From positions 1 to 64,000 of the forward strand of contig JANQLO010000047.1 of the NCBI GenBank assembly GCA_028280505.1: DNA of 64,000 nt, read 5' to 3'. The stretch comes from Chromatiales bacterium. Its GTDB lineage: Bacteria; Pseudomonadota; Gammaproteobacteria; Chromatiales; Chromatiaceae. Both the position numbers and the translations under genes were made by a program. Numbering within the stretch: position 1 is the stretch's first letter; every line of letters starts with the position of its first letter. This document shows, piece by piece, positions 1 to 64,000 of this stretch. The notes beneath the pieces were generated by a model. It did not search any database. It saw only the letters and a program-made list of their open reading frames with translations, and had not been told where the DNA came from.

Positions 1-160
1 AGGATGCGGCCTTAACAGCCGAAGGCTGGCCCGTAGGGCGAGTGCCAGGGAAGGCACGAGTAAAGAAACGCGGGCGCGCTCCGCCGAGCGCTTTCAAAAC
101 AATTTGGGCTCGCTAAGCGCGGATCAAAACTCGCGTATAGGTAAGCGTTAAGGTCGGTTT
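1..160. repeat. Non-coding left edge with three tandem short hairpins
   Basis: No gene is visible in this stretch. Three perfect short inverted repeats follow each other: AGCC/GGCT at 17-27 (loop GAA), GCCC/GGGC at 29-39 (loop GTA) and GTGCC/GGCAC at 42-57 (6-base loop). Back-to-back hairpins of this kind are typical of extragenic palindromic repeats. The stretch lies beyond the 3' end of the lysE-type gene, so it could also contribute to termination. Whether it is repeated in the genome cannot be seen from one window. Confidence 0.4.
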
Positions 161-775
161 CTAGCCCTTAACCGCAAGTGTCCCACCAACCGCGATCATG
201 GTGCCGCCGGCAGCACGATTCATCGCCCGTTGCGCCTTTTCGCTCTTGATCAGTTTCCCGGCCTTGGCCGCGGCGACCGCATACCCGAGCAGCGTGGCTC
301 CGAGTACACCGGATACCACGGTGGCGATGATCAGGATGTCGGCGGTGGACAAGGTTTGCAGGTTGACGAAGGTCGGCAGAAAACCGAGATAAAACAGAAT
401 GACCTTCGGGTTGCCCAGGGTGATCACCAGACCGGTCATCATATGGCCGGATGCCGCTCCGCCCGGTTGCGGTGTAGTTGTCGCCGCTACCGGTTCAGCC
501 CGCCAGAGTTGGATGCCGAGCCAGATCAGGTAGGCGGCCCCGAGGTACTTCACGATCGTGAACAGCTCGCCAAGTGCCGCTGCGAGCGCGCCCAGGCCGA
601 AGATCGCCAGCATCAGGAAGACCAGATCGCCGAGTACGATCCCGCAGATTACCAGCGTGGCCGGCCGGAAACCGGATGCCATCGCCCTGGCGATCACGGC
701 CAGCACGCCGGGGCCGGGGGTGACGGCGAGCAGGAACATGGCGCCTGCCAGCAAGATCACGGTGATGAAGGTCAT
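161..775 (-). CDS. LysE/RhtB family amino-acid exporter
   Basis: The 204-residue product is almost entirely hydrophobic, with about six membrane-spanning stretches, which is the usual size and topology of the LysE/RhtB family of inner-membrane exporters for amino acids and related metabolites. The N-terminal segment carries the family's proline-glycine signature, here TPGPG at residues 19-23. The substrate cannot be read from sequence; threonine, homoserine lactone or lysine are all possible for relatives. The gene is divergent from the lone trpB gene that starts 189 bases away, so a link to tryptophan or another amino acid is possible but is only an inference. Confidence 0.88.
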   Translation of the reverse strand: MTFITVILLAGAMFLLAVTPGPGVLAVIARAMASGFRPATLVICGIVLGDLVFLMLAIFGLGALAAALGELFTIVKYLGAAYLIWLGIQLWRAEPVAATTTPQPGGAASGHMMTGLVITLGNPKVILFYLGFLPTFVNLQTLSTADILIIATVVSGVLGATLLGYAVAAAKAGKLIKSEKAQRAMNRAAGGTMIAVGGTLAVKG

Positions 776-964
776 TGTATTGGTCTCTTGGATTTACCGA
801 GATTTACCGACTTCGGCCGCCAGCATAGCAAAGCGATATGGGCGCCGGTGCGTTATGGTTGGCGGTTCGATGCCCTTTTCTGTCGTGGGTCAATGTGAGC
901 GGCACCAGGATAGTGGAAGTTTGCGTGCATCGAGAAAAAATCGATAGGTGACAGAGAGAACAAT

Positions 965-2164
965 ATGAAGATGCCTCAAATTCCCATGCCCGATGCGGAT
1001 GGTTACTTTGGTCAATACGGTGGACAGATTATTCCGCCGGCGCTCAAACAGGTCATGGACGAAATCGCGGCGGCCTATTACGAGATCAGGGACACGCCCG
1101 TCTTTCAAAACGAGCTGCGCGAGTTGCAACGTCATTACATCGGGCGTCCCAGCCCCTTGTTCCATGCCCGGCGATTGAGCGAAAAGGCCGGTGGTGCGCG
1201 TATTCTGCTCAAGCGCGAAGACCTGAACCATACCGGAGCACACAAGATCAATCATTGTATCGGCGAGGCCCTGTTGGCCAAGCACATGGGTAAGAAAAAG
1301 GTTTTGGCCGAAACCGGGGCCGGCCAACACGGCGTCGCGTTGGCGACCGCCTGTGCCCTGGTCGGTATTCCCTGCGAGATCCACATGGGGCAGGTCGACA
1401 TCGAGAAAGAACACCCCAATGTCACCAAGATGAAGATCCTGGGCTGCGATTTGATCCCGGTAACGCGTGGAACGGCGACATTGAAGGATGCGGTCGACTC
1501 GGCGTTCGAGGAATACCTGAAGGATCCGGTCAACAGCATTTATGCGATCGGCTCCGTGGTGGGGCCGCATCCCTTCCCGATGATGGTACGCGACTTTCAG
1601 CAGATCGTCGGTGAGGAGGCGCGTGAGCAATGTCTCGCGCAAGAACGTGCGCTGCCGGACGTGATCACGGCCTGTGTCGGCGGTGGCTCGAACGCCATGG
1701 GCCTGTTCACGGCATTCCTCGATGACGAGGGCGTACGCATCGTCGGTGTCGAACCGGCCGGTAAAGGCCTGGATACGCCGGATCACGCCGCCACCATGGC
1801 GCTGGGTACGCCGGGTGAACTGCACGGTTTCAAGTGTTACACCCTGCAGGACGCGCAAGGCAATCCGTTGCCGGTTTACTCCATCGCCTCGGGGCTGGAT
1901 TACCCCGCCGTCGGGCCCCAGCATTGCTTTCTCAAGGATATCGAGCGGGTCGAATACACCACGGCGACCGATGACGAATGCCTGGATGCCTTTATGACCT
2001 TATCGCGTCTCGAGGGCATTATTCCTGCCTTGGAATCGGCGCATGCGGTGGCTTATGCGATGCGCGCGGCGGCCGAGATGTCGCCCGACAAAACCATTTT
2101 GGTGAATCTATCCGGTCGCGGCGACAAGGATGCCGATTTCGTCGCCGAACGCTTAAGCCTTTAA
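965..2164 (+). CDS. trpB: Tryptophan synthase beta chain (stand-alone)
   Basis: TrpB condenses indole with L-serine to give tryptophan, using pyridoxal phosphate. The 399-residue product has the expected signatures: the PLP lysine in TGAHKIN (about residue 94), the catalytic glutamate in [10 protein letters not shown], the phosphate-binding GGGSN loop, and the C-terminal LSGRGDKD. The length matches the family. The start ATG follows a purine-rich AGAGAG. In most bacteria trpB is followed by trpA, which makes the indole, but here the next gene is dcd and no trpA or trpF is present. The gene may be a second trpB copy or an indole-salvage enzyme, or trpA may lie elsewhere. The family call is firm; the physiological role is open. 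Confidence 0.93.
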
Positions 2165-2230
2165 ACCTGTCGTACCGGGCGGGTGGTGTACACTCTCAGC
2201 CGGCATTGAGCGCGGGGAGAATTTCCAACC

Positions 2231-2827
2231 ATGAGGCTTTGCGACGGCGACATCATCGCCGCATTGAACGACGGGCGTATCGCCATAGAACCGCGCCCGG
2301 ACGACAAGGTGATCAGCGGGGTCAGTGTCGATCTGCGTTTGGGACATCGTTTCCGGGTATTCAGCTCGCATGCGATTCCCTACATCGACCTGTCGGGTTC
2401 ACGCGAGGAGGTCAACCAGGCGGTCGAGAAGGTCATGGGGGACGAGGTGTACATCAGCGAGCACGAGACCTTCGTGCTCCATCCCGGCGAACTCGCGCTC
2501 GGCATTACCTATGAGTCCATCACTTTGCCGGACGATTTGGTCGGTTGGTTGGACGGCCGTTCCAGCCTGGCCCGCTTGGGCCTGATGGTGCATGTCACCG
2601 CACACCGGATCGATCCCGGCTGGAGCGGCAACATCGTTTTGGAATTCTTCAACTCAGGCAAGTTGCCTTTGGCGCTGCGGCCACGTATGGCGATCGGTGC
2701 AATGAGTTTCGAGACCCTCAGCGGCCCGGCGCTCAGCCCTTACACCAAGCGCGACGATGCCAAATACCGTGGCCAAAGCGGGCCGCTCGCCAGCCGTATC
2801 AGCGAAGATCATTCGGACTCGGACTGA
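2231..2827 (+). CDS. dcd: dCTP deaminase
   Basis: This enzyme deaminates dCTP to dUTP, the main source of dUMP for thymidylate synthesis in many gammaproteobacteria. The 198-residue length is close to the 193 of the E. coli enzyme. The catalytic residues fall at the same positions as in E. coli: S111 and R115 in [10 protein letters not shown] and E138 in IVLEFF. The C-terminal stretch (about residues 168-190, ending in RISED) resembles the nucleotide-covering tail of the homotrimer. The last 29 bases overlap, tail to tail, the 3' end of the DUF3108 lipoprotein gene on the other strand, so the two transcripts must be antisense at their ends. Confidence 0.96.
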
Positions 2828-3539
2828 TCATCGATTCCAGACGCATCTCGACCGTGGTGGTGCCGTTGTGCTGGATCAGCAGCAGGGGGAGTGGGGTGAC
2901 ATCGGTGTCGAACCATAGCTCGCGGCGCTCGTCTTTGTTCGGGGTTGCGCGGCGCACGCCGATCGCGCGATAGCTGCCCTGCGGTACCTCGATGTCGGCG
3001 GGGCCGATGATCTCCAGCAAGCCCTCTTCGGTCGCGTCGCTCGACGCGACCCGGATTTTCAATGTGCCGCGCTCGGCCGCGGCCAGGGTGCTGGCGGCCA
3101 ACAGATAGCTCAGGCGATCGTGGGTACCGGGTAACAGTCCGACCCGACGGGTCGTTTCCCGATTGGCCAGCTGTAGCGCGTGATGCTGCCAGTCGAAGGT
3201 CAGGTTGACCAAAGCCATACGCTGTTCTTCGCGTACGCTGTGGTCGTAGCGAATGGGCCGGATACCGTCAGCATCGATAATGCCGTGGCTGGCCTCCAGC
3301 ACCTCGTGATTACCGATTTTACTGATTTCCCCGGCCGGTGTGGTGAAGGCCTCGATGCGGTAGTTTCCGTCATTGTCGATCGCCAGTTCGAACAATGCAT
3401 GGCCGACCAGGAGGTCGTTGTACAACAGCCGATAGCCGGCCTCGACACGTTGTTCGCGTGCCAGCTCCGGTGTCGGAGTGCAGGCGTTTAGCATCAACAG
3501 CGCCAATACCGCGAATGCGGCGCGAATCGGTGTCAACAT
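2799..3539 (-). CDS. DUF3108 family lipoprotein
   Basis: The product (246 residues from the chosen ATG) is recognised as a DUF3108 protein, a periplasmic or outer-membrane-associated family of unknown function often encoded beside purN/purM in gammaproteobacteria. The start at 3539 gives a short basic N-terminus and a lipobox ending LNAC (Cys20), so it should be lipidated; the longer reading frame upstream would bury the signal peptide. The mature part is rich in predicted beta strands, as in the outer-membrane-assembly-like folds proposed for the family. Its start overlaps the purN stop by seven bases, so it is the third gene of a purM-purN-DUF3108 operon. Confidence 0.85.
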
Positions 3540-4180
3540 TGAATGGGTGTCTCCAGCGCCTGGCCGTCGAACCACACCCGCTCGTCGCGCAATGCCAGGC
3601 GGCCGCCGGCGAACCAGCCGACGACCTTGGGCAGCAGTTCGTGTTCGCGTTGCAATACCCGCACTGCGAGGGAAGATTCGCTGTCGTTCTGTTCGACCGC
3701 AACCCGCGCCTGGGCGATCACCGGGCCGCCGTCGAGTTCCGCAGTCACGAAGTGAACGCTGGCGCCGTGTTCACGCATGCCGGCCTCGAGCGCGCGGCGA
3801 TGGGTGTGCAGGCCCTGAAAGGCCGGTAACAGCGATGGGTGGATGTTCAACATACGTCCGGCGAAACGATCGACGAAGGCCTGGGTGAGAATGCGCATGA
3901 AGCCGGCCAGTACGATCAGATCGGGCGTGAAGGCGTCGATCGCCTCCGCCAGCGCGGCATCGAAGCTCGCCCGGTCGGGGAACTCGGTATGATCGATCAC
4001 CCGGGTCGGGATATCGGCCGTCGTGGCGCGTTCCAGGCCGCGCACGCCGGGACGGTTGCTGATGACGCCACGGATCTCGAAGGGTGCACCGTTCGCGGTG
4101 GCATCGATCAGGGCTTGAAGGTTGGTGCCGCTGCCGGAGACCAGCACGACGACGGAGGTTTTCTGCTGTGTCTCCGTCAT
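3533..4180 (-). CDS. purN: Phosphoribosylglycinamide formyltransferase 1
   Basis: PurN transfers a formyl group from 10-formyl-tetrahydrofolate to GAR in step three of purine synthesis. The 215-residue protein has the GSGTNLQAL phosphate loop near residue 16 and the catalytic triad N112, H114 (NIHPSLLP) and D150 (ELDGGPVI), with the same spacing as the E. coli triad. The ATG at 4180 overlaps the purM stop as ATGA, which indicates translational coupling. An open frame continues upstream into purM antisense-like sequence as far as 4945, but the conserved family start argues against that extension. Confidence 0.96.
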
Positions 4181-5235
4181 GAATAGCGTACGCCGGGTGC
4201 TTCGCTGTCGCAGCGTGTGATTTGGCCGATGCGATAGACTGTTTCGCCTTGTTGCTGAAGGATTTCCGTAGCACGATCGGCTGTCTCGGCCGGCACGCAA
4301 ACGACCATGCCGATGCCACAGTTGAAGGTGCGCAACAGTTCGGCCTCGGCGATGTTGCCTTGTTCGCGCAGCCACCCGAATACCGCCGGCAATGGCCAGC
4401 TGTCGCGTCCTATTTCGGCACAATGATATGCCGGTAGCACCCGCGGCAGGTTTTCGGTGAGGCCGCCACCGGTGATATGCGCCAGCGCATGGACCTCGAT
4501 TTCCCCCATCAGGGCAAGCAGTGCTTTGACGTAAATCCGGGTCGGTGTGATGAGGGCATCGCCCAGCGTGGTATCGCCCAGGGCCTGGTCCAGCGGCGCG
4601 GCGCTGATCGCCAGCACCTTGCGGATCAAGGAGTAGCCGTTCGAATGTGGGCCGGACGATGCCAGACCGAGCAGGATGTCGCCCGCCGCGACCTTGTCCG
4701 GCTGCAGAATCCGCGATTTTTCGACAATGCCGACGGCGAAGCCGGCTAGATCGTAGTCGCCCTCCGCATACATGCCCGGCATCTCGGCGGTTTCGCCGCC
4801 GGTCAATGCGCAGCCTGCGAGTTCGCAGCCTCGGGCGATGCCGCTGATGACCGTCGTCGCGGTATCGAGGTCCAGCTTGCCGCTGGCGTAATAGTCGAGA
4901 AAGAACAGGGGTTCGGCACCGGCGACCACAATGTCGTTCACACACATCGCCACCAAATCGATGCCTATTCCTTCGTGTCGGCCGAGTTGCATCGCCAGTT
5001 TTAGTTTGGTGCCGACCCCGTCGGTACCGGATACCAACACCGGCTCGCGATAGCGGTCGAGCGGTATTTCGAACAATGCGCCGAAGCCGCCGAGTCCGGT
5101 CAGGACGCCGGGCCGGAAGGTGTTCTTGACGACGGGTTTGATGCGTTCGATCAAGGCATTGCCGGCGTCGATGTCCACCCCGGCTTGGGCGTAACTCAGG
5201 CCGGCGGCATCGTCACTGGAAGATTTTTCGCTCAA
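4177..5235 (-). CDS. purM: Phosphoribosylformylglycinamidine cyclo-ligase
   Basis: PurM closes the imidazole ring of AIR in an ATP-dependent step of purine synthesis. The product has the family's opening [14 protein letters not shown], the ATP/FGAM-binding GTDGVGTK motif and [10 protein letters not shown]. The start is not obvious. The frame is open from an ATG at 5316 and has another ATG at 5268, but neither has a ribosome-binding site. A TTG at 5235 follows GGAG with six bases between and gives an N-terminus of the length seen in E. coli, so it is chosen here. The gene heads the purM-purN-DUF3108 operon, and is divergent from the DUF2066 gene. Confidence 0.93.
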
Positions 5236-5384
5236 AGCTGACTCCGGAGAGCTGAGAAAAGCGGGCATTTTAGCCTTTGTGACGGCCGCTCGGAAAACGA
5301 AAGTGGATCCGGGCACCGGGTTAATGCGATCTGGGTCAACAGGGTAGGTGACTAAGGTCAGTGTCGGACTGGTAAACTTGCGCC

Positions 5385-6524
5385 ATGCAAATCTCGATCA
5401 AGGCCCGATGGGCGATTTTATTGTTGTTTTTTGTCCCTTTGGCACCCCATGCGGCCGATCTGGACGAACTGTTCGTCGCCGGGACCGAGGTCGCCGACGA
5501 GAGCAGTGAAACCCGCAATGCGGCGCTTGGCGAATTGTTGGCGCAGGTTTTGGCACGTGTCAGCGGTAATCCCGCGATCGGGGCCCGGCCTGCCGCGGTT
5601 GAGTTGTTGGCCGCGGCGCCGTCGCTGGTGCAGCAGTACCGTTACCGCAGCGTCGATGACGATGGAGAGCTGAGCCGCCTATTGTGGGCGCGCTTCGATC
5701 GCCGTGGCGTCGAACGTATGATGCGTGAGCGTAATCTGCCGGTCTGGGTGCAACGACCGCAGGTGTTGCTTTGGTCGGCAACCGAACGCCAGGGACAACG
5801 CGAGTTGTTGAATCTCGATACCGTGCCGGCGGTGCGTGACGCCGGCACGCGCCGGGCGCGTGCGCTGGGCATGCCGCTGCAGTTACCCTTGATGGATCTC
5901 GAAGACCAGTCCGCCCTGGCGCCGGCCGATCTTTGGTCGGAGTTCCAAAGCGGTATACGTGCCGCATCCGCGCGCTATCCACACCAGGTCATCCTGACCG
6001 CGCGTTTCAGTGCATTGGGCGATGACCAATGGCGCGGCAGCTGGACGCTGATCGGGCGTGACGATCGCCCGAGCATTTTCCAAACGCCGGTGCAGGGTAT
6101 GGCCGAGACCTTGGCGGCCGGCATCGAACAGGCCCAGCAGTTATTGGCTGCCCGCTATGCGCCGACGCCGGGGGTCGCCGGTTCCAGCGGCACGCTGGTG
6201 AGGTTTAGCGAGGTTTACGATTTACCCACTTATGGTCGTCTGATCGCCTTGCTCGAAAGATTGGAGCCGGTTGCCCAGGTTGCCTTGCGGTATGTGCGTG
6301 ACGATGCCCTGGTTTTCGAATTCGACCTGCGCGGCGACGTACGCGACTTGGAGCGTGCGCTCGAGACAACCGGGCAGTTTGCCGCCGAGGCGGCCCCTTT
6401 GCCGAGGTTTGCCCTGCCGATACCCGTGCCAACGGTCGTGCCGCCGGGCGGGCAGGTCGGCGTGGCCGAGCCGGCACCGGTACCGGAATACGAAGCCGAC
6501 CTTTATTATCGTCTGCTGAACTGA
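5385..6524 (+). CDS. DUF2066 domain-containing exported protein
   Basis: The 379-residue protein begins with a clear signal peptide (basic start, hydrophobic run, cleavage after PHAA near residue 24), so it is exported to the periplasm. The following part matches the DUF2066 family, whose genes lie next to purM and hda in many gammaproteobacteria; its function is not known. The C-terminus is low in complexity and rich in Pro, Val and Glu, ending in a short [11 protein letters not shown]. It is divergently arranged with purM and is followed 28 bases later by the CDP-alcohol phosphatidyltransferase gene, so the three plus-strand genes probably form one transcript. Confidence 0.85.
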
Positions 6525-6552
6525 CCGTATTGCTCCTTTTCGCTCCCGCTCG

Positions 6553-7125
6553 ATGAACTCCACTTTGCGCCATCTGCCGAACCTGATCAGTGCGGCAAGG
6601 ATTTTGTTGGTCGCCCCGATCATCTGGAGTCTGCTCGAACGCAATTTCGGCCTGGCCATCGGTCTGTTCCTGGTGGCCGGCGCATCCGACGGCCTGGACG
6701 GCTACCTGGCCAAGCGTTTCGGTTGGAGTTCGCGTCTCGGCGGTATTCTCGATGCGCTCGCTGACAAGATTCTGCTGGTTTCGACCTTCGTTTGCCTGTG
6801 GTGGCTGGCGGTGTTCCCCTGGTGGCTTGTGGTTTGGGTATTGCTACGGGACTTGGTGATCGTGATCGGGGCGACCATCTACAACTTTCGGATCGAGGCC
6901 GTCGAGCCCGAGCCGAGTTTGGTGAGCAAGCTCAATACCTTTTTACAAATTGCGCTGGCCGCCATCGGTGTGCTGCAACTCGGTTTCGGCGGTGTGCCGG
7001 AATGGTTGATGCAGACGCTGATTTGGTCGGTCATGCTGACCGTGTTGCTGAGTGGCGGCGGTTACGTACGTGAATGGGGAAGGCGCGCCCGCGCCAGGAG
7101 TGGAAATGACCACGACCACGACTGA
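6553..7125 (+). CDS. CDP-alcohol phosphatidyltransferase family protein
   Basis: This integral membrane enzyme (190 residues, about five or six hydrophobic segments) joins a CDP-activated lipid to an alcohol. The active-site motif of the family, D-x2-D-G-x2-A-R-x8-G-x3-D-x3-D, is present at about residues 44-66, with AK in place of the usual AR. The size fits the PgsA/cardiolipin synthase branch more than the PssA branch, but the acceptor cannot be decided from sequence. Its 3' end overlaps the start of the AI-2E permease gene by 20 bases. A true PssA with the same motif is encoded at 51.7 kb, so this is a second member of the superfamily in the window. Confidence 0.87.
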   Translation: MNSTLRHLPNLISAARILLVAPIIWSLLERNFGLAIGLFLVAGASDGLDGYLAKRFGWSSRLGGILDALADKILLVSTFVCLWWLAVFPWWLVVWVLLRDLVIVIGATIYNFRIEAVEPEPSLVSKLNTFLQIALAAIGVLQLGFGGVPEWLMQTLIWSVMLTVLLSGGGYVREWGRRARARSGNDHDHD

Positions 7126-8224
7126 CATTCATCGCCTCTGGGTGCTCGCCTGGCTGCTGCTGACGGGCTGGCTGTTGTATCTGTTGTCGCCGATCCTGAC
7201 GCCCTTCGTGGTATCGGCCTTGCTCGCTTATCTGGGCGATCCGTTGGTCGACCGTTTGGAGGCGCGCGGGCTCAAGCGCACGCCGGCGGTCGCGGTGGTG
7301 TTCAGCGTGATCTTCCTGTTGCTCACACTGATGGTGGTCCTACTGGTCCCGCAGGTCGAGGCGCAGATCAGTCAGTTGTTGCAGAAGTTGCCCGGTTACG
7401 CCGAGTGGATACGTGAAAGCCTGGTGCCGCGTGTCGAGGCCTTGTTGCCCGAGGAGTCGCTCAATCTCGATCTCGCGGCACTGCAAAAGGCGTTGGGGGA
7501 ACATTGGCGCGCAGCCGGTGGTCTGGTGGCGCAGGTTTGGCAATCGGTATCGGGTTCGGGCATGGCGCTGCTGGCGTGGCTGGCGAATCTGGTGTTGATT
7601 CCGGTGCTGACCTTCTACCTCCTGCGTGACTGGGACCATCTTGTGGCCGGTGTCTACACGCTTTTGCCACGTCGTTCGGCACCCACGGTGGCCCGGCTGG
7701 CCCGTGAATCGGATGAGGTGCTGGGAGCCTTTTTGCGCGGCCAGGTGTTGGTCATGTTCGCACTCGGTGTGATCTACACCACCGGCCTGTGGTTGGTCGG
7801 GCTCGATCTGGCATTGTTGATCGGCATGTTCGCCGGCATCGTCAGCTTCGTGCCGTACCTTGGGTTAATCGTCGGCATTCTGATCGCCGGTGTGGCCGCG
7901 GTGCTCCAATTCAAAGGCTTTGGAGAGTTGCCCTGGGTCATTTTGGTGTTTGTGGTCGGGCAACTGCTCGAAGGCACGATATTGACACCGCGACTCGTCG
8001 GCGAGCGTATCGGGCTGCATCCCGTCGCGGTCATCTTCGCGGTTATGGCCGGTGGCCAACTCTACGGCTTCTTCGGTATTTTGCTGGCGTTACCGGTGGC
8101 TGCGGTTGCGATGGTGTTGATTCGGCATCTGGTGCAAACCTATCGGGCCAGTGCTTTGTACGGGCCGGATCATGAAGACCCGCCGGACAAGCCTGACGAT
8201 CCTGTGTCCGAGCGCGATGGCTGA
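7106..8224 (+). CDS. AI-2E family transporter (PerM/YhhT type permease)
   Basis: The product has 372 residues, about eight membrane segments and a charged, Asp/Pro-rich C-terminal tail, the hallmarks of the PerM/AI-2E exporter family. Members move varied small molecules or ions out of the cell; the substrate here is unknown. The ATG at 7106 is chosen because AGGAG lies five bases upstream; the frame is open further upstream but without such a site. In Pseudomonas the equivalent gene lies close to hda, wrbA and arsC. Here those genes appear only after a 5.6-kb accessory stretch. Confidence 0.9.
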   Translation: MTTTTTDIHRLWVLAWLLLTGWLLYLLSPILTPFVVSALLAYLGDPLVDRLEARGLKRTPAVAVVFSVIFLLLTLMVVLLVPQVEAQISQLLQKLPGYAEWIRESLVPRVEALLPEESLNLDLAALQKALGEHWRAAGGLVAQVWQSVSGSGMALLAWLANLVLIPVLTFYLLRDWDHLVAGVYTLLPRRSAPTVARLARESDEVLGAFLRGQVLVMFALGVIYTTGLWLVGLDLALLIGMFAGIVSFVPYLGLIVGILIAGVAAVLQFKGFGELPWVILVFVVGQLLEGTILTPRLVGERIGLHPVAVIFAVMAGGQLYGFFGILLALPVAAVAMVLIRHLVQTYRASALYGPDHEDPPDKPDDPVSERDG

Positions 8225-8628
8225 AAGGTAGGTGGCGTGACAATTTCGTTTCGGGCACTAAGCCGGTAAAGCGACCTGACCGGTCGTTCGTCATTCCGAG
8301 TGAAACATTCGCTGGGATCTGCCAGTCGGTATGGACGATTTCGGCCGCTTATCGCAATGCCCGGCTTGTCATCCTGTACGCGTCAGCCGATGTATCCGTT
8401 CTCGGAGAGCTGTCGATGGTTAGGCAAGTCGGGTATGGGCCGGTTACCTTCGGGCACTTTGGGCTACACTAGAGCGGAATTCGGGATTGCAAGGTCCTAT
8501 CGAAAAAAAACAGAGCCATTATGAGTGTCCATGATTTGCCTTCGTGGATGTATTCGTTTATTGGTAAAGCCGCGAAAGTCGTCGGTCGAATCGGTCTGAG
8601 TCTGAACAGGGGAAAAAGGAGAATTGTT
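8225..8628. other. Intergenic region, left boundary of the accessory island
   Basis: About 400 bases lie between the permease and the first island gene. I see no credible gene: the open frames at 8300-8524 and the upstream extension from 8521 lack ribosome-binding sites and recognisable sequence. A purine-rich GGAAAAAGGAGA at 8610-8621 precedes the chosen ATG at 8629. The stretch may hold the promoter of the three-gene unit and the island junction, but no clear attachment-site repeat was seen. Confidence 0.4.
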
Positions 8629-8952
8629 ATGGCGGATAGTGAAGCTGCAGAAGCACTGGTTGCCAAACCGCTGCCGGAGATGATCAAGAATCTCGGCTTG
8701 GCGGTGGCCGAGGCCAATAAAGCGCTGGTTGCTGCGAATGCAGAAAACCCGAGTGCCTTGGTTGTGCATTCAGCGGAGATCGATCTCAATATTGCGGTCA
8801 CTGTCGACAAAACCAAAGAGTTTTCCGCCGAGGGTGGATTGGCGCTGAAGGCTTTCAGCATGAACGCGTCTTACGCTCGTTCATATAACTTCAAAGAAGA
8901 GGCGTCTAGCCGTATCAAACTATCGCTGAGCGCGAAGCCATTTGATCAATAG
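8629..8952 (+). CDS. Small Trypco2-like domain protein (island trio, gene A)
   Basis: The 107-residue product has no signal peptide. It consists of an amphipathic helix (LPEMIKNLGLAVAEANKAL, about residues 13-31), a beta strand (AEIDLNIAVTV), a glycine-rich turn and a last strand (SSRIKLSLSAKP). This arrangement and length resemble the trypsin-co-occurring domain 2 (Trypco2) described in NTP-dependent conflict systems; that is my pattern judgement, not a database result. GGAG seven bases upstream supports the ATG at 8629 over an upstream ATG at 8521. The next gene starts 30 bases later, and both following proteins show the same helix-strand-strand pattern. Confidence 0.6.
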   Translation: MADSEAAEALVAKPLPEMIKNLGLAVAEANKALVAANAENPSALVVHSAEIDLNIAVTVDKTKEFSAEGGLALKAFSMNASYARSYNFKEEASSRIKLSLSAKPFDQ

Positions 8953-8982
8953 TTGCTCCGTTGCTGCAGGGAGTAATGGGTA

Positions 8983-9783
8983 ATGGCAAAAGTAACGAGT
9001 TCCCGTGTAAGGCTGGCGCGCAGTCGCAGGAAGAAAGCGAGCGCGACTGCGCGTGTCGTCAGCGAGATTAAAAAACCGATTACGCTGGATGAGGTGCTTA
9101 TCGCCTTTCAGAAAAGTTTGGCGCGTTCGACCCGCAGTGCCGTCGAGTTGAGTCGTGCAGAAGCCGGGTTTTCCTTGGGGCAGCAAACCTTGTACACCGT
9201 CGATGCGTTAAACGTGTCGCTGAAGGCACATTGTTTGCCCGCAACGACAGACGGGGAAACGGTGTCGAGTATTGCGCTCGATCTGCAAACGGAGGGCCTC
9301 AAAGAACTCGAGCCTTCAACGATCGAGTTTCGCGTTCAGGGCACGCCGATCGAAGCGCTGGGTCGTGAACAGCTCTTGTTGGCGGATGGCGACCCGCTAA
9401 GAGAACGGCGCCCTCAGTACAAAATTCGTGGCACCTTGATAGGCGAACTGCCGAGCAGGGAGACAAGGCCCGCCGACAATGGAGCACAAGAGGATGCGAT
9501 CAATCTCGGGCCGCTTCCCGATCGCGACGTCAGGGTGCTGGTGGTCGGGAGCGACAGTGACACCAACGACAGAATAGATATCAAAACGAATATCGTGGGC
9601 CAGTTCGAGTTGACCATTGACGCCACGACGAATCAAATCAGTTGGGCCGGCAAGCAGGGGCGGCTGAAGAACGTCGATCTGATTGAAAAGAACGACGATT
9701 TTTATGTGTTTGCCACGAGCGCTGATCCGCTGTTGCAATCGAATATCCTTTATTTCGAAATCGATCGGGCGAATGGCCAATGA
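8983..9783 (+). CDS. Two-part hypothetical protein with N-terminal trio domain (gene B)
   Basis: The product has 266 residues. After a very basic start (about 12 Arg/Lys in the first 30 residues) comes a helix (ITLDEVLIAFQKSL, about residues 33-46) and two strands, LYTVDALNVSLKAHC and SSIALDLQTE, which align with the products of the genes on either side. The C-terminal half (about 110-266) is beta-rich with many Asp and Asn residues and is not recognised. There is no signal peptide or membrane segment. The stop overlaps the start of the next gene by four bases (ATGA), so the two are translationally coupled. The function is unknown. Confidence 0.6.
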   Translation: MAKVTSSRVRLARSRRKKASATARVVSEIKKPITLDEVLIAFQKSLARSTRSAVELSRAEAGFSLGQQTLYTVDALNVSLKAHCLPATTDGETVSSIALDLQTEGLKELEPSTIEFRVQGTPIEALGREQLLLADGDPLRERRPQYKIRGTLIGELPSRETRPADNGAQEDAINLGPLPDRDVRVLVVGSDSDTNDRIDIKTNIVGQFELTIDATTNQISWAGKQGRLKNVDLIEKNDDFYVFATSADPLLQSNILYFEIDRANGQ

Positions 9784-10142
9784 GTGACGACGACATACTT
9801 GGAGATATTCAATCCCTGCAGAGCGGCACGCGGGAAAGGGATCGGAGAGGTGCGGCCGATCAGGCTCAGTCGCAGGTACAACTCAGTGCGTTGCTGAAGG
9901 GAATGACGGTTGCCTGCACGGACTCTGCCGATCAGCTCCGTCAAACGATGCAAAAGCCGGAGTGGCAAGCGCATCCGATGTATTACACGATCCCAAAGAT
10001 GAAGGTGTCGATGAAAGTCGCCTTGTCTTACAGCCAAAACGAGGTGAAAGGCATACTCTGGTGGCGGTCGCAGGAGGGGTCCAAGGTCGACTCCATGAGT
10101 AACATCGAGATGGAAATCGTGGCGATTCCCCGCCAGGAGTAA
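9780..10142 (+). CDS. Small trio-domain hypothetical protein (gene C)
   Basis: The 120-residue product has a hydrophilic N-terminal 30 residues, then the helix VQLSALLKGMTVACTDSA, a strand MYYTIPKMKVSMKVALS, a turn with two Trp, and the closing strand SNIEMEIVAIP. The YYTIPKMKVSMK stretch is visibly similar to LYTVDALNVSLK of gene B, so the two are probably diverged copies of one domain. No catalytic motif is seen; a binding or assembly role would be an inference. The gene ends 31 bases before the convergent lipoprotein gene. Confidence 0.6.
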   Translation: MSDDDILGDIQSLQSGTRERDRRGAADQAQSQVQLSALLKGMTVACTDSADQLRQTMQKPEWQAHPMYYTIPKMKVSMKVALSYSQNEVKGILWWRSQEGSKVDSMSNIEMEIVAIPRQE

Positions 10143-10173
10143 TGGCCGATACCCGTTGGTTTTGCGCAATCCT

Positions 10174-10578
10174 TTATTCCATATCCGCTGCAATTTGACG
10201 TAGTCGTTTACTTGTCGTTTCTGCTGCGGCGATGTTTTTGTGCTTCAGATAGCGAAGTCGTTGTATTTCGAGTTTTGCCCAGTTTACAAAACGGGCGTGC
10301 GAGGCATCCTCGAATGCCGCATTGCCCGGCATCCAGTCGGACAGGAACTTTTCCCAGCGTCGTTCGGCCACGATTCGTGTGTCGGATGCCGCCGCACTGT
10401 AGAAGTCTCCGTACAGGGTTCCTTCGGCGTGTTGTCCGGCCAGGGTGTCGGGGTACAGCTCTGCCCAAACCGAACGGTACGCCGATGTAATGTCGGTTGA
10501 TTCCTCGACAGACGTGCACCCCGTCAGTAATAGCACGACGAGCGCGATCGTAAGGTTCATCGTGGTGCGATTCGTCAT
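10174..10578 (-). CDS. Small lipoprotein of unknown function
   Basis: From the ATG at 10578 the product has 134 residues and begins with a lipoprotein signal, LVVLLLTGCTS, with Cys21 as the lipidated residue. The mature part is mostly helical, rich in Arg, Ala and aromatic residues (ERRWEKFLSDW), and matches nothing I recognise. Ser-Thr-Asp after the Cys gives no strong inner-membrane retention signal. The frame is open further upstream to 10710, overlapping the amidase gene, but those extra residues would precede the signal peptide. Arrangement behind the amidase suggests co-transcription and a shared role at the envelope. Confidence 0.6.
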   Translation of the reverse strand: MTNRTTMNLTIALVVLLLTGCTSVEESTDITSAYRSVWAELYPDTLAGQHAEGTLYGDFYSAAASDTRIVAERRWEKFLSDWMPGNAAFEDASHARFVNWAKLEIQRLRYLKHKNIAAAETTSKRLRQIAADME

Positions 10579-10633
10579 CGGGGGAGTCGGTATCCGAATG
10601 CGTGTTTGCTTTTTCGCTTTGAACCGCTTGTGC

Positions 10634-11491
10634 TCACGCATTTGCACGCAAGTCATCGATGATGGCTTCCGCGATCGCTTCGGCAACCGCGTTACGAACC
10701 TCGTTGGCATTCGGGCCGGTATTCAGCAGTTCGTCGACAGCGGGCGTATCGATGAACTCGACTTCGATTAGGCAGGCGCGGGTTTTGCTCTCGCCTCGCG
10801 TGTTGCCGAGAGAGATATCGCTGAGCACGCCAAGCCGCCGATTGTTTTTGACGCCGCGGTCACGTGCGTTGGCGTCGAATCTACGAATCGCTGCAAGCAT
10901 GGCGGACTGTATGCGCTGTGCAAGCTCGCGATCCTCGCGCTCATTCACGTTTCCTTTTTCGGTAGAAAGAATCAGGGTTTCGGTACCTCTCACCGAACCG
11001 TTGAAGCCGTTGAAATGAATGCTGACAAAAACGTCTGCATCTTTTTTCGCTGCAACTTGCGCACGATCGCTCAGCCCAAGATTGGTGTCTCCGGAACGGG
11101 TAAGGTGCACCTTGATGCCCGAGCCGGGTATGCCGCTACTCAGTGCCTTAAGTTGTTTTTGCACGCGTTTGGCCAGATCCAACGTCATCGTCTTTTCCAA
11201 TACGCCGCTGGCGCTGGTGGCGTTGTTCGGTGAAGATCCGCCGATCTTCCGGTTACCGCCATGGCCGGGGTCGATAACGACGATGCCTGAAACCGCATCC
11301 GCCACGCCGTCTTCAGCGACCGGCCGCTCGCCGCCGATATCGAGGTCGAGCGAACTCAGATAATCGGAGTAACGCTTGAAAGCTCTGTTCGACAAGGTGC
11401 CCCACATGCCGTCGATGTCACCTCTGTAGTAACCCTGGTCACGCAGGAAGGCTTGGGCGAGCTTCTTGATGTCTTTGGTGCTTGCACTCAT
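10634..11491 (-). CDS. N-acetylmuramoyl-L-alanine amidase (Amidase_3 type)
   Basis: The enzyme cuts the bond between muramic acid and the peptide in peptidoglycan. Zinc ligands of the Amidase_3 fold are visible: DPGHGG, the Glu in GVLEKTMTL, SIHFN and the catalytic IEVEF. The first 60 residues resemble a peptidoglycan-binding-domain repeat (FLRDQGYYRGDIDGMWGTLSNRAF). There is no signal peptide, which is unusual for a housekeeping AmiA/B/C enzyme and recalls phage or effector amidases. The ATG at 11491 follows AAGGAG and is preferred over the GTG/ATG-type upstream extension to 11512. The gene lies in the accessory island with a lipoprotein gene behind it. Confidence 0.85.
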   Translation of the reverse strand: MSASTKDIKKLAQAFLRDQGYYRGDIDGMWGTLSNRAFKRYSDYLSSLDLDIGGERPVAEDGVADAVSGIVVIDPGHGGNRKIGGSSPNNATSASGVLEKTMTLDLAKRVQKQLKALSSGIPGSGIKVHLTRSGDTNLGLSDRAQVAAKKDADVFVSIHFNGFNGSVRGTETLILSTEKGNVNEREDRELAQRIQSAMLAAIRRFDANARDRGVKNNRRLGVLSDISLGNTRGESKTRACLIEVEFIDTPAVDELLNTGPNANEVRNAVAEAIAEAIIDDLRANA

Positions 11492-11704
11492 TTTGGAGGC
11501 TCCTTGTTCCACGAAAGTATGGGCACTTCAACCTTAGCAGACGCCCGGTCCGACGGGCGGGGTGGGAACGCCATGGGCCGTTTCCACGGGCAAAAAATGT
11601 CGTTTGATGCGTCGGGCTGGATGGGGTTGTTGCCGAATACGATATTGTCGCGAATCTCTCGGGGCAGAGCAGAGGAGGTATGTCCGATGGCCTTGATACG
11701 ATTG
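11492..11704. other. Intergenic spacer between acetyltransferase and amidase genes
   Basis: The stretch of 213 bases carries no credible gene. It contains the ribosome-binding site of the amidase at its left end (AAGGAG on the minus strand). I looked for an attC-like core site here and did not find a convincing one, so it may mark the end of the cassette-like run. Confidence 0.35.
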
Positions 11705-12208
11705 CTATGCGCGGTGTTTCGCATAGTAGTGGATATCAAATACTCGATCGTTCTTCACGACCTCTCCCCTGAGGATGCCCTCCAGTAAGTAACCGTTCTT
11801 TTCCAGCACCTTCATGGACGCCCGGTTTGGTGCGAGAACCGGGGCGAACAGCTTGTCGAACCCAAACTCCTCGAATGCAATCGTCGACATTTGCCGAATT
11901 GCCGCTGTAGCGATGCCTTGGTTCCAATAGGCTTCGCCCAGCCAGTAGCCGATTTCTGCGACATGCTTCCGCCAGCCGCTTTGGGGCGAGATGCCCACGC
12001 TACCGACAAACTCCCCGTTCCATTCGATTACCTTGGTTACCATCCCGTTTTCATGTGCGCCGGTGGTAATCCACCAATCGGCATCGGCTTTCGTATACGG
12101 GTACGGAAATGTGTCAACGAGATACCGAGAAACGTTTTCGTTATTGGCAAGAGTCGCCAATCTCTCGATATCCGATTCCCGATAACGACGCAGTGCCAAC
12201 GTACTCAT
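11705..12208 (-). CDS. GNAT acetyltransferase, RimJ/RimL-like
   Basis: The 167-residue product starts ALRRYRESDIERLATLANN, the characteristic opening of RimJ/RimL-type N-acetyltransferases, and carries the acetyl-CoA-binding region around YWNQGIATAA and the closing NRASMKVLEKNGYLLEG. Members acetylate ribosomal protein N-termini, antibiotics or small metabolites; the substrate here is unknown. The ATG at 12208 fits the family start, so the longer frame upstream is not used. It is one of four small same-strand genes spaced by inverted-repeat sequences, a layout typical of integron cassettes, in which acetyltransferases are frequent cargo. Confidence 0.85.
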   Translation of the reverse strand: MSTLALRRYRESDIERLATLANNENVSRYLVDTFPYPYTKADADWWITTGAHENGMVTKVIEWNGEFVGSVGISPQSGWRKHVAEIGYWLGEAYWNQGIATAAIRQMSTIAFEEFGFDKLFAPVLAPNRASMKVLEKNGYLLEGILRGEVVKNDRVFDIHYYAKHRA

Positions 12209-12316
12209 AACATCCAGTATAAAGGGGATGCTGCGAGGTGGTGGGATGCCCCAGTGGGTCGAAGGGGAACGCTTTGACGCGATTGTTGGGTGCGATCTTC
12301 TTGAATGAAACAAAAT
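12209..12316 (-). repeat. Possible attC-like spacer (degenerate)
   Basis: Read on the minus strand, the spacer starts shortly after the upstream gene with ACCCAAC (12285-12291), a perfect match to the RYYYAAC inverse core of integron attC sites, followed by AATCGCGTCAA, which resembles the left arm of many chromosomal attC sites. A matching GTTGGGT core at the other end was not found, so the site may be truncated. No covariance search could be run. Confidence 0.35.
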
Positions 12317-12667
12317 CTATGCCCACTCGGGCGGCCAGCCATATAACGCCATTGCCGCAAAGAAGCAGATTACCGATAGCACCGCAAACCGGTAGGACCA
12401 TACGACCGGTAGGCGATGGCTATCGCAGAACGAGACCTCTTCTGGGTTCTGACGGTCGGAATAGGCTCTTCCGGACAGATACTTGATTGTCGGATAGGCA
12501 CCAATCAGGTTGCCGTCGGTCCACATGGTTCGATAGCCGGTATGCGCCCACAGTTCCGGATACCGTGACTTGAGTGTCCTAAGAAATCGCCAAGACGTAA
12601 TACTCTCGAGCAGCAAGCCGAGAACGAAGGCATACAGGCCTATTGCCGTGGGATGAAACGATGCCAT
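12317..12667 (-). CDS. Small membrane protein, UspB-like topology
   Basis: The 116-residue product has one hydrophobic segment near the N-terminus (about residues 8-24) and a second near the C-terminus (about 90-108), with a basic cytoplasmic-like loop containing LKSRYPELWAHTG between. This two-segment layout with a Leu-Arg-rich first loop recalls UspB and related uncharacterised proteins, but the similarity is weak. No motif for an activity is seen. It reads in the same direction as its neighbours and sits alone between two inverted-repeat spacers. Confidence 0.65.
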   Translation of the reverse strand: MASFHPTAIGLYAFVLGLLLESITSWRFLRTLKSRYPELWAHTGYRTMWTDGNLIGAYPTIKYLSGRAYSDRQNPEEVSFCDSHRLPVVWSYRFAVLSVICFFAAMALYGWPPEWA

Positions 12668-12751
12668 GGGTACAGCGCCTAATGTCCCTTGTCAGCGACC
12701 GTTTCACTCGCGCGGTGCATGGAATGGGCAGGCCGCATGTGCTTATCAGGC
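12668..12751 (-). repeat. Possible attC-like spacer with paired core boxes
   Basis: On the minus strand the spacer runs from GCCTGAT (12745-12751), which overlaps the yaiI stop codon, to ATTAGGC (12677-12683). The two boxes are complementary with one mismatch and enclose a 75-bp stretch with further partial pairing, the size and form of an attC recombination site; the second box differs from the GTTRRRY consensus only in its first base. This is suggestive rather than proven. Confidence 0.4.
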
Positions 12752-13201
12752 ATTTCTTCTTTCTCTAGACAACAATTTATCAAGTTGATCGGCAAATGCT
12801 TTTCTATCGCCCTGACTTAACGCCGGTGGTCCACCCGTGGCAACTCCGCTGGCACGCATGCTCTCCAGGAAGTCCCTCATGTTAAGGCGGGCCCCTATAT
12901 TGTCTTTCGTGAAACGCTCACCGCGAGGGCTCAGAACAAACCCGCCTTTGTCGATTGCGTCCGCCGCCAAAGGAATGTCGCTTGTGACGACCAAGTCGCC
13001 TGGCTCCATCCGCTTTACGATCTCTTCATCGGCAATATCAAAGCCGGAAGCAACTTGAATCATTCTGATATGTGGTGACCGGGGTATGGGCACTTGCTGA
13101 TTGGCAATCAATGTGACCTCGACTCCAATGCGAGCTGATGCCCTGAATAGAATTTCCCTTATGACGACTGGACATGCGTCGGCATCTACCCAAATCTTCA
13201 T
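12746..13201 (-). CDS. YaiI/YqxD family protein (DUF188)
   Basis: The 151-residue product begins [21 protein letters not shown], the hallmark of the YaiI/YqxD family, a PIN-like fold whose acidic residues suggest metal-dependent nuclease activity. Other conserved blocks follow: [23 protein letters not shown] and the [13 protein letters not shown] motif. The function in the cell has not been settled. The ATG at 13201 is chosen by comparison with the family; the frame opens nine bases earlier. The gene occurs as a chromosomal gene in many bacteria, but here it sits alone among small accessory genes. Confidence 0.9.
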
Positions 13202-13280
13202 CTCAAACAACTATTTCGACATGTGTAACGCCAAGCTATACGGCGTCCGGGCGAAGCGCGCGGCGACAAACGATTTGAGC
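13202..13280 (-). repeat. Possible attC-like spacer
   Basis: On the minus strand the spacer runs from GCTCAAA (13274-13280, at the upstream gene's stop) through a GC-rich stretch containing ACGCC/GGCGT as an inverted repeat to GGCGTTACAC (core at 13223-13229). Length (58 bp), the GCGTTA core and internal pairing agree with a small attC site, but the two outer boxes are only partly complementary. Confidence 0.35.
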
Positions 13281-13699
13281 TAATTGTCGGGGTTTGCATT
13301 TGCTGCTTCCCGAATGCTCCGTATGGTTTTGTAGTACGAATGCACATTCTTGCTAAAAGTGAACCCCACGGTTACGGCCGCGAGTATCAGCAACATTGCT
13401 CCTCCAAGAGCAAGCGAGAAGTAACTTCCAGGAGATGCGCTTGATATTCCGATAAGTGCAACCAGCCCGCCCGGAAATGCCGTTCCAAAGACTACGATCG
13501 TGATCCATCTTGCCACCAGACTGTTGAATATAAGGCCGATCAGCAAAGGCACAAGAATCGCCACACCTATTGATGATGCGACGTAGCCTTCAATACTCAT
13601 ATTCTCACTAACGCTAGCCACTGAAAAGAATGCGGAAATGCCAACGAGAATGATTGCGGCTTTTAGCCAAAACGGTCTGTCGGGTGTTTCGATATCCAT
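13280..13699 (-). CDS. Four-segment membrane protein of unknown function
   Basis: The 139-residue product has four hydrophobic segments (about residues 12-30, 38-58, 63-85 and 93-112) with a short soluble start and a polar C-terminal tail ending in NANPDN. I do not recognise a family. A 7-base GTTAGGA core with GGGC before it lies just upstream on the same strand (13711-13717), the position expected for the recombination point of a cassette. G+C appears lower than in the flanking housekeeping genes, consistent with transfer. Confidence 0.65.
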   Translation of the reverse strand: MDIETPDRPFWLKAAIILVGISAFFSVASVSENMSIEGYVASSIGVAILVPLLIGLIFNSLVARWITIVVFGTAFPGGLVALIGISSASPGSYFSLALGGAMLLILAAVTVGFTFSKNVHSYYKTIRSIREAANANPDN

Positions 13700-13832
13700 A
13701 GCTTAAAGAGTCCTAACGCCCGGTGTGTGGGCGGGGGGCCGGCGCGTAGTCCCGGTCACCCGCAGGGTGATGACATGATGCACTTTTACAGGCCTTGTCA
13801 GCTGTTGATGGATTGATCCGAGTTTATCGCAC
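13700..13832. other. Spacer at the right boundary of the accessory island
   Basis: The spacer between hda and the first cassette-like gene is very GC-rich around 13721-13770 and includes the minus-strand GGGCGTTAGGA at 13711-13721. It contains CACCCGCAGGGTG (13758-13770), a short perfect hairpin. It could be an attC or attI half-site or an extragenic repeat; no integrase gene lies next to it. Confidence 0.35.
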
Positions 13833-14518
13833 CTAGACAAAGTCACGAACAAACGGAATCGTGAGTTTTTGCCGTTGCGCCGCGAGTGCCGCGTGGTCGA
13901 GGCGGTCGACGAGCTCGATCAGATCATTGGGATGGCGTGGTGTTCGCGCGAGCAGATAATCGGCGACTTCATCGGGCAGTTCGAGTGCGCGTTGTTTGGC
14001 GAGTCGTTGCAGTAGCGTTTGTCGACCGGTGTCGTCCAGCGGCTTGATGGCCAAGGTCAATCCCCAGGCGAGACGCGAGCGCAGATCGGGCATCTCGATT
14101 GGCAGCGCGGCGGGTCCGCAGTCGGCGCTGAACAACAATCGTGTACCGCGTTCGCGGCAGCGGTTGAACAACCCGAACAAGGCCGTTTCCCAGGTTTCCA
14201 GGCCCGCGATTCGATGAACGTCGTCGACCGCGATCAAGTCGAGGTTCTCCAGTTCCAGCAACATGCCCGGCGCCAGATCGGTGTACTCTGCCAGCGGTAG
14301 ATAGGCACATTGCAGGCCATGGCGCTCCGCACGTGCGCATTGTGCGGTCAACAGATGGGTGCGCCCGCAACCCGGTGGGCCGAACAGAAACAGCAAGGCT
14401 TCGTTTCCACCGGCCAGCATGGCACTCAGTGCGTCGGGTAGCGTGCGATTGGTCCCCATGACGAAATCGTCGAGACTGGGTGCCAGTTGCACGCGCAGCG
14501 CTAGGGGCAACTGGCGAT

Positions 14519-14522
<4 letters not shown>
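13833..14522 (-). CDS. hda: DnaA regulatory inactivator Hda
   Basis: Hda works with the DNA-bound sliding clamp to trigger hydrolysis of DnaA-ATP and so prevents re-initiation of replication. The 229-residue protein has an N-terminal clamp-binding motif (QLPLAL, residues 4-9), a P-loop GPPGCGRTH with Arg where most ATPases have Lys (E. coli Hda also has GRSH), a DDVH Walker B, and a C-terminal TIPFVRDFV like the E. coli protein's TIPFVKE. The start ATG overlaps the DUF2069 stop by four bases, so it is the last gene of an arsC-wrbA-DUF2069-hda operon. The family call is firm. Confidence 0.95.
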
Positions 14523-15834
<1,312 letters not shown>

Positions 15835-15880
15835 TCAAGATGGCGGGATTTTATCAGGCTTACCCGATGCGAGTGGTGCG

Positions 15881-17170
15881 ATGAGCGCGGCCGGTAATGC
15901 GCATCCGATGCGTGGTGCGATCGAGATTTCGACGCGGCTGCGCGATTTTTTCGCCTTGGTCGGTCAACGTTTTGCACGCCATGAGGCAGGCCAGAATGCG
16001 GCGGCACTGACCTATACGAGTCTGTTGTCGCTGGTGCCGCTGATGACGGTGACCTTGGCGGTGTTCTCCGCCTTTCCGGTCGCCGATCGGATGTACGAAC
16101 TGATTCAGGACTTCGTGTTCACGAACTTCGTGCCCACCTCGGGCATGCTGTTGCAACAGCATCTTTCGGAATTCAGTGCCAAGGCATCCAGTCTCACCGG
16201 CGCCGGCGCCGCCTTCCTGCTGATCGTTGCCTTGTTGATGATGGCAAACATCGATCGTGCCCTGAATGTCATTTGGGAGGTGAAGGCGAAGCGCAGTTTG
16301 GCCAGCAAGTTTCTGATCTACTGGGCGGTACTGTCGCTGGGGCCCTTGCTGATCGGTCTCAGCGTCGTCGTGACGTCTTATGTGATTTCCCTGCCGCTGT
16401 TGTCGGAGGCGGCGAGTACCGGGATCGGCCGACGTTTGCTGGGGTTGACGCCGGTGCTTGCCTCGGCGGTCGCCTTCACCATGATGTATGTCATCGTGCC
16501 GAATCGGCGGGTGCGTCTCAGCCATGCGTTGATCGGTGGTGTGTTCGCTGCGGTGCTGTTCGAGCTGGCGAAGCGTGGTTTTGCGTTCTATATCACGCAG
16601 TTTCCGACCTACGAGGCGATCTACGGCGCTCTGGCGAGTATCCCGATATTCCTGGTCTGGCTGTATCTGTCCTGGATTGTGGTTTTGCTGGGCGCCGAGG
16701 TGACGCACTGCCTGAGTATCTATCGCTGGTCGGCCAACGACCAACGTGTTTGCGTGACCGGCATGGGTGATGCGATCGCGGTGTTGCTGGCGCTGGACGA
16801 GGCGGCCGAGCGGGGTGGTTCGGTGACCACGGCCGAGCTGTCGGCGCACAAACGCCGGTGGGTGGAACCTCAACTCGAAGATTTGCTGGGTGAACTCAAG
16901 GATCGTCGCTGGGTACACATGACGCGTGACGGTGGCTGGGCTTTGGCGCGTCGTTTGTCCGATTCGACCCTGCTGGATCTTTATGCCTCGCGTATGTTCA
17001 ATTTGCCGCGTAACGACGACCCGGACTGGCCGGGCGATCCGCGTCTGGCGGCCGTGCTGGAACAGGGCAATGCCGGTATTCGCGATGCGTTGAAGGTGCC
17101 GTTGGCGGAGTTTCGGCTGACTCGGGCTGCGGCCGTTGATCTACCGGCCGATGCGTCTGCCGGGCGGTAA
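15881..17170 (+). CDS. YihY/BrkB family inner-membrane protein
   Basis: The 429-residue protein has an N-terminal part with six membrane segments (about residues 40-290) and the family motif HEAGQNAAALTYTSLLSLVPL near residue 26. Relatives were once called ribonuclease BN in error; the true function is unclear. The C-terminal 130 residues are soluble and look like a winged-helix-type extension (VTTAELSAHKRRWVEPQLEDLL), which is found in many gammaproteobacterial members. It is divergent from arsC. The same arsC-yihY neighbourhood occurs in Pseudomonas. Confidence 0.9.
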   Translation: MSAAGNAHPMRGAIEISTRLRDFFALVGQRFARHEAGQNAAALTYTSLLSLVPLMTVTLAVFSAFPVADRMYELIQDFVFTNFVPTSGMLLQQHLSEFSAKASSLTGAGAAFLLIVALLMMANIDRALNVIWEVKAKRSLASKFLIYWAVLSLGPLLIGLSVVVTSYVISLPLLSEAASTGIGRRLLGLTPVLASAVAFTMMYVIVPNRRVRLSHALIGGVFAAVLFELAKRGFAFYITQFPTYEAIYGALASIPIFLVWLYLSWIVVLLGAEVTHCLSIYRWSANDQRVCVTGMGDAIAVLLALDEAAERGGSVTTAELSAHKRRWVEPQLEDLLGELKDRRWVHMTRDGGWALARRLSDSTLLDLYASRMFNLPRNDDPDWPGDPRLAAVLEQGNAGIRDALKVPLAEFRLTRAAAVDLPADASAGR

Positions 17171-17197
17171 GCCAGCTGACTGTTCGGTTTGGCCGGT

Positions 17198-18697
17198 TCA
17201 GGCCTCGCCGGGTTCGACGTCGATGAAGGCAACGCGCGGGCTGGCGCCGAGCAGGCTCAGCAAGCGCAGGTTGTAACGGACCCCTGGGCCTTCGATATTC
17301 ACCAAATCGCCTTCGCGGTAGATATTGCGGGTAGCGATCAAGGTGAAGCGACCGCTATCCGCCGCGTGTTGCAGCAATGCCAGCGTATCGCCCCGGGCAC
17401 GTTCTGTGGCTCGGCCGGTGATCTCGACCGGCAAAACACGACCGCTCAGTTTTTCGACACCGATTTCGATCTGCTTCGCGTCGTCCATGAGCAATCGTTG
17501 GATGCGTGCGACGAAACCGACCGGCGGGGCATCCGGTGCCGTACTTTCGGCCTCGGCGAGTATGGGCTCGCTGATCATCAATGGCGGATTGATCGGGCCC
17601 TGGAGACGAAACGCGGCACCGCCTTTGGACTGGTTGGTTTGACGACAGGGCAGCGCGTAGGGATCCGGGTCGGTGTTGCCGCCTTGCATCAGCTGGCTGA
17701 GACGTTGGTGAATCAGCCGCAAGCCCTGCAGGAGTCGATAGGGATGGTCGCGCGCCTGACGCTCGTTCTGTCGTTGTTCCGGGGTACGTCGACCTTTGAG
17801 CAGTGCGTCGAGTGCGTCGAGCAGTCCGGCCGGCGCTTCCGGATCTTCCTTGAGGGTCTGCATGAAGGTATCGGCGGTGAGGTAGCGAATATCCGGTCCG
17901 GGTTTGCAACGCCGTGCCGCTGCGAGCGGCGCAGACTGTCCGCTGATATCCAGCGGCAGGTTGGCACGGCCCTTGGGTAGCATCGCCAGGTCGAGGCCGG
18001 CGGTGTGTTGTCCGGTCCATTCGTGCCAGGCTGCAACCTGGCTGGGCCGATGGTGGTGTGGGTCGCAAAAGGAGATCAGGAGCGCACGGTAGAACAGACC
18101 GTGGATGGTGTGCGGCTCGTTCCGCCGGCGAAGCGTGCGATCCACCTTTTTTCTGACGATGTCGTATTGGGCCGCGTGCAGGTAAATGCTGAGCAGTAGG
18201 CGCCAATTGTCGATATTCGGCCGGTGATAGTGCAGCTGTTCGATGTTCAGGGACTGATCGAGCAGGCGTGTCGCCCGATACAACAGCTCGGCCGAAGGCG
18301 CCTTGCCGGCGGTGAGCAGCTCATTGGCGACCCTCAAATAGCCATAGGCCAGTTCGGTCAGGTTCTGCAACACCTCGTGTTCGAGTTGGTCCAGCGGCAG
18401 AGCCGACTCGGGATTGAGCTGTATTCGTTCGTAAACGACCTGAAACAAGGTATCGAGCGGCGGCTCGAAGAGCTCGAACAGATTGGCGAAACGCGTGTCG
18501 GGCTGCGGATCGCGCGACAACAGTCTGAGCTGATGCAGCAGCATGCGCGCGGCCTTGGGGGGGTTGGCCAGGGGCAGGGTATCCAACCAGGCTTTGAGTT
18601 GTCGTGAACCGAGCAGCAGGTCGGGATGTCGCGCGACCGCCGGGGCCGGAATGGAAAACAGCCGGGGCTTGGGTTGGCTCGAACGAGCGTTTACCAT
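17198..18697 (-). CDS. Large helical protein of unknown function, possible PilZ-like end
   Basis: The 499-residue protein has no signal peptide or membrane segment. Residues 1-330 are helical with TPR-like spacing. Near residue 357 there is an N-x-S-x-x-G sequence (NQSKGG) followed by hydrophobic strands; the same D/N-x-S-x-x-G pattern is the c-di-GMP-binding box of PilZ domains, though the paired RxxxR is not clear. The final 100 residues are beta-rich. It is convergent with yihY. With lapD and other c-di-GMP genes in the window a PilZ-type receptor is attractive, but this is only an inference from one motif. Confidence 0.55.
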   Translation of the reverse strand: MVNARSSQPKPRLFSIPAPAVARHPDLLLGSRQLKAWLDTLPLANPPKAARMLLHQLRLLSRDPQPDTRFANLFELFEPPLDTLFQVVYERIQLNPESALPLDQLEHEVLQNLTELAYGYLRVANELLTAGKAPSAELLYRATRLLDQSLNIEQLHYHRPNIDNWRLLLSIYLHAAQYDIVRKKVDRTLRRRNEPHTIHGLFYRALLISFCDPHHHRPSQVAAWHEWTGQHTAGLDLAMLPKGRANLPLDISGQSAPLAAARRCKPGPDIRYLTADTFMQTLKEDPEAPAGLLDALDALLKGRRTPEQRQNERQARDHPYRLLQGLRLIHQRLSQLMQGGNTDPDPYALPCRQTNQSKGGAAFRLQGPINPPLMISEPILAEAESTAPDAPPVGFVARIQRLLMDDAKQIEIGVEKLSGRVLPVEITGRATERARGDTLALLQHAADSGRFTLIATRNIYREGDLVNIEGPGVRYNLRLLSLLGASPRVAFIDVEPGEA

Positions 18698-18901
18698 GCC
18701 ATAGACTCGCTGCGGTCGCTGGTTTGTCGCGGATGTCTCATACGCACTTGCTGGCTTGCCCGTAGTCTTGTTTTCCGATCATGACCGCTTTTTGTGCGGT
18801 CTTGGGCGCCGATTCCGACGGAATTCGAGACACTGGGAATATGTCGGCAGTTCGGCGCGTCTCTTGATTGCCGCCGAATCAAACGAAAAAAGGTCTGATC
18901 G

Positions 18902-19411
18902 ATGTCACGAGTGCGGAAGTTTCTCATATCCTGTTGTGTGTTACCGCTGGCAATCGCCGCCGGGGTGGCGTTGGCGACGGACGACGCAGATTTTACCCTG
19001 CCGGATCTGGATGGACAGCTGCACAGCCTGTCCGACTACCGTGGCAAATGGGTCTTGGTGAACTATTGGGCGACCTGGTGCCCACCCTGCTTGGAAGAGC
19101 TGCCGGAGCTGGAGACGTTTCATGCCGATTCCGCGGGTCAGGCCGTCGTGCTTGGGGTCAATATGGAATCGATCGAGCACGCGAAACTACGCGGTTTCGT
19201 CGCCGACCGTCTGCTTTCCTTTCCGATATTGGTCGCCGGTGAGCGCCCGGATCGCGACCAACTGCTGGGACCGATCGATGGGATGCCGACCTCTTATCTG
19301 GTGACCCCGGAAGGCAAGATCGTTGCGCGCCAGGTCGGGCAGGTCACGGCGGAGGCGATCTCGGGGTTCATCGATCGCTACGAGAACGCGCGCGGAGGGG
19401 ATGACACATGA
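18902..19411 (+). CDS. TlpA-like periplasmic thiol-disulfide protein
   Basis: The 169-residue product has a signal peptide (cleavage after VALA, about residue 25) and a TlpA/ResA-type thioredoxin fold with the active site WCPPC near residue 61 in NYWATWCPPCLEELPEL and the conserved cis-Pro region DGMPTSYLVTP. Such proteins reduce or isomerise periplasmic disulfides, for instance in cytochrome c maturation. Its stop overlaps the start of the next thioredoxin-like gene by four bases. The two make a redox pair at the head of a five-gene run with outer-membrane and adaptor genes. Confidence 0.88.
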   Translation: MSRVRKFLISCCVLPLAIAAGVALATDDADFTLPDLDGQLHSLSDYRGKWVLVNYWATWCPPCLEELPELETFHADSAGQAVVLGVNMESIEHAKLRGFVADRLLSFPILVAGERPDRDQLLGPIDGMPTSYLVTPEGKIVARQVGQVTAEAISGFIDRYENARGGDDT

Positions 19412-19941
19412 CAAAGCTTGGACTGTTGGTGTTGGGCCTGGGCCTGGTCTGGAGCGTGGCGAGCGGCGCGACCAGCCAGCCCCGTGACCCGGGACAGTAT
19501 TTTTTCCACGATAGCTTTTGGGATTTCACCGAAGAGCTGGAGATGGCGCGCGACGAGGGCAAGAAAGGCATTCTGATCATGTTCGAGATGGATGAGTGTC
19601 CCTTTTGCCATCGCATGAAGACCACGATCCTCAATCAGCCCGAGGTGCAGGCGTATTTCCGACAGCACTTCAGGATCTTTTCGGTCGATATCGAGGGTGA
19701 CATCGAGCTCACCGATTTTCGGGGCCGCCCCACCACGATGAAAGATTTCGCCTTCAGGCAATATCGGGTGCGCGCGACACCGGTGTTTGCGTTTTTCGAT
19801 CTGGACGGCAACTACATCAAACCGGCACGTTTCACCGGGGCGGCACGCGACAAGGACGAGTTCATGTTGCTTGGACGCTATGTCGTGGAACAGGCCTATA
19901 AAGATCGGAGTTTCACCCGTTACAAGCGCGCCTTACGTTGA
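19408..19941 (+). CDS. SoxW-like periplasmic thioredoxin
   Basis: The 177-residue product has a signal peptide (cleavage near residue 20, after VASGAT) and a thioredoxin-like domain with an atypical active site CPFC in MFEMDECPFCHRMKTT. This active site and the RVRATPVFAFFDLDG end resemble SoxW of sulfur-oxidising bacteria and the DsbC/YyaL-type family. The gene overlaps both neighbours by three to four bases. The role as a SoxW homologue is an inference from motif and context, as no sox gene is in the window. Confidence 0.78.
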   Translation: MTKLGLLVLGLGLVWSVASGATSQPRDPGQYFFHDSFWDFTEELEMARDEGKKGILIMFEMDECPFCHRMKTTILNQPEVQAYFRQHFRIFSVDIEGDIELTDFRGRPTTMKDFAFRQYRVRATPVFAFFDLDGNYIKPARFTGAARDKDEFMLLGRYVVEQAYKDRSFTRYKRALR

Positions 19942-21230
19942 TGCCGGGATCCCCGTGGCAGGTTTGTGCCGCCGTCCTATTGATTGCGACACCGTTCGCA
20001 GTGCAGGCAGACGGCCTGCCGACACCGCTTTCTCTGGATGATGCCTTGGCCTTTGCCGAGCGTGATATGCCGACGCTCGAGCTTGCCCGGGCCGGACGAG
20101 ATGCCAGTACGGCGGCTTTGGCCGAGGTAGAGGCCATGTCGGGCCTCAGACTGAGTGCCGTGGGGAAGCTGCGTGCGGTACGGCCGTCCCATGTTTCCGA
20201 CAATCGCGATAACAACGACAGCAGTGCCAAGCTGGCGTTGCGCAAACGTCTCTACGACTTCGGTTATACCGGGGCATTGGAACAGTCGGCGCGTAGGGCC
20301 GACGCCGGTAGTGAATGGCGTTATCTAAAGGCCAGGCAAGAAGCCCATCTGGCTGTGATGCGCCGTTTTCTGGATGTGATCCTGGCCGATTTGCAGTTCG
20401 CACGCGACAATGAGGCCATGGCCGGCGCCTTTATCGATGCCGATCGTGCACGGGACCGCCACGAGCTTGGGCGTGTGTCCGATGTCGAGCTTTTGCGACT
20501 CGATGCCGACTATCAGAATGCTTTACAAACACGTAGCGAGAGCCAGTCGCTCCAACGCGCTGCGCGTGCCCGTCTGGCGATTGCGATGGGGCGTCCGGAC
20601 GAATTGGCGTCCGAACTGATTCGTCCGGCAGTGCCCGATACCGCTGTGCCGCTGCCGGACTACGAGGACTTGCTGGCCGAGATATTGGCCGGTAATCCCG
20701 AAGTTAAGGCCCTGCGCGCCGAGGTCGAGGCCGCGGAGGCGGCGGTGGCCGCCGCGCGTGCAGACTACGGCCCGGTGGTCAGCGGTGAGTTGGCGGCCTC
20801 GGTACATAACCGCGGTACCAGTTCGACGCATCCCCTCGGGGCGGCATTGGTGCTCGAGGTTCCGTTACTGACCGGTGGCGCGAAAGATGCCACGATTGCA
20901 GCGGCACGGGCCGAACTGCGCGGCAGTCGCGCTCGCCTGCAGGCGCATGAGCATGCAATGCGCGAGCGTGTACTGGTGTTGTGGCAGCGGCTTGATCATC
21001 TGCGGTTGAGGCTTCAAGGACTGAAGGTGCGGGGTGATTATCGCGAGCTCTATCTCGATCGCAGCCGTGCGTTGTATGAGCTGGAGGTCAAAACCGATCT
21101 TGGCGATGCGATGACCGAGATTTCGGCCTTGCGCCTGGATGAGGCATCGGCCGAGTTCGACTGGATGATGGCGCAGGCCGAACTTGCGGCCCTGGCCGGG
21201 CGGTTGCTGCCGCGGGAGGACAACGAGTGA
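19941..21230 (+). CDS. TolC family outer-membrane efflux protein
   Basis: The 429-residue product has a signal peptide (cleavage near residue 22 after QADG) and long heptad-rich helices in two homologous halves, as in TolC/OprM channel subunits: the first with LSLDDALAFAERDMP, the second with the strands of a porin-like region (SGELAASVHN). The ATG at 19941 is preceded by TG, giving a TGATG overlap with the thioredoxin stop; a TTG three bases earlier is the alternative. The channel would need an adaptor, which is the next gene, and an inner-membrane pump, which is absent. Confidence 0.85.
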   Translation: MPGSPWQVCAAVLLIATPFAVQADGLPTPLSLDDALAFAERDMPTLELARAGRDASTAALAEVEAMSGLRLSAVGKLRAVRPSHVSDNRDNNDSSAKLALRKRLYDFGYTGALEQSARRADAGSEWRYLKARQEAHLAVMRRFLDVILADLQFARDNEAMAGAFIDADRARDRHELGRVSDVELLRLDADYQNALQTRSESQSLQRAARARLAIAMGRPDELASELIRPAVPDTAVPLPDYEDLLAEILAGNPEVKALRAEVEAAEAAVAAARADYGPVVSGELAASVHNRGTSSTHPLGAALVLEVPLLTGGAKDATIAAARAELRGSRARLQAHEHAMRERVLVLWQRLDHLRLRLQGLKVRGDYRELYLDRSRALYELEVKTDLGDAMTEISALRLDEASAEFDWMMAQAELAALAGRLLPREDNE

Positions 21231-22000
21231 AGAGCCTACGGGTGTCGATGCTGATGTTGGCGATGCACGCGACAGCCTTACCGGCTTTGGCCGAGGAGCT
21301 GCCGGCGGTGGTTTCTTGGTCGCAGCGGGTCGAACTCGGCACATTGGTGTCCGGCATCGTTGCCCGGGTGCACGTGAGGCCGGGTGAAGCGGTCGGCGAG
21401 GGCGATCCTTTGCTCAGTCTCGATGCGCGTGAATTTCGCAGCCGGGTCGCAAAATTCCAAGCGGCTCATCGGCATGCGCAGGCCTTGTTGGCCGAGGCGC
21501 AGCGCGAGGACGAGCGTGCGATGGAACTGTACGACCGCACGGTTTTGTCGGATTTTGAGCGTAATCAGGCCTTGATTGCGCTCGAAGCCGCGCGGGCCCA
21601 GGCCGAGGCGGCCCGGGCCGAACTCGCGCAGGCGCGCCTGGCACTCGAACGCAGCGTCATTCGCGCGCCCTTCGGCGGTGTGGTCTTGGCGGTCGATGCG
21701 GCACCGGGGCAGTCCGTGGTCAGTGAATTGCAGAGTGCACCGTTGATCACATTGGCCGACGATCGCCATTATCGCCTGAATGCCAATGTGGACGCCGAAC
21801 AGGCGGCACGTCTGTCGGTCGGCACGGCATTGCGTGCGACGCTGCGTGGTCGGGCATTGGATGCCACCGTTAGCCACATCGGTTACGAACCGGTTGTGCA
21901 ATCGGCGGCGGGGCCGCGTTATGCCCTCGTCGCCGAGATTCGGCGTATCGATCAGACACCATTGCGCGTCGGCGAAACCGTGACCCTGCATCTGGATTGA
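21227..22000 (+). CDS. Periplasmic adaptor (HlyD/RND membrane-fusion type)
   Basis: The 257-residue product has a signal peptide (cleavage after PALA), a lipoyl half-motif (GIVARVHVRPGEAVGEGDPLLSLD), a long heptad-repeat hairpin rich in Ala, Glu and Arg (residues about 75-145), the return lipoyl half (APFGGVVLAVDAAPGQSV) and a short beta-barrel. It is shorter than a typical RND adaptor (about 350-400), lacking most of the membrane-proximal domain. It starts with GTG overlapping the tolC-like stop. No pump gene follows; the next gene is acylphosphatase. Confidence 0.85.
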   Translation: MKSLRVSMLMLAMHATALPALAEELPAVVSWSQRVELGTLVSGIVARVHVRPGEAVGEGDPLLSLDAREFRSRVAKFQAAHRHAQALLAEAQREDERAMELYDRTVLSDFERNQALIALEAARAQAEAARAELAQARLALERSVIRAPFGGVVLAVDAAPGQSVVSELQSAPLITLADDRHYRLNANVDAEQAARLSVGTALRATLRGRALDATVSHIGYEPVVQSAAGPRYALVAEIRRIDQTPLRVGETVTLHLD

Positions 22001-22002
22001 TC

Positions 22003-22269
22003 ATGAGTTGTCGACGTTTTTTGGTAAGCGGTCGTGTTCAAGGGGTCTGGTTTCGCGCCTCGACCCGTGCTCAGGCAGTGTCGCTCGGTTTGACCGGTCA
22101 GGCACTCAATCTGTCGGACGGTCGGGTCGAGGTCATCGCCTGCGGCGACGATACGGCCTTGGACGCGTTAGCGGCTTGGCTGTGGCAGGGCCCCGAACTG
22201 GCCGAGGTGACGGACGTGGTGAGCGAAACGATTGCGCACCGCAGGTTCGATGGATTCGGTACGGGTTGA
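22003..22269 (+). CDS. Acylphosphatase
   Basis: The enzyme hydrolyses acyl phosphates such as acetyl phosphate or carbamoyl phosphate. The 88-residue product has the family signatures with the catalytic arginine in VSGRVQGVWFRA and the catalytic asparagine in LNLSDGRVEV. The ATG at 22003 gives the usual start; TTG at 21997, overlapping the adaptor stop, would add two residues. It closes the five-gene run after the adaptor and does not look functionally related to efflux. Confidence 0.93.
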   Translation: MSCRRFLVSGRVQGVWFRASTRAQAVSLGLTGQALNLSDGRVEVIACGDDTALDALAAWLWQGPELAEVTDVVSETIAHRRFDGFGTG

Positions 22270-22281
22270 GTCGCGAATCGA

Positions 22282-22950
22282 TTATTGGCCGGGAGGTCGA
22301 AAGACCGGGCCGACGTCCGACGAACCATCACCGGGATAGGGATGGAACCCCTGCGGTGGTGGACCCGGATCGTAGGGTGGGGGGACGTAGCTCGGTTGCG
22401 GTCCGGCGCTCGGGTGGACGCGATCGGCCGGATAGCCGTCGCCCGGACCGGCATAGGCAGGATAGCCACTCATGCCGGGTGCGTAATAGGATTGAGGGTT
22501 CCGGTAGGTAGGCGGATAGATGTCGTAAGGTGCATGCGGTCGCGGTCCATAACCCGGGCCCTGCGGCATGCCGCGGCTGCGCTCATGTGGGAAATCCACT
22601 GCGAAATCCGGCCGGGTCCGGTGGGCCTCTCCGGTGGCTTGTGATGCTGCCGGATCGGCGGTGCCAAACAATACCTCGGAGCTATAAGGGTTCGTGGGTG
22701 CCGTTTCTTCCAAGGGCAAAGGCAGTAGCCCCGGTTTGTCGTCAGCGCTGTTTGAGGTTTTTTGTTCGGTATCGGCGGTATCGTCCATGGAACCGATGGG
22801 TGATGGCAGTGTGATCGGTTCGCTGCGATAGGCGCCCGGCGGGGGCGGATAGTCGTTGCCGATGGCGAGCGTCGGGCCGGTGAGCAACAGGCCGGCAAGC
22901 AAGCATTGTTCGATGCGGCTGATTAAAGGCGTTTTAACATGAAGCGTCAT
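22282..22950 (-). CDS. Proline/tyrosine/glycine-rich secreted protein
   Basis: The 222-residue product begins with a probable signal peptide (LLAGLLLTGPTLA). The rest is disordered and unusually rich in Pro, Tyr and Gly, with repeats such as GYGPRPHAPYDIYPP, YAPGMSGYPAYAGPGDGYPA and PPPYDPGPPPQG. No domain is recognised. Such low-complexity tails can anchor to cell walls or matrices, but a function cannot be claimed. The ATG at 22950 is chosen so that the signal sequence begins near the start; the frame opens 30 bases earlier. Confidence 0.6.
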   Translation of the reverse strand: MTLHVKTPLISRIEQCLLAGLLLTGPTLAIGNDYPPPPGAYRSEPITLPSPIGSMDDTADTEQKTSNSADDKPGLLPLPLEETAPTNPYSSEVLFGTADPAASQATGEAHRTRPDFAVDFPHERSRGMPQGPGYGPRPHAPYDIYPPTYRNPQSYYAPGMSGYPAYAGPGDGYPADRVHPSAGPQPSYVPPPYDPGPPPQGFHPYPGDGSSDVGPVFRPPGQ

Positions 22951-23062
22951 GCTGTCGTTTGGCTCGTTTGCTGTGAACACTGGGGCAACATAGCAGACCG
23001 GCTTAACGCCGACAGCGGTTCGGTAATCGGCTGACGACGGATTTTTTTACAGGAAGAGATCT

Positions 23063-23911
23063 TCAGTAGCCCGAGGAGGCGACTTCCAGTCCTTGCGGCA
23101 CTTCATCGACACGCACCACCTCGCTGCGAATGGTGCCGTCGGGTAACAAGGCCAGCAGACGAAACCCCGGTGGTTCTTCGTCCACCTGAAAATCGTCGAT
23201 ACCCGGTGTGAACTGCACGCATGTGGACGGTGAGGCCATTAAGCGGATATCGCCGCGTTTTGCCTCGAAGGTCTGGTGTACGTGCCCCCAGAGGATACCG
23301 CGCACCTGAGGATGGCTGTCTATGATTTCGAACAGCGGTTTGGGGTTTTCGATCGCCATGGTATCGATCCATGCGCTACCGACCTTGACCGGTTGGTGAT
23401 GCATGCAGACCAGGGTGTGGCGATCGTTCGATGCCAGTGCGCGTTCCAGTTCGTCGAGCTGATCTTGTGCCAGGCGACCGCCTTCCTCCCCGGGGATCAC
23501 CGAATCGAGCATCACGAAACGCCATGCACCATGATCACGCACGGCATCGGTACAGACTTGTTTGTGTGCCAAATGTCGACGCATCATTTGCGGAACATCG
23601 TGATTGCCCGGCAGACAGAATACCGGGACATCGAATTCCGCGAGCATCTTGGCCATCAGGGCATAGCCTTCGGGACTGGCGTCATGCACCAAATCGCCGG
23701 TTGCCAGCAATACATCGAGCGGCCAGTGATGTTCGCGGAAGTGCTGGACGACGCAGCGGAAGGAATCCAGGGTGTTTATTCCCAACAGGGTGCCGACCGG
23801 ATTGGCGTACAGGTGTGTGTCAGTGAGCTGGAGCACCTTGATGGTGCCCGGCGGGAAATCGATGTTGCGCAGGTTTTCGTCCGGCTTGGCGCCGGTAATG
23901 CTTGCCGTCAT
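23063..23911 (-). CDS. cpdA: 3',5'-cyclic-AMP phosphodiesterase CpdA
   Basis: CpdA hydrolyses cAMP to AMP and so tunes CRP-dependent transcription. The 282-residue protein belongs to the calcineurin-type metallophosphatases: metal ligands are visible in DTHLYA, GDLVHD, GNHD, MHHQPV and GHVHQ, in the family order. The length is close to the 275 of E. coli CpdA. Unlike E. coli, where the gene lies by parE, it is here divergent from oxyR with 121 bases between the starts. Other metallophosphatases are possible, but the opening FPPGTIKVLQLTDTHLYA is typical of CpdA. Confidence 0.92.
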   Translation of the reverse strand: MTASITGAKPDENLRNIDFPPGTIKVLQLTDTHLYANPVGTLLGINTLDSFRCVVQHFREHHWPLDVLLATGDLVHDASPEGYALMAKMLAEFDVPVFCLPGNHDVPQMMRRHLAHKQVCTDAVRDHGAWRFVMLDSVIPGEEGGRLAQDQLDELERALASNDRHTLVCMHHQPVKVGSAWIDTMAIENPKPLFEIIDSHPQVRGILWGHVHQTFEAKRGDIRLMASPSTCVQFTPGIDDFQVDEEPPGFRLLALLPDGTIRSEVVRVDEVPQGLEVASSGY

Positions 23912-24032
23912 TGACGCATGGACCTCAACCGGTCTCCTCGTCTTGTTTCAGGTTATAGTAGCCCATACGTCATCTGGTACAAATGTTGCCAGGTAGGTCC
24001 AGATTCGATTTTGTGAGCAATTTCGCCCGCTT

Positions 24033-24971
24033 ATGACCCTGAATGAGCTGAGGTATATCGTCGCAGTGGCCCGCGAACGGCATTTTGGGCGTGCGGCAGA
24101 GGCCTGTTTCATTAGCCAGCCGACGCTCAGCGTCGCCGTTAAAAAGCTCGAAGATGAACTGGGTCTCAGTTTGTTCGAACGGCGCAAAGGCGAGGTCAGC
24201 GTAACCCCCGTGGGGCAAAGGATCGTCGCCCAGGCACAACGCGTGCTGGAAGAGGCGAGTGGTATTCGTCAGATCGCGCGCCAGGGCCAGGACCAGTTGG
24301 ACGGTCCCTTGCGGCTCGGTGCCATCTATACCATCGGCCCTTACCTGCTGCCGTACCTGATCCCCGAACTCGCCGAACGTGCGCCCAAGATGCCGTTGGT
24401 GATCGAGGAGAATTACACGGCCAACCTGGCGGAAAAACTCAAGCGCGGCGATCTCGACGTGATCCTGATCTCCTTGCCGTTCGACGAACCGGGGGTTCAG
24501 ACGCTAACGCTTTACAACGAACCGTTCGTGTTGCTGCTGCCCAGCAGCCATCCGCTGAATCAGAAGTCCGGCTGCGATGTCCATGATTTGAAGACCGAAG
24601 ACGTTTTGCTGTTGGGTGCCGGCCATTGCTTCCGCGACCAAGTGCTCGAGGTCTGTCCGGACTGCATGCACCGCAGCAGCGACGGTGGTCCGGTCCAGAC
24701 GCTGGAAGGCGGATCGTTGGAAACGATTCGCTACATGGTTGCCAGTGGCCTGGGCATCACCATCCTGCCGTGTTCGGCGGCAGGTGCCGAACGTTTCTCG
24801 GAGCGCTTGCTCAGTATTCGGCGTTTCGATCACGACACGCCGTCACGCAGTGTCGCCTTGGCTTGGCGTAAGAGCTTTCCCCGGCCGGAGGCAATCACCG
24901 CGCTACGCGATGCGGTGCTCGCCTGCGACATGTCTTGCGTGGAGCCGGTGCTCGAAGAATCCTCTGCCTGA
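24033..24971 (+). CDS. oxyR: Peroxide-sensing LysR-type regulator OxyR
   Basis: The 312-residue protein is a LysR-type activator with an N-terminal helix-turn-helix (FGRAAEACFISQPTLSVAVKKLE). The redox-active cysteines C199 and C208 in GHCFRDQVLEVC are at exactly the E. coli OxyR positions; their disulfide formation in response to hydrogen peroxide switches transcription. It is divergent from cpdA and upstream of rubrerythrin, a peroxide-reducing protein, so autoregulation and control of the rubrerythrin gene are plausible. No OxyR binding site was identified by eye. Confidence 0.95.
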   Translation: MTLNELRYIVAVARERHFGRAAEACFISQPTLSVAVKKLEDELGLSLFERRKGEVSVTPVGQRIVAQAQRVLEEASGIRQIARQGQDQLDGPLRLGAIYTIGPYLLPYLIPELAERAPKMPLVIEENYTANLAEKLKRGDLDVILISLPFDEPGVQTLTLYNEPFVLLLPSSHPLNQKSGCDVHDLKTEDVLLLGAGHCFRDQVLEVCPDCMHRSSDGGPVQTLEGGSLETIRYMVASGLGITILPCSAAGAERFSERLLSIRRFDHDTPSRSVALAWRKSFPRPEAITALRDAVLACDMSCVEPVLEESSA

Positions 24972-25145
24972 TCCGACCTTTTTATCACGTTTTTGCCGTA
25001 AATCAGACAAGGTTTTTGTCGATAGCGAATGGCTATAGGGTGAATTGCCAGAATCAATTTCCGTGAGTGCACTCTGCCGACTATAGTGCGCGCGCAACCC
25101 GCCGGTCGGAACCGGCATATCTATAGATAAATGGAGGACATCCGA

Positions 25146-25565
25146 ATGTCTCTGAAAGGCTCCCAGACAGAAGAAAACCTGAAAGCCGCGTTTGCCGGCG
25201 AATCGCAGGCCAACCGGCGTTACCTCTACTTCGCTGCGAAAGCCGACGTCGAAGGTTACAACGATGTCGCCGCGGTTTTTCGTTCGACGGCCGAAGGTGA
25301 AACGGGTCATGCCCATGGCCATCTGGAGTATCTGGAGCAATGTGGCGACCCGGCCACCGGCCTACCGTTCGGTGGTACCGAAGATAATCTGAAAACCGCG
25401 ATTGCCGGTGAAACCCACGAATACACCGATATGTACCCGGGTATGGCGAAGACCGCGCGTGACGAGGGTCACGACGAAATCGCCGATTGGTTCGAGACCT
25501 TGGCGAAGGCCGAGCGTTCGCACGCCAATCGTTTTCAAAAGGCGCTGGATCAGCTCAACGACTGA
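25146..25565 (+). CDS. Rubrerythrin without rubredoxin domain
   Basis: The 139-residue product is a ferritin-like diiron protein. Diiron ligands are carried by the EANRRYLYFA-type helix, the ETGHAHGHLEYL region, and the AKAERSHANRFQ helix. The C-terminal rubredoxin domain of full-length rubrerythrins is absent, so electrons must come from another protein, possibly the Fe-S protein encoded next. The ATG at 25146 has an AGGAGG-type site upstream (GGAGGACATCCG), better than the earlier ATG at 25131. Rubrerythrins reduce hydrogen peroxide. A strong terminator follows the stop. Confidence 0.92.
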   Translation: MSLKGSQTEENLKAAFAGESQANRRYLYFAAKADVEGYNDVAAVFRSTAEGETGHAHGHLEYLEQCGDPATGLPFGGTEDNLKTAIAGETHEYTDMYPGMAKTARDEGHDEIADWFETLAKAERSHANRFQKALDQLND

Positions 25566-25580
25566 TCGATTGCGGTGCTA

Positions 25581-25605
25581 GGGGGAGGTGCCGACTCCCC
25601 CTTTT
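25581..25605 (+). terminator. Rho-independent terminator after rubrerythrin
   Basis: A perfect 7-base stem GGGGGAG/CTCCCCC with a 7-base loop (GTGCCGA) is followed by TTTT. It lies 16 bases after the rubrerythrin stop and before the next gene, and would reduce but need not abolish read-through into the Fe-S gene. Confidence 0.8.
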
Positions 25606-25650
25606 CCCCAGCGATATAACAGCGGTGGTAAACCGCGAGGACAGACCAAA

Positions 25651-26979
25651 ATGGAAGCTGCACGCGAGGGCAGTCTAGAAGCCCCTACCCGGCACCCTTT
25701 GGACTGGAAGAATCCCGAGTTCTACGACGAAGGCAAATTGTTTGCCGAGATGGAGCGGGTATTCGATATTTGCCATGGCTGCCGACGTTGCGTCAGCCTT
25801 TGCCAGAGTTTCCCGGTGTTGTTCGATTTGGTCGACGAATCCGAGACGATGGAGGTCGACGGTGTCGCCAAGGATGACTACTGGAAAGTCGTCGATCAAT
25901 GCTATTTGTGCGATTTGTGTTTTCTGACCAAATGCCCCTATGTGCCGCCGCATGAGTGGGATGTCGATTTTCCGCACCTGATGTTGCAGGCGAAGGCGGT
26001 CAAATATCGGCAACAGGGTGCATCCGTGCGCGACAAGACGCTGACCAGTACCGACACGGTCGGTTCGCTGGCCGGTATCCCGGTGGTCTCCGGTGTGGTC
26101 AATGCGCTGAACAAAAACAAGACCTTTCGCGGCATTCTCGAAGATGGTTTCGGGGTGCATAAAGACGCCAAGTTGCCGGAATATCACAGTAAACCCTTGC
26201 GCAAGCGCATCACGCCCGACGACGGTGCCACGGCGGAGCCGGCAGGCCCGACGCGCGGCAAGGTGGTGTTGTTCGCGACCTGTTACGGCAACCGCAACGA
26301 TCCGAAAAGCGGCGAGGATCTGGTTGCGGTCTTTCGGCACAACGGCATCGCGGTGACCTTGGCCGATCAGGAAAAATGCTGCGGTATGCCCAAGTTCGAA
26401 TTGGGTGATCTGGAGGCGGTGGCCAAGGCCAAAGAGGTCAATATCCCGATGCTGGCCGGATTGGCCGACAGAGGCTGGGACATTGTGGCACCGGTCCCGT
26501 CGTGCGTGTTGATGTTCAAACAAGAACTACCGCTGATGTATCCCGATGACCCGGACGTGGCCAAGGTTCGTGATGCCATGTACGACCCGTTCGAGTATCT
26601 GATGCTGAGGCATAAGTACGGCAAACTGAGCACCGAATTCAAAAATCCCCTGGGCAAGGTTGCCTATCACGCGGCCTGTCATCAGCGTGTGCAACGTATC
26701 GGCCCGAAGACCAGGGAGATGTTGCAACTGGTGCCTGAAACCGAAATCGAGTTGATCGAGCGCTGTTCCGGACACGACGGCACGTATGCGGTGAAAAAGG
26801 AGTCACACGAATTGTCGATGAAAATCGCACGTCCGGTGATCAACAAGGTGAAACAGCACGCACCCGATCACTATGGCAGCGACTGCGCCATGGCCGGCCA
26901 TCAGATCGCAAACGGTTTGGGTGACGGCACGGAGACTGAACATCCGATTTCATTGTTGCGCTTGGCCTACGGTATTTGA
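25651..26979 (+). CDS. Fe-S/CCG-domain oxidoreductase (HdrD/GlpC-like)
   Basis: The 442-residue protein has two 4Fe-4S ferredoxin motifs, CHGCRRCVSLC (residues 32-42) and CYLCDLCFLTKC, then the heterodisulfide-reductase-type cysteine-rich repeats: CCGMPKFELGD and a second, RCSGHDG, where the first Cys of CCG is replaced. This resembles GlpC, glycolate oxidase Fe-S and HdrB/D subunits. In many proteobacteria the gene sits between rubrerythrin and DUF3501, as here, and is thought to feed electrons to a peroxide reductase; the partner is not proven. The ATG at 25651 follows a GAGGACAGACC stretch, with an in-frame opening upstream at 25588. Confidence 0.87.
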   Translation: MEAAREGSLEAPTRHPLDWKNPEFYDEGKLFAEMERVFDICHGCRRCVSLCQSFPVLFDLVDESETMEVDGVAKDDYWKVVDQCYLCDLCFLTKCPYVPPHEWDVDFPHLMLQAKAVKYRQQGASVRDKTLTSTDTVGSLAGIPVVSGVVNALNKNKTFRGILEDGFGVHKDAKLPEYHSKPLRKRITPDDGATAEPAGPTRGKVVLFATCYGNRNDPKSGEDLVAVFRHNGIAVTLADQEKCCGMPKFELGDLEAVAKAKEVNIPMLAGLADRGWDIVAPVPSCVLMFKQELPLMYPDDPDVAKVRDAMYDPFEYLMLRHKYGKLSTEFKNPLGKVAYHAACHQRVQRIGPKTREMLQLVPETEIELIERCSGHDGTYAVKKESHELSMKIARPVINKVKQHAPDHYGSDCAMAGHQIANGLGDGTETEHPISLLRLAYGI

Positions 26980-27023
26980 GTGGCGTGGGGGATGAGCCCG
27001 CGCGGGAGGTAGAGGTGGAAACC

Positions 27024-27608
27024 ATGACCAAACTGAATCGCGAGAACCTGTTTACGCTGGAAAAGTATGCCGAGGTACGGCCGGAGTTCCGAGCGCGTGT
27101 GATGGCGCATAAAAAGAATCGGCAACTTCAAATCGGTCCGAATGCGCGGCTGTATTTCGAGGATGCGCTGACGATGCAGTATCAGATCCAGGAAATGCTG
27201 CGCATCGAGCGAATCTTCGAAGCCGCCGGTATTCAAGACGAATTGGATGCTTACAATCCCCTGATCCCCGACGGCACCAATTGGAAGGCAACCTTCATGA
27301 TGGAGTATCCCGACGAAGACGAGCGTCGGGAACAGCTGAAAAAGCTGCGTGGTATCGAGCGACATGTCTGGGCACAGGTCGCCGATTTCGCCCGGGTTAC
27401 GCCGATTGCCGATGAAGACCTCGAACGCGAAGACGACGAAAAGACCTCATCGGTCCACTTCTTACGCTTCGAACTGACCCCGCAGATGGTCGAGGCGGTT
27501 AAGAACGGTGCGCCGATACATATGGGAATCGATCATCCGGCCTATACGCACGCAGTCGAGCCGGTTCCGCAAAATGTACGGGATTCACTCGCCGGTGATC
27601 TCTCTTAA
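27024..27608 (+). CDS. DUF3501 family protein
   Basis: The 194-residue product is recognised as a DUF3501 protein, cytosolic and without known activity, nearly always next to a rubrerythrin and a CCG-type Fe-S protein. It opens MTKLNRENLFTLEKYAEVRPEFRARVMAHKK, with many charged residues. No Cys cluster is present, so it is not an electron carrier by itself. Two ribosome-binding options exist: AGAGG with the ATG at 27024, or GGGAGGT with GTG at 27015. The ATG is chosen by spacing. It ends 23 bases before the convergent fabA. Confidence 0.88.
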   Translation: MTKLNRENLFTLEKYAEVRPEFRARVMAHKKNRQLQIGPNARLYFEDALTMQYQIQEMLRIERIFEAAGIQDELDAYNPLIPDGTNWKATFMMEYPDEDERREQLKKLRGIERHVWAQVADFARVTPIADEDLEREDDEKTSSVHFLRFELTPQMVEAVKNGAPIHMGIDHPAYTHAVEPVPQNVRDSLAGDLS

Positions 27609-27631
27609 ATTTAAGATCGTATGCGGTTTTG

Positions 27632-28147
27632 TCAGAAACCTTCGGTCGAGGTGAACAGCCCGACCCGAAGGTCTTTGGCCGTGTAGATTTCGCGACCGTC
27701 GACTTCCATACGGCCGTCGGCGATGCCCAGCACCAGCTTGCGCGTGATGACCCGTTTCATATCCAGAAAGTAGGTTACCCGCTTGGCGCTTGGCAGCACC
27801 TGACCGGTGAATTTGACTTCGCCGACGCCGAGCGCACGACCATGTCCCGGATTACCCAGCCAGGCGAGAAAGAAGCCGACCGATTGCCACATGGCGTCCA
27901 GTCCGAGACAGCCGGGCATCACCGGATCGCCCGGAAAGTGGCATTCGAAGAACCAGAGATCGGGCCGGATATCGAGTTCGGCGATGATTTCGCCTTTGTC
28001 GTACTTGCCGCCGCTGTCGGCGATGCGGGTGACGCGGTCCATCATCAGCATATTGGGAACAGGCAACTGGGCGTTGCCAGGGCCGAACATTTCGCCGTAG
28101 CCACATTTGAGCAGGTCGTCCCGCTCGAAAGAATCCACTTTGCTCAT
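27632..28147 (-). CDS. fabA: 3-hydroxydecanoyl-ACP dehydratase/isomerase FabA
   Basis: FabA dehydrates 3-hydroxydecanoyl-ACP and isomerises the product to cis-3-decenoyl-ACP, the branch point to unsaturated fatty acids. The 171-residue protein has the catalytic His70 in [16 protein letters not shown] and Asp84 in GLDAMW, at the E. coli positions. The partner gene fabB is usually adjacent but is absent here. The start at 28147 is set by the family; an upstream ATG frame adds 20 unrelated residues. Confidence 0.95.
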
Positions 28148-28485
28148 GAAATCACGTCCGTAACTTGCGAAGCGGGCGAGTTTCCGGGCTGTCGCATGGG
28201 TTGTCAACTTGACGGGGCATACCGGGCAGCAGGCTCAAGTCCTTCTACCCACAGTCGCTAACATCCTGAGTCATTAAGTTCGTTATGCCGTAGCATAGGT
28301 GGATGAGCGCGTGGCTGATGGCGATCGTGTGGCACCAGCCGCCGCGACACGTGAGCCGACAGCAACGCTTTGACTTGTGAATACAACGAACCTCTGACTC
28401 GGATACCAGTATCACAAGGATTGGTCTGTGCCGGCGGTTTCCAGGCGTGGGGAGCCAGCCGTTGGCGGCACAAGGAGGACCCGGC
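28148..28485. other. Intergenic region between fabA and histidine kinase
   Basis: The stretch of 338 bases is non-coding by eye; both promoters of the divergent genes should lie here. The pair CGTGT (28326-28330) and ACACG (28348-28352) can form a loose hairpin. The kinase ribosome-binding site AAGGAGGAC ends eight bases before its ATG. No tRNA or riboswitch pattern was seen. Confidence 0.4.
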
Positions 28486-29841
28486 ATGTCCGATGCAAAA
28501 TCCGACGCTACCCTTGCTGAACGGGAACTCGACTCGTTGAAGTCGCTGCTGGCGGAGGTTGCCGGTCTGCGACGACGCGTGGGCGAACTCACGCGCGGGG
28601 GGCACGACCTGATCAATACCCAGGCGCGCCTGGAATCGCTGTTGCATCGTGCGACGGATGCGATTATCCAGTTCGAACCCGACGGCACCATCAGCGGTTT
28701 CAATCGCACCGCCGAACGGGTATTCGGTTATCCGCAGGGGACGATGAGCGGGCAAACCGGTGATTGTCTTTTCAATGTGCCGCCACGTTTCGTGGGCGAT
28801 GTGCCGGCCTACCTGCTCGATTATTCGCGAAATACGCCGCGTCAGTACGATCAGCCGCTGATCGGCGTCCGCAACGACGGCACGCAAATATTGCTAGAGG
28901 TCTCGGTAGCCGAAGTTGCAGCGAATACCCCGTTGCTTTTCGACGACATTGGCGGAAAGGGCAACATAGGTGGGGAAGTCGGTCGGGCGTTTTTGTGCAT
29001 ATTGCGCGATATCACCGAACGCAAGCGAATCGATGATGAACTGCGATTACATCGCCAGCATCTGGAGCAACTGGTTGCCGAGCAGATACGCGAGATTCGC
29101 ACGGCAAAGGAGGAGGCGGAGTACGCCAACCGTGCGAAATCGGAGTTTTTAGCCAAGATCAGCCATGAATTGAGAACGCCGATGCATGCGATCCTCAGTT
29201 ACTCGGAAGTCGGTCTGAAAAAGTCCGATACGGCCCCGCCGGAAAAGCTCGCCCAGTATTTCAGCCGCATCAATATCGCCGGCTCCCGCTTGCTCGACAT
29301 GATCGACGGACTGCTCGAACTCGCTAAGGTAGAGGCCGGTCACGAGATATATGATATGCAGGTCAACGACCTGCATGAGGTGATTACATCGATCGCCCGT
29401 GAATACGAGGCACTCGCGGAACGTCACGGCGTATCCTTGATATTGAACCTGCGGCTGACCGACTCCGGGATGATCATGGACGGTCGGCGCATGGAGCAGG
29501 TGATCCGGAACCTGATCTCCAATGCGTTCAGGTTTTCGCCGCCGGGCGGCCGTGTGGTACTCACCACCGATGCGACTGTGTTACGCGATGGGGACGGCCC
29601 GGTCGACGCGGTGCGGGTGACGGTATGTGATCAGGGTGACGGCATACCCGAAGACGAACTCGATCGGGTGTTCGACAAGTTCGTGCAGGGCAGTCGCAAT
29701 CAAGATGGCGGCCAAGGCACGGGGCTCGGTCTGGCTATCTCGCGCGAGATCGTGCAGGCGCATCGTGGTCGGATCACCGCGACCAATGTGCCGGGCGGCG
29801 GTGCCTGCTTCGAGCTTGTGTTTCCCCGCGATGCCGGATGA
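28486..29841 (+). CDS. PAS-domain sensor histidine kinase
   Basis: The 451-residue kinase has an N-terminal coiled coil (residues 10-55), one PAS domain (about 50-175) with the YPQGTMSGQ and DITERKR border, an HisKA domain with the phospho-accepting His227 in ISHELRTPMHAI, and an HATPase_c domain with N, G1 (DQGDGIPEDE) and G2 (GQGTGLGLAI) boxes. There is no membrane segment, so it senses a cytoplasmic signal. The start ATG follows AAGGAGGAC. The next gene, 98 bases downstream, is a response regulator; together they form a probable two-component pair. Confidence 0.93.
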   Translation: MSDAKSDATLAERELDSLKSLLAEVAGLRRRVGELTRGGHDLINTQARLESLLHRATDAIIQFEPDGTISGFNRTAERVFGYPQGTMSGQTGDCLFNVPPRFVGDVPAYLLDYSRNTPRQYDQPLIGVRNDGTQILLEVSVAEVAANTPLLFDDIGGKGNIGGEVGRAFLCILRDITERKRIDDELRLHRQHLEQLVAEQIREIRTAKEEAEYANRAKSEFLAKISHELRTPMHAILSYSEVGLKKSDTAPPEKLAQYFSRINIAGSRLLDMIDGLLELAKVEAGHEIYDMQVNDLHEVITSIAREYEALAERHGVSLILNLRLTDSGMIMDGRRMEQVIRNLISNAFRFSPPGGRVVLTTDATVLRDGDGPVDAVRVTVCDQGDGIPEDELDRVFDKFVQGSRNQDGGQGTGLGLAISREIVQAHRGRITATNVPGGGACFELVFPRDAG

Positions 29842-29939
29842 ACTCGGCGCTGTGACGGTCGGGTAATGTCTGTGTCCTTCACTCAAGGTGACCGGGCTGG
29901 CGCCGTTAGTCACAACAATGCAGATTCTCCCGTCCGCCG

Positions 29940-30845
29940 ATGACCGAACTCACACCGACGCTGTTGCTGGTTGACGACGAGCCGTTCAATATCGAGATCC
30001 TGATCGAATACTTGGAGCATTCCGGGTATTCGTTCGATACCGCCGAAGACGGAACCCGCGCGTGGGAAAAACTCCAGGCCGATCCGGAACGCTACGATGT
30101 GGTGCTGCTCGATCGCATGATGAACGGGTTGAGCGGTATGGATGTTCTGGCACGCATGAAGCAGCATCCGGTGCTGTGCAGTGTACCGGTTATCCTCCAG
30201 ACGGCGCTGGCCGCGCGCGAGCAGGTGCTCGAAGGATTGCGGGCGGGAGCCTACCACTATCTGAGTAAGCCCTTCGATCAGGAAATGCTGTTGAGCGTCG
30301 CCGCTACAGCGGTCGAGGACCGGATGCGTTTTCGCCGGGTCCGGGAGGCCAGCAGCGCGGCCGGCCGTAGCCTGGCGTTGCTGCGTTCCGCGACCTTCCG
30401 TTTCAAAACAATTCACGAGGCACGTGACCTGGCCGGCGTGTTGGCCAACGCCTGCCCCGATCCCAATCGAGCGGTTATCGGGTTGGCCGAACTGCTGTTG
30501 AACGCGGTTGAGCACGGCAACCTCGGTATCGATTATGAAGAAAAAAGCCGTCTGCGCAGCGTCGGTGGCTGGGACGAGGAAATCGAAAGGCGCTTGGCCG
30601 ATCCGGTTTACGCGGAATGTAAGGTTGAGGTCGATTTCAGCCGTGAAACCGACGTGATCCGAATCCGGATAAGTGACGAAGGCGAGGGTTTTGCATGGCA
30701 GGATTATCTCGATATGGACCCGACGCGTCTGCTGCATTCGCACGGCCGTGGGATCGCCATGTCGCGCCTGATGAGTTTCGATACGGTCGAATACCGCGGT
30801 TGCGGTAACCAGGTCGAGGTGACAATAGAATTGCCGGCCGATTGA
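29940..30845 (+). CDS. Response regulator with RsbW-like ATPase output domain
   Basis: The 301-residue protein has a receiver domain (residues 1-125) with the phosphorylatable Asp58 in VVLLDRMMN and Lys in YLSKPFD. The output half is not a DNA-binding domain but an anti-sigma-factor-type HATPase (about 150-301): N-box LLLNAVEHGN, a GEG-containing loop, and HGRGIAMSRLMSFDTV. Such domains act as protein serine kinases or as scaffolds that sequester a sigma factor or an anti-anti-sigma protein. No STAS partner is near. The output is probably protein-protein, but the partner is unknown. Confidence 0.85.
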   Translation: MTELTPTLLLVDDEPFNIEILIEYLEHSGYSFDTAEDGTRAWEKLQADPERYDVVLLDRMMNGLSGMDVLARMKQHPVLCSVPVILQTALAAREQVLEGLRAGAYHYLSKPFDQEMLLSVAATAVEDRMRFRRVREASSAAGRSLALLRSATFRFKTIHEARDLAGVLANACPDPNRAVIGLAELLLNAVEHGNLGIDYEEKSRLRSVGGWDEEIERRLADPVYAECKVEVDFSRETDVIRIRISDEGEGFAWQDYLDMDPTRLLHSHGRGIAMSRLMSFDTVEYRGCGNQVEVTIELPAD

Positions 30846-30913
30846 GAGGCTTCCGCAACTTTGGGCGTTTGCGTACCCGTTGCCGGAAGTGCTTTTGATT
30901 CCGCCGGCGTTTT

Positions 30914-32644
30914 CTAACCTGCAATCTCGGTGTGGATTCTGGTCGAGATGAAGTCGACGAACCCGGCTAGAGGCATCATCCGGTTTTCACTGTCGCTGCG
31001 TGCGCGGTATTCCACTTCGCCGGCGTTCAAACCGCGTTCGCCGATTACCACGCGATGCGGGATGCCGATCAGTTCCGTATCGGCAAACATCACGCCGGGG
31101 CGGGCATCACGGTCGTCGAACAATACATCGATACCTGCCGCCGTCAGTTCGGCATAGAGTTTTTCGGCGGCTTCACGCACCTTGTCCGACTTTTTCATCT
31201 GCATGGGAATCAATGCGAGTGTGAAAGGCGCGATTGCGCTTGGCCACAGAATGCCCTGCTCGTCGTTGTGCTGTTCGATTGCGGCACCGACGACACGCGA
31301 TACGCCGATGCCATAGCAGCCCATGGTCATGACGACCTGCTTGCCGTTTTCATCCAGCACGTTGGCGTTCATCGCCTCGCTGTACTTTTTGCCGAGTTGG
31401 AAGATATGCCCGACCTCGATGCCGCGTGCAATGGTCAGCTTGCCTTTGCCGTCGGGGCTGGGGTCGCCGTCGACAACGTTGCGGATATCGGCCACCTGCG
31501 GCAGTGCGACGTCACGTCCCCAGTTGATACCGAGGTAGTGCTTACCGTCGACGTTCGCGCCGGCGCTGAAGTCGCTGATCGCGGCGACCGCGCGGTCGAC
31601 GATAAGCGGCAGTTTGAGACCGACCGGGCCGAGTGATCCCGGGCCGGCACCGATAGCGTTGTGGATCTGCGCCTCGCTGGCCATTTCCAAAGGCTCGGCG
31701 ACCTGCGGTAGCTTCTCCGCCTTGATCGCATTGAGTTCATGGTCACCGCGGACCAGGAGTGCGACCAGTTCGCTGCCGCTGTCCTTCGCACCGAGCACGA
31801 TCAGGGTTTTCACGGTTCGCTCGATCGGTTGGGCGAATTGCTCGACCAGCTCGGCGATAGTCTTGGCATTCGGTGTATCCACCAATTCCATCTCGCGAGT
31901 CGGAGCAGCCGTGGTATCCGCCGGCGCCAATGCCTCGGCGAGTTCGACGTTGGCCGCATAATCGCTTTCGGTCGAGAAGGCGATGGCATCCTCGCCGGAT
32001 TCGGCCAATACGTGGAACTCGTGCGAGCCGCTGCCGCCGATACTGCCGGTGTCGGCCGCGACCGGACGGAAGTCCAGACCGCAGCGCTCGAAAATGCGGC
32101 AATAGGTCGAGTGCATCTGTTCATAGGTTCGCTGCAACGAATCCTGGTCGACATGGAAGGAGTACGCGTCCTTCATCAGGAATTCGCGCGCCCGCATGAT
32201 GCCGAAGCGCGGCCGGATTTCGTCGCGGAACTTGGTCTGAATCTGGTAGTAATTCACCGGCAGTTGGCGATAGCTGCGCAGCTCGTTACGCGCCAGATCG
32301 GTAATGATCTCCTCGTGGGTCGGCCCGAAACAGAACTCCCGCTGGTGGCGATCGTTGATGCGCAGCAGTTCGGCGCCGTATTTTTCCCAGCGGCCGGATT
32401 CCTGCCATAACTCGGCCGGTTGTACGGCCGGCATCAGTACTTCCAGTGCGCCGGCGCGGTCCATTTCTTCGCGCACGATGTTCTCGACTTTACGCAATAC
32501 CCGCAGTCCGAGCGGCAGCCAGGTGTACAGGCCGGCCGCGAGCTTGCGAATCAGGCCGGCACGCAGCATCAGCCGGTGGCTGGCGATCTCGGCGTCGGCG
32601 GGAACTTCTTTGAGCGTCTGCAGGGGAAACTGGGAGGTGCGCAT
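30914..32644 (-). CDS. proS: Prolyl-tRNA synthetase
   Basis: ProRS charges tRNA-Pro. The 576-residue protein is the bacterial-type class II enzyme with motif 1 (near residue 60-90), motif 2 ([13 protein letters not shown]...[20 protein letters not shown]) and the editing insertion domain (about 225-405) that removes mischarged alanine, followed by motif 3 ([12 protein letters not shown]) and the anticodon-binding domain at the end. The length agrees with E. coli ProS (572). It is divergent from lapG. Confidence 0.96.
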
Positions 32645-32787
32645 GATGGTCCGTGTCCAAAGCTAAGCGCACGATTCTAGCGGTGTGTGCGTCGCAGCGC
32701 CAAGGCATCAAGTTTTGGTTTGTGGTGCCGCCAGTTTTTAGCGACGTGTATACACAGAATTCCCCTTGCTGTTGGCGCCGGTGAGCG

Positions 32788-33480
32788 ATGTCGTCACTTG
32801 CGCTGAATCCCATCGATTTCGCTGCCGCGCGATGCGCCCGGCTGTTGCCGCTGTTTCTGCTTTTGTTGGCCGGCTGGGTTTCGGCTGCCGGCTTGGCGTT
32901 TAGTGACGCGCTGTTCGATTGGATGGAAAAGAATTATGGCGGCGAAGCGCGTCAGCGTGTGGTCGAGTTACAGCAACTGGTCCTCGAGGGTGTGGAACTG
33001 AGCGAGTCGCGCAAGCTCGAGCGGGTCAATGCCTTTTTCAATCGGGTCAGCTACGATTCCGATTATGCTTTGTGGGATCAGAAGGACTATTGGGCCACAC
33101 CGTTCGAGGTGTTGGGGATCAATTCGGCTGATTGCGAAGACTATGCGATATCCAAGTATTTCACCCTGATCAGCATGGGCGTGGCCGAAGAGCGTTTGCG
33201 TATTACCTACGTCAAATCGCTGACTTTGAACGAAGCCCATATGGTGTTGGCCTACTATGAGTCGGCCGACGCCGAACCCTTGATTCTGGACAATCTGACC
33301 AAGGCGATTCGACCGGCCGGTGAGCGTACCGACCTGGTTCCGGTCTACAGCTTCAATGGCGCGGACCTTTGGTTGGCGGTCAATCGTATGGAAGGAAAAA
33401 AAGTTGGCGGTTCGGATCGTCTGTCACGTTGGCAGGCCTATCAATCCAAACTGACGCAGCAAATGGGTGTGGGCCGATGA
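32788..33480 (+). CDS. LapG-type transglutaminase-like cysteine protease
   Basis: LapG-type proteases cut large surface adhesins near their N-terminus when c-di-GMP is low and so trigger biofilm dispersal. The 230-residue protein has a signal-peptide-like N-terminus (residues 17-35) and the catalytic triad Cys116 (NSADCEDYA), His151 (NEAHMVLAYY) and Asp168 (LILDNL); His-to-Asp spacing equals that known for Pseudomonas LapG. The gene is 13 bases before lapD, its known inner-membrane receptor partner. The adhesin itself is not in the window. Confidence 0.93.
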   Translation: MSSLALNPIDFAAARCARLLPLFLLLLAGWVSAAGLAFSDALFDWMEKNYGGEARQRVVELQQLVLEGVELSESRKLERVNAFFNRVSYDSDYALWDQKDYWATPFEVLGINSADCEDYAISKYFTLISMGVAEERLRITYVKSLTLNEAHMVLAYYESADAEPLILDNLTKAIRPAGERTDLVPVYSFNGADLWLAVNRMEGKKVGGSDRLSRWQAYQSKLTQQMGVGR

Positions 33481-33493
33481 GGAACAGGCGGCT

Positions 33494-35449
33494 ATGACTT
33501 TATCGCGGCAATTGATCCTTTTGCTGGTGACGTTGATCGTACTGCTGTTTCTCGGCACGCTCGCGATCAGCGTGTCGGGCACGCGTGACTACCTGGAATC
33601 GCAGCTCGCTTCGCATGCACAAGATGCAGCGACTTCGCTGGGTCTGTCGGCGACCTCGCATGTCAACAGCAACGACGAAGCAATGGTCACGACCATGGTC
33701 AATGCGATGTTTCATCGCGGCGACTATCTGAACATTCGTTTCGAAAAGTTGAGTGGCGAGACCTGGATCGAACGCGACACCGAACTGCGGGTCGACACGG
33801 TACCGGATTGGTTCATTAGCCTTTTCACGCTCGATCCGCCACAGCGCAGTGCGACCATGATGTCGGGCTGGCACCAGGTTGGGCAGGTTGTGGTTACCAG
33901 CCACCCGGGGCTGGCGTATGAAAAGCTATGGTTGACCGCCCGGCGCACGCTGAACCTGTTCTTGATCAGCGTGCTCTTGGTCGTGGCGGTCGGGGTGCTT
34001 GCCCTGCGGGTGATGCTAAAACCGCTAAAAGCGGTCGAACGCCAGGCGGCGGCGATTTGCAATCGTGAATTTGTCGTGGTCGAAGGGCGACCGTTCACGC
34101 TGGAGTTTCGTCGTGTCGTCGAGGCGATGAACCAACTCTCGTCCAAAATCGCCCGGTTGCTGACCGAGTCCGAACAGACGGCCGGTCGGCTACGGCAGCA
34201 GGCCTTCCAGGATCCGGTGACCGGCCTGGCCAACCGGCGCCAGTTCATGGACGTGTTGGCACATCGTATCGACGACCCCGAGTTGGTCGAGTCGAGCGGA
34301 TTGCTGTTGTTGCAACTGCGCGACTTCAAGGCGTTCAACCAGGCGCGTGGTTATGTCGAAGGCGATCAAATGCTGGCGGCGACCGGGGAACTGATCAGCG
34401 AGGTGCTGACCGCTGAACCGCGGGCAACCATTGCCCATCTGTCGGGGGCGGATTTTGCCGTGTTGTTCGAAGGTGTCGATCACGCTCGGCTGTCGCACTG
34501 GGCGCACGAGTTAACGACCCAAATGGCCGGTCTGCACAAGCGCTTCGAGCTGTCGTCACCGGATGTTGCCCACGTCGGCGCCGCGCTTTATGCCGGCCAG
34601 GATTTGAGCGGTTTCCTGTCCACGGCGGATATGGCACTGCGTGAGGCGCAGCGCGCGGGCGCCAATGCTTGGGTGGTGCACGCGGGACAGGCCGATACCG
34701 GGGATGCGAGGCCCGGTGGCGAGTGGCGTAGCCTGATCGAACGGGCGATCGAGACAAAACGGTTCACGCTCTTACGCCAGGCCGTTGTCAGCTGCCCGGG
34801 ACGCGAGTTACTGCACCATGAAGTGTTTTTGCGTATTGCCGACCCTCGGCGCCCCGGCGAGGACATCCCGGCCGGGGTATTCATGCCGATGGCCGAAAGC
34901 GCCGGCCTGGCCCCTCAAGTCGATCGTGCGGTAATCGAACGGGTATTGCAAAGCATGGCGGGCAGCGGTGGGGATGTGTCTTTGCCGGGCAGGGTGGCGG
35001 TAAACCTCAGTCCGCTCAGTCTGGCCGATCGGGACTTTATCGGCTGGTTGAAAAATCGTCTTTTATCTGTGCCGGCGCTCGCCGCCCGTTTGATTGTGGA
35101 GCTTCCGGAATACGGCGCCTCGGCCGATTTGACCCGGCTGCAGGACTGGATCGCACAGTTGGCACCGCTCGGAATCGAGTTCTCTCTCGACCATTTCGGT
35201 AAGGGATTTACCTCTTTCGCCTATTTGCGCAGGCTCAAGGTCCACTATCTGAAGATCGATGGCAGCTTTGTGCGCAACCTCGATCAGCACGAGGATAATC
35301 AGTTCTTCATCAAAAGCGTCGCCGATATTGCACACGGTCTGGATATGCGCGTGGTTGCCGAATCTGTCGAGACCGAGCTCGTTTGGCAGATTCTCCAGGA
35401 TATGGGAGCGGACGCCGGACGCGGCTATTGGCTGGGGCACCCCGAGTAA
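33494..35449 (+). CDS. LapD-type degenerate GGDEF/EAL c-di-GMP receptor
   Basis: LapD binds c-di-GMP with a catalytically dead EAL domain and pulls LapG away from the adhesin. The 651-residue protein has a membrane segment at residues 5-25, a periplasmic region to about 160, a second segment at about 160-180, a HAMP-like linker, a GGDEF domain in which the motif reads SGADF, and an EAL domain in which EAL reads EVF. Both active sites are degenerate, as in LapD of Pseudomonas, so it is a receptor and not an enzyme. The ATG at 33494 gives the start; the frame opens earlier inside lapG. Confidence 0.92.
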   Translation: MTLSRQLILLLVTLIVLLFLGTLAISVSGTRDYLESQLASHAQDAATSLGLSATSHVNSNDEAMVTTMVNAMFHRGDYLNIRFEKLSGETWIERDTELRVDTVPDWFISLFTLDPPQRSATMMSGWHQVGQVVVTSHPGLAYEKLWLTARRTLNLFLISVLLVVAVGVLALRVMLKPLKAVERQAAAICNREFVVVEGRPFTLEFRRVVEAMNQLSSKIARLLTESEQTAGRLRQQAFQDPVTGLANRRQFMDVLAHRIDDPELVESSGLLLLQLRDFKAFNQARGYVEGDQMLAATGELISEVLTAEPRATIAHLSGADFAVLFEGVDHARLSHWAHELTTQMAGLHKRFELSSPDVAHVGAALYAGQDLSGFLSTADMALREAQRAGANAWVVHAGQADTGDARPGGEWRSLIERAIETKRFTLLRQAVVSCPGRELLHHEVFLRIADPRRPGEDIPAGVFMPMAESAGLAPQVDRAVIERVLQSMAGSGGDVSLPGRVAVNLSPLSLADRDFIGWLKNRLLSVPALAARLIVELPEYGASADLTRLQDWIAQLAPLGIEFSLDHFGKGFTSFAYLRRLKVHYLKIDGSFVRNLDQHEDNQFFIKSVADIAHGLDMRVVAESVETELVWQILQDMGADAGRGYWLGHPE

Positions 35450-35827
35450 AACGCGAACTCCGTTTAAAGCAGGCTGCCGGGCCGGGTTTCTCATCACCTT
35501 GGACACATGCGGGCTGTTGTCGCCGGATCGTCCTTGTTCCGGTATCCGTTCGGGCAGGGGGCGTTATCCGACAGCTGCGCGGTGATGTCGGCTTCCAATA
35601 CGGCAATAGGAATTATATTCTCTGACGCGGGATAATCCGCTGCCAAACCGGAAGTTGGCAACAGGCCGATCAGTTGTGTCAGGTTTTTTTTCAGCTTGGT
35701 TGTTGGATTGATTCAATTGGCTGATATGTAAAGAAAAAAATCCTGGTTCGGGATTTGCCTAACAAGTTGATCGGCCTGGGAGTTTCTCCCGGGACGGATA
35801 CAAACGATTACTCTAGGATTTGAGTTC
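35450..35827. other. Intergenic region with a possible sigma-54 promoter
   Basis: No gene is seen in 378 bases. A possible sigma-54 site is listed separately at 35744-35759. Upstream GTGTCAGG (35676-35683) also occurs before the sigma-54 promoter at 57.7 kb. A near-perfect hairpin CCTGGGAG/CTCCCGGG (35775-35793) would form in the 5' leader if the promoter is real. No terminator was seen for lapD. Confidence 0.4.
35744..35759 (+). promoter_or_regulatory. Possible sigma-54 promoter
   Basis: TGGTTCGGGATTTGCC carries GG and GC exactly twelve bases apart, the spacing needed for sigma-54 RNA polymerase. The -12 element (TTGC) is good but the -24 element (TGGTT instead of TGGCA) is only partial. 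It lies 69 bases before the start of the small secreted protein gene. Function is unproven. Confidence 0.45.
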
Positions 35828-36166
35828 ATGGCACCTGCTGGGTTTATTGCCAATCGCCTGTCGGTACCCGTCTTGTCTGGGATGGTCGTATTGATGGTTG
35901 CGTTTTACGCAAGTGCTTCGGACATGCTCGATGAATTTCTGCGCGCCGCCGATGCCGGTAACTGTATCGAGAATGTCACTTTCAACATGATCCGCGAACG
36001 TGGTCCGGCGCATGCCGAGCCGATTGTCATTGCGGCATTGACCGCGTCGGCTCAGCGCGTGAGTCAGCAACGTTCACTGGGTTGTCAGGGCGACATCGCG
36101 GCACAGGCGATCGCCGCCGGTGCCGACCCCGAAAAGGTTTTGGCGGCAACGGCCGCCGGACTTTGA
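35828..36166 (+). CDS. Small secreted protein of unknown function
   Basis: The 112-residue product has an N-terminal hydrophobic segment (residues 15-30) with a cleavage-like SAS. The mature part is acidic to neutral with two cysteines (NCIENVT and LGCQGDI), likely paired in the periplasm, and ends in an Ala-rich helix with DPEKVLAATAAGL. Similar small Cys-pair proteins with a DPxxVxxATAAG end occur in gammaproteobacteria, but no function is known. The gene is preceded by a possible sigma-54 promoter and followed by the Pho regulon. Confidence 0.6.
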   Translation: MAPAGFIANRLSVPVLSGMVVLMVAFYASASDMLDEFLRAADAGNCIENVTFNMIRERGPAHAEPIVIAALTASAQRVSQQRSLGCQGDIAAQAIAAGADPEKVLAATAAGL

Positions 36167-36196
36167 ATATCCACGGGCGCTCAGGATTCGGCATAT

Positions 36197-36224
36197 TTTC
36201 TTGAATGCAGTGAATTGCAAGAAA
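36197..36224. promoter_or_regulatory. Inverted repeat TTTCTTG/CAAGAAA
   Basis: A perfect 7-base inverted repeat with a 14-base spacer lies just after the small secreted protein gene and before the Pho box. It has no GC stem or T-run, so it is unlikely to be a terminator and could be an operator-type site. Its role is unknown. Confidence 0.3.
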
Positions 36225-36289
36225 TACCAAGCGTTTGTAGGAACTTATTACGGCATCTTGTCAGATGTTGCCACACAACCGGGCGCCAA

Positions 36290-36318
36290 CTGACATGAAT
36301 CTGTCATATTGCAGTTAC
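36290..36318 (+). promoter_or_regulatory. Pho box (three direct repeats)
   Basis: Three 7-base repeats lie at 11-base spacing: CTGACAT (36290), CTGTCAT (36301) and CAGTTAC (36312), with 4-base AT-rich spacers. The first two match the PhoB-box consensus CTGTCAT with one mismatch or none; the third is weaker. This is the usual arrangement of PhoB sites in front of pst genes and implies induction under phosphate starvation. The repeats end about 100 bases before the pstS start. Confidence 0.85.
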
Positions 36319-36419
36319 AAAATCCCGGGCGAATTTCAGCAAACGCTGAGATTCGATTCAGCGCAGCCACGGCGAATGCTGGCCGTGACAACGAACCGAT
36401 CCCGCCCATGGAGGCTTTT

Positions 36420-37532
36420 GTGTTAAAGAAGACTTTGGTATTCGCGGCCCTTTCCGCCGCAATCGTGTCGAGCACGGCGCACGCCGCCGCCGCCCGTGAT
36501 TACATCAGCATCGTTGGTTCTTCGACTGTTTATCCGTTTGCCACCGTGGTCGCGGAACAGTTCGGTCGGACCACCAAATTCAAAACCCCGAAAGTCGAGT
36601 CTACCGGTTCCGGTGGCGGTTTGAAGTTGTTCTGCTCCGGTGTCGGTGTGGAGCATCCGGACATCACCAATGCGTCGCGTCGTATCAAGCCGTCCGAGCA
36701 GGAAAAGTGTGCTGCAAACGGCATCAGCGACATTATCGAAGTGAAGGTCGGCTACGATGGCATCGTTATGGGCCAGGCCAAGATCACCCCTAAGCTGAAC
36801 CTTACCCGCAAGGATATCTTCTTGGCACTCGCCAAGCAGGTGCCCGGTAAAGACGGCAAGCTGATCGCGAACCCGAACAAGACCTGGAAACAGGTCAATG
36901 CAGCGCTGCCTGACGTAAAAATCGAAGTTTTGGGCCCGCCGCCGACTTCCGGTACCCGTGACGCCTTCGTCGAACTGGCAATGGAAGGCGGTGCCAAGAA
37001 ATTCGCCGATCTCAAGGCACTTCGTGGTTCGAAGGACGCAGCCGAGATCAAGAAGTTGATGGCGAAGCTCGGTATTCCCGAGAGTGCATTCAACAAAAAA
37101 GGTAAGAAAGTTTTCCAGGCGGTTGCACACGGTGTTCGTGAAGACGGTCATTACGTCGAAGCCGGCGAGAACGACAACCTGATCGTGCAGAAGCTCGAGG
37201 CCAATCCGAATGCGGTCGGTATCTTCGGCTTCTCCTTCCTCGACCAGAACGCCGATAAGATTCACGGCGCGAAGGTCGACGGTCAGGATCCGACCTTCGA
37301 TGCGATCTCCGACGGGTCTTATCCCGTGTCGCGTGCCCTGTACTTCTACGCCAAGAAGGCCCACGTCGGTGCCGTACCCGGTATTGCGGAGTACCTGGCC
37401 GAGTTCACGTCGGAAAAGGCCTTCGGTGAAGAGGGTTACCTGACCGAAAAGGGTCTGATCCCGATGTCCGAAGCGGAGCGTGGTCAGTTCCGTTACGACG
37501 CCAAGGCGCTTAACCCGATGGGTAAGCTGTAA
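36420..37532 (+). CDS. pstS: Phosphate ABC transporter substrate-binding protein PstS
   Basis: PstS binds inorganic phosphate in the periplasm and delivers it to PstCAB. The 370-residue product has a signal peptide (LKKTLVFAALSAAIVSSTAHA) and the family motif ISIVGSSTVYPFA near the mature start, with TSGTRDAFVE as another phosphate-contacting block. The start is GTG at 36420: GGAGG lies five bases before it, and the residues after it form a proper signal peptide, whereas the ATG at 36408 and the long frame from 36309 would precede it with unrelated residues. It is the first gene of the Pho-box-controlled operon. Confidence 0.95.
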   Translation: MLKKTLVFAALSAAIVSSTAHAAAARDYISIVGSSTVYPFATVVAEQFGRTTKFKTPKVESTGSGGGLKLFCSGVGVEHPDITNASRRIKPSEQEKCAANGISDIIEVKVGYDGIVMGQAKITPKLNLTRKDIFLALAKQVPGKDGKLIANPNKTWKQVNAALPDVKIEVLGPPPTSGTRDAFVELAMEGGAKKFADLKALRGSKDAAEIKKLMAKLGIPESAFNKKGKKVFQAVAHGVREDGHYVEAGENDNLIVQKLEANPNAVGIFGFSFLDQNADKIHGAKVDGQDPTFDAISDGSYPVSRALYFYAKKAHVGAVPGIAEYLAEFTSEKAFGEEGYLTEKGLIPMSEAERGQFRYDAKALNPMGKL

Positions 37533-37567
37533 GACCCAAGTAGCTTTGGCGGATTAACCGTAAGGAT

Positions 37568-37598
37568 AGCGGCGCCCATTCGGGTGCCGCTGTTCTTT
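37568..37598 (+). terminator. Intercistronic hairpin between pstS and pstC
   Basis: A 10-bp stem AGCGGCGCCC/GGGTGCCGCT (one G-U pair) with a 4-base loop is followed by GTTCTTT. It lies between pstS and pstC. Such hairpins act as partial terminators or protect the 3' end of the pstS mRNA, so more binding protein than permease is made. The T-run is poor, so it should be partial. Confidence 0.65.
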
Positions 37599-37624
37599 GA
37601 CGCGGTCGAAATACGGAAACCACG

Positions 37625-39013
37625 ATGCAATTCTCGGTGTTGATATTGGTCTTGCTCGGTGTGATGGCAGTCGCCTTCCACGTCGGGCGGCGGCGTTCAT
37701 TCGCGACGGTAGGTGGGCCAACCGGCGTACGCAAGCTGCATTCATTGCCGGCTTATTACGGCTTCTATACCGCTTTGTGGGCCGGTCTTCCGGCGTTGCT
37801 GATTGCAGGTGTCTGGGTGTTTTTCGACGGCACCGTCATCACCGCGATGGTGGTCGAGGCGATGCCGGCCGAGATGAGGGACTTACCGCCTGCCCAACTC
37901 GGACTTCTCGTCAATGACATCACCAACCTTGCCAACGGCAATATCGTGTCGGGTGAAGTCACCCCGGCAATGCAAAGTGCTGCTGACCATCTGAACGAGC
38001 TGCGCGCGCTCGGCGGGACCGCGTTGGCAGTGGTCGCTCTCAGTATCGCCCTGGGCGCGGGGTCGCTGGCCTGGCGTGCGATCGGGCCAAAGATGCGGGC
38101 ACGTAACCGCGTCGAATGGATCGTCAGCGGTCTGCTGATCGCCTGTTCGCTGATCGCGATCTTGACAACCATCGGCATCGTACTGTCGGTGTTGTTCGAA
38201 TCTTTCCGGTTTTTCCAGAAGATCCCGTTTACGGATTTTCTTTTCGGGCTCGAGTGGAGCCCGCAGGTTGCGTTACGTGAAGATCAGGTTGGCGCAAGTG
38301 GCGCCTTTGGTGCGGTCCCGCTGTTTGCCGGCACCCTGCTGATCTCGTTTATCGCGCTATTGGTCGCGGTGCCGATCGGTCTGATGTCGGCCATCTATCT
38401 GGCCGATTATGCCGGGCCCAGGCTGCGTTCCTATGCCAAGCCCGTGCTCGAGGTACTGGCCGGTGTACCGACCGTCGTATATGGTTTTTTTGCCGCATTG
38501 ACGTTGGCGCCGGCGATTCGTCAGGCCGGTGAGTTCATGGGTCTCTCGGTGTCCTCGGAGAGTGCGCTGGCCGCCGGTTTGGTGATGGGCATCATGATCA
38601 TTCCGTTTGTGTCGTCCTTGTCCGACGACGTGATCAATGCCGTACCGCAATCGCTCCGCGATGCCGCCTACGCATTGGGCGCAACCCGTTCGGAGACCAT
38701 TCGCCAAGTGGTGTTGCCGGCGGCGTTGCCCGGCATCATGGGTGGCATACTGCTTGCCGCATCGCGTGCCATAGGGGAGACCATGATCGTGGTGATGGCG
38801 GCCGGTCTGAGTGCCAATCTGACCGCGAATCCGCTCGACAGTGTCACGACGGTGACGGTGCAGATCGTGACCCTGCTGGTCGGCGACCAGGAGTTCGACA
38901 GCGCTAAGACGCTGGCTGCCTTCGCGCTCGGACTTGTGCTGTTCGTCGTTACCCTGGGTTTAAACATCGTGGCCTTGCACATTGTGCGCAAGTACCGCGA
39001 GCAGTACGAGTGA
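37625..39013 (+). CDS. pstC: Phosphate ABC transporter permease PstC
   Basis: PstC is one of the two inner-membrane subunits of the phosphate transporter. The 462-residue protein has the permease signature region ALGATRSETIRQVVLPAALPGI, and is longer than E. coli PstC (319) because of a long N-terminal extension with extra membrane segments before the conserved core starting around residue 240. This extended form is common in proteobacteria with this operon. It is seven bases ahead of pstA. Confidence 0.93.
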   Translation: MQFSVLILVLLGVMAVAFHVGRRRSFATVGGPTGVRKLHSLPAYYGFYTALWAGLPALLIAGVWVFFDGTVITAMVVEAMPAEMRDLPPAQLGLLVNDITNLANGNIVSGEVTPAMQSAADHLNELRALGGTALAVVALSIALGAGSLAWRAIGPKMRARNRVEWIVSGLLIACSLIAILTTIGIVLSVLFESFRFFQKIPFTDFLFGLEWSPQVALREDQVGASGAFGAVPLFAGTLLISFIALLVAVPIGLMSAIYLADYAGPRLRSYAKPVLEVLAGVPTVVYGFFAALTLAPAIRQAGEFMGLSVSSESALAAGLVMGIMIIPFVSSLSDDVINAVPQSLRDAAYALGATRSETIRQVVLPAALPGIMGGILLAASRAIGETMIVVMAAGLSANLTANPLDSVTTVTVQIVTLLVGDQEFDSAKTLAAFALGLVLFVVTLGLNIVALHIVRKYREQYE

Positions 39014-39019
39014 TCGAAC

Positions 39020-40312
39020 ATGGCTGAACAACAAAACACACGTACCATCGACAAGGTCAATGCGTCGCTGAAACGGCGTTATGCGACCGAGCGTCGGTTC
39101 AAGACGCTTGGATTGGGTGCCGTCGTACTCGGCCTTCTGTTCGTGTCGATGCTGTTCGTGGATATCCTTAGCAAAGGCTATTCGGCCTTCGTGCAGACCC
39201 ACATCCAGCTCGAGGTTTATTTCGACCCTGAGATCCTCGACCCCGAAGGCACGCGGGACATGGAGGCGATTGCCCGTGCCGATTTCCGTCAGCTGGTGCG
39301 TGAGCCTTTGCGTCAGATCTTCCCCGAGGTGACCTCACGGCGCGACAAACGGGCGCTTTACAAGATCCTGAGTACGGGCGCGCCTTTTCAATTGATAGAA
39401 ATGGTGCGTGCCAATCCCGATTTGATCGGTACGAGAATGACCATCGACCTGATTGCCGACGATGACATCGACATGCTGGTCAAGGGACATATCGATCGTA
39501 ACGCGCCGGCCGATCAGCGACGGGTCAACGATACCGTTATCGGTTGGATCGACCGCCTCGACGAGCAGGGACTGGTCGCGACCAAATTCAACACCGGTTT
39601 CTTCATCAACGGCGATTCGCGTGAACCCGAACTCGCCGGTATCGGCGGTGCGGTAGCCGGTTCTTTCTATACGCTACTGGTGACCTTGGCGCTGTCTTTC
39701 CCCATCGGTGTCGCGGCGGCCATTTATCTCGAAGAGTTCGCGCCCAAGAATCGCTGGACCGATCTGATCGAGGTGAACATCAACAACCTGGCCGCGGTGC
39801 CTTCCATCGTGTTCGGTTTGCTTGGCCTGGCGATGTTCATCAATTTGTTCGGTCTACCGCGCTCCGCGCCTCTGGTGGGCGGCCTGGTACTGACGCTGAT
39901 GACGTTGCCGACCATCATTATCGCGTCTCGTGCCGCATTGAAGTCGGTGCCGCCGTCAATCCGGGAAGCAGCCTTGGGTGTCGGCGCCTCACGCATGCAG
40001 ACGGTGTTTCATCACGTCGTACCGCTGGCGATGCCCGGTATGCTGACCGGTACCATCATCGGTATGGCCCAGGCGCTCGGCGAGACCGCGCCGCTGCTGA
40101 TGATCGGTATGGTGGCGTTTATCGTGGATATCCCGGGCGGACCGATGGATCCGTCGTCCGTGCTGCCGGTTCAGGTCTATCTGTGGGCCGATAGTCCGGA
40201 GCGCGCGTTCGTCGAACGTACCTCGGCAGCGATTATCGTATTGCTGAGTTTCTTGATTGCAATGAATACCTTCGCGGTCATCATGCGCCGTCGCTTCGAG
40301 CGTCGCTGGTGA
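39020..40312 (+). CDS. pstA: Phosphate ABC transporter permease PstA
   Basis: PstA pairs with PstC in the membrane. The 430-residue product has the conserved permease loop [28 protein letters not shown]. The N-terminal 200 residues are an extension, with one membrane segment (about residues 28-50) and a large soluble domain, compared with E. coli PstA (296). Its stop lies inside the region where a GTG of the next frame begins (40309), but pstB probably starts later. Confidence 0.93.
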
Positions 40313-40338
40313 TTGGTGTGGCAAAAGAGGAAGAACCC

Positions 40339-41211
40339 ATGAATACTGCTGAGAATGTCGCCACCGAGGCGGTCAACGGCACCAAGGTGCGGTCCGAACA
40401 GGGTTCGAAGCCGCTCGACAGCGATTTTGAAACCGTCGGCGAGGTGCGCGTCCCCAACGCGCGCATGACGGCAACCGACGTCAATGTCTATTACGGCGAC
40501 AAGCACGCGATCATCGATGTCAACCTGGATATCGGCAAAAACCAGGTCATCGCGATGATCGGTCCGTCCGGCTGCGGTAAGTCGACCTTCCTGCGTTGCC
40601 TCAACCGGATGAACGACACCATCGACATCTGTCGGGTAACCGGCGAGATCAAGCTGGACGATCAGGATATCTACGATCGCAAGCTCGACGTGGTTCCGCT
40701 GCGTGCCCAGGTCGGCATGGTGTTCCAAAAGCCGAACCCTTTCCCGAAATCCATTTACGACAACATCGCCTACGGTCCGCGTATCCACGGTCTGGTCGCG
40801 AGTCGTGCCGAACTCGACGAGATCGTGGAAAACAGCCTGGCCAAGGCCGGTCTGTGGGACGAGGTCAAGGATCGTCTCGACCAGCCCGGTACCGGTCTTT
40901 CCGGCGGTCAGCAGCAGCGTCTGTGTATTGCTCGCACCATCGCGGTCGAGCCGGAGGTGATCCTGATGGACGAGCCGTGCTCGGCGCTCGATCCTATCGC
41001 GACCGCCAAGATCGAGGAACTCATCGACGAGTTGCGTGAGAACTACACCATTGCGATCGTGACCCACTCGATGCAGCAGGCCGCGCGGGTCTCGCAACGC
41101 ACGGCTTATTTCCATCTGGGCAATCTGGTCGAGGTCGGCGAGACCACACAGATTTTCACCAACCCGCGGCACAAATTGACCGAGGACTACATCACCGGTC
41201 GTTTCGGCTGA
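40339..41211 (+). CDS. pstB: Phosphate ABC transporter ATPase PstB
   Basis: PstB drives phosphate import. The 290-residue protein has Walker [10 protein letters not shown], the ABC signature [13 protein letters not shown] and Walker [14 protein letters not shown]. The N-terminus carries about 40 extra residues before the conserved [21 protein letters not shown]. The ATG at 40339 follows AGAGGAAG and is chosen over the GTG at 40309, which overlaps the pstA stop. Confidence 0.95.
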
Positions 41212-41229
41212 GACCCTGCTGGGACAATA

Positions 41230-41964
41230 TTGACAGTGGCTCAAGACGAGAGCTCACGGACGGACGATCCGCACATCCTGTCGCGTTTCGATGGGGATCT
41301 GGGCAATCTTCGTCATCTGGTTTTGAGCATGGGGCAGACGGTCCGTGAGCAGGTCGTGATGGCGAGCGTGGCCGTGGCCCGTTGCGACATTGCCAAGGCT
41401 CGCAAGGTTATCGGTCATCGGCGCCAGATCCGCGATCTCGACATGGCGGCCTTGGAGGCCAACACCAAGTTGTTCGCCATACATCAGCCGGTTGCGCGTG
41501 ATTTGCGTTTTGTGCTCACGCTGTCGCGTGCGATCTATGATCTGGAACGGATCAGCGGCGAGGCGGTACGTCTGGCCGATATCGCCGAGCGTCTTTACGA
41601 AGAACAGCCGTCGAGCGCTGAATGCGCCATCTTCGAGGACGTCGAGAGAATCTCTGCCCCGGCGGTCGATTTACTCGATCGCAGCATGCAGGCCCTGGCC
41701 GATGAAGACGTCCATGCTGCCGTCGAGGTTGCCCTGGACATCGATGATATGGAGCGGCTGTTTCGCGGCTCGCTCCGGCGGTTGGCCACGTATCTGATGG
41801 AAGACCCGCGCAATATCCGCTGGGTGATCGATGCGACCCTGGGCATCAAGGCAATGGAGCGTATTGGCGATCATGCCTGCAGTATCGCGCGGAACATTAT
41901 TTTCTCGGTGACCGGCAAGGACGTGCGTCACGCCAGTGTCGAAAACTTAGAGCAGACTGCTTGA
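41230..41964 (+). CDS. phoU: Phosphate signalling protein PhoU
   Basis: PhoU links PstSCAB activity to PhoR, shutting down the Pho response when phosphate is plentiful. The 244-residue product has two three-helix PhoU repeats, each with the metal-binding E-x3-D-type pattern (RDLDMAALEANTKLF and GIKAMERIGDHACSIARNI). The frame begins at TTG 41230, with a GTG at 41236 as alternative; neither has a strong ribosome-binding site, so the start is uncertain by two codons. It is the last gene of the operon. Confidence 0.93.
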   Translation: MTVAQDESSRTDDPHILSRFDGDLGNLRHLVLSMGQTVREQVVMASVAVARCDIAKARKVIGHRRQIRDLDMAALEANTKLFAIHQPVARDLRFVLTLSRAIYDLERISGEAVRLADIAERLYEEQPSSAECAIFEDVERISAPAVDLLDRSMQALADEDVHAAVEVALDIDDMERLFRGSLRRLATYLMEDPRNIRWVIDATLGIKAMERIGDHACSIARNIIFSVTGKDVRHASVENLEQTA

Positions 41965-41977
41965 TCTCCCGCTCCCG

Positions 41978-42298
41978 CTATATGTAGTACAGTAGCGAAC
42001 GAAAGTAGGTCCCCCAGACCAACAGTAGACCGCCGCCGGCGATCAGATCCAGCCACATCCGCCGACGTTTTACCGCCCGGATTTCGTCCGGTTGTTCGAT
42101 CATGAAGACTCGATTCATCAAGGCATCGAGCATCAGGACAAAAAAGAACAACACCACGACCGCGGGGATGATATAGGCCGTCATCACCCCGATCCCCTCG
42201 GGTTCCATGTCGGCGAGCAGCACCATCGGTAGGCTGGTGAATGCCAGACCGACCAGGGTCAATCGCATGCCGCCGATGTCTTTCAGGTTTGCAAACAT
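41978..42298 (-). CDS. Small three-segment membrane protein of unknown function
   Basis: The 106-residue product has three hydrophobic segments (about residues 12-29, 40-62 and 85-103), with a basic loop VKRRRMW between the second and third. No family is recognised. It is convergent with phoU, 13 bases apart. The ATG at 42298 has no clear ribosome-binding site. The confidence is moderate because codon choice and length are consistent with a gene. Confidence 0.6.
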   Translation of the reverse strand: MFANLKDIGGMRLTLVGLAFTSLPMVLLADMEPEGIGVMTAYIIPAVVVLFFFVLMLDALMNRVFMIEQPDEIRAVKRRRMWLDLIAGGGLLLVWGTYFRSLLYYI

Positions 42299-42326
42299 GG
42301 TTACTCAGCCCGCCTATTGCACGAAG

Positions 42327-42500
42327 GATTCGGATTTTGTGGGAGAGCCGGCTAGGCAGGTCGGCCGATCGCCCGAAGGGCCATAGCCGTTGCTATGGGT
42401 CAAGGGGGTGTCGCTCCCGGCGTCCTGCCTCTCGCGACACTTGCGCATCCCTGCACATCGTCGGCCGAGATGCGACGTCGGCTCTTTCACAAAACCGAAT
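42327..42500. repeat. Palindromic element with about 22-bp terminal inverted repeats
   Basis: The ends at 42327-42350 and 42479-42500 are inverted copies (about 22-24 bp, two mismatches and one single-base indel): the right end reads CGGCTCTTTCACAAAACCGA. Inside are further perfect stems: GCCC/GGGC (42371-42381), CCATAGC/GCTATGG with a 4-base loop (42381-42398) and GTGTCGC/GCGACAC (42408-42440). The 174-bp unit therefore folds into a multi-stem structure. It resembles a miniature transposable element or a large extragenic palindrome. The region contains no gene. Only one copy is visible in the window. Confidence 0.6.
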
Positions 42501-42663
42501 AGGACAAAGCGTATCTGCTCCATCGACAGCAAAGCGATGTACGATCGTCTGATAACCCAGGTTTTTTCGATCATTCCGGTTCCGCCTTCGTGCAATATGC
42601 GGGTTAGGCAAGGTGGATTAAGGGCAGTACACTATCGCCTCCCTATCGTTCCCGCATTCTACT

Positions 42664-42969
42664 ATGCCCGAGGTTCCGCATGAGTTGCTGCAGCAATTGA
42701 TCGATTTGGTCGATGAGTTGCGTGAGAAAACTGAAGGATTTCTCGAACAGGCAGGCGATCAGCAGTTGTGGTACGACCGCGGTTATGCCAATGGCATGCT
42801 GTTGGCGTTACGCGATCTCGGTCAGGCCGAACTGCTCGGCGAGCGCAGGCCCGACGATCCCGGCGAACTGGGCGCCCATTTCGCGATGGCCTGGGGCAAG
42901 GCGTATCGGCATGGCGAGACCATGGGTAGCCGAGAGACCCACGAAATCACAGGAAACCAGATGCAATGA
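42664..42969 (+). CDS. Small conserved-looking hypothetical protein upstream of xthA
   Basis: The 101-residue product is soluble, acidic and helical, starting with an amphipathic helix [22 protein letters not shown] and including [18 protein letters not shown] and [13 protein letters not shown]. No motif of known function is seen. The stop overlaps the xthA start by four bases (ATGA), which indicates coupled translation. The overlap supports it as a real gene. Confidence 0.65.
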
Positions 42970-43778
42970 CGCGAGTCGTTTCGTTCAACATCAATGGCGT
43001 CCGCGCCCGTCCGCACCAACTGGCCGCGTTACGCGATCAATACGACCCGGATATCATCGGGTTGCAGGAAACCAAGGTCCAAGACCCGGATTTTCCGCGC
43101 GGCGTGATTGAGGATCTGGGCTATCACGTCGCTTTCTATGGTCAGAAGGGACACTATGGTGTGGCATTGTTATCGAAGCAGCCGCCGTTGAGCGTCGATT
43201 ACGGGCTGCCGAAGGATGACAACGATGCGCAGCGTCGCTTGATCACTGCCCGCTACGCATTGGGTGGCGGCGAGCTGACCGTGATCAACGGTTATTTTCC
43301 TCAAGGCGAGAGTCGCGACCACCCGACCAAGTTTCCGCACAAGGCGCGTTTTTACGACGAACTCGGTACCTTGCTCAATGAGCGCTACACACCGGACCAG
43401 GCATTGATGGTGATCGGGGACATGAATGTGGCGCCGAGCGACCGGGATATCGGGATTGGTGCCGACAATGCCAAACGCTGGTTGCGCGACGGCAAGTGCA
43501 GTTTTCTGCCGGAAGAACGTGAGTGGCTTGAAAAACTGCTGGACTGGGGATTGTACGATACCTTCCGGCTGTGTTTTCCCGAGACGGACGATCGCTTCAG
43601 CTGGTTCGATTATCGTAGCCGTGGCTTCGAGCGCGACCCGAAGCGCGGTTTGCGTATCGATCTGCTGTTGGCGACTGCATCGCTACAGAACCGGGTGAGT
43701 GACGCCGGGATCGCCTACGATATTCGGTCGATGGAAAAACCGTCGGATCATTGTCCGATCTGGGTCGATTTCGATTGA
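42966..43778 (+). CDS. xthA: Exodeoxyribonuclease III
   Basis: Exonuclease III removes 3' blocking groups and cleaves abasic sites in base-excision repair. The 270-residue protein has the AP-endonuclease motifs: [11 protein letters not shown], the metal-binding Glu in [15 protein letters not shown], the catalytic [17 protein letters not shown] and the SDHCPIWVD end. The length equals the usual 268-270. It overlaps the small upstream gene and is followed six bases later by a hydrolase gene. Confidence 0.95.
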
Positions 43779-43783
43779 AACCG

Positions 43784-44545
43784 ATGTTGCTTTGGGCGAT
43801 CAAGATCGGGCTGTTGGTCTACATCGGTTTCGGTGTTCTGCTGTATGTCATGCAACGTTCGATGATGTATATGCCCGTCGGCGAGAATTTGGCCGAGAAT
43901 GTACCGGTCGAGCGTCTGGCAATCGATGAGGGCAGTCTCAAGCTCTGGGTGTTGGCACCGGAACACGAGCACGCGGTGATCTATTTTGGCGGCAATGCCG
44001 AAGACGTGTATTGGAACGCGCCGGACTTTCGGACCTCGTTGCCGCAGCACGCGGTCTATCTGGTCAACTACCGGGGTTACGGCGGCAGCAGTGGTTCGCC
44101 GAGCGAGGCGGCCTTTTTCGCCGATGCCCTGCAGATCTTCGATACGCTGCGTGAACGGCATAAGAAGATCTCGGTGATCGGCCGTAGTCTCGGCAGCGGT
44201 GTCGCCACTTATCTCGCCAGCCAGCGTCCCGTCGAGCACCTGGTTCTGGTCACGCCGCACGACAGTGCGTTGGCGGTTGCCCGACGGCTCTATCCGGTCT
44301 ACCCGGTGGGCTTGATGCTCAAGGACCGTTACGAGAGCGCGCGTTATGCAGCCGAGGTGCGTGCCCCGACATTATTGTTGATCGCCGAACACGACAGGAT
44401 GATTGCGCGGGAGCATTCGGTGAATCTGTGGCAGGCCTTTGCGGACGGGCAGGCTGAGCAGATCGTCATCGACGGTGCCGGTCACAACGATATATCGGGC
44501 CGAGCGCGTTATTGGGATGAGATCGCCGGTTTTCTCGGTCTTTGA
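43784..44545 (+). CDS. Membrane-anchored alpha/beta hydrolase
   Basis: The 253-residue protein has one N-terminal membrane segment (residues 2-22) and then an alpha/beta hydrolase fold with the nucleophile elbow GRSLGSG, the acid in IAEHDRMI and the His in GAGHNDIS. It resembles FrsA/YhfK-like or Bem46-type hydrolases with a signal anchor. Substrate unknown. The ATG at 43784 is chosen; the frame also opens with TTG at 43751 inside xthA, but that would extend the soluble lead. Convergent with mtaB. Confidence 0.85.
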   Translation: MLLWAIKIGLLVYIGFGVLLYVMQRSMMYMPVGENLAENVPVERLAIDEGSLKLWVLAPEHEHAVIYFGGNAEDVYWNAPDFRTSLPQHAVYLVNYRGYGGSSGSPSEAAFFADALQIFDTLRERHKKISVIGRSLGSGVATYLASQRPVEHLVLVTPHDSALAVARRLYPVYPVGLMLKDRYESARYAAEVRAPTLLLIAEHDRMIAREHSVNLWQAFADGQAEQIVIDGAGHNDISGRARYWDEIAGFLGL

Positions 44546-44563
44546 GTCGGCGGGCAGTTTCGC

Positions 44564-45859
44564 TCAGACGGGGTCCACGCATTCACCGACCAATCGTTCG
44601 CCGTCGCTGCTCAGGCCGGCAGCCCTGACCTGCACGATGCGATTTTGCCAGTCGGCGCTAGCCTCGATCTCCATCCTCAGGTAGTTCTGGGTGTAACCCG
44701 TCCAGAGACGTTTATCCGACGTCGCCCGTGAACTGTCGCTCTCGAGCAATACGGCATAGTCTTTACCCAGTGCAGCCGTCAATACCGCCCGACGTTGGCG
44801 TTGTGCCAGTTCATGCAGTGCCTGGCTGCGTGCGCGCTTGATCTCACGAGACACCTGATTCGGCATCTTGGCGGCCTTGGTTCCCTCGCGCGCCGAATAG
44901 GCGAAGATGTGGATATGGCCGAACGTCATTTGGTCGACGAAGTCGAGCGTCTGTTGCCATTCGGCATCGGTCTCGCCGGGAAAACCGACAATGATGTCGG
45001 TGGTGATGTTGAATCCGGGTATCGTGGCGCGGGCTTGGGTGACCAACGTGCGGAACTCCTCCGTACGGCAGCGGCGCGACATCCGCCGCAATACGCTGTC
45101 GGCACCGCTCTGGATCGGCAGGTGTAGATGCGGCATCAGCCTGGGGTTGGCGAACAATGCCCAGAAATCTTTATCCAGTTCCCAGGGTTCGAGCGAACCC
45201 AGTCGCACGCGCGCTATCGACGTGCGGTTGAGCACGGCTTCGACCAGTTGTGCCAAGGTGCTGTCGATATCGCTGCCATAGCCCCCCAGATGCACGCCGG
45301 CCAGCACCACCTCACGAATGCCGCCGGCTTGCAATTGCCGGATTTCGCCGACCACGTCGTCGATCGAGCGGCTGCGCTCCTCGCCGCGTGCCCGAGTCAC
45401 GATGCAGAAAGTGCAGCGATAACGACAGCCGTCCTGAACCTTGATGAAGGCTCGCTGGCGGCCTCGTGCGAACAATAGGTTCTCACCGGGCTCGGTAGCC
45501 GATCGGGGCATCAACGGCAGGTCGAGTTCGCGGGCGGCGATCTCGATCAGTCTGTCCTTGTCGGTATTCGGGATCACCAGGTCGACACCGAGTTCGGCCG
45601 CGGTTTCTTCAGGGGACAGCGCGGCATGGCAACCGCTGACCACCAACTTGGCCTGTGGGTTGGTTTGATGGGTCCGCCGGATCATCTGGCGTGATTTGCG
45701 CACCGATTCGGCCGTGACCGCGCAGGTATTCAGTATCACCAGATCGGCCTGTTCGGCCTCGGTGGTGAGCTGGAAGCCGCGCGCGCGACAATCACTCGAC
45801 CAACGTTCGAGTTCGGCCTCGTTCAGTCGGCAGCCCAGTGCCTGAAGGAAAACGCGCAT
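44564..45859 (-). CDS. mtaB: tRNA t6A37 methylthiotransferase MtaB
   Basis: MtaB adds a methylthio group to t6A37 of ANN-decoding tRNAs. The 431-residue radical-SAM enzyme has the N-terminal UPF0004 domain with three cysteines (GCRLNE, NTCAVT, SGCHA), the radical-SAM CRYRCTFC motif with the CxxxCxxC spacing, and a C-terminal TRAM-like end (WTGYTQNYLRMEIEA). MiaB, its relative for i6A, has a different N-terminal consensus, so MtaB is the better call. It is divergent from rmuC. Confidence 0.92.
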   Translation of the reverse strand: MRVFLQALGCRLNEAELERWSSDCRARGFQLTTEAEQADLVILNTCAVTAESVRKSRQMIRRTHQTNPQAKLVVSGCHAALSPEETAAELGVDLVIPNTDKDRLIEIAARELDLPLMPRSATEPGENLLFARGRQRAFIKVQDGCRYRCTFCIVTRARGEERSRSIDDVVGEIRQLQAGGIREVVLAGVHLGGYGSDIDSTLAQLVEAVLNRTSIARVRLGSLEPWELDKDFWALFANPRLMPHLHLPIQSGADSVLRRMSRRCRTEEFRTLVTQARATIPGFNITTDIIVGFPGETDAEWQQTLDFVDQMTFGHIHIFAYSAREGTKAAKMPNQVSREIKRARSQALHELAQRQRRAVLTAALGKDYAVLLESDSSRATSDKRLWTGYTQNYLRMEIEASADWQNRIVQVRAAGLSSDGERLVGECVDPV

Positions 45860-45941
45860 GAATTCGGTAATCGGCTTGTCGTTTCAACCGTGGTCGCGCA
45901 TTCTAGCCCAATACTCGGAATCAAAGCCGGCCGCTCAACGC

Positions 45942-47420
45942 ATGGAACCGATTGACGTCTTAGCCCTGTTGCGCACGCATCTGGATATTGTCCTGATCGT
46001 GGTGGGTCTGCTCGGCCTGACCTCGTTGCTCTGGCTATTGTTTGCCCTGGTTCGCTTGCGCAGCGATTTCAGACGTGAACTTGGCGATCAGCGCGCCCTG
46101 CTGCGCGAGATTCGTGAAGATTTGGGTGACGATGTCGCCCAGAGTCGGCAGCAGACGCAGGAGTCGCTGGCCTCGGGCCTGATGCGCCTGCAGGATTTGT
46201 TCGATCAACGAGTCGGTACATTGCAACGTCAGGTCATGCAGGACGGTGCGGCGCTCAAGACCGATTTGATCGAGCGCTTCGAGGTGCAACGCAAGGCCAT
46301 TGCCGAAAGTCTGGCCGATGGCCGTCTGGCCCAACAACGCGAGTCGGCCGATCTGCGCGAGGCGCTGGAGGCGGCCCTGAATCGTCATCGCGAGGTGGCT
46401 GAAGCCCATCAGCGTGACGCCCTGAAGGGTCAGCAAGAAGCGCTGACCAGTGGCATGGCGAATATGGCGAAGCAGGTCGGCGACGCTTTTCGGGTGTCGT
46501 CCGACGAGTTGGGCAAGCGGGTCGAAGGGCTGACGCGGACCACCGACGAACGATTGAAGGACATCAGCGGTCAGGTCGAGAAACGCCTGACCGAGGGTTT
46601 TGAAAAGACCACCGAGACCTTTACCAAGGTACTGGAGCACCTGACTCGGATCGACGAAGCGCAGAAGCGCATTACCGAGTTGTCGACCAATGTGGTCAGC
46701 CTGCAAGAGGTGCTGACCGACAAGCGCTCACGCGGTGCCTTCGGTGAGGTGCAACTGAACGCGCTCGTGCGCAATGTCATGCCCGAGGGCAGCTATGAAC
46801 TACAAAAGACACTGAGTAACGGGACTCGGGTGGATTGTCTGCTGAGTCTGCCGGAGCCGACGGGACGGGTACCGATCGATGCCAAGTTTCCGCTGGAGAG
46901 CTTCCAACGGCTGATGGACAACGATCTGCCCGAGACCGAGCGTGCTCGTGCCGCGCGCCAGTTTCGGCAGGATATCCGCAAACATATCAAGGATATCGCC
47001 GAGAAGTACCTGATTCCGGGCGAGACCGCCGATGGTGCCGTGATGTTCCTGCCTGCCGAGGCGATTTTCGCCGAGATCCACGCCCACTATCCCGAGTTGG
47101 TCGAGGAGGCGCAGCGTGTCCGGGTGTGGTTGGTATCGCCGACCACCTTGATGGCGGTGCTGACCACGGCGCGTGCGGTGTTGAAGGACGAGGCGACCCG
47201 TAAGCAGGTACACATCATCCAGGATCATCTGCGCAAACTGGCCGAGGATTTCGGGCGTTTTCGTCAGCGCATGGACAAACTGGCGCAACACATTCGTCAG
47301 GCCAATGACGACGTCGGCCAAGTCAATACTTCGGCGAAGAAGATCAGTGCGCGTTTTGTCGATATCGACCAGGTTCAGCTGCCCGAGCCGGATGAGGGCG
47401 ATGAGAATCTCGTGTCCTGA
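45942..47420 (+). CDS. rmuC: DNA recombination protein RmuC
   Basis: The 492-residue product has an N-terminal membrane segment (about residues 12-36), a long coiled coil (about 40-230) and a nuclease-like C-terminal core with the PDDEXK-type residues around RVPIDAKFPLESFQR. RmuC limits sequence inversions at short repeats. The ATG at 45942 is chosen because the residues before it, from 45858, are not conserved and overlap the mtaB start region. Confidence 0.93.
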   Translation: MEPIDVLALLRTHLDIVLIVVGLLGLTSLLWLLFALVRLRSDFRRELGDQRALLREIREDLGDDVAQSRQQTQESLASGLMRLQDLFDQRVGTLQRQVMQDGAALKTDLIERFEVQRKAIAESLADGRLAQQRESADLREALEAALNRHREVAEAHQRDALKGQQEALTSGMANMAKQVGDAFRVSSDELGKRVEGLTRTTDERLKDISGQVEKRLTEGFEKTTETFTKVLEHLTRIDEAQKRITELSTNVVSLQEVLTDKRSRGAFGEVQLNALVRNVMPEGSYELQKTLSNGTRVDCLLSLPEPTGRVPIDAKFPLESFQRLMDNDLPETERARAARQFRQDIRKHIKDIAEKYLIPGETADGAVMFLPAEAIFAEIHAHYPELVEEAQRVRVWLVSPTTLMAVLTTARAVLKDEATRKQVHIIQDHLRKLAEDFGRFRQRMDKLAQHIRQANDDVGQVNTSAKKISARFVDIDQVQLPEPDEGDENLVS

Positions 47421-47470
47421 CTCAGGACGCCCGGCTTGCCGCGCGGGCCCTGAGCGCGAAAACCCGAATG

Positions 47471-47926
47471 CTACTTGCAACTCTCTTCGATGATTTTACG
47501 CATTTCGGCACGTTTCGCTTCACGCTCCTCTGCCGTTAGCCGGCTTACGCTGCCATCCGATTTACGGAACAGCTGGCGTGCCTGGCCTTCGAGCCCGAGA
47601 AGATTCTGGCGCGCCGATTGACAACGTTCCTCAGCGAATGCCCGTTCCGCCTTTGTCTTTTCGGCCTTTTCTCGGGCCAATGCCTTGTCTTCTCGATTAT
47701 CCTCGAGCCGTTGCAAGCGTTGTTGCAGGCGTTGCTGTGCGGCCTCGGGGGATTCCGCGGGAGGGGGTGGCGGTTTGATACGGGTGCTCTGCCTACCTTC
47801 GCCGGGGGGAAACTGGGAATACACCGCTTGGCCGTTCTCGTCGTACCAGAGGTGCATGCCGGGGGCGGCGGAGAGTGGTGTGACGATCAAAAGACAGAAG
47901 GTGAACGAGATGAGACGGCTGGGCAT
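47471..47926 (-). CDS. DUF4124 domain-containing exported protein
   Basis: The 151-residue product has a signal peptide (cleavage after SAAPG, near residue 20). Residues 24-50 match the DUF4124 domain, with a Tyr/Trp motif LWYDENGQAVYSQFPPGEG. The rest is a charged coiled coil rich in Glu, Arg and Ala, ending in Cys-Lys. DUF4124 proteins occur in several copies per genome in Gammaproteobacteria with unknown function, perhaps at the envelope. It is convergent with rmuC. Confidence 0.85.
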   Translation of the reverse strand: MPSRLISFTFCLLIVTPLSAAPGMHLWYDENGQAVYSQFPPGEGRQSTRIKPPPPPAESPEAAQQRLQQRLQRLEDNREDKALAREKAEKTKAERAFAEERCQSARQNLLGLEGQARQLFRKSDGSVSRLTAEEREAKRAEMRKIIEESCK

Positions 47927-48100
47927 GCAATATCCTTAAAGTCGGGGTTTCCGGGTGGCTCGCTATTGACCTTACAGGGCAATATTAGTAGTTTGGCCGG
48001 TTCCTATGAGCTTAGTCCCGCTTGAGGTTTTTGCCTTGAACGGGTTCTGCTTTTCGAGCTGACGCAAAAAAGATTATTCCAGGTTTTGGAGGTCATCAAG

Positions 48101-49834
48101 GTGGAACTCAGTGGTGCCGAAATCGTCGTTCAGGCACTGAAAGACGAGGGCGTGGAGTACGTCTGGGGTTACCCGGGCGGCGCTGTGCTGCACATCTACG
48201 ACGCGCTGTTCAAACAGGATGAGGTGCGTCATATCCTGGTACGCCATGAACAGGCCGCGACGCATGCCGCCGATGGCTATGCGCGCGCGACCGGTAAGGT
48301 CGGCGTGGTACTGGTGACCTCGGGGCCGGGTGCGACCAATGCGGTGACCGGTATTGCGACCGCGTATATGGACTCCATCCCGATGGTGGTGCTGACCGGT
48401 CAGGTGCCGACCCCGGTAATCGGCTCCGATGCCTTCCAGGAAGTCGATACCGTCGGTATCACACGGCCGTGCGTGAAGCACAATTTTCTGGTCAAACGGG
48501 TCGAGGATCTCGGGGATACCATCAAGAAGGCGTTTTTCATTGCCTCTTCCGGTCGTCCCGGTCCGGTCGTGGTCGATATCCCCAAAGACGTGACCGATCC
48601 GAATATCCGGATTCCTTACGAGTATCCGGACAAGGTCGAAATGCGTTCGTACAGCCCGGTCGAAAAAGGGCATCTGGGCCAGATCCGCAAAGCGGTGGAC
48701 ATGATGCTGGAGGCCGAGCGGCCGGTGATCTACACCGGTGGCGGCGTCGTGCTTGGAGAGGCCTCCGATCAGCTGACCGAGCTGGTGCATCTGACCGGTT
48801 TTCCGGTGACCAATACGCTGATGGGCCTGGGTTCGGTGCCGGCTTCCGATCCACAGTTCATCGGTATGCTGGGCATGCACGGTACGTACGAAGCCAATAT
48901 GGCGATGCACGAGACGGACGTGCTGATCGCGATCGGTGCGCGTTTCGACGACCGCGTGACCGGCAAAATCGCCCATTTCTGCCCGAACGCACGGATCGTA
49001 CACATCGACGTCGATCCGGCATCGATCTCCAAGACCGTGCGGGTCGATGTGCCTATCGTCGGCCAGGTGCGCAGCGTGCTGCACGATATGCTGCGGGTGC
49101 TGAAAGAACATCCGCGCAAGCCCGATGCGGAACGTCTGAAGGGTTGGTGGGAGCGAATCGATACCTGGCGCCGGCTCGAATGTCTGCGTTACGAACAGGG
49201 TGCCGATTCGATCAAGCCGCAGTATGCCGTCGAGGCGATGCACAAGGTCACCAAGGATCACGATTTCTACCTGACCTCGGATGTCGGCCAGCATCAGATG
49301 TTTGCTGCCCAGTTCTATCCGTTCGAAAAGCCGCGACGCTGGATCAACTCCGGCGGTCTCGGCACCATGGGTTTCGGCCTGCCCGCCGCGATGGGTGTGC
49401 AGCAGGCCTTTCCGGATGCGACGGTGGCCTGTGTTACCGGTGAGGCCAGTATTCAGATGTGTATTCAGGAACTGGCGACCTGTAAACAATATGACCTGCC
49501 GGTCAAAGTGGTGCTGCTGAACAACGGCTATATGGGTATGGTGCGTCAGTGGCAGGAGTTCTTTTACGACGGCCGTTATTCGCATTCGTACGTCGATGCC
49601 CTACCGAACTTCAAGATGCTGGCTGAGAGCTTCGGCCATGTCGGTATACGGGTGGACAATCCGGCCGATCTCGAAGACGCCTATCGTGAAGCGTTCGGTA
49701 TGAAAGATCGCATGGTGTTCCTCGACGTTATCGTCGATCCGTCGGAGAACGTCTATCCGATGATCGAGGCGGGCAAAGGGCACCACGAGATGCATCTGTC
49801 TCCCCATTTGTCGTCCGACCGGGAGCTCGCCTGA
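48101..49834 (+). CDS. ilvB: Acetolactate synthase large subunit
   Basis: Acetolactate synthase makes acetolactate or acetohydroxybutyrate, the first common step to valine, leucine and isoleucine. The 577-residue protein has three thiamine-diphosphate domains: N (WGYPGGAVLHIYDAL with the active-site Glu in RHEQAATHAADG), middle, and C with the diphosphate motif where the usual GDGS reads GEAS (VTGEASIQM), followed 28 residues later by the conserved Asn of LLNNGYMG. The GTG at 48101 follows GGAGG at the right distance, unlike the TTG at 48086. The regulatory subunit gene overlaps its stop. Confidence 0.94.
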   Translation: MELSGAEIVVQALKDEGVEYVWGYPGGAVLHIYDALFKQDEVRHILVRHEQAATHAADGYARATGKVGVVLVTSGPGATNAVTGIATAYMDSIPMVVLTGQVPTPVIGSDAFQEVDTVGITRPCVKHNFLVKRVEDLGDTIKKAFFIASSGRPGPVVVDIPKDVTDPNIRIPYEYPDKVEMRSYSPVEKGHLGQIRKAVDMMLEAERPVIYTGGGVVLGEASDQLTELVHLTGFPVTNTLMGLGSVPASDPQFIGMLGMHGTYEANMAMHETDVLIAIGARFDDRVTGKIAHFCPNARIVHIDVDPASISKTVRVDVPIVGQVRSVLHDMLRVLKEHPRKPDAERLKGWWERIDTWRRLECLRYEQGADSIKPQYAVEAMHKVTKDHDFYLTSDVGQHQMFAAQFYPFEKPRRWINSGGLGTMGFGLPAAMGVQQAFPDATVACVTGEASIQMCIQELATCKQYDLPVKVVLLNNGYMGMVRQWQEFFYDGRYSHSYVDALPNFKMLAESFGHVGIRVDNPADLEDAYREAFGMKDRMVFLDVIVDPSENVYPMIEAGKGHHEMHLSPHLSSDRELA

Positions 49835-50325
49835 TGCGTCATATTATTTCTGTACTGATGGAAAACGAGGCCGGTGCCCTGTCGCGTGTGGCTGGGCTGT
49901 TCAGTGCCCGTGGATACAACATCGAGTCGCTCACGGTGGCGCCGACCGAGGACCCGACGCTGTCGCGCATGACGTTGGTCACCACGGGTGACGAAGCGAT
50001 CATCGAACAGATTACCAAGCAGCTGAACAAGTTGGTTGACGTGGTCAAGTTGGTCGATTTGTCCGAAGGCGCGCACATCGAGCGCGAGCTCATGATGATC
50101 AAGGTGCGCGCGGATCAGGCGATGCGTGACGAACTCAAGCGTCTTGCCGATATATTCCGCGGCAACATTATCGATGTGACCGATGTGTCCTATACCATCG
50201 AGATGACCGGCGACGGCGCCAAGCTGGATGCCTTTATTCGCACGCTCGATCCCGAGCTGATTATCGAGACCGTGCGGTCGGGGCCGTTGGGCATCGCGCG
50301 TGGCGGTAAACGGCTGGCCATCTAG
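49834..50325 (+). CDS. ilvH: Acetolactate synthase regulatory subunit
   Basis: IlvH gives the large subunit its activity and valine feedback sensitivity. The 163-residue protein has an N-terminal ACT domain beginning HIISVLMENEAGALSRVAGLFSARGYNIESL and a C-terminal ALS_ss_C domain with DLSEGAHIERELMMIKV. It starts with an ATG overlapping the ilvB stop (TGATG), so it is translationally coupled. Confidence 0.95.
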   Translation: MRHIISVLMENEAGALSRVAGLFSARGYNIESLTVAPTEDPTLSRMTLVTTGDEAIIEQITKQLNKLVDVVKLVDLSEGAHIERELMMIKVRADQAMRDELKRLADIFRGNIIDVTDVSYTIEMTGDGAKLDAFIRTLDPELIIETVRSGPLGIARGGKRLAI

Positions 50326-51417
<1,092 letters not shown>

Positions 51418-51452
51418 GTTTGTTCGATCGATTCGGGTTGTAGTCGGAATGC

Positions 51453-51485
51453 AAGGGCCGGGATCGTTAACGATTTCGGCCTTTG
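51453..51485 (+). terminator. Terminator-like hairpin after ilvC
   Basis: Left arm AAGGGCCG (51453-51460) pairs with right arm CGGCCTTT (51477-51484) around a palindromic core, ATCGTTAACGAT. The T-run is short. It is 35 bases after the ilvC stop and could separate the ilv part from pssA-leuA. Confidence 0.6.
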
Positions 51486-51706
51486 TGTTATGTGCCTTTA
51501 CGACAGGGGACTTCTGCGCGCCCGTGAACAACAACTCGAGCGCAAAAGGATTGGCCGTTCGCCGCTCAAACCTTTGCCATCGTCGGCTGATGTGCGGTTT
51601 GTGAATCGATCTGACACACCGGCATTTCAATCCGAGTTGCTCAGCGTCATTGAAAGTCCCCAAAAGAGCAACGCTACGCCGATGAGGCATCACCTATAAT
51701 CCGCTT

Positions 51707-52477
51707 ATGGATCAGGAGCCTGCCAAGGTCACGGAAATCGATCGTACGCGCCCGAAACGTGGGCGCGGCATCTACTTGTTGCCGAACCTGTTCACGACGG
51801 CGGCCTTGTTTGCGGGTTTCTATGCGGTTTTGGCGGCGATGAACGATCAGTTCGAGAAGGCCGCGATCGCGATTTTGGTCGCCATGATTCTGGATGGTAT
51901 CGACGGTCGGGTTGCGCGCCTGACCAACACGCAGACGGCGTTCGGTGCCGAATACGATAGCCTGTCCGATATGGTGGCTTTCGGTTTGGCGCCGTCGCTC
52001 GTGATGTATGAATGGAGTCTGGCCAATCTCGGCAAACTGGGTTGGTTGGCGGCCTTCATTTATACCGCCGGTGCGGCGCTGCGATTGGCGCGCTTCAATT
52101 CGCAGCTCGATACGGCCGACAAACGTTTTTTTACCGGTCTGCCGAGTCCGTCGGCGGCGGCCATATTGGCCGGCTCGGTCTGGGTCGGTGTGGACAATGC
52201 GCTACCCGGCGATGCGCTGGCCTGGGTGGCGCTGCTGTTGACCGCGGGAGCCGGATTGCTGATGGTCAGCAATATCCGTTATCACAGCTTCAAGCAGATC
52301 GACTTCAAGGGCAAAGTGCCTTTCTTTGCCATTGTCGGAATCATGTTGGCCTTTGCGATCATTTTGTCCGAACCGGCATTGGTGTTGTTCGCGATCTTTT
52401 TGGCCTACACACTCTCGGGCCCGCTGTTGGGGTCGTTGCGCCAGCTTCGACGTTACCGCCGAAAACGGGCAAGCTGA
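51707..52477 (+). CDS. pssA: CDP-diacylglycerol-serine O-phosphatidyltransferase
   Basis: PssA makes phosphatidylserine, the precursor of phosphatidylethanolamine. The 256-residue membrane protein has about eight hydrophobic segments and the CDP-alcohol motif in DGIDGRVARLTNTQTAFG followed by EYDSLSD, with all motif residues intact. It is the Bacillus-type PssA, found in an ilvIHC-pssA-leuA order in Pseudomonas and other Gammaproteobacteria. A TATAAT (51695-51700) is only seven bases before its ATG, which would make a nearly leaderless message if used. Confidence 0.92.
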   Translation: MDQEPAKVTEIDRTRPKRGRGIYLLPNLFTTAALFAGFYAVLAAMNDQFEKAAIAILVAMILDGIDGRVARLTNTQTAFGAEYDSLSDMVAFGLAPSLVMYEWSLANLGKLGWLAAFIYTAGAALRLARFNSQLDTADKRFFTGLPSPSAAAILAGSVWVGVDNALPGDALAWVALLLTAGAGLLMVSNIRYHSFKQIDFKGKVPFFAIVGIMLAFAIILSEPALVLFAIFLAYTLSGPLLGSLRQLRRYRRKRAS

Positions 52478-52627
52478 TCATCGCCGGCTGGCTTGGCAGC
52501 GCTTGGTGCCTGCACTAAAGTCGTGCATTATCCGATCGTACGGGTGTCTTGCTCGAAGCCTGCGATCAACCCCGTTATCACTGTCGTTTGAGTTGACGCC
52601 GGTCTTTACGGCCCGGCCGGAGTGTTT

Positions 52628-54175
52628 ATGAGCCAGGATCGATTGATCATTTTCGATACCACCTTGCGTGATGGTGAACAAAGCCCCGGCGCTTCGATGA
52701 CGCGGGACGAAAAAATCCGTATCGCCAAAGCGTTGGAAAAGATGCAGGTCGACGTGATCGAGGCGGGTTTTCCGATCGCCAGCGTTGGCGATTTCGAGGG
52801 AGTGCAGGCGGTCGCCGATACGGTCAAGGATTCGACGGTTTGTGGTTTGGCGCGTGCCTTGGAGGCCGACATCGATCGTGCCGGCGAAGCACTCAAGGGT
52901 GCCAACGCGGGGCGTATCCACACGTTCATCGCGACCTCGCCGGTACACATGGAGCGCAAGCTGCGAATGACCCCGGATCAGGTGGTCGAGCAGGCGGTCT
53001 GGGCGGTCAAGCGGGCGCGCGGATTCACCGACGACGTTGAGTTTTCGGCCGAAGATGCCGGCCGTTCCGAACTGGATTTCCTCTGTCGTATCTTCGAGGC
53101 GGTCATCGATGCCGGTGCCACGACGATCAATGTGCCGGACACTGTCGGATACAATCTGCCGAGTCAGTTCGGTGAGACCATTCGACAATTGGTCGCGCGC
53201 ATTCCGAATTCCGATAAGGCGATTTTCTCGGTGCATTGCCACAATGACCTGGGTCTCGCTGTCGCCAACTCGTTATCGGCGGTGATCAACGGTGCTCGCC
53301 AGGTCGAATGCACTATTAATGGTCTGGGTGAACGTGCCGGCAATGCTTCATTGGAAGAGATCGTAATGGCTGTGCGCACCCGCCAGGATATCTTTGGCTG
53401 TGATTCGCGCCTGGATACCACGCAGATCGTGACTTGTTCCAAACTGGTTTCGAACATCACGGGTTTCCCGGTACAGCCGAACAAAGCGATCGTCGGCGCC
53501 AATGCCTTCGCCCATGAATCCGGCATTCACCAGGATGGCGTGCTGAAACATCGAGAGACCTACGAAATCATGCGCGCGGAAGACGTTGGTTGGACCCAGA
53601 ACCGCATGGTGCTCGGTAAACACTCCGGTCGTAATGCCTTTCGCAGTCGCCTCGAAGAACTCGGTGTCGACCTCGGCAGTGAAGAAGAACTGAACGTGGC
53701 GTTTGCCCGATTCAAGGATCTGGCCGACAAGAAGCACGAAATCTTCGATGAGGATTTGCAGGCGTTGGTGACCGAAAAGGGTCTGGATGCCGAGAACGAG
53801 CGTATTCGTTTGGTGTCGTTACGTGTGGTGTCGGAAACCGGCGAGACGCCGAATGCGGATGTCACCTTGGCGATCGATGGCGAGGAACGTTCGGTTTCGG
53901 CCGAGGGTGGCGGTCCTGTCGATGCCGCCTATCGTGCGATCGAGGCATTGGTCGATACCGGTGCCGATCTCAAGCTCTACTCGGTCAATAACATCACTAG
54001 CGGTACCGACAGCCAGGGCGAAGTCACCGTGCGACTGGAGAAGGGAGGACGTCTCGTCAATGGTCAGGGTGCCGATACTGATATCGTGATCGCGTCGGCC
54101 AAGGCCTATATCAATGGCTGTAACAAGCTGCTCGAACCCGCGCAGCGTGCCCATCCGCAGACCGGTGACGTTTGA
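52628..54175 (+). CDS. leuA: 2-isopropylmalate synthase
   Basis: LeuA condenses acetyl-CoA with 2-ketoisovalerate, the first committed step of leucine synthesis. The 515-residue protein has the catalytic HMGL-like barrel with [12 protein letters not shown] at residues 9-20, [13 protein letters not shown] and [14 protein letters not shown], and the C-terminal regulatory domain with [12 protein letters not shown] for leucine feedback. The start ATG at 52628 follows a GTG at 52622 in the same frame. The stop overlaps the next start as TGATG. Confidence 0.95.
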
Positions 54176-55014
54176 TGCTCGATGCCCGACGTAAGGCCTG
54201 CCTGACGGCGATGGGAATCGAGCTTTGGAAAGCCAGGGCCGGGGACAGGCGTTTGAACGACGATGAGACGGTGTTGTCTTCAACGCCTCCGGCCGACGAT
54301 TTGCCTTACGCCGAGACTTCGGTGTCCGAGCCCCCGCCTTGGGAGGCGTCAACGTCACCCGACGTGGAATCGGGTTTTTCGGAGTCGATGGATGATGGGC
54401 AGGCCGCGTTGCCGGTGCCCGGCGGAACCGGTCTTCGAACCTCGGATCTGTCATGGGAGGCCTTGCAAGACAAGGTCAGCAACTGTCGCGCCTGCGAGTT
54501 GCACAAAACCCGTACCCAGACGGTTTTTGGTGTCGGTGATCCAAGGGCTCGCCTGATGATTATCGGCGAGGCGCCGGGCGCGGACGAGGATCGTCAGGGG
54601 GAGCCCTTTGTCGGTCGTGCCGGCCAATTGCTCAATCCGATGCTGGAGGCGATCGGGTTTCGTCGCGATCAGGTTTATATCGCCAATATCATCAAATGCC
54701 GTCCGCCGGGAAATCGCGATCCGCGTATCGAAGAAGCGGCTGCCTGTCAGGGCTATTTGCATCGCCAGATCAATTTGATCGAGCCTGACCTGATTTTGTC
54801 GGTCGGCCGCGTGTCGGCGCATAATCTGCTCAACACCGATTTATCGGTCGGCAGGATGCGGGGGCGCGTGCATCGATTCCAGCCGGGCGATATTCCACTC
54901 ATCGTGACCTATCATCCGGCCTATCTGCTGCGGCGTCCGCAAGAAAAGGCGAAAGCCTGGCAGGATCTGCAGTTGGTTCACCGCGAATTGCAGGCGGCTG
55001 CCGAAAGCAAGTAA
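54175..55014 (+). CDS. Uracil-DNA glycosylase, Fe-S family 4-like
   Basis: The 279-residue protein has an N-terminal 95-residue low-complexity extension rich in Pro, Ser and acidic residues, then a UDG core. It has motif A GEAPGADEDRQGEPFVG and motif B HPAYLLR, and four Fe-S cysteines: C-x2-C (NCRACELH), KC (IIKCRPPGNR) and C (AACQGYL). This places it among the 4Fe-4S uracil-DNA glycosylases (family 4). It starts at the ATG overlapping the leuA stop. Confidence 0.9.
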   Translation: MLDARRKACLTAMGIELWKARAGDRRLNDDETVLSSTPPADDLPYAETSVSEPPPWEASTSPDVESGFSESMDDGQAALPVPGGTGLRTSDLSWEALQDKVSNCRACELHKTRTQTVFGVGDPRARLMIIGEAPGADEDRQGEPFVGRAGQLLNPMLEAIGFRRDQVYIANIIKCRPPGNRDPRIEEAAACQGYLHRQINLIEPDLILSVGRVSAHNLLNTDLSVGRMRGRVHRFQPGDIPLIVTYHPAYLLRRPQEKAKAWQDLQLVHRELQAAAESK

Positions 55015-55051
55015 CGGCTTGGTTGGCGAAACGGCGAGTATTTGCCGGCTA

Positions 55052-55057
55052 TAATCG
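55052..55057 (+). promoter_or_regulatory. Probable -10 box for rimI
   Basis: TATAATCGCCG lies 30 bases before the rimI ATG. The -10 hexamer is perfect with a GC-rich discriminator. No good -35 hexamer with 16-18 base spacing is seen, so the promoter is only probable. Confidence 0.4.
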
Positions 55058-55081
55058 CCGTTCAGCCTCCGGACCAAGATC

Positions 55082-55549
55082 ATGAGTGCCGTTCTACAAG
55101 AACCCATGCCCGGCATCCGCCCGATGGTCGTCGACGACCTTCCAGCGGTATTGGCGGTGGAGACCCGGGCTTACACTCATCCCTGGTCCGAGGGGATTTT
55201 GCGCGATTGCCTGCGTGTGGGTTATAGCTGCTGGGTCTGTGAATTGGGCGATGATCTGGTTGGTCACGCGGTGATGTCCGTCGCGCTGGGTGAGGCGCAT
55301 TTGCTCAATCTGTGCGTCGACCCGGGTCGGCAAAGGCAAGGGACCGGTCGGCGTTTGTTGCGCCGGATGCTCAGAGTCGCCCGTGAGCGACAGGTCGATA
55401 CGGTTTTCCTCGAAGTTCGGGTATCCAACCTGTCTGCCAGAACCTTGTACGAATCCGAAGGTTTTGCCGAGATCGGCCTGCGACGCGATTATTATCCCGC
55501 CAATCGCGGACGGGAGGATGCGGTGGTGTATGCCAAGGCGCTGTTATAG
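55082..55549 (+). CDS. rimI: Ribosomal protein S18-alanine N-acetyltransferase
   Basis: RimI acetylates the N-terminal alanine of ribosomal protein S18. The 155-residue protein has the GNAT fold with the acetyl-CoA loop CVDPGRQRQGTGRRLLRRM and the C-terminal ESEGFAEIGLRRDYYP, which is diagnostic of RimI. It follows the UDG gene with a 67-base gap, as in many gammaproteobacteria. Confidence 0.93.
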   Translation: MSAVLQEPMPGIRPMVVDDLPAVLAVETRAYTHPWSEGILRDCLRVGYSCWVCELGDDLVGHAVMSVALGEAHLLNLCVDPGRQRQGTGRRLLRRMLRVARERQVDTVFLEVRVSNLSARTLYESEGFAEIGLRRDYYPANRGREDAVVYAKALL

Positions 55550-55618
55550 ATACCGCGTGAAGGACCGACGCTCGTTCCGCGTGCCCGGGGTTTTGTCGAA
55601 CCCAGATCGCTGAACCTC

Positions 55619-55624
55619 TATAAT
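55619..55624 (+). promoter_or_regulatory. Probable -10 box for prfC
   Basis: TATAATCGGCGG lies 28 bases before the prfC start. A TTGTCG (55593-55598) is 20 bases upstream, slightly too far for a standard -35 element. Same discriminator style as at rimI. Confidence 0.4.
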
Positions 55625-55651
55625 CGGCGGTTTTCCCATCGCTTCAGTTTC

Positions 55652-57232
<1,581 letters not shown>

Positions 57233-57288
57233 AATTTCTTAACTCGTTTTGTCTTGGGTTGTAAATATTTGAAATTTAAGGAGATATT

Positions 57289-57510
57289 GTGGAAACCGAA
57301 AAAGTGAAGGCCTTGATTGAGGCTGGCCTGCCCGGTGCACGAGTTGAAGTGACCGGTGACGGCCGGCATTTCGAGGCCGTGGTCGTTAGTGAGGCGTTTG
57401 AAGGTAAGTCATTGATCCAAAGGCACCGCATGGTTATGGCGGCGGTGAACAATGAGATTGCCAGCGACGAACTGCACGCATTGAGCATAAAGGCCAATAC
57501 ACCAGAGTAA
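57289..57510 (+). CDS. BolA family protein (IbaG-like)
   Basis: The 73-residue product is a BolA-type protein, with the VEVTGDGRHFEAVVVSEAFEGKS and LIQRHRMVMAAV stretches of the fold. The short length and start METEKVKALIEAGLPGA are nearer to IbaG (YrbA) than to BolA. BolA proteins bind glutaredoxins and Fe-S clusters. It starts with GTG at 57289 after AAGGAG. The IbaG gene is commonly next to murA or the mla operon; here it follows prfC. Confidence 0.9.
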   Translation: METEKVKALIEAGLPGARVEVTGDGRHFEAVVVSEAFEGKSLIQRHRMVMAAVNNEIASDELHALSIKANTPE

Positions 57511-57833
57511 ATGTTTGATGTCCGTGCAATGGAGAGAGTCTGTTGTGAGTGCCGATGTCTTTCGGTTCGATACGTCTTTTCTGCCCCGTTGGCACCTGAG
57601 CCGCGGCGTTTTCTACAGAGATCGACTTTTGGCCGGAAAACGGTGTCAGGAAATTTTACGAATCGATGGCAATGAGCGAAGAATGATTCGTCGTTTCTTA
57701 ACCAAAGTAATTTAAAAACAATTACTTAAAATATTTGGCATCCGGATTGCATTACTAGGTTCGGAGACAGTGAGTCGGCCCAGCGTTAACTCCTGACCAC
57801 TAATTTGAATAAGACAACTCTGAGGACAATTTA
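57511..57833. promoter_or_regulatory. Regulatory region of the PEP-CTERM-like gene
   Basis: No gene is credible here; an open frame from 57515 has no recognisable product. The region holds a GTGTCAGG (57643-57650), the inverted repeat ACGAATC/GATTCGT (57658-57664 with 57685-57691), and the perfect AT-rich repeat AAGTAATT/AATTACTT (57705-57712 with 57720-57727, seven-base spacer). These lie upstream of the sigma-54 promoter, the position where activators bind. Which of them is a true activator site is not known. Confidence 0.55.
57735..57752 (+). promoter_or_regulatory. Sigma-54 promoter of the PEP-CTERM-like gene
   Basis: TTGGCATCCGGATTGCAT contains TGGCA and TTGCA with GG and GC exactly twelve bases apart, a near-perfect match to the sigma-54 consensus TGGCAC-N5-TTGCA. 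It predicts a transcription start near 57762, about 70 bases before the start codon at 57834. Sigma-54 control is known for PEP-CTERM genes in Zoogloea through the PrsK/PrsR pair; neither gene is in this window. Confidence 0.8.
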
Positions 57834-58748
57834 ATGGACTGGAAAAAATCAGCGCTTGCGGTCGCGCTGCTGGGCTCAGCAGCTACTGCCAATGCAAGCC
57901 AGTTTTATCTCGATACAGCCGGAACGGGCCTGGGTGTAGCAACCGCTTACGATCCGTCGGTTTGTGCGACTTGTAGCAGCCTGAAAGACGAGCTGACCAT
58001 CCAATACAACTCCAATACCGTCATCACCTTGGGTGATGCCACTCTGGACGTCGGTGATTCAATCGTGACGACCGGCGGCCTGAACGTCGGTGGCACGTTC
58101 GATGCCGACAACTACCCGTCGAACCAGGTGACCTCTTTCGATCCGGCCTCACAGAGCGCGGGTTTTGTCGCGGATCCTTCTTTCTGGGGCACCGGCGGTT
58201 TCGGACTCAGCTTCTCCATGGAGCTGAACGGCACTGTTGCTGCACTTGCCGGACCGAACGTTGTTTCGGACGTTACCTATACGTCGGGCACCATTGAAGT
58301 CTATGCGGTCGTCAATGACGCGGATGGTGTGCAGGCCGTGGGCGATGATGACAATTCATCGGTTTTCGATGTGATTCATCTGTTCGATATGTCCCTGCTC
58401 GGTACGGATCTGTCCAATCCCTCTAACTTGCTCGTGTTCGGCGACGTTAGTTTTAGCGGTGACGAAGATCCGGCTTTTGAGGACTTCTTCAATATCGCCG
58501 GCGCCAGCTGTGGCGGTTCGGGCAGCTTCAAGGATCTGACGGATTGCGTTCCGCCGATCACGATCAATTGGGAGCTTGATCAAAACCTGAATAACGTGGC
58601 GGCTGTGCCGGGTCCTCTGCTCGGTCAAGCCACGATCTCTGGCGATCACGACGGCAGTGTACGTTTTCAGGTTCCGACCCCGGCTCCGCTGGTCCTGATC
58701 GGTGCTGCTCTGTTGGGACTCGGTGCTATGCGTCGTAAGTTCGCCTGA
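57834..58748 (+). CDS. PEP-CTERM-like surface protein with VPTP sorting signal
   Basis: The 304-residue protein has a signal peptide (KKSALAVALLGSAATANA), a beta-rich Asp/Ser/Gly-rich body with few Lys, and a C-terminal sorting signal: a proline motif VPTPAPL, then a hydrophobic helix VLIGAALLGLGA, and a short basic end MRRKFA. In standard PEP-CTERM proteins the motif is VPEP; here Thr replaces Glu. The tail is otherwise the classic exosortase substrate layout. The body has four cysteines. It is preceded by a sigma-54 promoter and ended by a strong terminator. A structural, matrix or floc role is likely but unproven. Confidence 0.82.
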   Translation: MDWKKSALAVALLGSAATANASQFYLDTAGTGLGVATAYDPSVCATCSSLKDELTIQYNSNTVITLGDATLDVGDSIVTTGGLNVGGTFDADNYPSNQVTSFDPASQSAGFVADPSFWGTGGFGLSFSMELNGTVAALAGPNVVSDVTYTSGTIEVYAVVNDADGVQAVGDDDNSSVFDVIHLFDMSLLGTDLSNPSNLLVFGDVSFSGDEDPAFEDFFNIAGASCGGSGSFKDLTDCVPPITINWELDQNLNNVAAVPGPLLGQATISGDHDGSVRFQVPTPAPLVLIGAALLGLGAMRRKFA

Positions 58749-58766
58749 TTACCTCAGGTCGTTATT

Positions 58767-58799
58767 AAAAAATGGGCGCCGGATGGCGCCCATTTTTTT
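58767..58799. terminator. Perfect bidirectional terminator
   Basis: A 14-base stem, AAAAAATGGGCGCC with GGCGCCCATTTTTT and a GGAT loop, with A-run and T-run on either side. It can end the PEP-CTERM-like gene on the plus strand and the thiF-like gene on the minus strand. Confidence 0.92.
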
Positions 58800-58853
58800 G
58801 TGTTTGCAGACACGTGCCGATGTTTGTAAACAATGGTCGAAGGGCCATAAAAA

Positions 58854-59750
58854 TCAGCCCGTGGATGAGCCGCCGGCTTCTGTTTTGCGCTCCTCTTGTG
58901 CCAGTAGTCGTTTGACGTACCAAAACATCAACCGTTGGCTTGGGCCGTTGTTTCCGAATGGACGCCAAGTCTTGATCATGCGATTACGATAAGCGTCGAA
59001 ATGGAGTCCCCATGGCGCGTGAATGATTGGCCCGCGCTCCAATAAAAGTTTGACCGCATTGCTGCATGCTACTCCCGCGGCGATCTCGATACCCATCGCC
59101 GTGGAGGGCACTTTTTTCTTCAGAAAGTTCACCGAGGAACGGTCGACCAGATAGTGTCGCTGTTGTACCGTTGGCGAGACGCCAATCACGAACTTGATGA
59201 TCTGGTCTTCGAAATCATAACCGTCGAGGCAGAAGTATTGTTCAAAGCTCATTTTCCCCGGCAGGAAGATCAAAAAAGCGGTTCCCATACCCATGGGGGC
59301 GGCGGTGATCGTCGGGATGCCACGGTCGTAACAGGCTTGAAATACCTGGCGCCGAATCTTTAGAGCGAAGATATCCAGACTGTCCATGTACAAATCGCAG
59401 CCATCGAGAAAGGCATCGAGATTGTCACTCGAAATTCCCTTCTCAAACACCCGAATGTCCGTATCGGGATTGATGTCTCGAATGACCGTATGCATGGTTT
59501 CCGCCTTGGGTCGACCTAAGGTCGACATACCCGCGCCATGTTGGCGGTTCATATTCGCAAGCTCGAAATCGTCGAGGTCTGAGATCGTGAAGGCGCCGAC
59601 GCCCATCCGGGCTAAGGTAACCAGATGGCTGCCACCGACACCACCGAGACCGCCGACGGCGACACGTTTGTTCCTTAGTGCTTGTTGTTCTTTGTACGTT
59701 ACCCAGCCAATATTGCGCGAGAATGCCGTTGTATAGTCGAATTCGGTCAT
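58854..59750 (-). CDS. E1/ThiF-like adenylyltransferase family protein
   Basis: The 298-residue protein has a Rossmann-type ATP-binding motif GGLGGVGG near residue 33, the DLDDFELANMNRQ motif and LGRPKAETM with the Lys and Asp expected to bind ATP in E1/ThiF/MoeB enzymes. The usual zinc CxxC pairs of ThiF and MoeB are absent, and no obvious catalytic Cys is placed as in E1 enzymes, so it may adenylate without thioester transfer. It lies inside the PEP-CTERM locus, which suggests a role in modifying exported proteins or lipids, but no substrate is known. Confidence 0.8.
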   Translation of the reverse strand: MTEFDYTTAFSRNIGWVTYKEQQALRNKRVAVGGLGGVGGSHLVTLARMGVGAFTISDLDDFELANMNRQHGAGMSTLGRPKAETMHTVIRDINPDTDIRVFEKGISSDNLDAFLDGCDLYMDSLDIFALKIRRQVFQACYDRGIPTITAAPMGMGTAFLIFLPGKMSFEQYFCLDGYDFEDQIIKFVIGVSPTVQQRHYLVDRSSVNFLKKKVPSTAMGIEIAAGVACSNAVKLLLERGPIIHAPWGLHFDAYRNRMIKTWRPFGNNGPSQRLMFWYVKRLLAQEERKTEAGGSSTG

Positions 59751-59863
59751 GAGTATCGTCCTTTAATAGTATTCTGGTCTGACTTTAGCTCGCTACATCT
59801 TGGTACGGAAAAAGGTACGATAGCGAGGCACAGAGTAAAAACTTCCTGCGCTGAGATTTCCCT
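59751..59863. promoter_or_regulatory. Divergent promoter region of thiF-like gene and prsT
   Basis: The gap holds CTCGCTA/TAGCGAG (59789-59795 and 59821-59827), an inverted repeat with a 25-base spacer, and a direct repeat GGTACG-N6-GGTACG (59802-59807 and 59814-59819). These are possible operator elements. No clear sigma-54 site was found for prsT. Confidence 0.35.
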
Positions 59864-62632
59864 ATGAGAAGACTTTCCATTCAAGCCATCTTACCGATCA
59901 TTCTCGTGTTGGTGGTCGTGCTGCCCGGTTGTGACCGGATGTCACCCGATACCTTGGTTGCGCGTGCCGATCAGGCTTTGGTTAACAGAGATTATCGGGC
60001 TGCGATGTTGGATCTGAAGACGGTTCTACAGGAAAACCCACGTCATGTAAGAGCACGTTGGTTGCTTGCGGAGGTTCATACGGCGCTTGGTGACGGTGTT
60101 TCTGCCGAAAAGGAGCTTCGGCGTGCAGAGGGTCTCGGGGTCGGTGTGGATGCCGTGACGCCGGCCTTGGCGAAGGCTTTGATGTTGCAGCGTGATTACC
60201 CGCGTCTTCTCGAGTTGCAAGTGTCGTCGTCGTTGCCGCCAAGGGCACGTGCCGAAACGCTGGCTTGGCGTGCATGGGCTCTCATCGAGACGGATGCTTT
60301 GGATGATGCGCAAAACGTCATTGATGAGGCTTTGAATGCACGAGCGGATGTCACCGATGTCCGTTACGTCCGTGCGCGGTTGTTATTCGAACAGGATAAC
60401 AAGCAAGAGGCAGAGGTGATTGTCCGCACAATTGTTGAACAATTCCCCGACTATGCGGCTGCATGGAGCTTGTTGGGCGATATCCATCATGGCCGTCAGG
60501 AGTTCCCGCAAGCACTCGACGCTTTTATGCAGGCGATTAAACATCGTCACGTCAACTGGGAAGACAGAACGAAGGCTGTGTTGGTAAAGGCATCGTTGGG
60601 AAAAATGGATGAAGCGGCTGCCGATGCTGCATTCTTGCGGCAGAATGCATCGGAGTTCCATATGGGGCATTATCTTGCCGGGGTGCTCTATCATCGCGAG
60701 GGAAAAAACGACCAGGCTGAAGAGGCCTTGGAGCTAGCCCTGGAATTGTCTCCGGAGCATTTTCAGACGATCTATGCGCTGGCCCTGGTGCATACCGCGC
60801 AGGGTAACGAGAATCGTGCAAGGGCATTAGCGGCGCAGGCCCATTTAAGAGAGCCGAATTACATTCCGGCGCGCGAACTTCACGCATATTGGTTGGTACG
60901 TGATAACAATGGTGAAGAGGTAGAGCGTCTGATCCGGCCCATCGTGGAGACGCAGCCGGACAACGCGCGCGCGAAGGACCTGCTTGCGGCAAGCCTTCTT
61001 TTGCAAGATCGTACAGCCGAAGCTGCGCAACTCTTTAACCAGATTTCGTCGCAGCGGGATGACGAATTCAACGTACAGCTGCGAGCCGGTACGGGCTTGT
61101 TGCTGGCGGGTGCGGTCGAAGAGGCGAAAACCATACTGCAACGTGCGGTCGATCTCGCCCCGGATGATGTCACGGCGAATGCCCGGCTGGTTGCCAGCTT
61201 GGTCAACACTAACGAATCGCAGGAAGGCTTGCGGATTGCCAAAGCTTTAGTAGAACGAAAGCCTGATGATCCGGCGGCGCGAAACCTCGTGGCGTCAGCC
61301 CTGTTGGCCGTGGGAAAACGTGATGAGGCACTCGCAAGCTATCGACAGGTATTGTCAATCGATCCGGGCAATCAAGAGGCCTCCAGTCGACTGGCTATGG
61401 CAATGCTGGCTGACGAAGATCCTCAGCAGGCGCTGAAGTATGCTTCGGATGGCCTAGAGAAAAATCCGTCGGATCTGTCGTTGTTGCTCGTTAAAGCCGA
61501 AGCCGCGGGCCTTACCGGCGACCGGACTTTGCGTGAGAACACCTTGGCATCTACTGTGGAATTGCATCCGCAAGAACCGGGTCCACGGGCGCTTCTGTCG
61601 CGCATCTATCTTGATGACAACGAACCCGAAAAAGCGTTTGCACTGCTGTCCAACGTCTCTGCCTCCAACCATGCCGGAATATTGGTGACACGAGCGGAAC
61701 TCTTCTTCCAACTGAATCGTCTGGCCGATGCGCGACGCGATCTCGAGGCCTTGGCCATCTTATCGCCCGATTCGCTCGAACTGCATTGGCAGTTGGCGAG
61801 GATACATGAAGCTTTAGGTGACAGGGGTAGGTTGGAAGCGGTTTTAAGCCGGATATTGACGTTAGCGCCAGACGAGCCTGCGGCCAAGATGGCCAAGACT
61901 CGTCTTGCAATAAGCAAGGGTGAAATTGACGAAGCGCGTGGGTTGTTAAGTGATGAGAGCTTGAGCGATTTTGATGAAACGTCGCTATTGGTGACCAAAA
62001 TCGCTTTGGAGCGACAAGCCGGTCGACATGCCGAGGCGGCCAAGTACTCCGGCCAACTCTACGAGATCGAGCCGAGTAAGCGGCATTTGTATAGCTGGAC
62101 ACGTGCAGAAATGCGGGCGGGTAATCCAAAGCGGGCTATCAGTTTGCTGGAACAATGGGTTGAAGAACACCCCAGTGACGTGTCGATGCTTACTGAACTG
62201 GCCGATGTGTATCAGTCGCAGGGTATGATCGATCATGCCGTGGAACGCCTTCGGCATATCTATAAGCTTGAACCGGAAAATCTTTACGTATTGAATAATC
62301 TTGCTTGGTTCTTGCGTAAACATTCGCCTACGGAGGCCGAGATGTTCGGGAAGCGCGCCTATCAGGTCGCGCCGACTCAGTCATCGGTTATAGATACCTA
62401 TGCGGTCGTGCTCGCCGAGGCCAAAGATTTTTCGGGTGCCCTGCGAGTGCTGGACGAGGGTGTCGACGTGGCCGACGAGAAAGATACCCTGCGATTGCGG
62501 AGGGCGATCGTGCTGCGTGACAAAGGCGACAACGATTCCGCCATTGCACAGTTGGAGGTGTTACTCGATGGTAGTGCACCAACGGAGATTAAAGACGAGG
62601 CACGTCGTCTGCTTGCCGAAATGCAAAAGTAA
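59864..62632 (+). CDS. prsT: PEP-CTERM system TPR lipoprotein PrsT
   Basis: PrsT is the large TPR-repeat lipoprotein of the PEP-CTERM/exosortase system, thought to act in polysaccharide or protein export at the outer membrane. The 922-residue protein has a lipobox ending LPGC (Cys23) and TPR repeats almost throughout, with the PrsT-like opening RADQALVNRDYRAAMLDLKTVLQ. It lies beside two exosortase-system acyltransferases and an exosortase substrate. The function in the cell is known only from gene context. Confidence 0.88.
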   Translation: MRRLSIQAILPIILVLVVVLPGCDRMSPDTLVARADQALVNRDYRAAMLDLKTVLQENPRHVRARWLLAEVHTALGDGVSAEKELRRAEGLGVGVDAVTPALAKALMLQRDYPRLLELQVSSSLPPRARAETLAWRAWALIETDALDDAQNVIDEALNARADVTDVRYVRARLLFEQDNKQEAEVIVRTIVEQFPDYAAAWSLLGDIHHGRQEFPQALDAFMQAIKHRHVNWEDRTKAVLVKASLGKMDEAAADAAFLRQNASEFHMGHYLAGVLYHREGKNDQAEEALELALELSPEHFQTIYALALVHTAQGNENRARALAAQAHLREPNYIPARELHAYWLVRDNNGEEVERLIRPIVETQPDNARAKDLLAASLLLQDRTAEAAQLFNQISSQRDDEFNVQLRAGTGLLLAGAVEEAKTILQRAVDLAPDDVTANARLVASLVNTNESQEGLRIAKALVERKPDDPAARNLVASALLAVGKRDEALASYRQVLSIDPGNQEASSRLAMAMLADEDPQQALKYASDGLEKNPSDLSLLLVKAEAAGLTGDRTLRENTLASTVELHPQEPGPRALLSRIYLDDNEPEKAFALLSNVSASNHAGILVTRAELFFQLNRLADARRDLEALAILSPDSLELHWQLARIHEALGDRGRLEAVLSRILTLAPDEPAAKMAKTRLAISKGEIDEARGLLSDESLSDFDETSLLVTKIALERQAGRHAEAAKYSGQLYEIEPSKRHLYSWTRAEMRAGNPKRAISLLEQWVEEHPSDVSMLTELADVYQSQGMIDHAVERLRHIYKLEPENLYVLNNLAWFLRKHSPTEAEMFGKRAYQVAPTQSSVIDTYAVVLAEAKDFSGALRVLDEGVDVADEKDTLRLRRAIVLRDKGDNDSAIAQLEVLLDGSAPTEIKDEARRLLAEMQK

Positions 62633-62704
62633 ATAGCTTTGCAGATGTTTCGCCCGACACATGTCATATGATCAACAGATGCCGAATTGCTTAACAAACG
62701 AAGA

Positions 62705-63433
62705 TCAAAGACCCAGTTGCATATCATCAGCAATCGCAAACAATAGCTTTCGTAACGGTCTAGTGAGATAACGAAAAAGCGTCTTGCGTGAAATGTAGTA
62801 AGGCGCGCGTTTGCCACGAAATTCGATTGGTTCGCCGACCTGTTCGAAACGAATGCCGGCGAAGCGTAGATGCCGTGCCAGTCGCGGTTCCATCATGGCG
62901 TACACGCCGGTTGCTCCATCGGCGAGACCGACCGCAGAGGCGCCGAGGTAAAGGCCGAGGGCAATATGCGGAAAGCGCCGACGCTCGGTCTGAGTCCATT
63001 CGAATAAATGTTCCCCATGGCCGGCGGGGTCGCTGTGTTCTGCCGCACGGCGGCGGAACTCACTGCGTAGCGCCAGCCGCGATATTTCGCCGTAACTACC
63101 CAAGGGCAGCTTGTCCGGGTGCAAAGGACTGTCATATAGGCCGTTACCGCAATGGTCCACCAGTGGAATCGGTGGTTTGACCCCGGAGTCGTGGGTGAGG
63201 ACCATGCGGACGGTGCCGGCATATAATCCACTGCGCTTGTGTAGTAGCAGGCAATGCTGCGATACGGGATCGTAAGCGTCTTTTTCGAGTTCGTCGGCAT
63301 AATTGCTTGGGTCTTCCCAGCCGAGTTCGCGACAATAGACGTCGTAACGTAAGCGAAACACTTCTTCCCGTAATTCGTCGGTATTTGCAATAGTTATGGA
63401 AAAAAACTCATGATACGGCTCAACCAAATCCAT
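62705..63433 (-). CDS. PEP-CTERM/exosortase system-associated acyltransferase
   Basis: From the ATG at 63433 the product has 242 residues. It starts with DLVEPYHEFFSITIANTDEL followed by the EEVFRLRYDVYC block, has SQHCLLLHKRSG and a YGEISRLALRSEFRRR motif, and ends in a second GNAT-like half. It matches the family of acyltransferases tied to PEP-CTERM systems, related to acyl-homoserine lactone synthases. The frame continues to a GTG at 63487; the ATG fits the family start better. The next gene, in the opposite direction, encodes another family member. Confidence 0.83.
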   Translation of the reverse strand: MDLVEPYHEFFSITIANTDELREEVFRLRYDVYCRELGWEDPSNYADELEKDAYDPVSQHCLLLHKRSGLYAGTVRMVLTHDSGVKPPIPLVDHCGNGLYDSPLHPDKLPLGSYGEISRLALRSEFRRRAAEHSDPAGHGEHLFEWTQTERRRFPHIALGLYLGASAVGLADGATGVYAMMEPRLARHLRFAGIRFEQVGEPIEFRGKRAPYYISRKTLFRYLTRPLRKLLFAIADDMQLGL

Positions 63434-63587
63434 GCGGGATAGGTGCCATAATTTAGTGAGTTTTGAGATGGGATTCGCTAAACGCACGGGATTTCGGCTT
63501 AGTATAGGGTGCTACTTCCTCTTTGTAGCGGTGTGGGACAAACGAACTTGAGTGTCGTCCCCTGCCATTGGTCCATCGGAGTATCGG

Positions 63588-64000
63588 ATGTTTGATGAAA
63601 CATTTCGCGTATGCTTTGCCGATACTCAGTTTGGCGTGGCATTGCACCAGCGGATACGTTACCAGGTATTTTGTCTCGATAAAGGTTTCGAAGACCCTAA
63701 TGCGTTTTCGACCACCGAAGAGACGGATGCCTGGGACGATCAGTCAGCCCATTTTATCGTACAGAACAAGCAAACGCGCCAGTGGGTCGCGGCCACGCGG
63801 TTGGTGTTGCCGAAATCCGACCGCCCCCTGCCGGTCGATAGTCTGGACGCATTCAATCGCCGGTTACTGGAAAATCCCGATATCGTGGTGGGCGAGATCT
63901 CGCGTTTTTGCATCATCAGCAATCGTTCCGACGTCGAAGTCAATAGCGATTTGCAGCCCGATCCCAACTCGCTGGCCGCCTGGGGGATAGGCGCCGTCGG
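63588..64000 (+). CDS. PEP-CTERM/exosortase system-associated acyltransferase (partial)
   Basis: The first 137 residues are inside the window and the gene is cut by the right edge. The product starts MFDETFRVCFADTQFGVALH, has QRIRYQVFCLDKGFEDPNAF, the blocks AHFIVQNKQTRQWVAATRL and GEISRFCIISNR. The RYxVFC and GEISRF motifs match the exosortase-system acyltransferase family. It is divergent from the first family member, which suggests the two act on related substrates. The gene is intact as far as seen. Confidence 0.82.
   Translation, partial: MFDETFRVCFADTQFGVALHQRIRYQVFCLDKGFEDPNAFSTTEETDAWDDQSAHFIVQNKQTRQWVAATRLVLPKSDRPLPVDSLDAFNRRLLENPDIVVGEISRFCIISNRSDVEVNSDLQPDPNSLAAWGIGAV

Follow-up and report, generated by a model that had tools for sequence, protein, structure and literature searches.

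Organisation of the three genes

Three consecutive small genes in the window (the whole 64,000-nucleotide stretch of a Chromatiales bacterium analysed here) raise the question of whether their products are diverged copies of one domain, as an earlier note on this DNA had claimed, and of what such a set might do beside a gene for a cell-wall amidase. ORF calls found the three genes just where they had been placed, all on the plus strand. P0001 (8629-8952) encodes a 107-aa, diverged Trypco2-like protein with a helix and three strands. P0002 (8983-9783) encodes a 266-aa orphan, with an N-terminal helix plus strands at about residues 32-125 and a C-terminal region (about 126-266) to which no fold was assigned. 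P0003 (9780-10142) encodes a 120-aa orphan, and its start lies within the P0002 stop codon (ATGA). Since a Shine-Dalgarno-like GGAG precedes each of the first two genes and the third overlaps the second, the trio is tightly co-directional and looks like one translationally coupled unit. An alternative start of the first gene at 8521 would make it 36 codons longer; the start at 8629 is favoured because a good ribosome site is found there. No sigma-70-type promoter for the trio stood out in the sequence.

Read by eye, the C-terminal part of P0002 (window 9358-9783, residues 126-266; VRVLVVGSDSDTNDRIDIKTNIVGQFELTID...) resembles a beta-sandwich of the transthyretin/carboxypeptidase-regulatory type, with no profile match.

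The trio lies in an insertion with an endolysin-type amidase

The three genes are part of a lineage-specific insertion of about 5.6 kb (8225-13832), located between the convergent, conserved AI-2E permease and hda genes. In five genus relatives the gap between these two genes is 38-657 bp, and tblastn with the window genes between 8629 and 13699 gave no match there. Moreover, the insertion is lower in GC content (0.52-0.56) than the DNA around it (about 0.61). The AI-2E/hda junction varies between genomes, and its versions of about 600 bp in relatives contain other possible ORFs.

Facing the trio on the minus strand is a gene (10634-11512) for a PG-binding plus Amidase_3 N-acetylmuramoyl-L-alanine amidase without a signal peptide. 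The protein matched Pfam Amidase_3 with E 2.1e-35 (and PG_binding_2 weakly) and the PHROG endolysins with E 1.2e-33, and its zinc-ligand motifs DPGHGG, SIHFNG and IEVEFI are intact; by profile, it is shown to be of the endolysin type. No close relative of it was found in the genus, where the only such enzyme is a large, AmiC-like housekeeping protein. The gene thus came in as part of the insertion, or in any case later than the genus split. Downstream of it, on the same strand, lies a gene for a small lipoprotein (10174-10578) with the lipobox LLTGC. This protein had weak PHROG matches only (best E 0.014), including one to an Rz-like spanin (E 0.038) that is probably due to the signal peptide alone.

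The combination of a signal-less, endolysin-like amidase with a small lipoprotein encoded after it recalls the type 10 secretion and phage lysis cassettes (PMC10847048, PMC10109510), but the window insertion has no convincing spanin, and no holin match was obtained among its ORFs. The insertion also carries genes on the minus strand for a GNAT acetyltransferase (11705-12313; Pfam Acetyltransf_3, E 9e-30) and for a YaiI/YqxD (DUF188) protein (12746-13210; Pfam E 1.3e-47), together with two ORFs without assigned identity. With this other cargo, the insertion cannot be taken as a single functional unit. Read by eye and not by profile, the ORF list of the window is one of housekeeping genes.

Relatives of the window amidase on two plasmids (L168:4008-9098 and L170:2945-8172) are Amidase_3 plus Peptidase_M15 proteins of 825-829 aa, with a Trypsin_2 protease (about 860-900 aa) encoded directly after them, and this pair recurs in Paracoccus and Sinorhizobium. 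The window amidase was considered as part of such rhizobial amidase-protease loci. This was rejected, the proteins there being larger and differently built.

P0001 is a diverged relative of Trypco2

Trypco2 (PF19631) is the trypsin-co-occurring domain 2 of Kaur et al. 2020 (PMC7159879); trypsin-like peptidases adjoin its genes in MoxR-vWA ternary systems (PMC7159879). The resemblance of P0001 to this domain, which had been noticed from the sequence, held up under profile searches. Against the Pfam model P0001 reached E 0.0024 and 18.5 bits, below the curated cut-off of 24.2 bits. With a wider Trypco2 set, built of sequences from other genomes and including two solitary P0001 relatives (L018 and L021), the HMMER score rose to 26.2 bits, compared to 7.8 for the best decoy among 737 taken from window ORFs and shuffles, and none of 200 shuffles reached it. 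When the two solitary relatives were left out, the classical Trypco2 sequences still gave 13.2 bits, with the best decoy at 6.6. Alignment of P0001 to the wider set with hhalign gave E 1e-5 and a probability of 82%. On the Pfam, hhalign and HMMER scores, P0001 is counted as a diverged relative of the Trypco2 family.

In keeping with this, P0001 has the N-terminal helix, the strand ending in a VTV-type motif, the GG-strand and the IKLSLS-type closing strand of Trypco2. It differs from the family in scoring under the Pfam cut-off, in being grouped with two orphans and in its surroundings: no trypsin-like peptidase or MoxR/vWA partner was recognised near it, and no peptidase was found in a Pfam scan of the insertion genes or, by eye only, in the rest of the window. 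The single match of the Trypco2 profile among PDB sequences, a repeat protein over 22 residues, was rejected.

P0002 and P0003 align with each other short of significance, and neither aligns with P0001 above chance

Neither P0002 nor P0003 had a usable match in Pfam, NCBIfam, PADLOC or PHROGs (the only Pfam row for P0003 was DUF1488, E 0.21), and no protein of the trio matched PADLOC, NCBIfam or PHROG. In Smith-Waterman alignments, residues 1-130 of P0002 were collinear with P0003 over 107 columns, spanning the helix and three strands. The same register was independently obtained with hhalign, which paired residues 69-122 of P0002 with 67-117 of P0003 (E 0.12). Since 6-9% of shuffled sequences reach the score of this alignment, common ancestry of P0002 and P0003 is unproven. 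A profile made of the two proteins barely exceeded column-shuffled controls, and both proteins scored at decoy level against the Trypco2 profile. Alignments of P0001 with P0002 (shuffle fractions 0.34-0.39) and with P0003 (0.81-0.84) were not above chance.

These results divide the claims of the earlier note, which had lined up strands of all three proteins. The P0002/P0003 pairing is the best alignment by both methods, but P0001 could be aligned above chance with neither. The closing strands had to be reassigned: SSIALDLQTE of P0002, taken before as its last strand, is the middle one in the best alignment, and it is STIEFRVQGTP (112-122) that pairs with SNIEMEIVAIP of P0003. Of the three diverged copies of one domain, the Trypco2-like nature of P0001 remains, but the kinship of the other two does not follow from their scores. 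The sensor or adaptor role that the note suggested for the set is likewise unproven.

A single-sequence AlphaFold2 model of P0003 (pLDDT 52, a low confidence) places helices before strands at 76-84, 89-99 and 102-113, forming a beta-meander. It is consistent with the helix-then-strands layout that had been described; it does not imply common descent. A fold search with this low-confidence model gave no PDB match at E<0.001.

Searches place the trio in a single genome

If the three proteins formed a set, homologues might be expected to occur together, as had been named beforehand. The searches lean against this. No P0002 homologue was found in plasmids, viral contigs, about 110 relatives or, at E<0.01, 321 genomes of the class, the best matches (E 0.013-0.036) being not significant. 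P0003 had none in 93 relatives, plasmids or viral contigs, and none in a scan of GTDB contigs in which one of six 8-residue peptides has to match exactly, so that it detects close relatives only. A search with P0001 and its two nearest relatives gave matches in 9 of 388 genomes, and all P0001 relatives whose neighbours were read are solitary genes. Two newly read loci of this kind (L180 and L181) contain no amidase and no recognisable P0002 or P0003 relative.

DUF2589 cassettes provide an analogue

The strand motifs of the trio prompted a comparison with DUF2589 (PF11655), and the first DUF2589 loci from other genomes were gene pairs, several with an adjoining cell-wall hydrolase gene. GTDB genomes were scanned with the DUF2589 profile, 80 of the 257 loci were kept (L084-L163, with the match at about position 7001 in most) and their neighbours were clustered. 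Note that these loci are not independent, as many come from Xanthomonadaceae and Oxalobacteraceae; others were seen in Deltaproteobacteria, Pseudomonas, Vibrio, Helicobacter, Firmicutes and a verrucomicrobium. DUF2589-A is present in all 80. A 91-aa partner follows immediately in 77 of them, DUF2589-B immediately precedes it in 74, and 35 have a third helix-plus-strands protein (two clusters). Profile comparisons with hhalign (A-B, E 2e-10; B-third, E 3e-10; a further pair among the A, B and third proteins, E 3e-8) prove, at the sequence level, that these proteins are homologous paralogues. Three genes of this superfamily stand in a row in 32/80 loci and two in 45/80.

A co-directional hydrolase gene was found near the DUF2589 genes in 56 of the 80 loci (GH108 in 25, GH19 in 24, PG-binding in 7). 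Three further loci carry an Amidase_2 or N-acetylmuramidase gene, bringing the hydrolase to at least 59/80. In the 56 loci the hydrolase gene is mostly the adjacent one (45/57 hydrolase genes within 300 bp), GH19 sometimes lying one gene beyond. Single loci outside the sample have GH24 (L081) or Amidase_3 (L037), and the GH108, GH19 and GH24 representatives are PHROG endolysins. Holin-type genes were present in 12/80 loci (PHROG holin, E 1.9e-13 for the one representative tested), LuxR-type regulators in 32/80 and a small secreted protein in 30/80. The cassette thus combines two or three proven paralogues with endolysins drawn from six or more unrelated hydrolase families; some loci add a holin, and it occurs in Proteobacteria and beyond. 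That non-homologous endolysins replace one another in this way argues strongly, if circumstantially, that the DUF2589 system has cutting of the cell wall among its tasks, and it makes the function of the cassette directly testable. We consider this cassette at least as interesting as the trio itself.

The likeness to the window is one of layout: small, signal-less helix-plus-strands proteins, two or three diverged ones in a row, with an endolysin-type hydrolase adjacent. However, P0001, P0002 and P0003 had no significant match to the DUF2589-A, -B or third-protein profiles. The DUF2589 members are larger (about 150-215 aa), their 91-aa partner is missing in the window, and their hydrolase gene is on the same strand, whereas that of the window is on the opposite one, convergent with the trio. 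Two scores, of P0003 against the DUF2589-A profile and of P0002 against the third protein, each beat 198 of 200 shuffles; as 18 such tests were made, uncorrected, they are only a hint. Membership of the trio in DUF2589 was rejected on sequence. What the cassettes do show, as far as sequence comparison goes, is that diverged helix-plus-strands paralogues occur side by side and with endolysins; whether the trio belongs with them is a separate matter. The claim that such a side-by-side set had not been described is modified by this analogue, which itself has no description, as family or cassette, in the open-access literature searched. We know of no type 10 secretion system with Trypco2 or DUF2589 proteins.

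A fold search with a DUF2589-A model (pLDDT 68) found nothing in the PDB and one relative in the viral library. Trypco2 and the third DUF2589-type protein gave a full-length hhalign match with E 0.0015 and a probability of only 16%.

A possible lysis-linked module and its alternatives

We tentatively propose that an accessory module was acquired at this variable intergenic site, a reading that we regard as possible and no better than that. The three small proteins of the trio, one a diverged Trypco2 protein and the others orphans most likely of the same helix-plus-beta-meander architecture, would assemble in the cytoplasm as a hetero-oligomer. The facing gene pair would supply a lipoprotein and a peptidoglycan amidase of phage type that has no signal peptide, and the trio would work with this amidase as the DUF2589 sets presumably do with their endolysins. 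The whole could be a device for conflict or protein release that is linked to lysis; its complex would be either the released cargo or a gate that restrains or triggers the amidase. We infer the common fold, the complex, the coupling to the amidase and the lysis-linked role from several observations: the absence of the insertion from all five relatives and its low GC, the translational coupling of the genes, the Trypco2-like P0001, the collinear alignment of the P0002 N-terminal part with P0003, the low-confidence beta-meander model of the latter, the endolysin-type amidase and the DUF2589 analogue. Against this proposal, no significant similarity links P0002 and P0003 with one another, with Trypco2 or with DUF2589, the insertion has no holin match, P0001 relatives elsewhere are solitary and without an adjoining amidase, and the trio is known from a single genome. 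The convergent orientation of trio and amidase, which share no operon, is a real weakness when set against the DUF2589 cassettes.

The same similarity data could instead mean that only P0001 is a Trypco2 protein and that P0002 and P0003 are unrelated orphans of mobile-element or moron type, alike through convergent composition and generic amphipathic patterns. The shuffles that equal the P0002/P0003 score, the lack of any alignment with P0001, the near-decoy HMM scores against the Trypco2 and DUF2589 models and the two-protein profile that hardly surpasses its controls all speak for this. It leaves aside the collinear helix and three strands, recovered by two methods independently, and a translational coupling typical for subunits of one complex, and we take it as a serious possibility, without leaning on it. 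P0001 might also act, in the role proposed for Trypco2, as the adaptor of a trypsin-like peptidase or of a VMAP/MoxR system; P0002 would then be the sensor and the amidase incidental. The trypsin-like neighbours of Trypco2 genes in the MoxR-vWA ternary systems (PMC7159879), one such neighbour in L012 (by eye) and the Trypsin_2 proteases beside the plasmid relatives of the window amidase point in this direction. However, neither the insertion nor, by eye, the window ORF list showed a recognisable peptidase, MoxR, vWA or VMAP gene, and PADLOC gave no match, which makes this reading rather unlikely.

The endolysin-type amidase and the foreign GC would also suit a decayed prophage, of which the trio would be a structural or cargo fragment with a lysis gene left beside it. 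We find this improbable: P0001-P0003 have no PHROG match, the insertion has no recognisable capsid, tail, integrase or terminase gene, no convincing repeats flank it and all its frames are intact.

Were the trio a set of diverged Trypco2-type subunits, this would make Trypco2 more than a protease accessory, and the amidase link would tie it to lysis. A broader version would place Trypco2, DUF2589 and the trio in one helix-plus-beta-meander superfamily, whose hetero-oligomers of diverged paralogues gate or exploit cytoplasmic endolysins as a widespread non-phage lysis or release machinery, with the window as an independent variant; we consider this broader version distinctly unlikely.

Two individual DUF2589 loci have other layouts. 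In L024 (6431-9049), a single strand encodes a DUF2589 protein, a 272-aa protein with a DUF2589-like start and a long C-terminal extension, another DUF2589 protein and a 92-aa protein that has a possible zinc ribbon, a layout resembling the window trio and its fused middle protein. L078 (1-6108), from a Vibrio plasmid, has genes for HlyD and a peptidase-domain ABC transporter of the bacteriocin-exporter type upstream of its DUF2589 pair, hinting at the export of something.
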